Positions 1-32,542 of a DNA stretch of 32,542 nucleotides are shown piece after piece; the stretch's first letter is position 1; each line of letters begins with the position of its first letter. The position numbers and the translations under genes are program-made. Origin of the DNA: Roseburia sp. (GTDB taxonomy: Bacteria; Bacillota; Clostridia; Lachnospirales; Lachnospiraceae); NCBI GenBank assembly GCA_017549185.1, contig JAFYVJ010000077.1, forward strand, positions 1 through 32,542. Direction: 5' to 3'. The notes under the pieces are model-generated. The model did no database searches. It saw nothing but the letters and a program-made list of their open reading frames with translations, and was not told the origin of the DNA.

Positions 1-347
1 ATAAATGAAAGTGTAACTTCCTCTAACCGAATATCATCTACATGTGCTTCATTCGATTTATACAGATACGCATATGCTATCCCCTTTAAGAACACATCAT
101 AATTTAATGAATCTGACGGCGACTTATATTCTATTAAATTATATTTGTCAAATATTTTTCCAATTTCATTTTTAATCTCACAATCATGCTTCTTCTTTAC
201 AACCAACATATCCACTCGCAATGGCAGTGTATTTAAAATTACCTCCTCCGCAAATTCTAAGTCCTCCTTATTCTCCCGCAGTTCTAAGTGCATTGCACCA
301 TAAAACCCGGGATGCCATTGTACCTTTTTGTCTTTTGTCATAGGCAT
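1..347 (-). CDS. Rpn-family PD-(D/E)XK nuclease, copy 1 (N-terminal part, cut by window edge)
   Basis: This is the 5' part of a gene that runs off the left edge. Its translation begins MPMTKDKKVQWHPGFYG and is nearly identical over 347 nt to copy 2 at 1134-1480, with only scattered base changes. It contains the nuclease core: the Asp of LRVDMLVV and the Glu/Lys of IEYK, followed by the conserved segment DSLNYDVFLKGIAYAYLYK. Rpn proteins are DNA nucleases that raise RecA-independent recombination, and some act in phage defence. Here the start is ATG, while copies 2 and 3 have TTG at the same place followed by CCT-ATG. A GGAAGG ribosome binding site lies 5 nt upstream. The C-terminal half, which is the variable part of the family, is outside the window, so intactness cannot be judged. 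Confidence 0.85.
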   Translation of the reverse strand, partial: MPMTKDKKVQWHPGFYGAMHLELRENKEDLEFAEEVILNTLPLRVDMLVVKKKHDCEIKNEIGKIFDKYNLIEYKSPSDSLNYDVFLKGIAYAYLYKSNEAHVDDIRLEEVTLSF

Positions 348-540
348 ACTTTCCTTCCTTTATATTGTTTTCTTTCACTTGGGAACTATGGCGAAACGCC
401 GGAATTGTCCAAGTAGATGCCATAGAGCTGGCATATGATTGTTTTCAGATAACAATCGAATTAAAAAACACGAATACTTACTGAATATTTTCAGTGTAGC
501 ACTCGTGTTTCTTCTTTGCAACTTATTTAAAATTATTTTT
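348..540 (-). repeat. Structured upstream module of the Rpn genes, copy 1
   Basis: About 190 nt shared with 1481-1715 and 2891-3126. Read on the minus strand it holds, in order, a terminator-like hairpin, a small stem-loop (438-456), a second inverted repeat around TATGGC/GCCATA, and a GGAAGG ribosome binding site. The similarity between modules is higher than between the coding bodies. Copy 1 ends at about 540, earlier than the other two, where it meets the 3' end of the copy 2 gene. Confidence 0.8.
466..510 (-). terminator. Terminator-like hairpin between Rpn copy 2 and copy 1
   Basis: The outer stem AAACACGA/TCGTGTTT (466-473 with 503-510) and inner stem ACTGA/TCAGT enclose a short loop. 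In the minus direction the hairpin is followed by a run of six T. It lies just past the stop codon of Rpn copy 2, so it would end that transcript. Being part of the repeated module, it could also act as an attenuator for copy 1. Confidence 0.55.
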
Positions 541-562
541 CTGTAACCTTTATACAAATAAA

Positions 563-814
563 TTATACGATATCTGCCTCTGCTTTAAATTCTTCTATAG
601 TTTCTACTCTGGCAGCAAGCTTATTCCATTTCCTTAACTTTTCTAGTTCTGTCTCATTTAATATTTTTTGTCTCAAATCTTCAGGTACTGTTCCATATTC
701 TTCCAGCAACTCAATTATTGCTTCAGCTTTTCCTTGCACACTTCCATTATTAAATCCACTATTAAATGCTTCGTCTATCTTTGGTTGTACTATCTCTGCC
801 CATGCCTTTGTCAT
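563..814 (-). CDS. Possible intragenic RpnS-like small protein inside Rpn copy 2
   Basis: Inside the copy 2 gene, in the same frame, the codon for Met at 812-814 (MTKAWAEIVQP) is preceded by GAGGGAG at 821-827 with a 6-nt spacer, a near-ideal ribosome binding site. Translation from here would give 83 residues comprising only the C-terminal domain, without nuclease residues. In E. coli and relatives, rpn genes are known to make such a C-terminal protein from an internal start, and it blocks the toxic full-length protein. Copy 3 has an equally good internal site at the matching position, which supports function. Expression is not shown by sequence alone. Confidence 0.4.
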   Translation of the reverse strand: MTKAWAEIVQPKIDEAFNSGFNNGSVQGKAEAIIELLEEYGTVPEDLRQKILNETELEKLRKWNKLAARVETIEEFKAEADIV

Positions 815-1480
815 CTCATTCTCCCTCACTTTCTGAACGATTTCTCTATTTACACTTTCCATTACTTCCCATACTGAATCCAAATAATTCACATCATCCA
901 AACTCTCCATACTTTGTGAAACATCCAGAAACTTTACTATCTGTTCTTCCTTTACTCTATTTGAAAGTACATTTAGCCAAATATGATTCTTATCACTTAA
1001 TTCTCTTGAAACGATTATCTGTATTTTAATATACCCTTCTTTAATTATATAATAAATCCCCAATCCTTTTTCTTCAATAATAAACTTCTCATTTCTTAAT
1101 ATTTTAAATAACTTTACCGGCTTCATCTCCCTTATAAATGAAAGTGTAACTTCCTCTAACCGAATATCATCTACATGTGCTTCATTCGATTTATACAGAT
1201 ACGCATATGCTATCCCCTTTAAGAACACATCATAATTTAATGAATCTGACGGTGACTTATATTCTATTAAATTATATCTGCCAAATATTTTTCCAATTTC
1301 ATTTTTAATTTCACAATCATGCTTCTTCTTTACAACCAACATATCCACTCGCAATGGCAGTGTATTTAAAATTACCTCCTCCGCAAATTCTAAGTCTTCC
1401 TTATTCTCCCGTAGTTCTAAATGCATTGCACCATAAAACCCGGGATGCCATTGTACCTTTTTGTCTTTTGTCATAGGCAA
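563..1480 (-). CDS. Rpn-family PD-(D/E)XK nuclease / putative transposase, copy 2 (complete)
   Basis: A 305-residue member of the Rpn family (recombination-promoting nuclease, PD-(D/E)XK fold). Visible catalytic residues are Asp46 in LRVDMLVV and Glu73/Lys75 in LIEYK, the D-x(26)-E-x-K pattern of the fold. The N-terminal 100 residues match copies 1 and 3. The C-terminal third is charged and helical, with a GFNNG stretch at about 240-247, and differs from copy 3 after that. The start is TTG at 1480 (GGAAGG, 5 nt spacing) or the ATG two codons later; TTG has the better spacing. An internal ATG at 814 has its own strong ribosome binding site and is listed separately. The family is known to cut DNA and promote recombination; a defence role is established only for some members, so it is an inference here. 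Confidence 0.88.
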   Translation of the reverse strand: MPMTKDKKVQWHPGFYGAMHLELRENKEDLEFAEEVILNTLPLRVDMLVVKKKHDCEIKNEIGKIFGRYNLIEYKSPSDSLNYDVFLKGIAYAYLYKSNEAHVDDIRLEEVTLSFIREMKPVKLFKILRNEKFIIEEKGLGIYYIIKEGYIKIQIIVSRELSDKNHIWLNVLSNRVKEEQIVKFLDVSQSMESLDDVNYLDSVWEVMESVNREIVQKVRENEMTKAWAEIVQPKIDEAFNSGFNNGSVQGKAEAIIELLEEYGTVPEDLRQKILNETELEKLRKWNKLAARVETIEEFKAEADIV

Positions 1481-1715
1481 ACTTTCCTTCCTGTATATAG
1501 TTTTCTTTCACTTGGGAACTATGGCGAAATGCCGGAATTGTCCAAGTAGATGCCATAGAGCTGGCATATGATTGTTATCTGAAAACAATCGAATTAAAAA
1601 ACGCGAATACTCACTGAATATTTTCAGTATAACATTCGCGCTTTTTGTTTGCAACTTATTTTTTAATACAGCACCTAGCAATAACAAAGAAAGATATATC
1701 TGCCCCCTGCACTTT
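1481..1715 (-). repeat. Structured upstream module of the Rpn genes, copy 2
   Basis: Same module as at 348-540 and 2891-3126, here extending further to the AAGTGCAG boundary (minus strand). It contains the stem-loop at 1571-1589 whose loop is inverted relative to the other two copies, and the terminator-like hairpin at 1600-1642. Confidence 0.8.
1600..1642 (-). terminator. Terminator-like hairpin upstream of Rpn copy 2
   Basis: The stem CGCGAAT/ATTCGCG (1602-1608 with 1634-1640) encloses the inner ACTGA/TCAGT stem and is followed on the minus strand by a T run. Relative to copy 1 (CACGAAT with CTCGTG) both arms have changed, so pairing is kept. Confidence 0.5.
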
Positions 1716-1718
1716 CAT

Positions 1719-1907
1719 TCAAATCCTTTTAATCATCGTATATCCATCTGGTGCAGCTACATTTTTATCCTTGCTGCTGACCACCTTGATATCCTTTAAC
1801 GGATTTTCACTGCCTCTTCTCTTACAAAGGTATCATGAACCTTTTTCATCTCTCTTATACACCCCTGTACCCGCTAATATCACCCATGATATAACTCTTA
1901 TAGACAT
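1719..1907 (-). pseudogene. Gene remnant resembling an MABP domain, with in-frame stop
   Basis: Reading on the minus strand from an ATG at 1907 gives 24 residues, a TGA stop, then 37 further residues in the same frame to a second stop at 1719. The second part includes YLCKRRG, PLKDIKVV and PDGYTMIK, which fits the MABP (MVB12-associated beta-prism) pattern of a YLxYxR strand, a PITDI strand and a PxGYxxI strand. The TGA could be a mutated TGG, giving GSWYLCKRRG. No ribosome binding site is clear and only one prism segment remains, so it is probably a leftover of a larger gene broken when the Rpn units were inserted. The family call rests on pattern memory and is tentative. Confidence 0.3.
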
Positions 1908-2023
1908 ATCGGCTTTTTTAGTTTAAAATTAATGCTTAAAATATAAAATCCAATTATCAAGCAAAGCACTTTTGCAACACTCATGCTTTCTTGCTACAAA
2001 CTATTTTGGGTTCATTATATACT

Positions 2024-2221
2024 TTATTTCATCTCTGCCAATGCTTTCTCTACTAACTCATCACTTAACCCTGCACACTCCTGTGCCAATTCTTTCGTCA
2101 TTCCTTTTCTTATCATATTTTTGAAAGAACTTATACTGCCATTATTAAATCCATTATCAAATCCATTATTAAACGCTTCCTCTAATTCTGGTTTCATTAT
2201 CTCTGCTAATCCTTTACACAC
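2024..2221 (-). CDS. Possible intragenic RpnS-like small protein inside Rpn copy 3
   Basis: A GTG codon at 2219-2221, in the Rpn frame, is preceded by AGGGAGG at 2230-2236 with an 8-nt spacer. Translation from GTG would give 65 residues (VCKGLAEIMKPELEEAF onward) covering only the C-terminal domain. The position matches the internal ATG of copy 2 within a few codons, although the surrounding DNA has diverged. This is consistent with a conserved internal antitoxin start as described for other Rpn genes. Confidence 0.38.
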   Translation of the reverse strand: MCKGLAEIMKPELEEAFNNGFDNGFNNGSISSFKNMIRKGMTKELAQECAGLSDELVEKALAEMK

Positions 2222-2890
2222 TTTTTCATCCTCCCTTATTTTCCGAATCACTTCTTGATTGACTGTTGCCACAATATCCCATAACGAATCAGCATAATTC
2301 TGTTCATCTAATTTGTTTAACCCTTGTGCTGTTTTTAAGAAAGTTAATACTTGATTTTTTTTCATCTTATCTGAAAGAGCATTTAACCAAATATGATTTT
2401 CTTCTCGCAGTTCTCTTGTAACTATTATCTGTATTTTGATATATTTTTCTTTAATTATATAATATATCCCCGGATATTTTTGTTCAACATCAAATTTTTC
2501 TTCACGAAGTTTTTTTATTAATTTAATAGGTTTCGCTTCACGAATGAACGAAAGTGTAACTTCTTCTAAACATATTTCATCTACATGCTCCTCATTCGAC
2601 TTATATAAGTATGCATATGCGATTCCTTTTAAAAATACATCGTAATTAAGCGAATCTGATGGAGATTTGTACTCTATCAGATTATGCTTATCAAATAGTT
2701 TTCCAATCTCGTTTTGAATTTCACAAGAGATTTTCTTTTTCACTACTAACATATCTACTCGTAGCGGTAATGTATTTAATATTAATTCTTTTGTAAACTC
2801 TAAATCTTCCTTATTCTCCCGCAGTTCTAAGTGCATTGCACCATAAAACCCGGGATGCCATTGTACCTTTTTGTCTTTTGTCATAGGCAA
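2024..2890 (-). CDS. Rpn-family PD-(D/E)XK nuclease / putative transposase, copy 3 (complete)
   Basis: A 288-residue relative of copies 1 and 2. The first 30 codons and the upstream module are almost identical in DNA to copy 2, then the coding sequence diverges clearly while the protein stays similar. The nuclease residues are kept: Asp46 in LRVDMLVV, Glu73 and Lys75 in LIEYK, then DSLNYDVFLKGIAYAYLYK. The C-terminus has repeated GFDNG/GFNNG units and a tail (about 230-288) unrelated to that of copy 2. The start is TTG at 2890, or the ATG two codons in; GGAAGG lies 5 nt before TTG. The gene appears intact. It is more diverged, so probably the older copy, with its 5' end later homogenised by recombination (inference). 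Confidence 0.87.
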   Translation of the reverse strand: MPMTKDKKVQWHPGFYGAMHLELRENKEDLEFTKELILNTLPLRVDMLVVKKKISCEIQNEIGKLFDKHNLIEYKSPSDSLNYDVFLKGIAYAYLYKSNEEHVDEICLEEVTLSFIREAKPIKLIKKLREEKFDVEQKYPGIYYIIKEKYIKIQIIVTRELREENHIWLNALSDKMKKNQVLTFLKTAQGLNKLDEQNYADSLWDIVATVNQEVIRKIREDEKVCKGLAEIMKPELEEAFNNGFDNGFNNGSISSFKNMIRKGMTKELAQECAGLSDELVEKALAEMK

Positions 2891-3126
2891 ACTTTCCTTC
2901 CTGTATATAGTTTTCTTTCACTTGGGAACTATGGCGAAACGCCGGAATTGTCCAAGTAGATGCCATAGAGCTGGCATATGATTGTTTTCAGATAACAATC
3001 GAATTAAAAAAACACGAATACTTACTGAATGTTTTCAGTATATCATTCGCGTTTCTTATTAGCAACTTATTTTTTTAATATCGTACCTAGTAATAGCAAA
3101 GATAGATATATCTGTCTCCTGCACTT
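2891..3126 (-). repeat. Structured upstream module of the Rpn genes, copy 3
   Basis: Third copy of the module at 348-540 and 1481-1715. It runs to the same AAGTGCAG boundary as copy 2 and there abuts sequence belonging to the pseG 3' region. Confidence 0.8.
3010..3056 (-). terminator. Terminator-like hairpin upstream of Rpn copy 3
   Basis: Arms 3013-3019 (CACGAAT) and 3045-3051 (ATTCGCG) pair with one G-U wobble when read on the minus strand, with the inner ACTGA/TCAGT stem and a following T run. It is the first complete terminator-like structure after pseG and may end the pse operon transcript. Confidence 0.45.
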
Positions 3127-3129
3127 ACC

Positions 3130-3151
3130 AATAATTCTAACGGAGGTCTAT
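3130..3151. other. Single arm of a split terminator after pseG
   Basis: This stretch contains ATTCTAACGGAGGTCTAT, which matches an arm of the complete hairpin terminator at 6177-6218. The complementary arm is missing, and the Rpn repeat module begins a few bases away. The simplest reading is that the pseG terminator was cut when the Rpn unit arrived. Confidence 0.5.
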
Positions 3152-3156
3152 CGCTT

Positions 3157-4188
3157 TTACTTCGACAAACTTGCACCATGGATAAGCTTCATCCATGCTT
3201 CTGCAATACGCCTTGCACCTTTTCCATCTACAATGCTTCGCATTTTTCTTGAACGTTCCTGGCGCAGCTCTTTATCATCTTTATATTCCACTATCATTTT
3301 CGTCACATTCTCGATAACATTATCATATCTAACGTCACCTGCATAATCGATGATATCATCTTCTGCAAACTTTTTCACATTATCGAACTGATTATCTGCA
3401 AGTGAAAATGATATCGTCGGTGTTCCACAGGCACATAGTTCATATAAAGTCGTACCACCTGCTGAAACTGCCAAATCAGCTTCCTGCATATACTTTTCCA
3501 TATCTGTCACAGCCTGATAAATACAAATATTTTCACAATTTTTATACTTGTTCACAAGCTGCTCATATCCTTCATAATATCTTCCACATATTACTGTTAT
3601 ATTTCTAAAAGCTACTGTATCTATTTCTTCTAACACACCTGCTAAGATATGTTTTTCATCGTTCCCCCCAGACATCAAAAGCAGTGTTTCTACTTTCTCT
3701 CGAATGACTTTGTCCTCGATATTCTGGAATTCTTTTCGAAGTGGCATATATTGAGGTCCAAGATATAATTTTACATCCGGGTAATTTGAGGAATATTTAA
3801 ACTTCTCCCAATAGTTCGCATAACAAATAATTGCATCGACATCATAATGAAATGCATTTAAATCATCCAGATATATAATCCTTGTCACCTTAGATAACTT
3901 TTTTAAATATTCTTCCGTTACTTGGTAGCTGTCAATTAAAATGGATGCGATTTCCCGCTCTGCAATTATATTGTTAAGGACTGGCAACTCTGACTCCATG
4001 TCATCCCACTTTGTATGCAAAACCAATGTCTCATGTCCACGTTTTTCAACAAGAGGAACTGCCTGCTCGTCTGCCAAAATGAATATTACTTTTTCTCCTA
4101 ATTCTTTCGCTGCATCTGCAATCGACAAACATCGCATTACATGTCCACTCGCAATTACAGAATTCATGTCTGTTCTAATATATAACAT
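3157..4188 (-). CDS. pseG: UDP-2,4-diacetamido-2,4,6-trideoxy-beta-L-altropyranose hydrolase (PseG-like)
   Basis: A 343-residue GT-B-fold sugar-nucleotide hydrolase, which removes UDP from the UDP-linked pseudaminic acid precursor in the cytoplasm. The N-terminal signature GHVMRC at 15-20 holds the histidine expected to be catalytic. The C-terminal half carries the UDP-binding region, with LLLMSGGND at about 166 and SAGGTTLYELCACGTPTI at about 240, typical of MurG-like folds. The start has AGAGGA 5 nt upstream. It follows pseI by 31 nt and is the last gene of the operon. A legionaminic-type hydrolase (NeuC/LegG) is unlikely because those belong to the epimerase-2 family. The PseI-type synthase next door supports the pseudaminic route. 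Confidence 0.85.
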   Translation of the reverse strand: MLYIRTDMNSVIASGHVMRCLSIADAAKELGEKVIFILADEQAVPLVEKRGHETLVLHTKWDDMESELPVLNNIIAEREIASILIDSYQVTEEYLKKLSKVTRIIYLDDLNAFHYDVDAIICYANYWEKFKYSSNYPDVKLYLGPQYMPLRKEFQNIEDKVIREKVETLLLMSGGNDEKHILAGVLEEIDTVAFRNITVICGRYYEGYEQLVNKYKNCENICIYQAVTDMEKYMQEADLAVSAGGTTLYELCACGTPTISFSLADNQFDNVKKFAEDDIIDYAGDVRYDNVIENVTKMIVEYKDDKELRQERSRKMRSIVDGKGARRIAEAWMKLIHGASLSK

Positions 4189-4219
4189 AACTATCCTCTG
4201 CTACCGCCATCAACCGTTT

Positions 4220-5275
4220 TTATCTTTTTCCAATCATATCAAGTTTTAATGGCGTTCCACGTTCTATATCAACCAACGCCACTTGACCTAGGATTTCTTT
4301 ATAATATTTCGGTTCCATTCCATATCCTGGTCTGATAACCCTAATATTCTTTTCTGTAATCACTTCCCCGGCCTTGATGGACTCTGTACAGAAAATCGAC
4401 TTTCTAAATGTTAAGTTTGTCTTTTCCTGACTTGATGGTCCGTATTTTACAATACCAATCGCTTTTTCTGCTTGTCTGATATCTTTTACCATTTGTGCAA
4501 ACTCTTCCGGATTCATAGAAAAAGAAGAGTCTGGATTCTCAATTGCTCTATCTAAGCAAAAATGCTTTTCAATTACCTTTGCACCTAACGCTACCGCTGT
4601 CACTGCACCTACCGATCCCATTGAATGGTCTGACAAACCAACCAGTACACCAAATGTTTCTCCCATATTCTTCATTGTCATCAGGTTCATCTCATCTGTA
4701 ATTGCAGGATATGCACTTGCACATCTTAACAACACAATCTGCTCATTTCCCTGAGCACGGATTACTCTTACTGCCTCATCAATCTCTGCTAATGTAGACA
4801 TTCCCGTTGACATAATAATCGGTTTTCCTTTTGATGCTACATATTCAATCAACGGAATATCTACCAACTCAAAAGATGCTATCTTATAAAACTCTACCCC
4901 TAGCTCTTCCAAAAAATCTACTGCCGAAAAATCAAATGGTGTAGAAAAAAAGTCTATCCCTACTTTATCAGCCTCTGCCTTTAACTCTGCATGCCATTCC
5001 CACGGAGTATACGCTTTTCCATATAACTGATACAGATTCTCTCCTTTCCATGTACCATCTCCAATATGAAAATATTCATTATTACAGTCCATGGTAATCG
5101 TATCCGGTGTATATGTCTGTAATTTCACACAGTCTGCACCTGCTTCTTTTGCTGCCCTGATAATTGCTTTTGCATTCTCAATACTTCCTGCATGATTTCC
5201 AGACATTTCAGCTATAATATAGGCTGGTGTTGATATTCCTATCGTCGAACGACTATTTATCTTAATATCCTGCAT
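4220..5275 (-). CDS. pseI: Pseudaminic acid synthase (NeuB family, PseI-like)
   Basis: A 351-residue NeuB-family synthase that condenses the 6-deoxy hexosamine product of PseG with phosphoenolpyruvate. The TIM-barrel domain (about 15-280) begins with YIIAEMSGNHAGS and carries VKLQTYTPDTIT and the stretch LYQLYGKAYTPWEWH, which is characteristic of the PseI branch rather than sialic acid NeuB. Further marks are FSTPFD, KIASFE and STGMS. The C-terminal SAF antifreeze-like domain (about 290-351) contains KAGEVIT and IRPGYGMEP. The start lies one base past the stop of pseF (TAG-T-ATG), with GAGGG inside the end of pseF, so translation is probably coupled. Full length for the family. Confidence 0.92.
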   Translation of the reverse strand: MQDIKINSRSTIGISTPAYIIAEMSGNHAGSIENAKAIIRAAKEAGADCVKLQTYTPDTITMDCNNEYFHIGDGTWKGENLYQLYGKAYTPWEWHAELKAEADKVGIDFFSTPFDFSAVDFLEELGVEFYKIASFELVDIPLIEYVASKGKPIIMSTGMSTLAEIDEAVRVIRAQGNEQIVLLRCASAYPAITDEMNLMTMKNMGETFGVLVGLSDHSMGSVGAVTAVALGAKVIEKHFCLDRAIENPDSSFSMNPEEFAQMVKDIRQAEKAIGIVKYGPSSQEKTNLTFRKSIFCTESIKAGEVITEKNIRVIRPGYGMEPKYYKEILGQVALVDIERGTPLKLDMIGKR

Positions 5276-5276
5276 A

Positions 5277-5972
5277 CTATTTTCCCTCTTTCATCATCTG
5301 ATACTTTAATTCCGCTAATTTCCAATCTATTTCATTATCAATATCCTGAACCTCTAACTCAGATACAATGATTGGCCGCGTATTCTCTGTTACCAGCTTT
5401 TTTGTCTCCATAAATCGTTCCACCTCGAAACAATAGAACTGCCCACAATCATGATACATTGCTTCAATATCCTGTGAACGTTTTTGTGAATATTCAGGAA
5501 ATGCATAAGATAACATATCTTCTCTTATATACATTCCTCGCATTGGTGGAAATGAAAATGCCGTTACAGGCATTACCGAATCAGCCTCCGTACTCACAAG
5601 TAGTTCCATTGCAGTTTTTAGCTTCTCCGCTGTAACAAATGGGGCTGTTGGATAAATACAACACGCATACTCATACACTTTACCAATTGCTCTATATTCT
5701 TCCAAAACCTCACATATTACATCTGCCGTTGTAGCATAATCATTTGCTGTGTTTACTGATCTCATAAATGGAACTTTCGCACCATACTGTTTCGCAATTC
5801 CTGCAATCTCTTCATCGTCTGTTGAAACCATAACCTCATCAAATACACCTGATTCAATAGCCGATTCAATTGAGTATGCAATAATCGGCTTCTCACAAAA
5901 TTCTTTTATGTTCTTTCGTGGAATTCTTTTGCTTCCTCCACGTGCTGTAATAATGGCTACTGTCTTACTCAT
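5277..5972 (-). CDS. pseF: Pseudaminic acid cytidylyltransferase (CMP-sugar synthase)
   Basis: A 231-residue CMP-NeuAc-synthetase-like nucleotidyltransferase that activates the nonulosonic acid with CTP. The N-terminal CTP-binding motif IITARGGSKRIPRKNI and the following STDDEEIA, CCIYPTAPFV and FSFPPMRG segments are typical of PseF. I place the start at the ATG at 5972 (MSKTVAIITARGG): AAGGAG lies 7 nt upstream. The longer frame from 5999 would read through that site and adds residues (MDYYIRSLG) absent from the family. First gene of the pseF-pseI-pseG operon, with a good promoter about 36 nt upstream. The product likely decorates flagellin or a surface glycan (inference). Confidence 0.9.
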   Translation of the reverse strand: MSKTVAIITARGGSKRIPRKNIKEFCEKPIIAYSIESAIESGVFDEVMVSTDDEEIAGIAKQYGAKVPFMRSVNTANDYATTADVICEVLEEYRAIGKVYEYACCIYPTAPFVTAEKLKTAMELLVSTEADSVMPVTAFSFPPMRGMYIREDMLSYAFPEYSQKRSQDIEAMYHDCGQFYCFEVERFMETKKLVTENTRPIIVSELEVQDIDNEIDWKLAELKYQMMKEGK

Positions 5973-6007
5973 CCCTAGACTCCTTATATAATAATCCATC
6001 TATACTT

Positions 6008-6035
6008 AGTATAGCAGTTTTATTCTAAATTACAA
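6008..6035 (-). promoter_or_regulatory. Promoter of the pse operon
   Basis: On the minus strand TTGTAA (6030-6035), a 16-nt spacer and TATACT (6008-6013) form a sigma-A-type promoter. The -10 box sits in an inverted repeat CTATAC-TTA-GTATAG (6000-6014), which could be an operator. Confidence 0.6.
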
Positions 6036-6080
6036 TTTAATTGCATTCTGATTTATCATATTTTTCCAGTTTTCTTTTCC

Positions 6081-6161
6081 GCACAACTTTTATTCCACGC
6101 GCGTAGCTGCTCATCGTTTGCACGTAGTGCTTTTATTCTATAGAAAAGTTATAGGCTTTCC
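6081..6161 (+). repeat. 80-nt dispersed repeat, copy 1 (truncated)
   Basis: Shares about 80 nt with 24282-24362, including CGTAGCTG, CATCGTTTGCAC, TAGTGCTTTTATTCTATAG and ATAGGCTTTC. This copy lacks the right arm that in copy 2 closes a 13-bp stem. It sits between the pse promoter and the terminator of the response regulator. Confidence 0.75.
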
Positions 6162-6176
6162 TGAGAAGAACAAAAA

Positions 6177-6218
6177 CCTCCGTTAGAATTATTCATTACT
6201 TCTAACGGAGGTCTATTT
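6177..6218 (-). terminator. Terminator of the kinase/receiver operon (bidirectional-type)
   Basis: Perfect 12-bp stem CCTCCGTTAGAA (6177-6188) with TTCTAACGGAGG (6200-6211), loop of 11 nt. It is flanked by T runs in both directions, so it can end transcripts from either side. It directly follows the receiver gene stop. Confidence 0.85.
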
Positions 6219-6224
6219 TTTCTT

Positions 6225-6590
6225 TTATACTCCCTTTAACACTTCTTCTACTGTACTCAGTAATCGTTCTCTTTCCACTGGTTTTAACAAGTACCCTTTT
6301 GGATTTAACTTTAACGCTGAGGAAACATACTCCATTCTATTCATACCGGTTAAGAACACAACGGGTATGTTTTTTAGTTCTTCATTTGAATAAATCTTCT
6401 CTACAGTTTCTATTCCACTCAACACCGGCATTTCGTAATCCATCAATATTAAATCAACCCGTTCTTCTTTTAAAATTTGTAATGCCTGAGTTCCGGAAAT
6501 TGCAGCTAAAACCTCATAATCTTTTTCTAACATCGCTTTTATTCCTCGTAAAATTACAGGACTATCGTCTACAACTAAAACGCGTTTCAT
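6225..6590 (-). CDS. Stand-alone response regulator receiver (CheY-like)
   Basis: A 121-residue single REC domain with no output domain. The acidic pair Asp8/Asp9 in LVVDDS, the phospho-acceptor Asp51 in LILMDYEMP, Thr81 in FLTG and Lys103 in LLKP are all present, so it should be phosphorylatable. It starts 5 nt after the stop of the hybrid histidine kinase gene and is surely co-transcribed with it. The likely role is a diffusible phosphorelay intermediate or a CheY-like effector acting by protein contact; the HPt domain at the end of the neighbouring kinase is the probable phosphodonor. The target is not visible here. Confidence 0.92.
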   Translation of the reverse strand: MKRVLVVDDSPVILRGIKAMLEKDYEVLAAISGTQALQILKEERVDLILMDYEMPVLSGIETVEKIYSNEELKNIPVVFLTGMNRMEYVSSALKLNPKGYLLKPVERERLLSTVEEVLKGV

Positions 6591-6595
6591 AGTTC

Positions 6596-9148
6596 TTATT
6601 CCTCTGTTTTCTCTAAATGTTTCATTATTTTTTCTACTACTATAGTTATAGTACTATTATCTAAATTAATTACTGCTGTGTGCAATTCATCTATTAATTT
6701 TTGCACAGTTTCAGTATATTGATAAGACTTCAACTCGTCTATTGTCGCATCCATCATATCAATATTCATATATGCACTAGCATCGCACAATTTTGTTAAT
6801 AATGCAAGTACATTTGATACATCGGCAATATTTTTCTTTTCTTCTTGAGTCTGCTCATCTGTTACTAATACACTAAGCTTTTCCCGATAACTTCTCCAAT
6901 CTGTCAAAAACTCTTCTGTTAAGCTTCGAATTGTATCTATATCCTCGTCTCTAGCTGCAAACTCTAATTTCTTTGCTTTATCACGCAATTCATTTGCTGC
7001 TATTAATGCTGCCAAACCTTTCATACCATGTACTCTTATACGATATTCATTCATGGCATTTTCATCTTTTTCCAAGGCATCATAGCACTCTTCTAAATGT
7101 ATTGCCTCTGTCTCATTAGCATAATAAAAGTTCCTAGCGGTTTCTTTTAACAGTTTCTCATCTCTTAAGTATAGCAATGCCTGTTTCCAGTCAATCCCCT
7201 CCACATCCGGTAAGCCTTCTATTTTTTGTGTTACATCACTCTCTATATCTTTTGGTTGCTCAATCTCTTCTGTTGCTTCTGCAGATACAACCAAATGTTT
7301 TGGTAATAAGGCAAAAATAAGCTTCTCTAATTTATCAATAGAAATTGGTTTTGATAAAAATGCATCAAATCCCTCTTTCAAATACATTTCCTTTGCTCCC
7401 ACAACTGCATTTGCTGTCAAAGCTATTACAGGCACCTCTTTACACATAGAATCGTTCATTTGTTTCATACGATGTAATGTTTGAATTCCATCCAGTCCCA
7501 GCATCATGTGGTCGAGAAATATAATATCATAATGTTTCTTTTTTATCATCTCAAGACATGTATAGCCGTCTTCTGCTACATCTACGCACATTTTTGTTTT
7601 TTTCAAAAGACTTTTCATTACTTTTCGATTTACCGCATTATCATCTACCACTAAAACTGTAGCATTAGGAGCTTGAAAATCGCCTTTATCAACATACTTT
7701 TTATCTTGTTCCCTAATACGTGTTTCGATATTTTCGATTGGTCTTTCATCTATTATTTTTTGTTTCAATACAAATGAAAATGTCGATCCTTCTCCGTATA
7801 CACTCTCTACTATAAGCGAACTATCCATAAGTGCTAACAACTGCATGGAAATATTCATTCCTAATCCAGTACCTTCTATTTTTCGATTTCGCTCTTCTTC
7901 GATTCTTTGGAATGGTACATATAATTTCTCGATATCTTCTTCCTTAATTCCAATTCCTGTATCTTTTACCTCAAATAATAATGCTACCATACCATCTTCT
8001 TCGCATAGTACTTTACTAATTTTTAAGCTAACTTTTCCATTAAAAGTATATTTTATAGCATTATTTAATAAGTTTATTAATACCTGACGAATACGAATAT
8101 CGTCGCCCATCATGATATTGGGAATTGTTTCATCTATATCCATCTTAAACTCTAACGACTTTTCCTCGGCTCTAAATTGAATCATATTAAATATATCATT
8201 TAGCATATTGAAAAAATCATACTCTACCGGAATAATTGTAATCTTTCCGGCTTCAATTTTAGTAATATCTAAAATATCGTTAATGATACTTAGCAATGAA
8301 TTCGCTGCATTCTCTACATCTTTTGCATATTCTCTTATATCATCATCTTCTGTCTCCCTAAGAATCATCTCATTCATTCCTAGGATTGCATGGATGGGGG
8401 TTCTAATCTCATGAGACATTCTTGCCAAAAAATCTGTTTTTGCCTGATTCGCAATATCTGCACGTTTTGTTTCCTTTTCTAACATTTCAACCAATATTGC
8501 ATCCGGATTTTCTGTTGTAAGATAAATACCCAAATTTAATAATACGATAGCCAGACAACTAATAAGTGCTGTTGGAACAAATATCTGATAAATCCCTACT
8601 ACGACTTCGCTGATGATTACAATAAACATCGCCAGTCTTTTTTTATTCGGTATATCTTCCCAGTATTTAATTAAATTCCATATGATTAATAACAGATAAA
8701 AAGCAACACCTATATATATCGTAAAGGCTGCCGGTCCAAAAGAATAATTTCCCTGTGGAGTTTCTATGTAATTTAGCGGTAAAAATATAATACCCAAACT
8801 TCCCAATGTTACATATATATCTGCTAATATATTTTTTTTAATTCGGTCTCCAATTTCTTCTTCTATTACTATCTCCAAATACTTGTATGAATAATAGAAT
8901 AAAATCAGCATCAACCCCATATATAAATTATGTATAATACGATTTGTTAATTCTGACACCGTTTCTAAATGATTAACCGTATATACTGACCACATATCAA
9001 AAATTAATTGAAAAAATGATATTCCAACCAATCCAAAGAACCTCTTCGATGTTTTTTTGGATTGATAAGTGCCTTTTTTCATTGAGCCGTATTGAAAAAT
9101 TCCTATTATCGAAACGATAATCAAACAAATAATTTGTCCCTTATACAT
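6596..9148 (-). CDS. Membrane hybrid sensor histidine kinase with REC and HPt domains
   Basis: About 850 residues. The N-terminal 215 residues form six to seven membrane helices with no recognisable extracellular sensor. Then come HisKA (KTDFLARMSHEIRTPIHAILG, phospho-His near 246), HATPase (N-box around QVLINLLNNAIKYT, KDTGIGI, EGTGLGMNIS), a receiver domain (VLVVDDN, phospho-Asp near 546 in IIFLDHMM, Lys in FLSKP) and a C-terminal HPt domain (RVHGMKGLAALI, His near 707). This is a full internal phosphorelay. The start is set at the ATG at 9148 because AAGGAG lies 6 nt upstream; a GTG reading from 9166 would run through that ribosome binding site. It forms an operon with the receiver gene downstream and follows hisA by 46 nt. 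The signal is unknown. Confidence 0.93.
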   Translation of the reverse strand: MYKGQIICLIIVSIIGIFQYGSMKKGTYQSKKTSKRFFGLVGISFFQLIFDMWSVYTVNHLETVSELTNRIIHNLYMGLMLILFYYSYKYLEIVIEEEIGDRIKKNILADIYVTLGSLGIIFLPLNYIETPQGNYSFGPAAFTIYIGVAFYLLLIIWNLIKYWEDIPNKKRLAMFIVIISEVVVGIYQIFVPTALISCLAIVLLNLGIYLTTENPDAILVEMLEKETKRADIANQAKTDFLARMSHEIRTPIHAILGMNEMILRETEDDDIREYAKDVENAANSLLSIINDILDITKIEAGKITIIPVEYDFFNMLNDIFNMIQFRAEEKSLEFKMDIDETIPNIMMGDDIRIRQVLINLLNNAIKYTFNGKVSLKISKVLCEEDGMVALLFEVKDTGIGIKEEDIEKLYVPFQRIEEERNRKIEGTGLGMNISMQLLALMDSSLIVESVYGEGSTFSFVLKQKIIDERPIENIETRIREQDKKYVDKGDFQAPNATVLVVDDNAVNRKVMKSLLKKTKMCVDVAEDGYTCLEMIKKKHYDIIFLDHMMLGLDGIQTLHRMKQMNDSMCKEVPVIALTANAVVGAKEMYLKEGFDAFLSKPISIDKLEKLIFALLPKHLVVSAEATEEIEQPKDIESDVTQKIEGLPDVEGIDWKQALLYLRDEKLLKETARNFYYANETEAIHLEECYDALEKDENAMNEYRIRVHGMKGLAALIAANELRDKAKKLEFAARDEDIDTIRSLTEEFLTDWRSYREKLSVLVTDEQTQEEKKNIADVSNVLALLTKLCDASAYMNIDMMDATIDELKSYQYTETVQKLIDELHTAVINLDNSTITIVVEKIMKHLEKTEE

Positions 9149-9194
9149 TTTATTCTCCTTCACCAAAAATCCACTTTTCTACATCCTTTTTGTG

Positions 9195-9974
9195 CTAGAC
9201 TTCTTTCATATATGCTAGTACCTCTTGATACCTCATGTCACCACCGAACAAATCTAATGCACTTCCAATCGTTACATTCACTCTATTCTGTCCCAATATC
9301 TTTAACTGTTCCAAATCCTTAAAACTTCCAACACCTCCGGCATAAGTTACCGGAATCTTTCCCCACTCACCGAGCATCTGAACAAGTTCCGTTTCAATCC
9401 CACTTGCTTTTCCTTCTACATCTACTGCATGAATCAAAAATTCATCGCAACAGTCCTTTAACTTATTTAATAAGGAAAGAGTCACTTTTTCTTCTGTAAA
9501 TTTCTGCCAACGGTCCGTTACGATATAATATTCGCCGTCCCGTTTTCTACAGCTTAAATCCAGTACCAGCTTTTCTTTTCCGACTGCCGTCACAAGTTCA
9601 GCCAATCGTTCATAATCAATTCTTCCATCACGAAATACATACGAAGTCACAATCACATGGCTTGCCCCTGCCTCTAAAAATTCTCTGGCGTTTGTTACAG
9701 TAATTCCGCCGCCAACCTGAAGTCCACCCGGATATGCCGCTAATGCCGCTAATGCCTGCCCTTTTGTAGCTTCATAGTATTCGCTATCTTTTGCATTCAG
9801 CAAAATAATATGTCCTCCATGGATATTTGCTTCCTTATACATATGTGCATAAAATGCTGCGTCCTGCTCCGAGACAAAATTCTCCTGTGCCATATTCCCG
9901 GCATCTTTTAAACTACCGCCGACAATCTGCTTTACTTTTCCATTATGTATATCAATACATGGTCGAAATTCCAT
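9195..9974 (-). CDS. hisA: ProFAR isomerase, eukaryotic-type HisA
   Basis: A 259-residue TIM barrel that isomerises N'-ProFAR to PRFAR in histidine synthesis. FRPCIDIHNGKVKQIVGG at the N-terminus, LQVGGGI near 80 and VTYAGGVGSFKDL near 210 are the phosphate-binding and catalytic segments of the HisA/HisF superfamily. The VKQIVGGSL wording and the overall layout fit the eukaryotic HIS6-like subfamily of HisA rather than the standard bacterial one. The start at 9974 is chosen for GAGGGA upstream; the longer frame from 10010 lacks a ribosome binding site and adds residues outside the family. No other his genes are nearby. Whether another hisA exists in the genome cannot be told from this window. 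Confidence 0.85.
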   Translation of the reverse strand: MEFRPCIDIHNGKVKQIVGGSLKDAGNMAQENFVSEQDAAFYAHMYKEANIHGGHIILLNAKDSEYYEATKGQALAALAAYPGGLQVGGGITVTNAREFLEAGASHVIVTSYVFRDGRIDYERLAELVTAVGKEKLVLDLSCRKRDGEYYIVTDRWQKFTEEKVTLSLLNKLKDCCDEFLIHAVDVEGKASGIETELVQMLGEWGKIPVTYAGGVGSFKDLEQLKILGQNRVNVTIGSALDLFGGDMRYQEVLAYMKEV

Positions 9975-10133
9975 TCTTATTTCCCTCTCTACCCATACAT
10001 TTCTTTTCATCGTAAGTTAAATTTATATTATTTTGTATCTTATATGTTTTCTTATCACTTTACCACGCTACACTATTACAATTACAATAAAGTTTATCAC
10101 ATTTTAAAACTAATGTGAATTCCTTTATTTATG

Positions 10134-10228
10134 TAACTACTCATAGCCAAGATATTTTCCCTAAAATACAGGAATTCGTCAGACCAAAAGGAATGTATTT
10201 TTTAAAATTTCTTTAATGAGAAGCCAAT
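10134..10228. other. Conserved non-coding element upstream of guaB (related to 17003-17096)
   Basis: About 95 nt that aligns along its length with 17003-17096, sharing TAAC-ACTCA, AAAATACAGG, a TTTTTTAAA(A)ATTTCTTTA stretch and AAGCCAA. It ends just before the -35 box of the guaB promoter. I see no reading frame in it. The rest of the gap (9975-10133) holds only AT-rich sequence with no feature I can name. Confidence 0.55.
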
Positions 10229-10234
10229 AGGTCA

Positions 10235-10263
10235 TTGACAGAGACAGATATTTTTGCTATGAT
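10235..10263 (+). promoter_or_regulatory. Promoter of guaB
   Basis: TTGACA (10235-10240), a 17-nt spacer and TATGAT (10258-10263): near-perfect sigma-A consensus. The expected transcript start near 10270 gives a roughly 90-nt leader, which contains CAAAATAT (10268-10275) and ATATTTTG (10302-10309) as a possible hairpin. Confidence 0.85.
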
Positions 10264-10358
10264 ACCCCAAAATATACATGATGGGTCACTTTATCATTGC
10301 GATATTTTGTACCCTGATTTATAATAATTACATATACACGAGAAAGAGAGGACAATGA

Positions 10359-11816
<1,458 letters not shown>

Positions 11817-11825
11817 TGTACATTC

Positions 11826-11867
11826 ATTCAGAGCCGCGTTTTCGGACATGGCTCTGAATCATTTTTT
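11826..11867 (+). terminator. Intrinsic terminator of guaB
   Basis: 10-bp stem ATTCAGAGCC (11826-11835) with GGCTCTGAAT (11850-11859), followed by ATTTTTT. It lies 10 nt past the guaB stop. Confidence 0.92.
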
Positions 11868-11917
11868 ACAATGTGGTGTTTTATAGCCACAGAAAGATTT
11901 TATGAGGTGATTTATCT

Positions 11918-13195
11918 TTGGATACGAGTGATATAGTTCAACTTATCATTTTGTTTGTACTACTTTTATTATCAGCGTTTTTCTCTTCTGCTGAGACAGC
12001 ACTAATGACGGTTAATAAAATCCGTTTGCGTTCCTTAGTAGAAAATGGTGACACACGTGCAGAGCGCGTACTTAAAATTACAGAAGACTCTGGTAAGCTT
12101 CTTAGTGCTATTTTAATCGGCAATAATGTGGTAAACCTTTCTGCATCTTCCATTGCTACTATTTTGGCTACCAAACTTTTAGGAAGTGCAGGTGCCGGTA
12201 TTGCTACAGGTATTTTGACATTTTTGATTTTAATTTTTGGCGAAATTTCTCCAAAAACCTTAGCAACCATACATGCAGAAAAACTTTCTCTAGTGTATTC
12301 TGGTCCAATTGCATTTTTAATGAAAGTACTGACTCCGGTTATCTTCATTATCAATAAATTGGCTATGGGCTTCTTATTCCTAATTGGAGTAAAACCTAGC
12401 GATGCTGATACACTGATGACAGAAGAAGAATTACTTACCATCATTGATGTAAGTAAAGAAGAGGGTGTTATTGAAGACGAAGAACATGAAATGATTAACA
12501 ATCTTTTCGATTTGGGCGATTCTCAAGCAAAAGAAGTTATGGTTCCTCGAATTGATATGGTTTTTGCTGATGTAAATAATACCTACGATGAATTGATTGC
12601 TATCTTTAAAGATAATATGTTCACTCGACTTCCGGTTTACGAAGATAATACCGATAATGTAATTGGTATTTTAAATATGAAAGATATCCTTCTTTGCACA
12701 GACAAAGAGAATTTTTCTATCCGCAATCTCATCCGTGAACCTTATTTCACTTATGAGCACAAAAATACCGCTGAATTATTTTTGGAAATGAGAAAATCTT
12801 CTATTTCATTAGCTATCGTTTTAGATGAATACGGTGCAACTGCCGGTTTAATTACCTTAGAAGACTTATTAGAAGAAATTGTTGGTGAAATTCGTGATGA
12901 ATACGATACCGACGAAGAAGATCCTATTGAATCGTTAAACGAGCGTGAATTTATCGTTTTAGGTTCTGCAAACTTAGACGATGTTTGCGAAAAGCTTGAT
13001 TTAAACTTTACCTCCGATGATTACGATACCATTGGCGGTTATCTGATTGGTTTATTAGACCATTTACCTGAGAAAAATGAAATTATCATTACAGAAGATG
13101 ATATTTTACTTCGTGTAGAACAAATGGATAAAAATCGCATTGAGAAAATATATATTAAAAAACCGACGAAACAAATAGAAAGAGATGACGCTTAA
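11918..13195 (+). CDS. CNNM/HlyC-CorC family membrane protein with CBS domains
   Basis: A 425-residue protein. An N-terminal DUF21/CNNM transmembrane domain (about 5-165; SAFFSSAETALMTVNK, LIGNNVVNLSAS, FGEISPKTLA) is followed by a CBS pair (about 200-325; VMVPRIDMVFAD, TRLPVYEDNTDNVIGIL, IVLDEYGATAGLITLEDLLEEIVGEI) and a C-terminal CorC/HlyC domain (about 340-420; IGGYLIGLLDHLP). This order defines proteins proposed to export Mg2+ (MpfA/CNNM type), often annotated as hemolysin; toxin activity is not implied. The start is TTG with GAGGTGA 7 nt upstream. The end overlaps its terminator hairpin. Confidence 0.93.
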   Translation: MDTSDIVQLIILFVLLLLSAFFSSAETALMTVNKIRLRSLVENGDTRAERVLKITEDSGKLLSAILIGNNVVNLSASSIATILATKLLGSAGAGIATGILTFLILIFGEISPKTLATIHAEKLSLVYSGPIAFLMKVLTPVIFIINKLAMGFLFLIGVKPSDADTLMTEEELLTIIDVSKEEGVIEDEEHEMINNLFDLGDSQAKEVMVPRIDMVFADVNNTYDELIAIFKDNMFTRLPVYEDNTDNVIGILNMKDILLCTDKENFSIRNLIREPYFTYEHKNTAELFLEMRKSSISLAIVLDEYGATAGLITLEDLLEEIVGEIRDEYDTDEEDPIESLNEREFIVLGSANLDDVCEKLDLNFTSDDYDTIGGYLIGLLDHLPEKNEIIITEDDILLRVEQMDKNRIEKIYIKKPTKQIERDDA

Positions 13196-13211
13196 TGTCA
13201 TCTCTTTTTTG
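13181..13211 (+). terminator. Intrinsic terminator overlapping the stop codon of the CNNM gene
   Basis: 9-bp stem AGAGATGAC (13181-13189) with GTCATCTCT (13197-13205), then TTTTT. The TAA stop (13193-13195) lies in the loop. Confidence 0.88.
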
Positions 13212-13216
13212 AATTT

Positions 13217-13242
13217 GTTTTAAATTCCTAAGAATTTAAAAC
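13217..13242. repeat. AT-rich perfect palindrome between convergent genes
   Basis: GTTTTAAATTC (13217-13227), CTAA, GAATTTAAAAC (13232-13242): 11 bp perfectly inverted. It sits between the ends of two converging genes. No T run follows on either strand, so it is a poor intrinsic terminator. Confidence 0.6.
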
Positions 13243-13276
13243 ACTTTATGAAGATACTAAGCAGATTCTTTAACCT

Positions 13277-13975
13277 TTACTCCTCTTCTGCAAATGCCGC
13301 CACATGTATCTGCTCCGCTACATTTCCTACTGCTTTTATAAACTGGTCTTTTATTGCAGATACAAACCGTGACTGCATACGCCTGATATAACGCTCTAAG
13401 CTTCTTTTTTCACATGCCATCTGATATTCCGGATTATTTGGAATCACCGCCAACTGCCCCTTGGGTATCCGATATTTCTTTTGCAGACTCTCCTTATTAC
13501 AATATTCATTCTCATAATAATTTCCAATTAATAATAAGCTTTTTTTCGAAAGATTGGCATACTGTGCATAATATCTATCAAAATCAAGATCCCTCTGCTT
13601 TAAATTCACAACCACCAAATTAGCATTCCACATCTGATTCTTTGCCTCTTCATCTGTTCGATTTGCCAGATTCACAAAAACAATATCCATATTAAGTTCA
13701 AGATATTTGATTAATTCCGTTAATGATGTACCTTTCTCCCTCTTCCATTCTCTCATCGAAACATAGTACAATTTTCGTCTTATCAATGTACCCATGAATT
13801 CATTCATATGGTATTCTTCTATTTTAGGAAAATAGGTCTCTATTCCCTGCTTTTCCTCCGCCAATTCCATCATAGCAATACGATAGCCTTTTTTGCATGC
13901 CAAATATGTGGCCACAATTAACATATTAGAAGTGACACCACAACCTCGTTCACTTCCCCAAAATACAATTCGCAT
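13277..13975 (-). CDS. TadZ/CpaE/MinD-like protein with degenerate Walker A
   Basis: A 232-residue protein with the N-terminal pattern MRIVFWGSERGCGVTSN, where MinD/ParA proteins carry a KGGxGKT P-loop. Both lysines are missing, so normal ATP binding is doubtful. The downstream order is MinD-like: hydrophobic strand MDIVFVNLAN near 98, LVVVNLKQRD near 122, SLLLIGNYY near 148, and IPNNPEYQ near 180, which resembles the conserved I/VPxN segment. Such atypical members occur as TadZ/CpaE in Flp pilus assembly, where they mark the pole. No tad genes are nearby, so it stands alone. The start is the ATG at 13975 with GGGAG upstream; the ATG four codons earlier lacks a site. The family call is moderately sure, the role unknown. 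Confidence 0.6.
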   Translation of the reverse strand: MRIVFWGSERGCGVTSNMLIVATYLACKKGYRIAMMELAEEKQGIETYFPKIEEYHMNEFMGTLIRRKLYYVSMREWKREKGTSLTELIKYLELNMDIVFVNLANRTDEEAKNQMWNANLVVVNLKQRDLDFDRYYAQYANLSKKSLLLIGNYYENEYCNKESLQKKYRIPKGQLAVIPNNPEYQMACEKRSLERYIRRMQSRFVSAIKDQFIKAVGNVAEQIHVAAFAEEE

Positions 13976-14020
13976 TTCTACTCCCATCTACTATCTGGAG
14001 TTTCTGTTTGTTAGATATAA

Positions 14021-14175
14021 TGTAACAGTTCAGCCCACGCCACATTCGCAAAGGTGACGTTGTCACTTTCTCGCTGCTTTGCTCATTAGATGGCGTTCCA
14101 CTCATAGACAAAATAATATGCTCATTCGTGCAAGCACGATTCACCTATTATTCTGTCTATGGCAGAACTGTTACA
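14021..14175. repeat. Three-stem dispersed element A
   Basis: Outer inverted repeat TGTAACAGTTC (14021-14031) with GAACTGTTACA (14165-14175), perfect over 11 bp. Inside are a hairpin AAGGTGAC-GTT-GTCACTTT (14051-14069) and a long hairpin (14103-14161) with apex GTGCAAGCAC. ATATAA lies directly outside both ends, like a target-site duplication. Element B at 29936-30100 has the same plan. It looks like a miniature non-autonomous mobile element or a structured RNA. It occupies most of the gap between the TadZ-like gene and the helicase terminator. Confidence 0.7.
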
Positions 14176-14186
14176 ATATAATAAAA

Positions 14187-14230
14187 GATGAGTTCATCAT
14201 ACCTCTTTTTTCAAAGTATGAGAACCCATC
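14187..14230 (-). terminator. Terminator of the helicase gene
   Basis: GATGAGTTCATCATAC (14187-14202) pairs imperfectly with GTATGAGAACCCATC (14216-14230). Read on the minus strand the hairpin is followed by TTTTATTATATT. It lies just beyond the helicase stop codon. Confidence 0.65.
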
Positions 14231-14258
14231 ATTTCGCGTCACCTCTGTGCAAATCGCA

Positions 14259-16772
14259 TCATCTTTTTTCCCAAAATTTTTTCAAATATGTCTCTATGTC
14301 TTGTACTGAACAAATCTCATAATTCTCCCATTCGCGTGGGAATAAGCATCTATAATCACTCTGCAAAAAACGTTCATCTAACAATTCGATTACACCTATG
14401 TCTTCAATGGTACGAATAACTCTTCCTGCCGCCTGCAATACCTTATTCATCCCCGGATAACGATAAGCATAATCAAATCCTAATCCGGTTACTTTTTCAT
14501 AATAGTTCATTAATATCTCACGCTCATTACTAATCTGAGGCAATCCTGTTCCTACAATTATCGCACCAATTAATTGTTCATATTTTAAATCGATTCCTTC
14601 TCCAAAAATACCTCCCATAACACAAAATGCTACTAGTGAATTGTCCCGTTCCACTGTAAATTCTGCAAGAAAACTTTCTCTCTCGTCTTCTCTCATACCA
14701 TTTTCCTGCAATAGTGTGTCAATTCCCCTTAAAGTCTGACTTTTAAACATTTCATATACCTGTTGCATCATTTTATAAGACGGAAAGAATACCATATAAT
14801 TGCCTCGTTTTGCACTAGCAGTTTTGGCAATATAATCCGCAATCCTAGAAAATTCTACCTGATTTCGTCTTGTATATTTACTACTGACGTCTCTTCCCAC
14901 TAAAAGCAGGCGTTGTTCCTCTAAAAAAGCTGTCTCTGCGTAAATAGCATAATTATCCTCTTTTGTGGACAAAAGACTCTTATAATACTGAATTGGCAAT
15001 AACGTAGCCGAGAAAAATATCGTAGCATTTCCCTTGTTCAAGCAATTTTGCAAATTGGCTGATGGATCTACACAATACAATTTCAACATAAATCGTCCGT
15101 CTTCTGTGTGTTCGGAATATATGACATAATGAGAATCCAAAAGTTCATATATATTCAAAAAATTCCTGATATTCAAATAAAACTCCGTCACTGTTTTACG
15201 TTCAGGAAACTCTATCTGCTTTTGTAAAAATTCATCCAAATTAGATGCAAGTCGTTGCAATGCAAATACGAAATTGCCAATATTATCATAGATCACATAT
15301 TTTTCACACTCACGCTTGTAATCTAGTAAAATCTTATTACATTTATTAAAATCATTCTCCAAACGGCTATCGTACCGCTTCACTAGCTTTTTAACTTCTA
15401 GAAAATCCTCTTTATAAACCTGTGCACTATACATCTCCCGACTGCGTTCTACCAGATTGTGTGCCTCGTCTACTAAGAAAATATAATCCCCTCTTATTCC
15501 CTCTGCAAAAAAACGTTTTAAATAAACATTTGGATCAAACACATAATTATAATCACAAATAATATTGTCACACCAGGAAGACAAATCCAAACATAGCTCA
15601 AATGGACACACCGTATGTACCTTTGCCTGCTCCTGTATCACTTCCCTTGTCAACACGTCTTCCTGTTGCAAAAGCTCATATACCGCATCATTTACTCGGT
15701 CAAAATGCCCTTTTGCATATGGACAATGAACCGGATTGCATTCCATTTCTTCGCACAGACACATTTTTTCTTTTGCAGTAATCTGAATAATCTTCGCTTG
15801 ATAGCCATCTTTTCGTAATAGTTCAAATGCTTCTTTTGCCACAGTACCGGTAATCGTTTTCGCAGTAAGATAAAATATACGGTCTCCCAATTCCTCTCCC
15901 ACAGCCTTTACAGAAGGGAACACGGTAGAAATCGTTTTTCCTACACCAGTCGGAGCCTGAATAAAAAGATTCTTCTTCCGATTAATGGTCCGATACACTC
16001 CTGCTGCCAAGTCTTTCTGACCTTTCCGGTATTCATAAGGGAACTGTAACCCTTTTATAGATGCTTGACGACATTTCCTCCATTCATACTGAAAATCTGC
16101 CCATTTTTTATATTCTTCGATTAATTCAAAAAACCATTTCTGCAATTCTTCAAAAGTAAACTCTTCGTTAAAATATCGAATATCTTCTGTATCCAAGTTA
16201 CAATACGTCATCTGTACTCCGATGCGGGTAATATCATGTTGTAGGGCATAAATATAGGCATAACACATTGCCTGAGCTTTATGCACCATTACAGGACCTG
16301 TCATGGCATCTAATTTACGATAGACACCCTTTATCTCGTCAATGGTCACATACATCTCATCCGTAATCTGTATATGATTAAAGTTATCAGCATAGTTTAC
16401 CTGTTTCCTATCAATAGCAAAATTCTGTTTCATTATTTCCTGCATAGAATTTGCTGCGTTTGTATTCTCCGTATTCCATATCATAGGTTCTAGAATATCA
16501 TATGTATCAATTTGAATACCATCTGCTCTGCCTTCTATAATAAGGTCATATTTCTCTTCTGTAAGCACTAGTTTAAGAGGCACTTCAGCATGATAATTAC
16601 TTCCTTTGCGCCGTTGGATTTTACGATGGATACGGCTGCCCTCCTGCATCGCCTCGGCTGATGCACCTCTTCCAACCCGATTATCGATGTCACCTTCCCG
16701 CAGGATAAATTCCACAAGGTTACGCACAGAAATCTTTATAACACTTCTAGTTTCATTTTCTTTTCCTTTCAT
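14259..16772 (-). CDS. Rad3/DinG-type Fe-S helicase fused to an N-terminal RecB-like nuclease domain
   Basis: An 837-residue superfamily-2 helicase. Residues 10-225 form a PD-(D/E)XK nuclease domain: His49 in GSRIHRK, Asp84 in EGRADG, Glu146/Lys148 in IDEIKG and the QxxxY motif at 167 (QAMCYAY). The helicase part has Walker A APTGVGKT at 273-280, the DEAH box at 435-438, four cysteines suited to an XPD-type Fe-S cluster (near 340, 345, 350 and 389; ECNPVHCPYA and VCPFEL), and late motifs GIFGEGIDL and QAAGRVIR. It probably unwinds 5'-to-3' and processes damaged DNA (family knowledge plus inference). The ribosome binding site AAAGGAGGT lies 5 nt before the ATG. It is monocistronic, with its own terminator and a long upstream gap. 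Confidence 0.9.
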   Translation of the reverse strand: MKGKENETRSVIKISVRNLVEFILREGDIDNRVGRGASAEAMQEGSRIHRKIQRRKGSNYHAEVPLKLVLTEEKYDLIIEGRADGIQIDTYDILEPMIWNTENTNAANSMQEIMKQNFAIDRKQVNYADNFNHIQITDEMYVTIDEIKGVYRKLDAMTGPVMVHKAQAMCYAYIYALQHDITRIGVQMTYCNLDTEDIRYFNEEFTFEELQKWFFELIEEYKKWADFQYEWRKCRQASIKGLQFPYEYRKGQKDLAAGVYRTINRKKNLFIQAPTGVGKTISTVFPSVKAVGEELGDRIFYLTAKTITGTVAKEAFELLRKDGYQAKIIQITAKEKMCLCEEMECNPVHCPYAKGHFDRVNDAVYELLQQEDVLTREVIQEQAKVHTVCPFELCLDLSSWCDNIICDYNYVFDPNVYLKRFFAEGIRGDYIFLVDEAHNLVERSREMYSAQVYKEDFLEVKKLVKRYDSRLENDFNKCNKILLDYKRECEKYVIYDNIGNFVFALQRLASNLDEFLQKQIEFPERKTVTEFYLNIRNFLNIYELLDSHYVIYSEHTEDGRFMLKLYCVDPSANLQNCLNKGNATIFFSATLLPIQYYKSLLSTKEDNYAIYAETAFLEEQRLLLVGRDVSSKYTRRNQVEFSRIADYIAKTASAKRGNYMVFFPSYKMMQQVYEMFKSQTLRGIDTLLQENGMREDERESFLAEFTVERDNSLVAFCVMGGIFGEGIDLKYEQLIGAIIVGTGLPQISNEREILMNYYEKVTGLGFDYAYRYPGMNKVLQAAGRVIRTIEDIGVIELLDERFLQSDYRCLFPREWENYEICSVQDIETYLKKFWEKR

Positions 16773-16873
16773 GTGCGACCTCCTTTCCTTCTCCTAGCCA
16801 TACGTTTCCACATCGTCAGCTTACGATATCTGCTATTCTTATTACAGTTTCCTTCTTACACATCACTCATATG

Positions 16874-16991
16874 ATTATCTGTATCCTTGCATCTTTTCCG
16901 CTTCTTTATTACAAATTATCTGTACCCTTGCATCTTTTCCTCTTCTTTATTACAAATTATCTATACCCTTGCATCTGTTCCTCTTATTATT
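16874..16991. repeat. 41-bp tandem repeat, about 2.9 copies
   Basis: Units starting ATTATCTGTA at 16874, 16915 and 16956 repeat with a 41-bp period (core CCTTGCATCTTTTCC, TTCTTTATTACAA). The third unit is diverged at its end. It sits about 100-220 nt upstream of the helicase gene. No coding frame runs through it. Confidence 0.8.
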
Positions 16992-17002
16992 TCCATTACT
17001 TA

Positions 17003-17096
17003 TAACAACTCAGCGCTAAGGCAATTTTCATAAAATACAGGCATTTACTCGCTGAACAAAATACTTTTTTAAAAATTTCTTTATCAAAAAGCCAAC
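17003..17096. other. Conserved non-coding element (related to 10134-10228)
   Basis: Aligns over about 95 nt with the element before guaB. This copy can form a stem TCAGCG (17010-17015) with CGCTGA (17050-17055). The gap 16773-17482 also holds the 41-bp repeats and the left inverted-repeat array; I see no gene in it. Confidence 0.5.
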
Positions 17097-17214
17097 CGTA
17101 AATAGATAGTTGCTATTATTTTATTATAGTCAAACTAATATGAGAGAGCAATCAATAATTTAAATAGTTCCTCTCTCCTCATAATCCTTTGTCAAAATTC
17201 TCTCTATTGCTCTG

Positions 17215-17387
17215 TTTGGGTATAATAAAGCAACTATCTTTCTTTTTACCCATTTTTTTATATAACTTGGGTAAGGATATTTTCTCAAGTCGCTATATGC
17301 CCAAATTATTGCTTAGAGTAGTGATTTTTCATTATATTTTCCACTTTTTTGGGTATTGTCATTTTATTTAATTTGCCTATACCCAAT
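17215..17387. repeat. Left array of three GGGTA-N24-TACCC inverted repeats
   Basis: Three units: 17218-17251, 17269-17302 and 17351-17384. Each has a GGGTA arm, exactly 24 nt of unrelated AT-rich sequence, and a TACCC (once TGCCC) arm; the consensus is close to TTTGGGTA...TACCCAAA. Offsets between units are 51 and 82 nt. The right array at 18558-18730 has the same spacing and nearly the same layout. Function unknown; the constant spacing with variable filler suggests DNA sites for a dimeric or tetrameric protein. Confidence 0.85.
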
Positions 17388-17482
17388 AGACTCTTTTTTA
17401 ATGAACTCAATTCCTATTAATCGCCTTTAAGGATTTATTTATTGACATTTACATGCTTTGTTGAAGCTGATTACCATCACTT

Positions 17483-18262
17483 TCATCCAAAATACTGTTC
17501 AATTATATTTTCTATCACTTCAGAATTTAATGGATTTTCCTGTGTTTCAAAGGTCATAATTAATCGAATGGATGGTAGGATACCATGTGTATTATAGTTC
17601 TCTATCTTTTTAAATGCTTTTTGTGCATATTCTCTATCATCCATTCTTCCAAAGTGCTCCCAATAGTACACTTCCCCTGTTATCGGATGTCGAATAGTAA
17701 AATCCGGATATATTATTATTTTCCCCAATTGCAGTGCACATTCATATCGAAATGGTATCTGTCTCTTATATAATGCCATGTCAATAAGTGCCTCCGACTT
17801 AGAACGCACATAATGTCCTGAACTGGTTTTTATTATTAAATTTTCCGGAAACTTTTTATTTTGTTCATAAGGGGATTTTTGCCACTCTAGAAATTCTTGT
17901 GAATTAGTTTTAAAGTACGGGGAAAGTAATTTTTGATATTCTGATGATTCTACAAGCAATTGTTCTGCCTGATTCAATCCTAATTGAGATTTTCTTAGAT
18001 ATGCTTTGATTGCTTCTTTTTCTTGCAGCAAATCTTCTTTTAATAGAGTTAAATATTTCTTTGCTGCTAGTTGTTCTGCTAATTTTCTATTTTTCTTTGG
18101 AATATAAATATTGTTTTTTCCATTACTATGATACCATTTGTAATACTTACCATTACTAGAACAATTTAGCTTTCCTTCCGGCATACCAGCTATAAGTTTT
18201 TCTATTTCTTCTATCTTTTTCTCTATTTTAGCTTTTCGCTGTAACATCTGGTGGTAGTCCAT
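17483..18262 (-). CDS. Uncharacterised protein with restriction-endonuclease-like core
   Basis: A 259-residue protein I cannot assign to a named family. Residues 5-25 and 55-95 look like coiled coils rich in Lys and Glu. Residues 40-54 (YYKWYHSNGKNNIYI) form a small beta unit. The C-terminal part (150-235) looks like a PD-(D/E)XK nuclease core: Glu157 in RSKSEALI, PDF with Asp187, then YWEHFGRMDD with Glu202, where the usual E-x-K lysine is not obvious. AGGAG lies 6 nt before the ATG. The gene stands alone and is flanked on both sides by matching arrays of inverted repeats (17215-17387 and 18558-18730), which suggests that the arrays and the gene belong together. It could be a DNA-processing or defence enzyme; this is inference. 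Confidence 0.7.
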   Translation of the reverse strand: MDYHQMLQRKAKIEKKIEEIEKLIAGMPEGKLNCSSNGKYYKWYHSNGKNNIYIPKKNRKLAEQLAAKKYLTLLKEDLLQEKEAIKAYLRKSQLGLNQAEQLLVESSEYQKLLSPYFKTNSQEFLEWQKSPYEQNKKFPENLIIKTSSGHYVRSKSEALIDMALYKRQIPFRYECALQLGKIIIYPDFTIRHPITGEVYYWEHFGRMDDREYAQKAFKKIENYNTHGILPSIRLIMTFETQENPLNSEVIENIIEQYFG

Positions 18263-18557
18263 TTATTTCTCCTGTTTTCATATTTTCAATTCGTAAATCC
18301 AGAACAAAGAATATACTTCGTGTGCTCTCGTTCATTTTCTCACGGTTAGTATAATAATTGCCTCTGTCAACTGAATAGTTACCCTATTTCTAACTATCTA
18401 AACATACTTTACACATCTCGTAAAGTAGAAAATAATTATCCTCTTAGGATGATTTTCATTATAATTTTTTAAGTACTAGTAAAACTGCACAAATTTTTGC
18501 ACATTCTATTTTCTGCTGCTTTTTCCAATCACTTTAATTCTTATTACATCTATATAG

Positions 18558-18730
18558 ATTGGGTATTAAATATTTGTTTTTAAATGTAACACCCACAATT
18601 ATTGATATTTTGGGTACTTACTTCGATTTAGCTATTCTAATACCCAAATATAGTAAAAAATCATATCTTTTTCTATATTTTTGTCTTTTTTTGGGCATCT
18701 AAATGATTTATCACACTCTCATATCCAAAT
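18558..18730. repeat. Right array of three GGGTA-N24-TACCC inverted repeats
   Basis: Units at 18561-18594 (second arm CACCC), 18612-18645 and 18693-18726 (arms GGGCA and TATCC). Every filler is exactly 24 nt, and unit offsets are 51 and 81 nt, against 51 and 82 in the left array, in the same orientation. The fillers have diverged almost completely. The array lies 300-465 nt upstream of the nuclease-like gene. The rest of the gap 18263-18902 holds two small hairpins near 18400-18455 and no convincing gene. Confidence 0.83.
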
Positions 18731-18818
18731 TCGTATAAGAAAAGTCCACATTTGCCCTTTAAGTGTAATAAACAGAAAATTTTTCCTTTCAGTAACAAGA
18801 AATCATGCCCACAATCAA

Positions 18819-18866
18819 CAAAAAGAGTATCACTTTTGTCACTTAACAAAAGCAATACTCTTTTTT
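18819..18866 (-). terminator. Bidirectional terminator after the mannitol-dehydrogenase-family gene
   Basis: AAAAGAGTAT (18821-18830) pairs with ATACTCTTTT (18855-18864), with inner pairing ACTTTTGT/ACAAAAG. There is an A run on the left and a T run on the right, so it works in both directions. Confidence 0.85.
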
Positions 18867-18902
18867 CCTATTTTTCAGTGTGATTTAAACTTTCTGTTTA
18901 TT

Positions 18903-20516
18903 TTACACGTACTTCTCAAGTGTTTTAGCAACGGCACCTGGTCCGGCAATCATTTCTTCGAAGTACTGGCATACTAAATCTGCCATACCTACTTCGTGAA
19001 GGTTAACACCCCAAATCTTTGTATTACCAAGGATATCGTTTAATGTAGCCTTAACATCGCATGCTTCACCAAGTTTAACATCAGCTACTACCGGACAAAC
19101 TTCTTCAAGCATTGGGTCTGCACTTAATTCAAATGCATTACCATTATCATCAACTGCCATTAAGTAACGTAACCATCCTGCAAATACTAATGGAATTAAC
19201 TTAAGGTCTGCTACGTTTAATTCTTCTGATGCTGCATAAGCTTTAATTGTTTCACCGAAACGGATAGCAAGTTTCTGTGATGTATCTGTTGCAATACGCT
19301 GTGGAGCATCTGGCATAAATGGGTTAGGAATACGAACATTAACTACTGCATTAATGAATTCGTTAGGATCCATGATACCTGGATTAACTACTACTGGAAG
19401 ACCTTCCTTATAACCAACGCCTTCTACTAATTTTCTTAATACCGGATTCTGCATTTCTTTTGAAAGTAAATCATAACCTAAAATACAGCCAAATACAGCA
19501 AGTGTTGTATGAAGTGGGTTTAAGCATGTACATACTTTCATCTTCTCAACTTTATCTACTGTTTCACGTTCTGTAAAGATAATGCCGCCTTTTGTTAATT
19601 CTGTTGGACATCCGTTAGGGAATGCATTTTCAATTACTAAGTATTCACATTCTTCTGCGTTTACGAATGGAGCTACGAAGCTTCCCATTGTTGTTTTAAC
19701 TGTTTCTAATCCGTCGATGTTGTCTTTTCCTAACATTTCTACGATAGAAGCGTCTGGTCTTGGTGTGATCTTATCAATCATTGACCATGGGAATGCAACT
19801 TTATCCTTGTCATCGATGTAAGCTTCGAAACCTGCATCTGCTAATCCTCTCTTGCACCATTCTTTAGAGAATGCAGAGATTGCTGCGTATAATTTGTCAC
19901 CATTGTGTGAGCAGTTGTCCATAGAAACCATAGAAATTGGTTTTGCACCTGCCTGATAACGAGCGTAAAGTAATGAAGCAACTTTACCAATGTAGCTGTT
20001 TGGTTTTTCCGGACCTGCTTCCATATCAGCTGCTACTGCTGGAGCATAGTTTCCATCTGGCATCCAAAGATTGTAACCTTTTTCTGTGATTGTGAAACTA
20101 CCCATCTGTAAAGAATCTTTTGTAAAGATTTCTTTTAAGCGGCTGTAATCAACGTCATTATTTGAATCTAATGCTAAAGATTCTACTACAGAACCAACTA
20201 CTGTCTTTTCAACATTACCACTAGCCTTTAATGTAACTAAGATGTGGTAATCATCATGTGGATGATTCATTTTCTCAACGATTTCATAGTCGAAACCTTC
20301 TGCTACTATAATCCCACGATCCATTAAACCTTCATTTAAAATGTTCTGCATAACATTTGCCTGGAATGCACGGAACAAATTACCACCACCGAAGTGTACC
20401 CAGAATGGATTCTCTTTTGTATTAGCTGTTACTTTTTCACGATCAAACTGTGGAAGCTTATATCCTGCTGCTTCCCATGCTGCTCTGTCCTGTAAACCTA
20501 CTTTTGTTAATTGCAT
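18903..20516 (-). CDS. Mannitol dehydrogenase family oxidoreductase (fructuronate reductase-like)
   Basis: A 537-residue member of the polyol-specific long-chain dehydrogenase family, which uses NAD(P)H to interconvert sugar acids or polyols such as fructuronate/mannonate or fructose/mannitol. The N-terminal Rossmann part has HFGGGNLFRAF at 41-51. The catalytic signature K-x5-N-x2-H is visible as KVCTCLNPLH, with PSxD-like surroundings. A GGAGGG site lies 8 nt before the ATG. It is transcribed divergently from an AraC-type regulator, the usual layout for a locally controlled sugar enzyme. Exact substrate cannot be read from sequence; UxuB (D-mannonate oxidoreductase) is the most common role in gut Clostridia, but no uxuA or uxaC lies nearby. 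Confidence 0.87.
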   Translation of the reverse strand: MQLTKVGLQDRAAWEAAGYKLPQFDREKVTANTKENPFWVHFGGGNLFRAFQANVMQNILNEGLMDRGIIVAEGFDYEIVEKMNHPHDDYHILVTLKASGNVEKTVVGSVVESLALDSNNDVDYSRLKEIFTKDSLQMGSFTITEKGYNLWMPDGNYAPAVAADMEAGPEKPNSYIGKVASLLYARYQAGAKPISMVSMDNCSHNGDKLYAAISAFSKEWCKRGLADAGFEAYIDDKDKVAFPWSMIDKITPRPDASIVEMLGKDNIDGLETVKTTMGSFVAPFVNAEECEYLVIENAFPNGCPTELTKGGIIFTERETVDKVEKMKVCTCLNPLHTTLAVFGCILGYDLLSKEMQNPVLRKLVEGVGYKEGLPVVVNPGIMDPNEFINAVVNVRIPNPFMPDAPQRIATDTSQKLAIRFGETIKAYAASEELNVADLKLIPLVFAGWLRYLMAVDDNGNAFELSADPMLEEVCPVVADVKLGEACDVKATLNDILGNTKIWGVNLHEVGMADLVCQYFEEMIAGPGAVAKTLEKYV

Positions 20517-20591
20517 TGTTAAAACCCTCCATATAAAATATTTTCATAACTTTCTAATAAAAAACCGAGCCTTTTATTTTATCTCAGCCAT

Positions 20592-20637
20592 TAGTCATAG
20601 GGCGCTCATCCGAACACGGATGAGAACCCTATGACTA
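20592..20637. repeat. REP-like palindrome, intact copy
   Basis: Outer arms TAGTCATAGGG and CCCTATGACTA are perfect over 11 bp. Inner arms CTCATCCG and CGGATGAG with loop AACA are perfect over 8 bp. Related but damaged copies lie at 21738-21818, 26893-26917 and 30258-30287. This copy lies in the 5' leader of the mannitol-dehydrogenase-family gene. Confidence 0.88.
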
Positions 20638-20642
20638 ACTTT

Positions 20643-20670
20643 ATTATATATTAATTTTCCAATTTTCCAA
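20643..20670 (-). promoter_or_regulatory. Promoter of the mannitol-dehydrogenase-family gene
   Basis: On the minus strand TTGGAA (20665-20670), a 16-nt spacer and TATAAT (20643-20648). Transcription would run through the REP-like palindrome before reaching the gene. Confidence 0.55.
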
Positions 20671-20682
20671 TTGAGAGAATTG

Positions 20683-20712
20683 TTGCATACATTGCAAAAC
20701 TTGCGGTATACT
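20683..20712 (+). promoter_or_regulatory. Likely promoter of the AraC-family gene
   Basis: TTGCAT (20683-20688), an 18-nt spacer and TATACT (20707-20712). TTGC recurs every 9 nt at 20683, 20692 and 20701, possibly an activator site. The transcript would begin near the outer stem of the structured element at 20717. Confidence 0.45.
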
Positions 20713-20716
20713 ATGA

Positions 20717-20832
20717 GTGGTGCAAAAATTACAACATGACAATTTGATTGCTTGCAAGCACAATTGGCATGTAAAATTTTTATAGCACGAATGTGCGAAT
20801 GAGAAAACCGCAGGTTTTCGAATTGGCACCAC
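20717..20832. repeat. Structured three-hairpin element E in the AraC-gene leader
   Basis: Outer stem GTGGTGC (20717-20723) with GCACCAC (20826-20832). Inside are a long hairpin with segments AAAAATT/AATTTTT, ACATG/CATGT and CAATT/AATTG and apex GCTTGCAAGC, then hairpin GCAC-GAAT-GTGC (20785-20796), then GAAAACC-GCA-GGTTTTC (20803-20819). Its plan resembles elements A and B read in the opposite direction. It fills the whole predicted 5' leader, ending 10 nt before the ribosome binding site. Confidence 0.6.
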
Positions 20833-20856
20833 AGAGTAAACAAGGAGGTACATATC

Positions 20857-21729
20857 ATGAACAAAAATTTACAATCTACTTTCAGCACCAGACAATATAT
20901 GCTGTCTAAGGACTATGAACTTTTTTATTATAACGATATCACTCCTCAAAGAGTAAATGACCATTCCCACGATTACTATGAATTCTATTTTTTCCTGGAA
21001 GGAAATGTATCTATCTCCATTGAAAAAGAAATTTTTCATCTAACCCTTGGTGACATGGTCTTAATCCCGCCTAAAGTAAAGCATCACGTCATCATACACA
21101 ACACGAATGTACCATACCGCCGTTTCGTACTTTGGATTAGTCAGGATTACTACAATAATCTAATCTCTGACTCTGCATCCTACAGCTATCTGGTAAACTA
21201 TGTGCAAAAAACCGGCAATTACCTGTTTCATAATGACTTGATTACCTTTAATGCTATCCAATTCCAAATTTTTCAATTATTAGAAGAAATCAGATTTGAC
21301 CGTTTTGGAAAAGAAGCCCGCATCCCTTTAGATGTCAATTCACTGCTTCTCCACTTAAACCGTTTGATTTATGATCGCGAGCATCCAAAAACAGAACGCG
21401 AACAACAAAACTTGTACAAAAATCTGATTTACTACATCGACGAGCATGTCAGGGAAGATCTTTCCCTAGAACAACTGGCCAATGTATTTTATCTGAGTAA
21501 ATATTACATCGCACACACATTTAAGGAACACAGTGGTATGTCTGTCCACCAGTATATTTTAAAGAAAAGGCTCCAACTCTCAAAAGAATCCATTCTAGCT
21601 GGTGTCCGTATTACCGAGGCATATCTTGCTTGTGGTTTTAAAGACTATTCCAGCTTTTTTAGAGCCTTCAAAAAGGAATATGGTATTTCTCCCAAAGAAT
21701 ACCAGGAAACCTCCATATTGCAGTCATAA
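20857..21729 (+). CDS. AraC-family transcriptional regulator with N-terminal cupin domain
   Basis: A 290-residue regulator. The N-terminal cupin/AraC-binding domain (about 15-110) shows HSHDYYEFYFFLEG and LGDMVLIPPKVKHH, the sugar-sensing beta-barrel pattern. The C-terminal part (about 190-285) has two helix-turn-helix units: LSLEQLANVFYLSKYYIAHTFK and ITEAYLACGFKDYSSFFRAFKKEYGISPKEY. The ribosome binding site AAGGAGG is 8 nt before the ATG. It is divergent from the mannitol-dehydrogenase-family gene, so it probably controls that gene in response to a related sugar acid (inference). Its mRNA leader contains a strongly folded element. Confidence 0.92.
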   Translation: MNKNLQSTFSTRQYMLSKDYELFYYNDITPQRVNDHSHDYYEFYFFLEGNVSISIEKEIFHLTLGDMVLIPPKVKHHVIIHNTNVPYRRFVLWISQDYYNNLISDSASYSYLVNYVQKTGNYLFHNDLITFNAIQFQIFQLLEEIRFDRFGKEARIPLDVNSLLLHLNRLIYDREHPKTEREQQNLYKNLIYYIDEHVREDLSLEQLANVFYLSKYYIAHTFKEHSGMSVHQYILKKRLQLSKESILAGVRITEAYLACGFKDYSSFFRAFKKEYGISPKEYQETSILQS

Positions 21730-21737
21730 CACACTTC

Positions 21738-21818
21738 TAGTCATAGGTTTCTTATCTCCGCACACAGATGAGTCCCTATGACTAGTCACAGGTGGCTCAT
21801 CCGAACACGCCTTGACTA
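21738..21818. repeat. REP-like palindromes, one near-complete and one truncated copy
   Basis: TAGTCATAGG (21738-21747) pairs with CCTATGACTA (21775-21784), with a weaker inner stem. It overlaps a second, decayed unit beginning TAGTCACAGG (21783) with GCTCATCCGAACACG and ending CCTTGACTA. Same family as 20592-20637. It lies just past the AraC-gene stop and may serve as its transcript end. Confidence 0.75.
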
Positions 21819-21853
21819 AGCAATCATTATGAAAAACAACACGAACAATATCC

Positions 21854-23320
21854 TTACTCTACTACACAGATACGATTACGTCCTTCTTTTTTTGCACGAT
21901 ATAATGCCTCGTCTGCTGCTGCAAACATACTGCCATAATCTCTAAACCCTGCTGTAGACATCGCAACACCTACGCTGGCTTGAATTGCAATCGTAATATT
22001 TCTTTCAGAAGTAGTCTTTGCTATCTCTCTACGTAAAAACTCTGCCTGCAAAAGTAAAGAAGAAACATCCTGCACATCTTTTACAAACACCATAAATTCA
22101 TCCCCGCCTACGCGACCGCACAAAGCATCCCCTTTAAAAAACCGACGAATCACATTCGCAGTATCTGTTAAAATAGCATCTCCTGCCAGATGTCCTAATG
22201 TATCGTTAATCTGCTTAAAATAATCCATATCAATAATTAACAATGCTGCTGCCTGATCCTCATTCTTCTGTGAAAAATATTCATCTACTAAAAATTCAAT
22301 CGTATATTTATTAAACAATCCTGTCATTGGATCAAGTTTACTCTTCTGTTCCATCTTGGCAGAGATATCTCTCTCCCGATGAAGAAACTCTATATAATCA
22401 AAACTATACATCTTTGCTCGCTGTTGCTCTGCTTCGTATTCCGGAATCACCGACAAAAGACTTTGGGATGCCTGCCACTGTTCTTCTTCACTCCCATATG
22501 TTTTTGCATAAAACAACTCGAAATTATGAATATCATACTTTAAATATGCTAACGGAATCATGTCATAATAGCTCTTTATGTAATCCAATAACTCTCGAAC
22601 TTCTTTCTGCATCCCTTTTTCAAATAAAAATGTGCAGATATCAAAATAATATTCCAAAATCCCAAAAAAACCTTCTTCGAGAATTGGCAAACCCAACAAT
22701 CTAGTCAGGCAATTATGAAACTTTGTCTTATCCTGCTTTTCATGAGCTATACGCAATGCCAAATCCAACATCGTCACCACAGATGCCTGTGCACAGGATT
22801 CACCCAATAAGTTTTCTATCTGTTTTAAGATTTCTTCACTTATCCCTAACTGCCCTTTTTTGACATAGCTTAGCCCTTGATAAGCAAGACAGGTTATCTC
22901 CATATCTGCTGCTATTTCCTGTTCTATCTCTTTAAATTCTCTAATTAGCGGCAGTGCTTTTTCCTGATATCCCAATGCTCCCTCAAAATCACCTAAATTG
23001 GCATGAAAAAAAGCAAGACTTAAATAGCAGTTAATAACTTCACCCTTATAGTCACTCGCCTGACTTAACTCAAGCCCCTTTAACAGATTTTCTTTCGAGA
23101 GCATTTCCTGCCCTAAATATCCATATGTTAATCCCAGCAAATAATAACTCTTTGCTTCCGAATATTTTGTTGATGCACTTCTTGGTGCTCTGACACAGCG
23201 TAGTAAAAGTTCTAATGCTTCCTTAAACTCCCCCCGTTTAAAACAGGTTTCACCCGCCGTACATAGCCCATTTGTCATCTCATCAATATTTAAAATCTCA
23301 ATCTGTTCCTGTTGTATCAT
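21854..23320 (-). CDS. Diguanylate cyclase with N-terminal TPR repeats
   Basis: A 488-residue cytosolic protein. Residues about 10-310 are helical TPR-like repeats (KEALELLLRCVRAP, AKSYYLLGLTYGYLG, INCYLSLAFFHANLGDFEGALGYQEKALP). Residues about 325-488 form a GGDEF domain with DPMTGLFNKYTIEF, LLIIDMDYFKQINDTLGHLAGDAIL and the signature GRVGGDEFMVF, so it should make c-di-GMP. The inhibitory RxxD I-site is not present (KGDA at that place), so product inhibition is probably absent. The start ATG overlaps the stop of the upstream small gene (TAATG), which implies coupled translation. A TPR sensor part suggests control by protein or peptide contact (inference). Confidence 0.92.
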   Translation of the reverse strand: MIQQEQIEILNIDEMTNGLCTAGETCFKRGEFKEALELLLRCVRAPRSASTKYSEAKSYYLLGLTYGYLGQEMLSKENLLKGLELSQASDYKGEVINCYLSLAFFHANLGDFEGALGYQEKALPLIREFKEIEQEIAADMEITCLAYQGLSYVKKGQLGISEEILKQIENLLGESCAQASVVTMLDLALRIAHEKQDKTKFHNCLTRLLGLPILEEGFFGILEYYFDICTFLFEKGMQKEVRELLDYIKSYYDMIPLAYLKYDIHNFELFYAKTYGSEEEQWQASQSLLSVIPEYEAEQQRAKMYSFDYIEFLHRERDISAKMEQKSKLDPMTGLFNKYTIEFLVDEYFSQKNEDQAAALLIIDMDYFKQINDTLGHLAGDAILTDTANVIRRFFKGDALCGRVGGDEFMVFVKDVQDVSSLLLQAEFLRREIAKTTSERNITIAIQASVGVAMSTAGFRDYGSMFAAADEALYRAKKEGRNRICVVE

Positions 23321-23571
23321 TATTGCATAAAACCTCGTAACCCGCTGATTTCTTTTGCTTTCTTAGCAATTTCTATCTGATTCATCTGTAAATACTTTTC
23401 TAACATTACAAGTTCATCCTCTTTAAAGCCCTTGCTTTTGATGATTTTACAGTCTGGTATAGAGCCTTCCGCATAAGCATCTCCTGCTTCGAAGGTCACA
23501 GATATTTTCTTTTTCCCTTCTGCTACCACAATACCAGAATAGGTCATTGTCATCTCTTCTCTGCTACTCAT
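23320..23571 (-). CDS. Small uncharacterised protein coupled to the diguanylate cyclase
   Basis: An 83-residue protein starting MSSREEMTMTYSGIVVAEGKK, with no domain I recognise. The first half is beta-rich (KKKISVTFEAGD) and the second half helical (EDELVMLEKYLQMNQIEIAKKAKEISG). The start at 23571 is chosen because GGGGGA lies 5 nt upstream; the longer frame from 23637 has no ribosome binding site. Its stop codon overlaps the ATG of the GGDEF gene, so the two are translated together. It may modulate or receive signals with the cyclase; this is inference from gene order only. Confidence 0.7.
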   Translation of the reverse strand: MSSREEMTMTYSGIVVAEGKKKISVTFEAGDAYAEGSIPDCKIIKSKGFKEDELVMLEKYLQMNQIEIAKKAKEISGLRGFMQ

Positions 23572-23675
23572 ACTAATCCCCCATGCCTTTCCAATGCCTG
23601 CAAATTTAAAACTACAGACACAATATTTGTAATACATCTAAAACTAAGCATTAGTTTCTACAAAAAACCATCATT

Positions 23676-24257
23676 CTATGCACGCCCTGGGCAATAATCT
23701 CCTGCGTTTATATTTACGATATTCTTATATGCTAAAATAGACGCAACTGTCTTCGCATCTTGAATTCTTCCCATATAAATCAGGTCGCACAAATCATCTA
23801 AATCCCATGCTTCTACTACAATATCTTCTGCATCATCTAAATGCTGTTCTGTCTTTACAAGATCTCTCGCCAGATAAACATCTACAAATTCATCACAAAA
23901 AGCTACAGTCGTTTTTAACGAAATTAAAAAACCTATCTTATCACTTTTATAGCCGGTTTCTTCTTCTAATTCACGAGCTGCTGTCACTTTTGTATCTTCT
24001 GTCACACTATCTCTCGCACCTGCCGGAATCTCTAAAGTTTCCCTCTCCAAAGATGGTCTATACTGACGCACCATCAATACCTTTCCATCCTCCCTTACGG
24101 CAACAACTGCGGCTGCACCTTTTCTATGAGATACAAAATCCCATTCTTCCGTCTTACCGTTCGGCAATTCCATCGTATCTTTATAAATATCTAAAATAGT
24201 TCCACTATGTACTAATTCACGATTTATTCTCGTAATCTGTTCTCCCATTTTACTCAT
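23676..24257 (-). CDS. NUDIX hydrolase, ADP-ribose pyrophosphatase-like
   Basis: A 193-residue hydrolase probably cleaving ADP-ribose or a similar nucleotide diphosphate sugar. The Nudix box is GARDSVTEDTKVTAAREL followed by EEETGY; the catalytic REL-x-EE part is intact, but six residues instead of five separate the first Gly from Glu. The N-terminal MELPNGKTEEWDFVSHRKGAAAVV is typical of ADPR pyrophosphatases (NudF type). The start ATG is preceded closely by GAGGGAG. The gene lies downstream of the GH3 gene, separated by a repeat with a 13-bp stem, and upstream of the small protein and cyclase. Confidence 0.9.
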   Translation of the reverse strand: MSKMGEQITRINRELVHSGTILDIYKDTMELPNGKTEEWDFVSHRKGAAAVVAVREDGKVLMVRQYRPSLERETLEIPAGARDSVTEDTKVTAARELEEETGYKSDKIGFLISLKTTVAFCDEFVDVYLARDLVKTEQHLDDAEDIVVEAWDLDDLCDLIYMGRIQDAKTVASILAYKNIVNINAGDYCPGRA

Positions 24258-24281
24258 TTCTCCCTCTCTTGTTAACCTTTA

Positions 24282-24399
24282 GCACAGCTTTTGTTCCGCG
24301 TGCGTAGCTGTGCATCGTTTGCACATAGTGCTTTTATTCTATAGAAAAGTCATAGGCTTTCCCAAATTAACGCATCAAGGTCTTTCCTATAGAATAAAA
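24282..24399. repeat. 80-nt dispersed repeat, copy 2, with terminator-like stem
   Basis: The left part (24282-24362) matches 6081-6161. Here TTTTATTCTATAG (24332-24344) pairs perfectly with CTATAGAATAAAA (24387-24399), and the left part also has a GCACAGC/GCTGTGC stem. It fills the gap between the GH3 stop and the NUDIX start and may end the GH3 transcript. Confidence 0.75.
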
Positions 24400-24411
24400 A
24401 TTGCCTCGGCT

Positions 24412-26880
24412 CTAAAGATTAACATATTCTTTCTGTAAGGCACTATCCATAATCGCCTGCACCACTCTTTCACAACTGCGACGTACATCAGCTTCTGTAA
24501 TCAATCCACGTTTAATTCCATCTAGGATTTCTTTCTTATCTGCTTTACCACCAGGCATAATCAAATCATTACCTGCAGACATCGCAATCGCATTATTAGC
24601 ACAACCCTTACTTGTAGAAAACCAGTCTGTCATAACGACTCCATTAAAGCCCCACTCCTGACGTAAAACCTTCGTACACAAATCGTAGCTATTTGCTGTG
24701 TAAACACCATTTATTTTATTGTAAGAAGTCATAACACTCTTTGCATTAGCTTCTCTAACCGCTTTTTCAAATCCTCTCAGATAAATTTCTCGAAGTGCTC
24801 TTTCACTTACATTACTTGAAACCTTTTTTCGATTATCTTCCTGATTGTTACAAGCAAAATGTTTGAGTGTTACATAATAACCATCCTTACGCTGAACTCC
24901 CATTGTAACCGCAGTCGCACAAACTCCAGTTAACAGTGGATCCTCTGAATAATATTCGAAGTTACGTCCACACAATGGATTCCTATGAATATTCAATGCT
25001 GGTGCCAGCCAAAAAGTACATCCATATTCTTCCATTTCTTCCTGAATTGCCACACCTACATTATATAACATCTGGGCATTCCATGTCTGAGCTAATGCTG
25101 CGGAAACCGGAAATGCGGTTGTAAACTGATATAATACCGTTGATTTATTCGGATCTGCCATCACAATTTTCTTTATGAATTTCGGCATCATCTCATAAAT
25201 AGATAATGGTGGATCAATCATTTTGGTTTTCTTGCCGTCAATCAATGCCGTACGTTTCTGAATACGGATTCCGGCCGGACCATCACAAAGTGTCACGTTA
25301 ACCAATCCCTTATCCCAAAACTTAGATGTCGTATTTCCTACAGAACCCGGCATATTAAATTTATTATCCGAGCTATACATACCAACACCAACTACAATAT
25401 CTACCATATCTTCCAAAGACAATTCATCCACGAAATACTGTGCCTCAGTATATGCTAAGCATGTTGGCGTATCATATGGATATACAATCATTCCAAAGCA
25501 GTCTTTCTCTATCACAATTCGAGGCACTGCCTTTAAAACGGCTGCTTTTGTCGTTTTTGGTGCTTTTAATTCTTCAAATGTTTTCTGAACCTTACAAATA
25601 TTCTGATGCTTAGAAACTACTACTTCCTCTTCAATCTCAAGAATTGCACATGGAGTAGTATTTCTAGAAGAATTACCAAGTCGTACAATGTAATCTCCTT
25701 CTTCTAGTACAAAACTTGCATCTTCTTCTCTATAGCTTGCCCTCTCACACATATCAAAGGCTACTTTTACTTTTGTTGATTCACCCGGTGCTAAAACTTT
25801 CGTTTTGGCAAATCCCGCAAGACTTTGGTATTCTTTATCCAATTCTACCGCTGGTGCACTAATATATACCTCTGCCACTTCTTTTCCTGCATAAAGTGCG
25901 CCAATATTTTTCACTTCCACATCAACAAAAACCATCGTTCCATCTACGGATATTTTATCTGCTTTCATTTCAAATTCCGTATAACTTAAACCATAACCAA
26001 AAGGATACCTTGGTTCTACGTTAAATGTATCAAAATAACGATATCCCACATAGATACCTTCTTTATAATACTCATCTTTCAAATTGCCGTTCAGATAACT
26101 AAATTCATCCGAAAAAGGAATATCCGAATATTTCATCGCCCAGGTCGATGCCAGTTTTCCAGATGGAGACACCTTGCCCGATAAAATATCTGCAACTGCC
26201 ATTCCTCCGGCTGTTCCCAGCTGGCAGATAAATAATACTGCATTAATTCCTTCCATCTTATCCAGAAACGACACGTCTAACTGTGCCCCTGCATTGATTA
26301 ATAGAATAAATTTCTTATAATGTTTTGCACAAAATGCAATATTCGCCTCTTCTTTATCCGTAACAAACATATCACCTTTTTTCGCTCTACGATCAATGCC
26401 CTCTCCGGCCTGACGACTGAGCACATAGATACAAGTATCTGTGTCACTTTCCTTCACGTCTTCCTCTGAAATAAGTCTTCCCTCAATTCCCGGGAAATTC
26501 TCTAATGCTGCCATAGCTGACATTTTACCGGTAATAATGTTTTTTAATTTATTCTTATGATAATGCTTTTCTTCCTTTTCATACTCTGCATCAAACTCAT
26601 TCAGCCATTTTTCCGATGTAATTGTAAATCCGGCATCTATCATGCCTTCATAAACAGTAACACTATGCCGTTCATTTACTTCACCGGAACCGCCGCCGCC
26701 TTTTACCGTTCTCTTTGCTCCGGCACCATACAAAGCCACTTTTCCCAACTTTATTGGAAGTGTACCATCATTTTCCAACAATACGATACTTTCACATGCA
26801 GCTTCGTATGCCACCTGAAGATTATGTTTTTCACGTTCATTTGGTTCGGATTCAAATCTCGCTTTTGTTAATACTGTCAT
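24412..26880 (-). CDS. Glycoside hydrolase family 3 beta-glucosidase, domain-permuted
   Basis: An 822-residue cytosolic enzyme (no signal peptide). The domain order is reversed compared with most GH3 enzymes: the C-type alpha/beta domain comes first (about 20-260; ESIVLLENDGTLPIK, RQAGEGIDR, AGGMAVADILSG), then a fibronectin-like domain (about 290-420), then the (beta/alpha)8 catalytic domain (about 490-822). The nucleophile is Asp752 in VVMTDWFS; other marks are GRNFEYYSEDP and TLKHFACNNQE. Ruminococcus albus and Butyrivibrio glucosidases are known for this order. It likely splits cellodextrins or other beta-glucosides taken up by the cell. The upstream region holds a half REP palindrome, and an aldose-epimerase-like gene precedes it by 40 nt on the same strand. 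Confidence 0.93.
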   Translation of the reverse strand: MTVLTKARFESEPNEREKHNLQVAYEAACESIVLLENDGTLPIKLGKVALYGAGAKRTVKGGGGSGEVNERHSVTVYEGMIDAGFTITSEKWLNEFDAEYEKEEKHYHKNKLKNIITGKMSAMAALENFPGIEGRLISEEDVKESDTDTCIYVLSRQAGEGIDRRAKKGDMFVTDKEEANIAFCAKHYKKFILLINAGAQLDVSFLDKMEGINAVLFICQLGTAGGMAVADILSGKVSPSGKLASTWAMKYSDIPFSDEFSYLNGNLKDEYYKEGIYVGYRYFDTFNVEPRYPFGYGLSYTEFEMKADKISVDGTMVFVDVEVKNIGALYAGKEVAEVYISAPAVELDKEYQSLAGFAKTKVLAPGESTKVKVAFDMCERASYREEDASFVLEEGDYIVRLGNSSRNTTPCAILEIEEEVVVSKHQNICKVQKTFEELKAPKTTKAAVLKAVPRIVIEKDCFGMIVYPYDTPTCLAYTEAQYFVDELSLEDMVDIVVGVGMYSSDNKFNMPGSVGNTTSKFWDKGLVNVTLCDGPAGIRIQKRTALIDGKKTKMIDPPLSIYEMMPKFIKKIVMADPNKSTVLYQFTTAFPVSAALAQTWNAQMLYNVGVAIQEEMEEYGCTFWLAPALNIHRNPLCGRNFEYYSEDPLLTGVCATAVTMGVQRKDGYYVTLKHFACNNQEDNRKKVSSNVSERALREIYLRGFEKAVREANAKSVMTSYNKINGVYTANSYDLCTKVLRQEWGFNGVVMTDWFSTSKGCANNAIAMSAGNDLIMPGGKADKKEILDGIKRGLITEADVRRSCERVVQAIMDSALQKEYVNL

Positions 26881-26892
26881 ATTCCAACCCTC

Positions 26893-26917
26893 TAGTCATA
26901 GGGTGCTCATCCGAACA
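26893..26917. repeat. REP-like palindrome, left half only
   Basis: TAGTCATAGGG and CTCATCCG match the left arms of the intact copy at 20592-20637, but the right arms are missing. It is squeezed between the epimerase stop and the GH3 start. Confidence 0.75.
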
Positions 26918-26920
26918 CAC

Positions 26921-27808
26921 CTATTTATCAATTCGAATGTCATAACCGCTCTCAAATATCTGTCCCGGAGCAAGCTGTTGTGCCCACTCACGCTCTTCTA
27001 AACTTCCTTCAAAACCTTCCGCATCGCCTCTTCCACACCATGGTTCAATGCAGACAAATGGTGCCTTTTTTTTCTCCGGAGTCCAAACTGCCACTAATGG
27101 TGTGTTAAAAGAAAGTGTTACATAAGGTCTTCCGTCTGGTCTTACGAGTGCAGCTTCCTTTACCTGATAATTTTCAAATATGTAGGTGCCTCTGTCCTCC
27201 CCTATATCAAAAAATTCTTCTACCATCTGAACTTTTCCGCCCGGAATGGATAATGTCTGTTTTTCAAATACAGGCTGCCCTGTTATTAAGCTCGCCGGAT
27301 AAAATTCTGCTTCCTCTACATCTAACTGCAGGAAGTAATCACTCTGCTTCGTTCCTTCATCTAATGGGCACATAAATGCCGGATGTGCACCAATCGAAAA
27401 ATGTAATGTTTCCTCTGCCGGATTAATTACTTTCCATAATACTTTTAATGTATTCTCCACCAGCTTATATCCTACTTCCAGTCTGAACTCAAATGGATAT
27501 TTCTGCTTTGTCTCTTCTGTAGCTTCTAATACAAACCATATTTCATCTTCACTCTGCGATAAAAATGTAAATTCCATATCTCTGGCAAATCCGTGCTGGC
27601 TCATACTATATTCCTGACCCTTAAAACGGTATTTTCCATTACTTAATTTCCCCACAAACGGAAATAAGATCGGTGCATGTCTTCCCCAGAATGCACTATC
27701 ACCACACCATACATATTCCTTTCCATCTGTATCCTGCAACGAAATCAATTCTGCTCCAAAACTTTCAAATGTAGCCTTTAAATAAGAATTCTTTAATGTG
27801 TACTGCAT
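26921..27808 (-). CDS. Aldose 1-epimerase family protein (LacX-like)
   Basis: A 295-residue galactose-mutarotase-like beta-sandwich protein. It begins LKNSYLKATFESFGAELISL, followed by PILFPFVGKLSNG, SQHGFARD and SIGAHPAFMCPL, which carry the His residues typical of the LacX/YeaD-like branch. It probably interconverts alpha and beta anomers of a sugar or sugar phosphate. AAGGAG lies 7 nt before the ATG. The gene is just upstream of the GH3 glucosidase on the same strand with 40 nt between, so they likely form an operon for disaccharide use. Confidence 0.88.
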   Translation of the reverse strand: MQYTLKNSYLKATFESFGAELISLQDTDGKEYVWCGDSAFWGRHAPILFPFVGKLSNGKYRFKGQEYSMSQHGFARDMEFTFLSQSEDEIWFVLEATEETKQKYPFEFRLEVGYKLVENTLKVLWKVINPAEETLHFSIGAHPAFMCPLDEGTKQSDYFLQLDVEEAEFYPASLITGQPVFEKQTLSIPGGKVQMVEEFFDIGEDRGTYIFENYQVKEAALVRPDGRPYVTLSFNTPLVAVWTPEKKKAPFVCIEPWCGRGDAEGFEGSLEEREWAQQLAPGQIFESGYDIRIDK

Positions 27809-27834
27809 ATTTTTCTCCTTTTCTCTGTCATTCT

Positions 27835-28968
27835 TTATCGTAATTCATAAACATTTCCCTGCTCGTCAACCACCCTGCCGGTTGAAATTTCATTCATGTA
27901 TTGAAACAGCTCCTCTGCTTCTTCCCCGTTAAATAATTGTGTTTTTCCGCCTTTTGCATATGCCGGAATCAAACGATAGGAAACCTCTCCATCCGGATAA
28001 ATCTCCACTTTCACCAACGCAGTTTTTGCAATCTCTTGAGAAAACACATAATTTCCAAGACTGTAAAATACAGGCTTTCCATCTATAAATTCAATGCCCT
28101 GCAATACATGCGGATGTGCTCCAATTACCAAATCTGCTCCTGCTGCAAAACAATTCTTTGCAATATCCGTCTGATACTCCTGTGGATAAGCTTCTCTCTC
28201 AATTCCCCAGTGCACATATACTGCAAGGAAGTCACATTCCTCTTTGGCTTCTCTAATACATTCAAGCAGTCTGGTATCGTCATAGGTTGCAAACAATCCC
28301 GGCTGCCTGTATTCCACATTCCACTCACTTACCGGAATCACTCTCGTAGCCGCCAAAAAGCCGATTTTTTGTCCATTTGCTTCGATTACCTGTAATTGCT
28401 CAGCCCGCTCTTTGGTATCTCCGGCACCAGCATATAAAATCCCTGCTTCATCTAATGTCACAAATGTATCCTCTAACGCCTCTGTACCAAAATCCAGTGA
28501 ATGATTGTTAGCCAAACTTACAATATCCACACCCATATCCAATAAAATCTGCACATATTTCGGGTCAGTCTGAAAGGTGAACTGCTTATCCTCCATAGGT
28601 ATTCCCCTGTTACTAAACTGAAACTCGTTATTCACCATACAGATATCTGCATTCTGCATCTCTGTCAAAAGTTCCTCTGAGACAATACGACCAACTCCCT
28701 CTGCATCATAATACTGCTCCATTGCTGCTGCAATCAATATATCCCCTGCAAAAACAATGGTTGTTATTTCTCCTGACTCCTGCTCCACTTCTGTTTCAAT
28801 AATATTTTCCGTACTCTCTATCTGCTCTGTCTCCATTTCACTCTGTTGTTCCACCTCATCAGATGCTGTCGTCTTTAATAGTTTTCCATTAAAGATCAAT
28901 AACACCAGTACCCCCATGCTAATCACCAAAGATATTAGGTACAGAGTTATTCTTACCTTTTTTGACAT
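27835..28968 (-). CDS. CapA family protein (poly-gamma-glutamate synthesis-like), membrane-anchored
   Basis: A 377-residue protein. An N-terminal membrane helix (about 6-27) is followed by an acidic, Glu/Thr-rich linker (about 33-65) and a CapA domain of the metallophosphatase-like fold (about 68-340). Signatures: IVFAGDILIAAAM, VNNEFQFS, SLANNHSLDFG, VYVHWGIE, VIGAHPHVLQGIE and YSLGNYVFS. The domain should face outside. CapA proteins act in capsule poly-gamma-glutamate formation in Bacillus, but lone homologues like this one, with no capB or capC, are of unknown role in Clostridia. Start ATG has GGGG about 10 nt upstream. It follows the PP2C-like gene on the same strand by 134 nt. Confidence 0.88.
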   Translation of the reverse strand: MSKKVRITLYLISLVISMGVLVLLIFNGKLLKTTASDEVEQQSEMETEQIESTENIIETEVEQESGEITTIVFAGDILIAAAMEQYYDAEGVGRIVSEELLTEMQNADICMVNNEFQFSNRGIPMEDKQFTFQTDPKYVQILLDMGVDIVSLANNHSLDFGTEALEDTFVTLDEAGILYAGAGDTKERAEQLQVIEANGQKIGFLAATRVIPVSEWNVEYRQPGLFATYDDTRLLECIREAKEECDFLAVYVHWGIEREAYPQEYQTDIAKNCFAAGADLVIGAHPHVLQGIEFIDGKPVFYSLGNYVFSQEIAKTALVKVEIYPDGEVSYRLIPAYAKGGKTQLFNGEEAEELFQYMNEISTGRVVDEQGNVYELR

Positions 28969-29102
28969 TTACTTCATACCCCTTTTATAAAACCATGTAA
29001 CTATACAGAGCACCATTCGGAAAATCGCCTTGGCTCTGAATCGTTACAAATCCTATAGATATTAAAATTCTATCATATCAAGTACTTTTTTACTAGATGC
29101 AT

Positions 29103-29921
29103 TTATTGGTCAGACACCACAATTCTGCAAAATGCTCGGTCATCAAAACTGACATTTCCTTTTTTTATTCCCTTTGTAGACTGATGCTGTCGGAAACATA
29201 ACGGATCTTCCTTTATGAGCTTTTCTAGTTTAGATTCGCATTCTTCCAGATTCTTTCCCAACTGAGGATATCCGTCACTTGCCAAAATCACTTCATCTCC
29301 CTCTTTTACTTTATAAATCTGCACCATGTCAGGTTCAATTCCCATTCCATTTAATATCGGATAACCATATTCCGATTTTTTATTCTCGTAAGCAAATTGT
29401 TTTAATAAATTTTCCTGTATCATAGACCTGCCACAGTCATTTATGAGAAGTTCTTCTATGGTAGCACCTTTTTCTAATACCTCTTCTAAATATCCCGCAC
29501 GCAGTTTTGCATTGACTTCATCGATTTTTTTCGAATGTGTGTATATCATATCATTGATACTGCACTGACAATCTCCATAATTCCAAATTTCTTTGTAATA
29601 ATCATTGTAAATGATAACCGATGCTCTTAAATATTCTTCCTGATCTAATGGCGTTTCACATACTAATACTGCTTCACACAAAACATTATCCAGATTATTC
29701 AATAATTCTAACGGAGACTGCTTTTCTACATCTTTCTGTTTTAAATAATTCATGAGAAGTTCTTTTGCATAATAACCGCTTTTATGGCCATCCCACAAAC
29801 GATGTCCTTTGGCTGTTACACCATCTATTACCGCCACTAAATGTTCACCGATATAGATACCATCCTCACATGTTTTTTTATTATTCTCTTTTCCACACAA
29901 AAAACTTTCTATTATCTGCAT
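29103..29921 (-). CDS. PP2C-family serine/threonine phosphatase-like protein
   Basis: A 272-residue single-domain protein. The metal-binding pattern of PPM/PP2C phosphatases is visible: CEDGIYIGEHLVAVIDGVT near 19-37 (Glu-Asp and Asp-Gly), RASVIIYN and WNYGDCQCSIND near 118-138 (Gly-Asp), DEVILASDGYPQL near 211 (Ser-Asp-Gly) and SFDDRAFCRI at the end (Asp-Asp). There is no kinase or sensor domain. GGAAGG precedes the ATG. Substrate unknown; it is not linked to a PrkC-type kinase gene here. The arrangement is somewhat divergent from stand-alone PrpC/Stp enzymes. Confidence 0.82.
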   Translation of the reverse strand: MQIIESFLCGKENNKKTCEDGIYIGEHLVAVIDGVTAKGHRLWDGHKSGYYAKELLMNYLKQKDVEKQSPLELLNNLDNVLCEAVLVCETPLDQEEYLRASVIIYNDYYKEIWNYGDCQCSINDMIYTHSKKIDEVNAKLRAGYLEEVLEKGATIEELLINDCGRSMIQENLLKQFAYENKKSEYGYPILNGMGIEPDMVQIYKVKEGDEVILASDGYPQLGKNLEECESKLEKLIKEDPLCFRQHQSTKGIKKGNVSFDDRAFCRIVVSDQ

Positions 29922-29935
29922 ATTGCATCCTTCCA

Positions 29936-30100
29936 GTTACTATTCACTCGCACGCCATTCACAAAGGCGATTTCATCGCTTTCCCGCTGCTTTGCAGCTA
30001 ACTTTGCTCATAAAACGACGTTCCCTTCGTCACTTCAAATGCAAAAATCATTATGCAAGCATATGATTCTTTGCATTTTGACTGACGTGTGAACTGTAAC
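29936..30100. repeat. Three-stem dispersed element B
   Basis: Same plan as element A at 14021-14175. The outer repeat is GTTACTATTCAC (29936-29947) with GTGAACTGTAAC (30089-30100); the first hairpin is AAGGCGAT-TTC-ATCGCTTT (29964-29982). A shared linker around CGCTGCTTTG and GCTCAT follows, then a long hairpin (30028-30087) with apex ATGCAAGCAT. The long-hairpin arms differ in sequence from A but keep the pairing. It lies directly upstream of the PP2C-like gene. The gap 29922-30329 otherwise holds the two small palindromes listed below and no gene. Confidence 0.7.
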
Positions 30101-30191
30101 ACAAACAGTAGATCCTCTACAATTATACTACTTTTCTATCGATAGATGCATCCAATATATGATATAATATTTCGTAACTATAAATCCAATG

Positions 30192-30226
30192 CGTTACTGT
30201 TCACTCGTACCTCGTAAACAGTAACG
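30192..30226. repeat. Mini copy of the GTTAC element (outer stem only)
   Basis: CGTTACTGTT (30192-30201) pairs perfectly with AACAGTAACG (30217-30226) around a 15-nt loop beginning CACTCGTAC, similar to the left end of element B. It looks like an internally deleted relative of elements A and B. Confidence 0.55.
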
Positions 30227-30257
30227 TATGACTCACATATTTATAATAAGCCCATTC

Positions 30258-30287
30258 GTCATAGTGTACGGATAAGCACTCTGTGAC
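30258..30287. repeat. Decayed REP-like palindrome
   Basis: GTCATAGTG (30258-30266) and CACTCTGTGAC (30277-30287) pair imperfectly around CGGATAAG. Related to the TAGTCATAGGG family. Located in the leader of the methyltransferase gene. Confidence 0.45.
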
Positions 30288-30329
30288 CAGGCATCGTTGG
30301 ATTTTATTTACAAATCAAGGAGATTCATT

Positions 30330-31205
30330 ATGGCTAATATTATTGAAATAAAAGATTTTAACACACCGGAATTGGACATCTATGCACGTTTAAGTGAAGC
30401 TCAACTACTTCATTATTACGAGCCTAACGGCGGACTTTTTATTGCGGAAAGTCCAAAAGTAATTGAGCGTGCTCTTGATGCCGGGTACATACCGATGTCA
30501 TTATTACTCGAACCCAAACATATTACCGGAGAAGCAGCACACATCATCGCCCGTTGCGGCGATATCCCTGTTTATACTGCCGAATTAGAAGTATTGACAC
30601 AATTAACAGGTTTTCAATTAACCCGTGGCGTACTCTGTGTCATGCACCGAAAAGAACTTGCAAGTGTTGAAAGTATCTGTCGATCTGCTCGTCGCATTGC
30701 AATCCTTGAAGATGTCATGAATCCTACTAATGTAGGTGCCATTTTCCGCTCTGCAGCAGCACTGAATATGGATGCCGTTTTACTCACACCAGCATGCAGC
30801 AATCCATTGTATCGCAGGGCTTCCCGAGTTAGCATGGGCACGGTATTTCAAATTCCATGGACCTATATAAACGCTCAGACACTCCCTAACGATACAACTA
30901 TTTCTAACCCAAACTCTCCTGGCAAAGAGATTTCCATCTGGCCACAAACTGGTTTAGAATATCTACATAAACTCGGTTTTAAAACTGCCGCCATGGCATT
31001 ATCTGACGATTCTGTCAGTATCGACGACCAACGTCTTCATGCGGAAGAAAAACTAGCTATCATCCTTGGCACCGAAGGCGATGGACTGGCCACTAGCACG
31101 ATTGCAGACTGTGACTACACCGTAAAAATTCCTATGTCACATAACGTAGACTCTCTAAACGTAGCCGCTGCAAGTGCCGTAGCATTCTGGGAGTTAGGAA
31201 GATAA
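30330..31205 (+). CDS. SpoU/TrmH-family RNA 2'-O-methyltransferase
   Basis: A 291-residue methyltransferase of the SPOUT class, which uses SAM to methylate a ribose in rRNA or tRNA. The N-terminal substrate-binding domain (about 5-100; LYARLSEAQLLHYYEPNGG, FIAESPKVIERAL) is followed by the knotted catalytic domain with motif 1 NPTNVGAIFRSAAAL, motif 2 ILGTEGDGL and motif 3 IPMSHNVDSLNVAAASAVAFWE. The start is the ATG at 30330 with AAGGAG 7 nt upstream; the TTG-initiated reading from 30297 passes through that site. Monocistronic, ending at a bidirectional terminator. The specific target nucleotide cannot be told. Confidence 0.92.
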   Translation: MANIIEIKDFNTPELDIYARLSEAQLLHYYEPNGGLFIAESPKVIERALDAGYIPMSLLLEPKHITGEAAHIIARCGDIPVYTAELEVLTQLTGFQLTRGVLCVMHRKELASVESICRSARRIAILEDVMNPTNVGAIFRSAAALNMDAVLLTPACSNPLYRRASRVSMGTVFQIPWTYINAQTLPNDTTISNPNSPGKEISIWPQTGLEYLHKLGFKTAAMALSDDSVSIDDQRLHAEEKLAIILGTEGDGLATSTIADCDYTVKIPMSHNVDSLNVAAASAVAFWELGR

Positions 31206-31345
31206 TAATTTTTGCATCGTAATTATGAAGGTACTGAATAATTACCGATTTTTTAAATTTTTCTGAACTATATTTCAATAGAAGCAAATAAAAGAAATTG
31301 TATAAGATATTTCTAAATTAGGATTGAACAGAATATTTATACGCA

Positions 31346-31394
31346 AAAAAAGAATTCCAACCATTTTTCATAAATGGCTAGGAATTCTTTTTTG
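31346..31394. terminator. Bidirectional terminator between the methyltransferase and ZIP genes
   Basis: AAAGAATTCC (31350-31359) pairs with GGAATTCTTT, with an inner CCATTT/AAATGG stem. An A run on the left and a T run on the right let it stop both converging transcripts. Confidence 0.9.
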
Positions 31395-31430
31395 AAACCA
31401 TAACTAAATTTACTATTTAAAATATTGGAC

Positions 31431-32213
31431 TTATCCTAATACCACATCCATCACCATCATTGCAGTAAATCCAATCATAAACATAAATGTACCAAGATGT
31501 GAATGTTCTCCTTCAGACATCTCAGGAATCAACTCTTCCACTACTACATAAATCATAGCTCCCGCTGCAAATCCCAGCATATAAGGCAACGCCGGCACTA
31601 CTAATTCTGCTATGAGAATCGTTGCAATTGCAGCAAGCGGTTCCACAATTCCCGATAACATACCACATGTAAATGCACTTGATTTTTTCATACCTTCCCC
31701 ATGCAGTGGAATAGAAATAATCGCACCTTCCGGGAAATTCTGTATCGCAATTCCCAGTGATAATACAAATGCTGCAGCCACTGTCACGTCTGTTTCCTGC
31801 ATCATGGCACCTGCATATAACACCCCAACCGCCATACCTTCCGGAATGTTATGAAGCACCAATGCTAAAATCATCATCGTAGTTTTTTGCAATCTGCTCT
31901 TTGGTCCCTCCACCGATTCACTGTTTATATGTAGATGTGGTACGGCTTTATCCAGTGCAGATAAAAAAATAATGCCCAACCAAAAACCTACCGTTGCTGG
32001 TATAAATGCCCATTTCTCCAAATGAACTGCATTCTCTAATGCAGGAATCAGCAAGCTCCAGATAGATGCCGCAACCATCACACCTGCTGCAAATCCCGTA
32101 AAAATTCTCTGTAATTTTAAATTCAATTTCCCTCTTACAAAGAAAACACAACCTGCTCCTAATGTTGTTCCTACAAACGGAATAAAAATCTCCTGTAACA
32201 TACTAATTGACAT
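31431..32213 (-). CDS. ZIP family divalent metal transporter
   Basis: A 260-residue membrane protein with about eight helices, which imports divalent metals such as Zn, Fe or Mn. The metal-binding signatures of helices 4 and 5 are present: HNIPEGMAVGVLYAG and IQNFPEGAIISIPL. A loop with PHLHINSE precedes helix 4. The helix following is VEPLAAIATILIAELVVPALPY. The closest type is the ZupT/GufA branch. The ribosome binding site AGGAGGA is 6 nt before the ATG. Its promoter carries a palindrome typical of DtxR/MntR metal repressors over the -10 box, so it is probably repressed when Mn or Fe is plentiful. Confidence 0.92.
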   Translation of the reverse strand: MSISMLQEIFIPFVGTTLGAGCVFFVRGKLNLKLQRIFTGFAAGVMVAASIWSLLIPALENAVHLEKWAFIPATVGFWLGIIFLSALDKAVPHLHINSESVEGPKSRLQKTTMMILALVLHNIPEGMAVGVLYAGAMMQETDVTVAAAFVLSLGIAIQNFPEGAIISIPLHGEGMKKSSAFTCGMLSGIVEPLAAIATILIAELVVPALPYMLGFAAGAMIYVVVEELIPEMSEGEHSHLGTFMFMIGFTAMMVMDVVLG

Positions 32214-32332
32214 ATTCTCCTCCTATCTTTTGCTCCCTATTGTTATTATATGCAAAGATTTTCCACTTGTTCTTTGTATTTTGAATATTAGTCATGTTTT
32301 ATTATCATATTTATATGTTCTGCCCTTATGTA

Positions 32333-32364
32333 GTTAGTATAGACTAACCACGTATTTCTGTCAA
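32333..32364 (-). promoter_or_regulatory. ZIP promoter with overlapping DtxR/MntR-like operator
   Basis: On the minus strand TTGACA (32359-32364), a 17-nt spacer and TATACT (32336-32341) make a strong promoter. The -10 box lies within the perfect inverted repeat GTTAGT-N4-ACTAAC (32333-32348), which resembles operators of DtxR-family metal repressors. A repressor bound here would block RNA polymerase. Confidence 0.75.
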
Positions 32365-32459
32365 TACACTGATATATTTTTTCTTCCTAGAAACATTGTC
32401 ATCAGTGATTCAGAATAAAAACTTTTCGCAATAAAAATGCCATATTTTAAGCTGTAATT

Positions 32460-32504
32460 CTCCTGTTGATGTAAAATAAAAGAAAGAAATTTTACGCACA
32501 GGAG
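32460..32504 (+). promoter_or_regulatory. Hairpin that covers the ribosome binding site of the next gene
   Basis: CTCCTGT (32460-32466) pairs with ACAGGAG (32498-32504), and GTAAAAT (32471-32477) with ATTTTAC (32489-32495). The 3' arm contains the AGGAG ribosome binding site of the gene starting at 32514. Confidence 0.65.
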
Positions 32505-32513
32505 AAAAATACA

Positions 32514-32542
32514 GTGGAAAAAGCAAAAAAGACAATGAAGAA
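32514..32542 (+). CDS. Start of an unidentified gene (cut by window edge)
   Basis: A GTG codon at 32514 lies 9 nt after AGGAG and opens a frame reading VEKAKKTMK to the end of the window. The basic start is too short to identify. A buried ribosome binding site is common in front of transposase genes, but also in regulated leaders. Confidence 0.45.

Follow-up and report, generated by a model that had tools for sequence, protein, structure and literature searches.

Inverted half-site arrays adjoin genes of a PD-(D/E)XK-like protein family in Lachnospiraceae and appear to vary with the protein

FokI-type enzymes and engineered ZFN and TALEN dimers, which carry a PD-(D/E)XK domain, use inverted half-sites separated by a spacer that is free in sequence and restricted in length. 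In the 'REPtron', a RAYT (TnpAREP) transposase is accompanied by cognate short inverted repeats (REP/REPIN) beside its gene and elsewhere, and repeats and protein co-evolve (PMC3116915, PMC8266576). The WHO/HO homing elements of yeast are nuclease genes that occupy one housekeeping locus in many species, are allele-specific, and undergo locus replacement (PMC7282813). Here we describe a nuclease-like gene of Roseburia sp. that lies between two arrays of inverted repeats, together with its relatives and their arrays; no description of this layout was found in the literature searched, which covered a minority of subscription-journal papers and bioRxiv preprints.

The window, i.e., the whole stretch of DNA analysed (32,542 nucleotides), carries six inverted units around the gene of a 259-aa protein (Table 1). 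Three exact GGGTA-N24-TACCC units, beginning at 17218, 17351, and 18612, compare with 0.00 expected in 100 dinucleotide shuffles, and a chance origin of the arrays was rejected on the shuffles, the control regions, and an arm-agnostic scan (the latter two below). The initial annotation's description of six inverted repeats in two matching arrays flanking the gene was thereby confirmed, with about zero expected by chance; its view of the arrays as diverged direct copies is plausible for this genome's TTGGGTA arrays, the 51/82 layout being common to them. The two gene neighbours scanned encode a helicase and a mannitol-dehydrogenase-like protein. A promoter scan of the window region gave 9 promoter-like sites vs. 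11.5 in shuffles and hence no excess. Elsewhere in the window, two close paralogous genes with near-identical N-termini lie on the minus strand (563-1480 and 2024-2890), the first of them without a Pfam match at E ≤ 1.

Table 1. Features of the window and copies of a dispersed repeat in other sequences. Units were counted with 7-bp arms TTGGGTA/TACCCAA and a 24-bp spacer, giving offsets of 51/82 in the left and 51/81 in the right array.
Feature	Position	Strand	Remarks
Left array unit 1, TTGGGTA-N24-TACCCAT	17216..17253	.	0 core mismatches
Left array unit 2, TTGGGTA-N24-TGCCCAA	17267..17304	.	+51; 1 core mismatch
Left array unit 3, TTGGGTA-N24-TACCCAA	17349..17386	.	+82; 0 core mismatches
Right array unit 1, TTGGGTA-N24-CACCCAC	18559..18596	.	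1 core mismatch
Right array unit 2, TTGGGTA-N24-TACCCAA	18610..18647	.	+51; 0 core mismatches
Right array unit 3, TTGGGCA-N24-TATCCAA	18691..18728	.	+81; 2 core mismatches
259-aa protein gene	17483..18262	-	N-terminal region ~1-75 and C-terminal PD-(D/E)XK-like domain ~126-259; limits read from alignment
Codons N37 (18152-18154) to K42 (18137-18139)	18137..18154	-	The two residues covarying with arm sequence
Putative catalytic residues E157 (17792-17794), D187 (17702-17704), E202 (17657-17659)	17657..17794	-	From conservation; catalytic role inferred
AAACTTTCGTTT/AAACGAAAGTTT repeat	L006:5117-5884, L007:4678-5531, L046 ~4368, L233 ~977, L239:1074-1185

In an alignment of 31 homologues, E157, P186, F188, and E202 are invariant, and S154, K155, S156, D187, W201, and H203 nearly so. 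The resulting motif, RSKSE...PDF...WEH, matches the order E...PD...(D/E)xK of PD-(D/E)XK nucleases with the usual K replaced by H; D187, W201, and H203 have been lost from a divergent gene copy (L042) at which no array was detected. The 259-aa protein had no Pfam match at cut-off and no NCBIfam match, and no Pfam family was matched by more than two of the 31 aligned members at E ≤ 0.1 (one member matches DegS at 1.3e-5). The Pfam matches of the family included no HuH (Y1) transposase domain, the family profile matched no PDB sequence up to E 5, and PHROGs gave weak matches only, the best of them to an endonuclease family (E 0.1). The C-terminal half matches the PADLOC models PDC-S68 (E 3e-30), which match 31, 31, and 30 of the 31 members; PDC-S69 matches 22 of the 31, and a model named PD-(D/E)XK is also among the PADLOC matches. 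Homologues were found in 30 of 62 genomes of the genus and, at E ≤ 0.001, in 141 of 397 Lachnospiraceae genomes, where some matches are weak and possibly to the domain alone; several genomes have several gene copies, and some copies contain stop codons. A sample of the phylum gave matches at 1e-20 in 11 of 398 genomes, five of them Lachnospiraceae (own genome included) that match over most of the length and six others that match mainly in the nuclease domain. The gene was rejected as phage or plasmid cargo on the basis of 3 matches in 50,697 phage records (one with 27% identity over 88% of the query), 8 partial matches among 72,556 plasmid records, and 9 distant viral loci. These comparisons place the gene in a multicopy family of small PD-(D/E)XK-like proteins, full-length only in Lachnospiraceae among the genomes searched.

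Our set of 111 gene loci was drawn largely from the best-ranked matches and covers part of the known copies; with one duplicate removed, it comprises 110 distinct copies in 86 genomes, two of the genomes being counted from named contigs. An array was called when at least three inverted units with a common arm 7-mer and at most one mismatch per arm lay within 800 bp, regular spacing not being required. Such arrays adjoin 60 of the 110 copies, whereas none of 45 control regions (29 helicase loci and 16 distal flanks) had more than two units. These counts uphold the proposed tie between arrays and the nuclease family: the pattern was not random genome-wide and homologues did have arrays, yet 50 of the 110 copies had none detected. 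The latter comprise 44 of 100 intact and 6 of 10 broken copies, not a significant difference (p 0.34), which gives no support to a loss of arrays in broken genes. Five further Lachnospiraceae copies outside the 110 (L170 and L180-L183) included three with such arrays. None of 15 distant relatives (six from other families and nine on viral contigs) had more than two units; 11 of these 15 match only from about residue 87 or later, and four from about residue 42.

The arm word is a property of the individual copy: examples are TTAGGCAT, CGGGGTA, GGGACAT, CATGACC, GTTGACT, TACGGTT, TGTACC, and CCGACTG. The six genomes with more than one array copy that we examined (G067, G022, G298, G277, G365, and G233) had different words in 10 of 10 pairs, the closest within-genome pair being TTGGGTAT and CGGGGTAT in G277. 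Comparison thus shows that over half of the examined copies adjoin an inverted half-site array with a copy-particular word. As a separate observation in G067, L049 (~2063-2158) and L050 (~3650-3700, both in gene orientation) contain, next to their copies of the gene, a similar hairpin-like motif, AATAATAGAA... to ...ATTATCATGAAT.

Of 61 array loci (duplicate counted), 36 have at least two units on the upstream side alone, 14 on the downstream side alone, and 11 on each side of the gene. This placement bears on a purely regulatory explanation, in which array binding by the protein would serve to control its gene, and possibly also genes near gene-less arrays, while its nuclease acts elsewhere, e.g., on phage DNA. 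The presence of at least two units upstream of the gene in 47 of the 61 loci is in its favour, as are the nearest upstream unit, which begins 61-148 nt before the matched gene start in 27 of these 47, and the matches of the nuclease domain to PDC-S68 and PDC-S69. However, the loci with at least two units only downstream and the gene-less arrays far from the gene (below) count against an operator, and phased arrays of up to 21 units (L122) exceed the need of simple repression; we regard control of the gene as the sole function as somewhat unlikely.

In the window's own genome, TGGGTA-N24-TACCCA has 7 exact occurrences vs. 0 for the reversed control pattern. With up to three mismatches, single units were at chance level (85 vs. 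89 for the control), so that only exact or regularly spaced groups are informative. Gene-less three-unit groups lie at C14:175581 (51/82 layout), C16:30227 (52/82, with a first spacer of 25 nt), and C32:41635 (reverse order, 81/51), and degenerate gene-less arrays at C19:61676-62242 and C71 ~32026-32196, giving five gene-less arrays in addition to the two flanking ones; the first C71 unit and the third C32 unit were identified by eye. One C32 unit has the arms AAGGGTA/TACCCTT, i.e., both sides changed. An arm-agnostic scan of 432 kb of this genome for three-unit inverted arrays found four (two in the window, C14, and C16), the scanned DNA being the window and 20 chosen stretches, with the C32, C19, and C71 arrays outside them. 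The same scan found zero three-unit arrays in shuffled sequence and one, irregularly spaced, in 294 kb of a same-genus genome without the gene. The C14 and C16 arrays sit in a repeat in which 0 of 42 aligned arm positions differ vs. 49 of 503 other positions (one-sided p 0.016, four gap columns excluded).

The C19 array shares a neighbour, which we take to be phosphofructokinase-like, with gene copy L145 (84% identical, 340 aa), whose arm word differs, and the C16 array shares a 104-aa stretch (50% identity) with gene copy L061. C14, C32, and C71 have no neighbour in common with gene copies, and an origin of the gene-less arrays as former gene loci was rejected. Four of the five gene-less arrays (C14, C16, C19, and C71) adjoin another dispersed repeat, whose ends resemble AAACTTTCGTTT/AAACGAAAGTTT and of which several copies lie near contig ends (Table 1); this repeat may have carried them. 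Between the TTGGGTA-type units of C19 there is a second gene-less inverted structure with AGTATCT/AGATACT-like arms (L046:3837-3971, G000:C19), and gene copy L130 of another genome has arms of this word. The exact TTGGGTA-type pattern was absent from all 23 same-genus genomes among the first 40 relatives and gave one match each in two same-order genomes. The earlier suggestion to look for the TTGGGTA word beside homologues in relatives was answered in part: in G067, a same-genus genome outside those 40, it lies beside the genome's own gene copy L049, but most other copies have other words. These words and the 23 relatives led us to reject the array as a property of GGGTA alone.

The geometry of the units was kept across copies. 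Their six-base cores lie about 30 bp apart (median 30.0, sd 2.05; offsets of 26-36 allowed), and in a wider search (offset 8-63, at least four units) the best offset was 25-32 in 37 of 52 loci, and none of 29 controls exceeded two units. The distances from one unit to the next, each counted a single time per locus and class (89 classes, with the duplicate locus), lie mostly at 50-54, 61-64.5, 69-75, 80-83.5, 92-93, and 104-107 bp, with single values of 41, 44, 113, 118, 122, and 123. Their resultant R was 0.68 at 10.4 bp (best period 10.2), against a null mean of 0.09 and maximum of 0.35 in 20,000 jittered draws, and 0.61 (n = 49) when the 50-56 class was left out. Since this period is the pitch of duplex DNA, the units would lie on one helix face. 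Tandem duplication accounts for repeated spacings within a locus, not for quantised values between loci. The selection on arms and spacing claimed in the initial annotation is thus supported by a geometry that persists although the arm words differ.

The same measurements bear on the possibility that the arrays act as RNA, either as hairpins or as a repeat antitoxin RNA as in type III toxin-antitoxin pairs. Upstream repeat arrays do resemble type III systems, and 51 of 60 tested units pair at 5 or more of 7 arm positions, a foldability that follows from the complementarity of the arms. Apart from the helical phasing, which is at odds with RNA, arm mismatches on the gene strand amounted to 70 G-T, 83 A-C, and 114 others (by locus, 23 G-T vs. 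22 A-C, with 15 ties); there is no G-T excess and no strand bias, which makes RNA unlikely. Rfam had no match in the arrays of the window or 20 other loci (two gathering matches in the searched loci, a ribosomal leader and a riboswitch, lay outside arrays), and arrays also occur downstream and without a gene. On these indirect tests we give an RNA role very little weight; helical phasing and mismatch symmetry point instead to protein binding on duplex DNA, as had been proposed.

Arm similarity tracks protein identity (Mantel 0.37, null maximum 0.12, p 0.001; 55 intact proteins of less than 95% identity). The partial correlation with the arms was 0.21 for the N-terminus vs. 0.11 for the nuclease domain, and at a nuclease-domain identity of 0.6-0.8 mean N-terminal identity climbs from 0.43 to 0.53 with arm similarity. 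In a column test with overall identity removed, residues 37 (0.459) and 42 (0.342) exceeded the null maximum of 0.309 (200 permutations); the segment KLNCSSNGKYYKWY of the window protein contains both and, read from its residues and not from a structure, is a putative beta-hairpin. The 22 proteins with N37 K42 have GG in every word. Those with D37 R42 (seven) have TGAC in five cases, its complement GTCA in one, and TGAT in one; those with S37 Q42 (ten) have TAC in nine and GCATCA in one (L165). Two proteins with K37 E42 have CCGACT or its complement, two with G37 R42 have TGTACC, and 12 proteins with ten rarer combinations have less clear words; R37 Q42 pairs with ACCGACT and with CGGGGAA (L158). 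At 16 bp from the unit centre, all 22 N37 cases have G and all 11 S37 cases have C.

On the nuclease-domain tree, several branches of which have support below 0.85, the S/Q group contains D/R proteins with TGAC-type words at more than one position (L033; L035; and L125 with L138, L139, L126, and L036). Single lineages have H, Y, C, or G in place of N37, and their words leave plain GGG (L050 TTAGGCAT, L107 CGAGGCA, L026 TGGTATCT, and L130 AGTATC). The residue-base table partly follows clades, with exceptions (L158 and L165). In a mutual information test (60 permutations, maximum 0.294), N37 at 16 bp (0.329) was above the maximum, as was residue L113 (0.334), which lies outside the N-terminal segment, and K42 at 16 bp (0.27) was not; this test is weaker, so that the residue-base reading rests mainly on the column test, the residue table, and the tree. 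Collectively, these results indicate that the arms covary with the protein, above all with residues 37 and 42, and switch together with these residues on the tree, with clade effects possible in part. Binding sites of an unrelated host protein, placed beside these genes by chance, could explain why gene-less arrays exist, but arms that change from copy to copy within a genome and track the nuclease sequence, above all residues 37 and 42, leave such a coincidence scarcely credible.

Several loci record the history of the gene, and copies that occupy a single locus in different species may be very unlike one another. Beside a gene that, from its sequence, we take to be ribosomal L13-like, the copies L033, L124, L125, L126, L133, L140, and L143 have this neighbour 79-95% identical and nucleases 47-66% identical; the five array-bearing copies of this locus have the words CATGACC, GCAGTCA, TTGACT, TACGGTT, and TACGTAT. 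A second group (L028, L029, L031, L109, L115, L116, L117, L154, L155, and L157) lies downstream of a presumably ComEC-like sequence. The clearest candidate for a bounded replacement of a gene segment between near-identical flanks is the pair L113/L114, with flanks of 90% and 95% DNA identity, proteins of 53%, and borders about 80-300 bp outside the gene; no three-unit array was detected at either. Counter-examples are L036/L037 and L038/L039, with neighbours 97-98% and nucleases 99% and 95% identical; a tandem array (period 73) on the upstream side of the gene distinguishes L038 from L039. These two close relatives also have 33-bp tandem repeats near the gene (L038:2622-2737 and L039:299-426).

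The window locus, between the mannitol-dehydrogenase-like gene and the helicase, is occupied by a copy in G067 as well and lacks the gene in G021. A genome without the segment between the arrays, which the initial annotation had advised looking for, was thus found, but its empty site (169 nt) has no array, and its borders could not be aligned and gave no element ends because the intergenic DNA is too diverged. That the window copy and L050 of G067 are simple orthologues is doubtful, L050 being 80% identical to its own-genome paralogue L049 and 64% to the window copy. No recent near-identical gene pair within one genome was seen among the copies examined (best 80%). The idea of a clean cassette with fixed ends is not supported: at least two units are one-sided in 50 of 61 loci, unit number varies, and the G021 borders are unalignable. 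More broadly, the arrays might be the ends of a small transposable cassette, or REPIN-like mobile gene-less arrays, moved by the nuclease. The multicopy, patchy gene, the gene-less arrays in the same genome, and the 90.5% identity over 549 aligned positions of the repeat around C14 and C16 would suit such movement; set against them are the absence of fixed ends in the loci seen, the one-sidedness of the arrays, the AAACTTTCGTTT-ended repeat as a possible carrier of C14, C16, C19, and C71, and paralogues at most 80% identical among those examined. We judge transposition by the nuclease improbable.

The protein thus very probably reads its own array, as judged from the covariation and geometry described. 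In our proposal, a dimer would bind each unit with one N-terminal domain per arm, and residues 37 and 42 would contact the variable arm bases. With neighbouring units on the same helix face, the protein could assemble along the array. Two C-terminal nuclease domains may meet over the spacer in a layout like that of FokI or TALEN dimers, for which a spacer kept in length and free in sequence would be expected. More tentatively, and with less than even confidence, binding would regulate the gene, and the active protein would break DNA in the arrays or in matching gene-less arrays, whereupon repair would replace or spread the locus in a homing-like selfish cycle. Such a cycle would account for gene-less arrays that share the arms, for bounded replacement, for several differently worded copies per genome, and for patchy presence, and autoregulation would explain the frequent upstream position; since the nuclease domain is common to defence candidates, a role in defence is also possible. 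The main difficulty for cutting is that a nuclease acting on its own flanking sites would harm the host unless restrained, and the array-free G021 site means that an uncut homing target was not seen there. The copies without a detected array, the lack of near-identical within-genome pairs, and the array-less pair L113/L114 also count against the proposal. Taken as a whole, an array-reading protein with self-regulation and break-driven locus replacement is the explanation we favour, with slightly better than even confidence. It is possible, though less likely than not, that these copies form an undescribed class of chromosomal element: a natural dimeric nuclease with an N-terminal two-residue code and its own phased array, present in mutually orthogonal copies per genome, with alleles that replace one another at fixed loci through break-induced repair.

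Confirmation of the pairing would make the family a protein-DNA specificity system complete in itself, diversified by nature in many examples and with a residue-to-base relation that can be seen, in which protein-DNA co-evolution is directly testable; the family might also be a source of small natural site-specific nucleases. Why a host should maintain several such pairs, each with its own word, would then call for an explanation. Among known systems, type III toxin-antitoxin pairs likewise have a repeat array adjoining a nuclease gene, but there an RNA antitoxin meets an endoribonuclease, whereas here the array has duplex DNA phasing and no strand bias. PADLOC PDC-S68 and PDC-S69 share the C-terminal nuclease domain; however, the three PDC-S68 models span 1202-1273 positions, the match leaves out the N-terminal region ~1-75, and arrays were found in 0 of the 15 distant relatives. 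FokI, ZFN, and TALEN dimers differ in that the arrays here are natural, genomically linked, and of many units, in a system known from sequence alone. The WHO/HO elements are the nearest in locus behaviour, with replacement at the locus, but are intein-zinc finger proteins that cut FBA1, with cleavage demonstrated, where the present evidence is confined to sequence; we know of no flanking site arrays in them. Nearest in logic is REPIN/RAYT, also a nuclease gene with cognate inverted repeats beside the gene and elsewhere in the genome. There the repeats are dispersed in high copy, unlike the five gene-less and two flanking arrays of our genome, and RAYT is an HuH enzyme acting on single-stranded hairpins, whereas the present family would combine a PD-(D/E)XK-like protein with phased duplex half-sites and copy-specific arms.
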